Shown in pieces: positions 1-7,407 of a stretch of DNA of 7,407 bases. The notes under the pieces were generated by a model that saw only the letters and a program-made list of their open reading frames with translations, ran no database searches and was not told the DNA's origin. The translations under genes and the position numbers were made by a program. Source of the stretch: Candidatus Fermentibacterales bacterium (GTDB lineage Bacteria > Fermentibacterota > Fermentibacteria > Fermentibacterales > JAFGKQ01); NCBI GenBank assembly GCA_016928495.1, contig JAFGKQ010000281.1, forward strand, positions 1-7,407. The letters are read 5' to 3'. Within the stretch, counting starts at the first letter, position 1. Each line of letters starts with the position of its first letter.

Positions 1-582
1 CGGGTATGCGGGGGACATGTGCCGCAACCGGTTCTGCTCTATCGACAGAAGCACGGCAGGGTCGTCCAGAAATCCCACGGCGAGGTATTCCCCATCGGGA
101 GACAGGTCCAGGTCGGTTACGGTGGAGTAGCCCTGCGAGCTCCCCACGGGAACGGAGGCCGTTACCTGGCCGGTACCGGTGTCGATCACGACTACCCTGT
201 CGCCATCGCGGTCAAGGCCGGCCACGAGCCCGGCGTCCGCGCCCACGCAGGGAAGCTCAAGCCTGAAGCCCAGCTCGTGCAGAAGGGAGCAGCGGGAACG
301 CCCATCCGTCCAGAAGTCGGCATACATGCGGAGGCTGTCATCGAGGGTCTCGGCAAGAGAGCCGATGCAAACTCGCCGCAGCGAGTCGGCCAGTTGTACC
401 TCCGGCGGAAGGCCGTCGATGATCAGGAGCGCCTCGGCATGCTCGCCGCGTCTCATCAGCTCCAGGGCAGTGTTGTACCTGTGACAGGTGCTCCTGGGAA
501 TCACGAAGAGGATCAGGATAGCCAGGGACAGACCCCCGGAGAGCAGATAGGGCATGGCTCTGCCGATGGCCCGACCTATCAC
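1..582 (-). CDS. N-terminally anchored protein with WD40-like propeller (partial, runs off left edge)
   Basis: This open frame has 194 codons from a GTG at 582 to the window edge, with no stop, so the C-terminus is missing. The GTG is chosen because a GGAGGG (589-594) lies 6 nt upstream; an in-frame ATG at 555 has no comparable site. Residues about 11-29 (PYLLSGGLSLAILILFVIP) form one hydrophobic segment, a signal anchor or uncleaved signal peptide. Residues about 35-90 are helical and charged (ALELMRRGEHAEALLIIDGL), reminiscent of one TPR-like unit. From about residue 140 there are beta strands with propeller signatures: DRDGDRVVVIDTGTGQV, then DLDLSPDGEYLAVGF, the usual SPDG turn of WD40/TolB-like blades. 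It is probably an envelope protein exposed outside the inner membrane. No specific function is recognised. It is divergent from the secreted protein gene at 714. Confidence 0.8.
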   Translation of the reverse strand, partial: MIGRAIGRAMPYLLSGGLSLAILILFVIPRSTCHRYNTALELMRRGEHAEALLIIDGLPPEVQLADSLRRVCIGSLAETLDDSLRMYADFWTDGRSRCSLLHELGFRLELPCVGADAGLVAGLDRDGDRVVVIDTGTGQVTASVPVGSSQGYSTVTDLDLSPDGEYLAVGFLDDPAVLLSIEQNRLRHMSPAYP

Positions 583-615
583 GACAGTCCCTCCTCCCTC
601 CGGGAGCGATCTAGC

Positions 616-644
616 ACTATTGTCCCCGGGAGTCTGACGGACAA
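616..644 (-). promoter_or_regulatory. Candidate sigma70-like promoter for the gene at 1-582
   Basis: On the minus strand TTGTCC (644-639) is followed after 17 nt by AATAGT (621-616). These match the -35 and -10 consensus at four of six positions each. The site lies about 35 nt upstream of the GTG start, in the 131-bp divergent spacer. The -10 lacks its first T, and sigma usage in this lineage is unknown, so this is only a candidate. Confidence 0.22.
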
Positions 645-713
645 GCCCGGCCAGGGCTGACGGAAGCCCGTCGCCCGGGCAGTCCCCTCCCATGCAGGAA
701 CGGAGGCAGCTCA

Positions 714-1295
714 GTGCCACGACGAGGACTCCCGATCCTGGCCGCGGTCGCAGCCCTGTCCTCGGTATCCGCCCAGTGGCCCTTCACCGACCGGGCGGTG
801 GTACTGGTGAAGGAGATCGCCCGATCCGCCGACCTGGACCCGGACACGATGAGCTGGTCCTGCGCCGATCTCATGCGATGGACGCCGGTCGAAGGAGATG
901 ACACGGACATCGTCTACGAATGCCTGTCACCCGACTCGTGCTGGCGCCTGACCATGCACAGCGTCGACGCGGAGGAGTCCCTGGGAGACGTGGTGGACTA
1001 CAGGATGATCCTGTGGGACCGGAGGACCCGCATGCTCAAGCTAGTCGCCCGCAACGGCATCTCCGCCGTCTTCTCCCCGGCCTCGACTCACCTGCTGGTC
1101 AACGGCTATGACGGCGCGCCCATCCTGTGGGATCTCGACAGGGGTGACCCCGTCAACATGGGTGAGATCCGGACACCCTACGTCTGCGTGAGGTCATGGA
1201 GCGACGACGGCAAGAACCTGATCCTGTACACGCGCGACAACTGGGAGGGTCCACCTGCCAATCCCGGAGTCTGGTCGGTGGAGATACTCAACTAG
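714..1295 (+). CDS. Small secreted protein with WD40/TolB-like strands
   Basis: The product is 193 residues, starting at a GTG preceded by GGAGG (702-706) at 7 nt. An upstream ATG at 692 is in another frame and was not used. Residues 1-20 are a classical signal peptide (basic MPRR, hydrophobic core LPILAAVAAL, SSVSA then Q), suggesting export and cleavage after Ala20. The mature part contains propeller-like elements: YRMILWDRRTRMLKLVA (97-112), AVFSPASTHLLVNGYDGAPI (118-137) with ILWDLDRGD following, and VRSWSDDGKNLILYTRD (159-175). That is perhaps three blades, too few for a closed propeller, so it may be a fragment or form an oligomer. Four Cys (50, 70, 76, 158) could form disulfides outside the cytoplasm. 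Its divergent neighbour has a similar repeat type. No specific function is recognised. Its stop lies 7 nt from the convergent tldE stop. Confidence 0.75.
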   Translation: MPRRGLPILAAVAALSSVSAQWPFTDRAVVLVKEIARSADLDPDTMSWSCADLMRWTPVEGDDTDIVYECLSPDSCWRLTMHSVDAEESLGDVVDYRMILWDRRTRMLKLVARNGISAVFSPASTHLLVNGYDGAPILWDLDRGDPVNMGEIRTPYVCVRSWSDDGKNLILYTRDNWEGPPANPGVWSVEILN

Positions 1296-1302
1296 CTCGG
1301 TC

Positions 1303-2541
1303 TCAGGCACGCTCCACATCGGCATCGAAGATCATGAAGCCGTCATCGGTGAGCGCTGACGCCGAGTCGCAGGACACGCCCCTGAAGTCATCCCCGAAGA
1401 TCCTGAAGAGGTGCGACGAGACCCGCAGCTCGGGCAACCTTCCGAGCAGCCTCGAACCGTCGTGAAGCATCGCCAGCTGAACCGGGGTGGCGAAGGCCCC
1501 GTCGGGCTTGAACTCGCCGCCGGCGGCGAACACGATCAGTACTCCGGGATCACCGCGAAGCAGCTCCGAGGCAGTGCGATCGGAAGAGTCGGGGACCAGG
1601 CCTGGAAGGGAGAGACAGGGGACTCCGTCGAAGGCGCCCCCCGCAGCCCCGGTGAGGGGGAGCCCGAATCTCTCTGCCGTTCGCTTGTCCGTGAATGCCG
1701 TCCTGACGACCCCCTCATCCACCAGCGGAAGCGTGAACCCCTCGTTGACCACGCCTTCCATGTCGAAGAACGGGCCGCATCCCCTTTTCGGGTCGCTGCA
1801 CTGCAGCAGTGTGAGCCCCTCGGAGAACACCTTCTCCCCGATTCTCCCAGAGAGCAGGGACGCTCCGGAGCCGATCGAGAGGCCGCTCAGGTCGGTATAG
1901 AGCTTCCTCAGAGGCATGGACCAGTTCTCCCTGGTCAGCATCACGGGGAGCTTCCGCCCCTCCGGAAGGTCGACGGGAGTGGAGAAGGCCTCGCAGAACG
2001 AGCCATACTCTTCCAGAAGCAGGCTGCGATCGTATCTGGCCATCGAGGAGGGGATAAGAAAGCCGTCGAGTATTCCACTCGATCCCTTCTGCTTGAACAT
2101 CAGGTCCACGCTCAGCTCATCGTAGACGTTCTCCAGATCGAGCCCGAGATCGTTGTGAAGCGACCTCCTGTACACGGAAAGCAGGACCTTGTTGGTGAAG
2201 AGCAGCCCCGGAGCCATCCCGATCAGGCCCTCGACCAGGGCCTCCGCTTCCTCCAGGAACTCCCCGGCCTGCAGTTGGATGCGAGTGGAGTCGAGCGATT
2301 GCCTTCGCTCCGGGGACAGTCCGAATGGGTACTCCACGCCCCTCTCGAGGGCCTTCTCTGCCTTTTCCCAGAGCATGGGCTCGTCGAAGATGCCTATCGC
2401 GCCGGCAGTGCCTATCAGACCGTCGGAGTAGACCCTGAACCCGGTTCTCGTGATGTCCTTTCTCCTCACGGAGTCGATGGTGCTCCCCGACACGTTGACG
2501 GCGACCTGACGAATGATCTCGGTGTAGCGCTCGCGTACCAT
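1303..2541 (-). CDS. tldE: TldE/PmbA-like partner subunit of TldD metalloprotease
   Basis: This is a 412-residue member of the TldD/PmbA (U62) family, and the catalytically silent partner: there is no HExxxH. The N-terminal domain has the family pattern ITRTGFRVYSDGLIGTAGAI (30-49). The central part carries PVMLTRENWSMPL (199-211) and GASLLSGRIGEKVFSEGLTL (226-245). The C-terminal domain has FFDMEGVVNEGFTLPLVDEG (258-277), matching the conserved fDdEG...G segment, followed by AERFGLPLTGAAGG. In the known family TldE pairs with TldD, whose zinc site does the proteolysis, degrading or maturing unfolded peptides (microcin B17 and CcdA in E. coli). The ATG has GGAGG at 2546-2550, and the gene follows tldD by 12 bp, so the two are co-transcribed. 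It is somewhat shorter than typical PmbA (about 440-450). Substrate here is unknown; no RiPP precursor is visible nearby. Confidence 0.9.
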   Translation of the reverse strand: MVRERYTEIIRQVAVNVSGSTIDSVRRKDITRTGFRVYSDGLIGTAGAIGIFDEPMLWEKAEKALERGVEYPFGLSPERRQSLDSTRIQLQAGEFLEEAEALVEGLIGMAPGLLFTNKVLLSVYRRSLHNDLGLDLENVYDELSVDLMFKQKGSSGILDGFLIPSSMARYDRSLLLEEYGSFCEAFSTPVDLPEGRKLPVMLTRENWSMPLRKLYTDLSGLSIGSGASLLSGRIGEKVFSEGLTLLQCSDPKRGCGPFFDMEGVVNEGFTLPLVDEGVVRTAFTDKRTAERFGLPLTGAAGGAFDGVPCLSLPGLVPDSSDRTASELLRGDPGVLIVFAAGGEFKPDGAFATPVQLAMLHDGSRLLGRLPELRVSSHLFRIFGDDFRGVSCDSASALTDDGFMIFDADVERA

Positions 2542-2553
2542 GCCGCCTCCGCC

Positions 2554-3897
2554 CTAGCTCACGTTCATGCCGCGCACTCGAACGTACGGGCCGCCGAAGC
2601 TGACGCTGAGGGGATACTGCTCGTGCTTGCCGCAGCCTCCGCCCGGCCCCCTCACGATCTCCAGCTCGTCCGAGAGCCCGTCTATCATGCCCAGGGTCTC
2701 CATGACGTTCCCGGTTATGACGGAGACGTTCACCGGCTCGGCTATGCGGCCATGCCTGACCAGGTAGGAGAGCGAAGGCGCCAGAGTGAAGGTGCTGAGC
2801 CCGGAACCGTGGAGAACCGTCTCGACGAAGAGCCCTTCGTCGACGCCTTCGAAGAGCTCATCCCTGCTCATCGTGCCGGGCTCGATATAGGTCGTAGTCA
2901 TCCTCGGGATGGGCTCGTACTCGAAGCCGATGCTGCGGCCGTTGCCGGTCGGCTCCTCGTTGAGGGCCGCGGCGGTGACGGAGCTATGGAGCCTCCCGCT
3001 CAGGATGCCGTTCCTTATGAGGTAGGTCTTGCGGGACCTGGTTCCCTCATCGTCGAAGGGTGTGAACCCTCCACCCTGCACGCTGCCATCATCCACGATG
3101 GAGAGAGCCTCCGGGCCGACGCGCGACCCGACGGCCCACTCCCGCATCATCGCGTCGTCTCCTATCATGAAGTCGGCCTCGCTCTTGTGTCCGAAGCTCT
3201 CGTGAGCGAAGATGCCCGCAGCGAAAGGAGACAGTATCACGGTGTATTCGCCGGGATCGACCGGCCTGGACTCGCGGAGGAAGCTCTCTGACTGATCGAG
3301 CCTCGCGGAGAGCTTGCCCTCGAGGCTCTCGAGCTCGTCGAAGCCGGTTGTCCCGTCGAACTCCGTCTCCCTGAACCTCCTGTCGCCCTCGGACAGCTCG
3401 AACAGCACGAAGAGGCCGGTCGTCTGAGTGTCGAAGCGAAGGTCTGCGCCCTTGCTCGAGAGGATGTGCTTGCGCGTGTGCCGGTCCATGTAGGCTCCGC
3501 GCCAGGACTTGACGAGTGAGCGATCCGAGAGTGGAGAGAAGGACCTTCTCAGCAGCTCATGCTTGGCGGCAGGGTCGACCCCGGAAACCGAGCTGCCAGC
3601 GAAGCCCTCGAAATCGCCCACGTTCGCCTCGAGCCTCTTCACTACAGGGTGGTCCTCGATGTCGAGTCTCGGCCGGGCCGCCGAAGCCAGGGCATCCAGC
3701 TCGCCCTGCACGCTCGCCAGCTCGGAGACTGCGGAGTAGTACCATCTGTCCCCGTCGAACACCCTCACGAAGGCTGCAGTGAAGTCACGCTCCCTGAACT
3801 CGTCCAGGCGTCCAAGTGTGTAGGCTATCACCGTACTGGAAACCCTCTCGACCCTGACGTCCGAGTAGAGCCCCCGCGGGAATCTGGCAACGGTCAT
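2554..3897 (-). CDS. tldD: TldD-like zinc metalloprotease subunit
   Basis: This is a 447-residue TldD-family (U62) peptidase. The active-site motif HESFGH is at residues 232-237, followed by KSEAD, matching the family HExxGHxxEaD. A Cys at 422 in GPGGGCGKHEQYPLSV corresponds to the third zinc ligand near the C-terminus of TldD proteins. Other family segments are FDDEGTRSRKTYLIRNGIL (281-299), EPIPRMTTTYIEPG (328-341) and the terminal SFGGPYVRVRGMNV. I placed the start at the ATG at 3897 because GGAG (3904-3907) sits 6 nt upstream; in-frame GTG at 3924 and ATG at 3909 would add 9 or 4 residues but lack a clear ribosome site. It acts in the cytoplasm as a heterodimer with TldE, encoded 12 bp downstream. 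The product should be catalytically competent. The substrate is not evident from the neighbourhood. Confidence 0.92.
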   Translation of the reverse strand: MTVARFPRGLYSDVRVERVSSTVIAYTLGRLDEFRERDFTAAFVRVFDGDRWYYSAVSELASVQGELDALASAARPRLDIEDHPVVKRLEANVGDFEGFAGSSVSGVDPAAKHELLRRSFSPLSDRSLVKSWRGAYMDRHTRKHILSSKGADLRFDTQTTGLFVLFELSEGDRRFRETEFDGTTGFDELESLEGKLSARLDQSESFLRESRPVDPGEYTVILSPFAAGIFAHESFGHKSEADFMIGDDAMMREWAVGSRVGPEALSIVDDGSVQGGGFTPFDDEGTRSRKTYLIRNGILSGRLHSSVTAAALNEEPTGNGRSIGFEYEPIPRMTTTYIEPGTMSRDELFEGVDEGLFVETVLHGSGLSTFTLAPSLSYLVRHGRIAEPVNVSVITGNVMETLGMIDGLSDELEIVRGPGGGCGKHEQYPLSVSFGGPYVRVRGMNVS

Positions 3898-4039
3898 CCC
3901 GGTCTCCATCCAGCTCTCGGTCACTGGGTGAACCGCACTTCACGGCTCCGGCAGGCAATCTAAAGGCAGAAGCGATCCATGGACAGACCCCTTCCACAGC
4001 CGGCAGGGCCGGTTCGTGATCCCGCGGTCGCGCGAAGGG

Positions 4040-4288
4040 TCAGAACGAGGAGGTGAGCGCCTCCTCGACCTCGATTATCTCCTCGAAGGGAGCTCCGGCC
4101 TTCTCGAAAAGAGCTTCTATGTCGGCTCTGGATGGAGCCTGCCAGCAGCAGAAGACCCGCCCCAGCTCCCTGTTCAGGTAGGCCCTGTCCATTGTCAGCC
4201 CGCTTCCCCTGGAAGCGTTGATGACTCTGGTTCAAGCGCTTCTGATCGACTCCCGATCCCGCTTCGGCATCGTGATCAGGTACTTCAT
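4040..4288 (-). CDS. Putative selenoprotein, DUF4242 (SCO4226-like) domain, Sec19 encoded by in-frame TGA
   Basis: I read 82 residues from the ATG at 4288 to TGA at 4040-4042, passing through an in-frame TGA at 4232-4234 taken as selenocysteine 19. The first 18 codons (MKYLITMPKRDRESIRSA) follow a GGAGGTG ribosome site. After the TGA the same frame continues as GSGLTMDRAYLNRELG (28-43), then VFCCWQAPSRADIEALF (45-61), AGAPFEEIIEVEE and the stop. The motifs G-[LV]-T, [AS]-Y, FC, AP[ST], I and IxEV in that spacing are those I know from DUF4242 proteins, a small ferredoxin-like fold that includes a nickel-binding Streptomyces protein. In relatives as I remember them, a Cys occurs ten residues before the G-[LV]-T, exactly where the TGA falls here. 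Function is unknown; Sec19 and Cys47/48 suggest a redox or metal role. The TGA could instead be a nonsense mutation, but both halves look intact. tldD lies 142 bp downstream on the same strand. Confidence 0.72.
4194..4225 (-). promoter_or_regulatory. Candidate bacterial SECIS stem-loop after the in-frame UGA
   Basis: Six nt after the UGA, GUCA (4225-4222) pairs with UGAC (4197-4194). After an internal loop (UCAA opposite GGC), CGCUUCC (4217-4211) pairs perfectly with GGAAGCG (4207-4201), closing a 3-nt AGG loop (4210-4208). The apical loop begins 21 nt after the UGA and has G at its second position. This fits the known bacterial SECIS model: loop roughly 16-37 nt from UGA, a G in the first two loop positions, and a hairpin inside the coding sequence that recruits SelB. 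There is no following U-run, so it is not an intrinsic terminator. Confidence 0.65.
4232..4234 (-). other. In-frame TGA, proposed selenocysteine codon
   Basis: This is codon 19 of the 4288-4040 frame (GCT TGA ACC). TGA is used as a normal terminator by tldE, the ABC ATPase, the permease and the DUF481 gene, so genome-wide TGA-to-Trp or TGA-to-Gly reassignment is unlikely. The local hairpin would be needed to specify Sec. Confidence 0.65.
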
Positions 4289-4294
4289 CTCCCG

Positions 4295-4301
4295 CACCTC
4301 C
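4295..4301 (-). promoter_or_regulatory. Strong ribosome binding site of the putative selenoprotein
   Basis: GGAGGTG on the minus strand lies 6 nt upstream of the ATG at 4288. It is one of the best Shine-Dalgarno matches in the window and shows that translation is meant to begin 18 codons before the in-frame TGA, not at the internal ATG at 4192, which has no good site. Confidence 0.75.
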
Positions 4302-4322
4302 CGCAGTTGCTCCCCCCGGTCA

Positions 4323-4353
4323 GCGGACAGGAGCTGCAGCCAGCTCCGTCTGC
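4323..4353. repeat. Imperfect inverted repeat (hairpin)
   Basis: Plus-strand GCGGAC, a bulged A, and GGAGCT (4330-4335) pair with AGCTCC (4342-4347) and GTCTGC (4348-4353) around a GCAGCC loop. This gives about 12 bp including one G-T. It lies in the presumed 5' leader of the selenoprotein gene and has no T-run on either side, so it is not a classical terminator. It could be a leader structure or chance in G+C-rich DNA. Confidence 0.4.
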
Positions 4354-4374
4354 AGAGCCCGCCCGGTCAACGGT

Positions 4375-4387
4375 GGGATCTGATCCC
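4375..4387. repeat. 13-bp perfect palindrome, operator-like
   Basis: GGGATC and GATCCC are separated by a single T. A short symmetric site in a divergent intergenic region is the usual form of a dimeric repressor operator. No cognate regulator gene is in the window, so binding is an inference. Confidence 0.3.
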
Positions 4388-4399
4388 CGCGGGACCGTC

Positions 4400-4417
4400 C
4401 GCACCGGACCCGGTGCG
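4400..4417. repeat. 18-bp inverted repeat with 4-nt centre
   Basis: CGCACCG (4400-4406) and CGGTGCG (4411-4417) are perfect inverted 7-mers around GACC. It is the third symmetric element within 95 bp. It could be an operator half of the divergent promoters or an RNA hairpin; no T-run follows. Confidence 0.35.
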
Positions 4418-4518
4418 CGGAGCGGGGACCTTCAGAAGAGGATGGATGCCAGGGTCCTGGACCTCATGTATGAATGATAGCCATGAAGGCAGAGCGCGAG
4501 AAGGCCCCGCGGAGCATC

Positions 4519-4547
4519 TTGCGTGAGGCCGGTTCCTCTTCTATCCT
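4519..4547 (+). promoter_or_regulatory. Weak candidate sigma70-like promoter for the ABC exporter operon
   Basis: TTGCGT (4519-4524) is separated by 17 nt from TATCCT (4542-4547), about 50 nt upstream of the ATPase ATG. Matches to consensus are three of six and four of six. The position is sensible but the similarity is modest. Confidence 0.2.
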
Positions 4548-4598
4548 CGGGTTTGCGGCCGCACCTCACGGGATGCAGATAGCGGGGGCATCGACGTA

Positions 4599-5528
4599 AT
4601 GGAAGAGACTCGTGTTCTGGCAGTCGAGGACGTTTCCAAATCCTACGGCAGAATCGACGCCCTCTGCGGGATATCCTTCTGGGTGGAGAAGGGCGAGATC
4701 TTCGGCCTCGTCGGCCCCAACGGGGCAGGCAAGACGACCACGATCGAGATAATCGCGGGCCTGCGTTCTCCGGACTCCGGATCCGTCTCCCTGCTCGGAC
4801 TCGATCCGCAGAGGGACGAAGACCGGCTCCGTCACCACGTGGGCATCCAGCAGCAGGAGTCGGAGCTCCCGGAGAGGATCCGGATCAGAGAGGCCATGCA
4901 GCTCTTCTCCTCGTTCTACGGGAGCACAGTCGACTGGAGGGCCTTGCTCGAGCGGATGGGTCTTTCCGACAGGCTCGACTCGTTCTTCGGGGAGCTCTCC
5001 GGAGGCCAGAAGCGCAGGCTCTTCATATCGATGGCCCTGCTCTCCGACCCGGAGGTGATCCTGCTCGACGAGCTGACGTCCGGGCTCGATCCCCAGGGAA
5101 GGAGAATGCTCTGGGATCTGGTCAGGGACATGAGGGACTCCGGCAAGACGGTCCTGCTGACGACCCACTACATGGATGAGGCCGAGCACCTCTGCGACCG
5201 GGTCGGGATAATCGACCGGGGAAGGCTGGCAGCTCTCGGCACGCCGGCAGCACTGGTGGCCGGCATGCCCGGGGGCACCAGGGTCACGGTCACGCCGGGG
5301 AGGAGCCTGACGAACGACGTGCTCGATCAACTGAGGGGCATCGAGGGAGTCACGGGAGCGAGGCTCGAGAGAGACGCGCTCGTCGTAGGGATCACCAGCG
5401 GACGTGTGCTCGTGGATCTGGTGGGCCTGATGAGCGGGCTGGGTCTGGACCTCGAAGACTTCGATGTGGAGCGACCGACTCTGGAGGACGTGTTCCTGTC
5501 GGTGACCGGTAGGGAGCTGAGGGACTGA
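4599..5528 (+). CDS. ABC exporter ATP-binding protein (DrrA/CcmA type)
   Basis: This is a 309-residue nucleotide-binding subunit of an ABC-2 exporter. Walker A is GPNGAGKT (39-46), the Q-loop is GIQQQ (82-86), the signature is LSGGQ (133-137), Walker B is VILLDE (153-158), the D-loop is SGLD (161-164) and the switch His is H190 in TTHYMDEAEHL. The C-terminal extension (about 225-309) ends in RPTLEDVFLSVTGREL, typical of DrrA-like subunits of drug, lipid or polysaccharide exporters. One deviation is Leu159 where most relatives have Pro (DELT instead of DEPT), which should not affect catalytic residues. The start ATG has only a poor purine stretch (GGGGG about 10 nt upstream). The stop overlaps the permease start (TGATG), so the two are translationally coupled. 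The substrate cannot be told from the sequence. Confidence 0.93.
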   Translation: MEETRVLAVEDVSKSYGRIDALCGISFWVEKGEIFGLVGPNGAGKTTTIEIIAGLRSPDSGSVSLLGLDPQRDEDRLRHHVGIQQQESELPERIRIREAMQLFSSFYGSTVDWRALLERMGLSDRLDSFFGELSGGQKRRLFISMALLSDPEVILLDELTSGLDPQGRRMLWDLVRDMRDSGKTVLLTTHYMDEAEHLCDRVGIIDRGRLAALGTPAALVAGMPGGTRVTVTPGRSLTNDVLDQLRGIEGVTGARLERDALVVGITSGRVLVDLVGLMSGLGLDLEDFDVERPTLEDVFLSVTGRELRD

Positions 5529-6277
5529 TGAGGGCCGCCCGCAACGCACTGAGAATCGGCAGGGTGGAGCTGCTGCTCTACTTCAGGGATCACTCGGCGT
5601 TCTTCTTCACCCTGATCTTCCCCCTGATGCTGATGCTGCTGTTCGGCAGCATGTGGGGCAACTCCCCGTTCGAGGGCGAGGCCTTCGGCTTCATAGACTT
5701 CTCGGTCAGCGCCTTCATGGCAATGGTGATCGCGACCAGCGGGATCATGGTGTTGACCACCAACATCGCCGCCTACCGCGAGAGGGGCATCCTGAGGCGC
5801 TTCAGGGCATCGCCGGCTTCACCCGTCGCCGTTCTGCTCGGAGAGGTGATCGCGGTCTTCGCAGTGACCATCGCCGGAGTCGTCCTTCTCCTCCTGGCTG
5901 CGATCGTCCTCTGGGGCGTCAGGTTCTGGGGGAGCCTGCCTGAGTTCCTGGCCGCCTTCCTGCTCTGCAGCATCAGCCTCGCAGGTCTCGGCTTCATCCC
6001 GGCGAGTCTGGCGCGAACCGCCAGGGGCGGGCTCGTGGCCGCCAACCTGCTCTACTTCCCCATGCTCTTCCTGTCGGGGGCGGCGGTTCCCTTCCGGATG
6101 CTGCCGCCCTTCCTGAAAGGCTTCGCGCAGGCGCTTCCTCTGACCCATGCGGTAAGGCTGATGCAGGGGGTGTGGCTCGGCGGGAGCCTACTGGACTATC
6201 CGCTGGAGCTGGCTGTCCTCGTGGCGGTCATGCTCGCAGGACTGCTGGTGGCCTGTCTGTTCTTCCGCTGGGAATGA
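5528..6277 (+). CDS. ABC-2 type exporter permease (DrrB-like)
   Basis: This is a 249-residue inner-membrane permease. About six hydrophobic segments are visible: 22-42, 59-80, 103-130, 138-160, 167-188 and 224-246. Family landmarks are a cytoplasmic N-terminus with LLLYFRDHSAFFFTLIFPL, the YRERGILRRFRASP coupling loop (83-96) after TM2, and the ABC-2 signature region LFLSGAAVPFRMLPPF (180-195) followed by QALPLTHAVRLMQGVWLG. The ATG shares one base with the ATPase stop, and GAGGG sits about 5 nt upstream. With the ATPase it would form a homodimeric-permease exporter (two copies of each). Its stop is 10 nt from the convergent DUF481 gene. Substrate is unknown. Confidence 0.92.
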   Translation: MRAARNALRIGRVELLLYFRDHSAFFFTLIFPLMLMLLFGSMWGNSPFEGEAFGFIDFSVSAFMAMVIATSGIMVLTTNIAAYRERGILRRFRASPASPVAVLLGEVIAVFAVTIAGVVLLLLAAIVLWGVRFWGSLPEFLAAFLLCSISLAGLGFIPASLARTARGGLVAANLLYFPMLFLSGAAVPFRMLPPFLKGFAQALPLTHAVRLMQGVWLGGSLLDYPLELAVLVAVMLAGLLVACLFFRWE

Positions 6278-6287
6278 TCGGATCAGC

Positions 6288-7082
6288 TCACAGAGAGATC
6301 CTCAGCTCCAGGGTTATGCTCATGTCGATGCTCTCGCCCAGCTTCGAGGGCGGGATGTTGTAGTACTGGACCTCGTATCCCAGGAAGACGGAGACCTTCT
6401 CGCTCAGGAAGTTCTCGCTGCCCATGATGCCCGAGAAGTCCCAGTCGCGCCATTCCCTCAGGTCCCTGGTCGTCTCCCACGAGGCCGAGAACCTGAGGTA
6501 CCGGCTGGGATCCCACCTGATGGCTCCGCCTCCCAGCACCTTTGCGGTTCGCCTGGTCTCGCCATCGGTACTGACCCGTGTTTCCCAGAGGACTCCCACC
6601 TCCCAGTCGAGATCGACGTATTCGGTCGTCACCAGCCGCCTGCCGGGCACGACCAGGGCCGCGAAGGCCCTGCTGATCCCGGCGAAATAGTCTCTCTTCC
6701 AGTAGCCGCCCAGCCTGACGTAGTCCCTCTCGTCCAGGAACAGCTCGAGCTCAGGCTCGATCCTGATCCGCTCGAGGAACCTCTCCTCCATGCTCTCCCC
6801 ATAGGAGGCCTGAGCGTTGAGCTGAGCGCTCGACCACGGGTTGATGAGCTTCCTGGCGAGGTTCGCCCTCGCAGTGATCCTGATGCTCTGTGTGTTGCCG
6901 AGGGTCATGAAGCCGCCGCCACTCAGAGTGCCGCTCCAGGCGGAGCTGCCGGCCTGAGTCGAGGAAGAGCCGGTGTCAGGCTTGCCGGCGGAGCCCCGTC
7001 CGGGCACGAGCAGCAGGCAGAGGCCCGTCAGGGCCAGCCTAGCGGCTGAGCAGGACGAAGAGAGTGCTCTCGTTCTCGCCAT
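6288..7082 (-). CDS. DUF481 outer-membrane beta-barrel protein (YdiY-like)
   Basis: The protein has 264 residues from the ATG at 7082. The N-terminus is a signal peptide: basic region, core LALTGLCLLLV (16-26), then PGRGSAG. A low-complexity Ser/Gly/Thr linker (35-50) leads to WSGTLSGGGFMTLGNTQSIR (49-68), the typical first strands of DUF481 with the GNT turn. The rest alternates polar and hydrophobic residues as in a beta-barrel (EYVDLDWEVGVLWETRV, AIRWDPSRYLRFSASWE), ending with YYNIPPSKLGESIDMSITLE and RISL, like the family's closing strand. It should sit in the outer membrane; the physiological role of DUF481 proteins is poorly known. No ribosome site is visible before the ATG, and the gene overlaps the protease gene by 44 bp, suggesting coupled translation. 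A longer frame from GTG 7148 would bury the signal peptide and was not chosen. Confidence 0.8.
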   Translation of the reverse strand: MARTRALSSSCSAARLALTGLCLLLVPGRGSAGKPDTGSSSTQAGSSAWSGTLSGGGFMTLGNTQSIRITARANLARKLINPWSSAQLNAQASYGESMEERFLERIRIEPELELFLDERDYVRLGGYWKRDYFAGISRAFAALVVPGRRLVTTEYVDLDWEVGVLWETRVSTDGETRRTAKVLGGGAIRWDPSRYLRFSASWETTRDLREWRDWDFSGIMGSENFLSEKVSVFLGYEVQYYNIPPSKLGESIDMSITLELRISL

Positions 7083-7407
7083 CGCAGTTGGCAAGAGCGA
7101 AATAGGCCCCTGGCGGCAGGCACGGGCCCGCAGTCCAGAGAAGATCACTCCCCCCGGCAGGAAGAGGGCCTTCGTGAAGCGTCGAGACGACCCTGCCGGA
7201 CAGGTCCAGGATGGTCACCCTCACGGCGGCGGGTTCCGCCAGCTCGAGACGGACCGTCGCAGACTCCCTCGCCGGGGAGGGGCAGACTCTCATGCGGAGG
7301 CCTGCCGGCCGTGTGGGGGGCTCCGGCCCCGTGCCGAGAGCGAGGGCGGCCAGCACGGCTTCCAGAGCGCGTATCCTGCCGGAGCCGTAGTAGTTGTCCT
7401 TGCCGGC
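7039..7407 (-). CDS. C-terminal end of secreted subtilisin-like (S8) protease with FlgD/T9SS-like sorting domain (partial)
   Basis: The last 122 residues of a protein enter from the right edge, ending at TAG 7039-7041. The fragment opens with AGKDNYYGSGRIRALEAVLA, which matches the end of subtilase catalytic domains (GxGR[IV]xA helix after the Ser region); the catalytic triad lies outside the window. After a Pro-rich linker comes an Ig-like C-terminal domain: VCPSPARESATVRLELAE, AAVRVTILDLSGRVVSTL (60-77), GPLPAGGSDLLW and LPPGAYFALANCDGE, ending FVLLSR. This pattern is shared by FlgD Ig-like domains and type IX secretion type A sorting domains of FCB bacteria. The protease assignment rests on about 20 residues, so it is good but not certain; the C-terminal domain call is firmer. 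The DUF481 gene begins inside its 3' end. Confidence 0.78.
   Translation of the reverse strand, partial: AGKDNYYGSGRIRALEAVLAALALGTGPEPPTRPAGLRMRVCPSPARESATVRLELAEPAAVRVTILDLSGRVVSTLHEGPLPAGGSDLLWTAGPCLPPGAYFALANCDGENESTLFVLLSR

Follow-up and report, generated by a model that had tools for sequence, protein, structure and literature searches.

A conserved in-frame TGA predicts a selenocysteine-containing branch of the SCO4226-like (DUF4242) family in Fermentibacterota

The closest described relative of the protein considered here is SCO4226 of Streptomyces coelicolor, in which His23 is a ligand of nickel-2, and in which Tyr50 and Leu52 are among the residues contributed by both subunits (PMC4186839). 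The locus also resembles those of small bacterial selenoproteins, in which the selenocysteine (Sec) UGA is followed by a bSECIS hairpin. Published constraints for this hairpin are an apical loop of 3–9 nt with a G in its first two positions, an upper stem of 4–16 bp, a UGA-to-loop distance of 16–37 nt, and a minimum free energy (MFE) of at most −7.5 (PMC13188914). Here, we describe a gene in a stretch of 7,407 nucleotides (the window; contig JAFGKQ010000281.1) of a Candidatus Fermentibacterales genome, which we predict with high confidence to encode a selenoprotein; within the SCO4226-like family (DUF4242, PF14026), it would form a branch that contains Sec. This identification is based on a conserved TGA, a conserved hairpin, the presence of Sec machinery, the pairing of Sec with Cys in relatives, and the predicted fold.

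The gene and conservation of its in-frame TGA

The gene occupies positions 4040–4288 on the minus strand of the window. From an ATG at 4288 the frame runs through 18 codons to a TGA at codon 19 (4232–4234) and continues unchanged through 63 further codons to a second TGA at 4042–4040, which is the true stop, the coding part extending from 4288 to 4043 (82 codons). A ribosome-binding site, GGGAGG (4302–4297), precedes the ATG by 8 nt. Both elements, named in the original prediction, can be read directly from the sequence, and the predicted length of 82 residues and the position of the TGA at codon 19 proved exact. The gene proposed at 4040–4288 was thus confirmed, but the strand had not been given; the plus-strand translation of this interval contains nothing resembling an SCO4226-like protein. 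When the inner TGA is translated, the product of 82 residues matches PF14026 as a single domain with 37.4 bits (E 3e-9), above the Pfam gathering cut-off of 28.5 bits, in agreement with the DUF4242 domain proposed earlier.

Homologues of this gene were found in 11 of the 42 Fermentibacterota genomes (five of nine genera), the window copy included, and a separate search of the phylum with the Pfam model recovered the same 11 genomes. Each of the 11 homologues contains exactly one in-frame stop, which is always TGA and always in the same alignment column, a pattern well beyond chance. The copies of relatives are only 46–57% identical to the window protein, and the source genome forms a family of its own among the Fermentibacterota genomes compared. 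Retention of the TGA at such a level of identity indicates that it has persisted for a long time. Conservation extends to both sides of the TGA: M7, P8, and I15 are conserved 5' of it, and V22, A25, S26, G28, S29, D34, R35, C47, and W49, among others, 3' of it. The ribosome-binding sites of the relatives, located 5–7 nt before the start, are GGAGG in nine of ten cases and GGGGG in one. A sequencing error as the source of the TGA, which had been named as a possible refutation, is ruled out, as 11 separate assemblies share it.

No Cys form of the gene was detected in the 42 Fermentibacterota genomes with the Pfam model. A scan of GTDB contigs with conserved peptides gave matches only in Fermentibacterota (Candidatus Fermentibacteria, Aegiribacteria, Sabulitectum, and Fermentibacteraceae), the patterns being drawn from Sec copies, so that distant Sec copies may have been missed. 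A scan of IMG/VR found no relative.

Predicted fold, the Sec position and its possible function

The AlphaFold model of the protein, computed from an alignment of 11 rows with Sec modelled as Cys, has a mean pLDDT of 90.6 and the order beta-alpha-beta-beta-alpha-beta. Its best structural match in both programs used was SCO4226 (4oi6), with a Foldseek E value of 1.2e-5 and, in VIA, a Z score of 12.1 and an rmsd of 2.0 over 78 residues; unrelated entries followed, at Z 9.2 and below. The numbering of the two proteins differs by +4 in the alignment to 4oi3/4oi6, an offset that is fixed by the letters matching Trp41, Asp43, Ser46, Tyr50, Leu52, His76, and Val78 of SCO4226 (PMC4186839). Provided that no gap lies between residues 19 and 28, as is the case in gap-free actinobacterial members, Sec19 aligns with His23.

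To see which residues occupy this column elsewhere, non-Sec PF14026 members of Actinomycetota and of two further phyla were aligned. Among the 20 relatives with no gap between the Sec column and Cys47, the column holds Cys in 14, His in four, and Val and Ala in one each. Homologues with Cys at this position, for which the original prediction had proposed to look, form the majority in another phylum. In the KSC-type group a Cys is located two columns away, beside indels; it may be equivalent to the Sec column, but it was left out of the Cys count. In the CxWxAP group of another phylum, which contains the closest relatives as judged by the C-terminal half, Trp or Tyr predominates in the column, and Cys occurs once. 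Plasmid records contributed one actinobacterial relative of the His type. As judged from these alignments, the column is a site of Sec/Cys pairing, with His as a third state. Cys47 (codon at 4148–4150, minus strand), in turn, is invariant in all 51 aligned family members. PF14026 proteins are present in 54 of 149 genomes of the phylum of genome G303, some of which carry two or three copies; some of these proteins lie in open frames of 270–535 codons, and fusions may exist.

In the predicted fold, Sec19 is on helix 1, on the same side as the invariant I15 and V22, and Cys47 is on strand 3. In a ferredoxin-like fold helix 1 crosses over strand 3. Moreover, as Tyr50 and Leu52 of SCO4226 are contributed by both subunits, residue 51, which is Cys47 here, should face the helices. 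Taken together, these features make a contact between Sec19 and Cys47 plausible. The product would be a small ferredoxin-like protein, and a dimer if it is like SCO4226, in which Sec19 would act as a reactive selenol with Cys47 as its partner. By likeness to other Sec/Cys redox proteins, the two could form a reversible selenenyl-sulfide. We give such a selenol–thiol redox function about an even chance of being the true one.

A less likely but possible alternative is that the protein is a selenoprotein in which Sec19 serves as a ligand of a soft metal or metalloid, replacing His23, possibly in concert with additional cysteines at 46–48. The position of Sec19 on the nickel-2 ligand of SCO4226 (offset +4; PMC4186839), the occurrence of His exactly at the Sec column, gap-free, in actinobacterial members, and the CCC run at 46–48 in most Sec copies would all fit such a role. 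However, the nickel-1 site is lost in the Sec copies, where Asp43, Ser46, and His76 are replaced by Asn39, by Leu, Glu, or Asp at 42, and by Ile, Glu, Arg, or Val at 72. The NCBIfam equivalog model of the nickel-binding SCO4226 proteins (NF033706) is far from satisfied, with 27.1 bits against a cut-off of 125. We favour the redox function over soft-metal binding. In either case, the Sec proteins probably constitute a new family in which the redox or soft-metal centre of an SCO4226-like fold consists of a helix 1 Sec and a distant strand 3 Cys, the former at a position that alternates between His, Cys, and Sec.

The hairpin and decoding of the inner UGA

Downstream of the inner TGA a hairpin was predicted at 4193–4226 (minus strand), with an inner stem GCTTCC/GGAAGC, an outer stem, and the apical loop AGG at 4210–4208. 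It is present 3' of the TGA in all 11 copies and in each falls within the published bSECIS constraints. The inner stem, of 6–7 bp, is invariant across the copies, the loop has 3 nt (AGG in the window and GGN in the other copies), with a G in its first two positions that is followed by another G, and the outer stem GTCATT/AATGAC is conserved apart from some substitutions, U-A to C-G in the window among them. The loop lies 21 nt from the UGA, and the MFE of codons 20–33 ranges from −13.2 to −18.7.

As the protein encoded by the hairpin region (ASGGSG) is itself conserved, we examined synonymous sites. Codons 25, 26, 28, and 29 (GCT TCC ... GGA AGC) are identical in all 11 copies, Ser26 being always TCC and Ser29 always AGC, which means that two different serine codon boxes are used in every copy. 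Synonymous identity is 0.80 over codons 22–33 and 0.57 elsewhere, although codons 44–51 reach an equally high value, and we would count the increase at the hairpin as support rather than as proof. When the sequence was recoded synonymously, a hairpin as stable as that of the window arose in only 15 of 1000 recodings, and those of the relatives were equalled in 1–158 of 1000, the energy of one of them (L033; 158 of 1000) being unremarkable. By this measure, the SECIS-like hairpin noticed in the window at the outset is real. Covariation in the stem is modest: seven of the 14 pairs are invariant, and the double changes observed were reached in 25 of 500 shuffles. This weakness is explained by the fact that the stem hardly varies. 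No Rfam family matched the hairpin.

The source genome contains the genes that Sec insertion would need. A tRNA-Sec with the anticodon TCA (74 bits) and selB (306 bits) were found, and selB adjoins the C-terminal part of selA, which is cut by the end of contig C111 and scores 92 bits, under the whole-protein cut-off. Two tandem selD genes each contain one TGA, placed exactly where Sec-type SelD has its CAGU site. They lie at 357–1283 and 1732–2646 of contig C329 of the same genome, G000 (L101 and L102), with the motifs CAGUASK and CAGUAGK; to our knowledge, two Sec-type SelD genes side by side are unusual. The search for selA, selB, selC, and selD suggested at the start thus yielded all four, selA in part, and their presence indicates that UGA is very probably decoded as Sec in this genome. 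Within the phylum, tRNA-Sec was detected in 36 of the 42 genomes and was not found in two of the 11 genomes carrying the Sec gene (G012 and G031, both draft MAGs). Since tRNA-Sec is nearly universal in Fermentibacterota, its co-occurrence with the gene adds little.

According to the mechanism that we propose, ribosomes would initiate at 4288 and reach the UGA at codon 19, where the hairpin, starting a few bases 3' of it, would bring SelB and Sec-tRNA. This UGA would then be read as Sec, and the terminal UGA at 4042–4040 as a stop.

It is very improbable that the inner TGA is instead an ordinary stop, with the 3' part translated from an internal start or with the gene decayed. An ATG is indeed available at codon 31 in ten of the 11 copies and at codon 33 in all of them, and broken genes can be expected in draft MAGs. 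Yet, the TGA is the same in all 11 genomes with a protein conserved on both of its flanks, the retention in orthologues being what the original prediction had asked about, and the hairpin is maintained by synonymous constraint. Moreover, a protein started at codon 31 or 33 would be a one-domain fold deprived of strand 1 and helix 1. Still more improbable is that the TGA specifies a different amino acid (tryptophan in code 4) or is read through without selenium: although the frame would be open under such decoding and Trp occupies the Sec column in some of the CxWxAP relatives, TGA is the terminal stop of the gene in the window and in six of ten relatives, and the source genome has a tRNA-Sec (TCA), SelB, two Sec-type SelD, and a bSECIS 3' of the inner TGA.

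Gene neighbours, novelty and comparison with known systems

Just downstream of the Sec gene, a TldD-like metallopeptidase gene (2554–3924, minus strand; identified with Pfam and tblastn) and a TldE/PmbA-like gene form a tandem at 1303–3924 on the same strand. No such pair was found near the Sec genes of relatives, and it was therefore rejected as a set of operon partners. On the other side, an ABC exporter pair (4599–6277, plus strand; ATPase 4599–5528, ABC-2 permease 5528–6277) is a divergent neighbour of the gene. An exporter pair is close to the Sec gene in six of the 11 loci (the window and L027, L028, L029, L030, and L032), and the pairs of these five relatives are orthologous to that of the window, with 55–60% identity in the permease and 49–52% in the ATPase. 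However, the pair is divergent and upstream in the window but convergent and downstream in the five relatives, and it occurs without the Sec gene in many genomes, so that we draw no function from this neighbour. Gene neighbours do not decide between a redox and a metal function. In the Sabulitectum copies (L034, L035, and L036), the Sec gene is preceded, on the same strand, by an EF-G-like gene whose end lies about 95 bases away.

The protein is almost certainly a selenoprotein, of which no description was found in the literature searched, and none was known when the gene was first noticed. A literature search returned no paper joining DUF4242 with selenoproteins, DUF4242 itself being mentioned in only three of the papers covered, and one for SCO4226 and selenocysteine gave no paper with both among the best-ranked matches, at the head of which such a paper would be expected. 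The 2026 inventory, which covers 119 families and subfamilies of prokaryotic selenoproteins (PMC13188914), does not include DUF4242/PF14026, no DUF4242 selenoprotein is named in the examined passages of the deep-Sep paper (PMC12013277), and no selenoprotein model of NCBIfam release 20 matches the Sec protein. The gene would add one family to the roughly 119 families and subfamilies of prokaryotic selenoproteins known so far, one that standard annotation would overlook across a whole phylum. It also marks residue 19 as a functional centre of the DUF4242 family: the presence of Sec where relatives have Cys or His points to a chemically active position, which makes the function of DUF4242 directly testable.

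Of the known systems, SCO4226 (4oi3/4oi6), a nickel-binding dimer, shares with the Sec protein the full-length ferredoxin-like fold, the size of 82 residues, and a cysteine, Cys51, equal to Cys47. It differs in having His23 where the Sec protein has Sec, and in its nickel-1 ligands, which the Sec protein has not kept. The Cys-type PF14026 proteins of the phylum of G303 (for example, L074, L075, L082–L085, and L090–L093) have Cys at the Sec column (14 members), which the invariant Cys follows 28 residues later, as in the Sec protein, but they contain no TGA and are distant in sequence, being detected by profile and not by plain similarity. Small selenoproteins of bacteria that pair Sec with Cys (Table 1 of PMC13188914) have in common with the Sec gene a Sec-UGA, a bSECIS immediately downstream, and Cys homologues, although none of them is a DUF4242/PF14026 protein. 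Finally, in contrast to the known UxxC and CxxU motifs, Sec and the invariant Cys are 28 residues apart in the protein described here.
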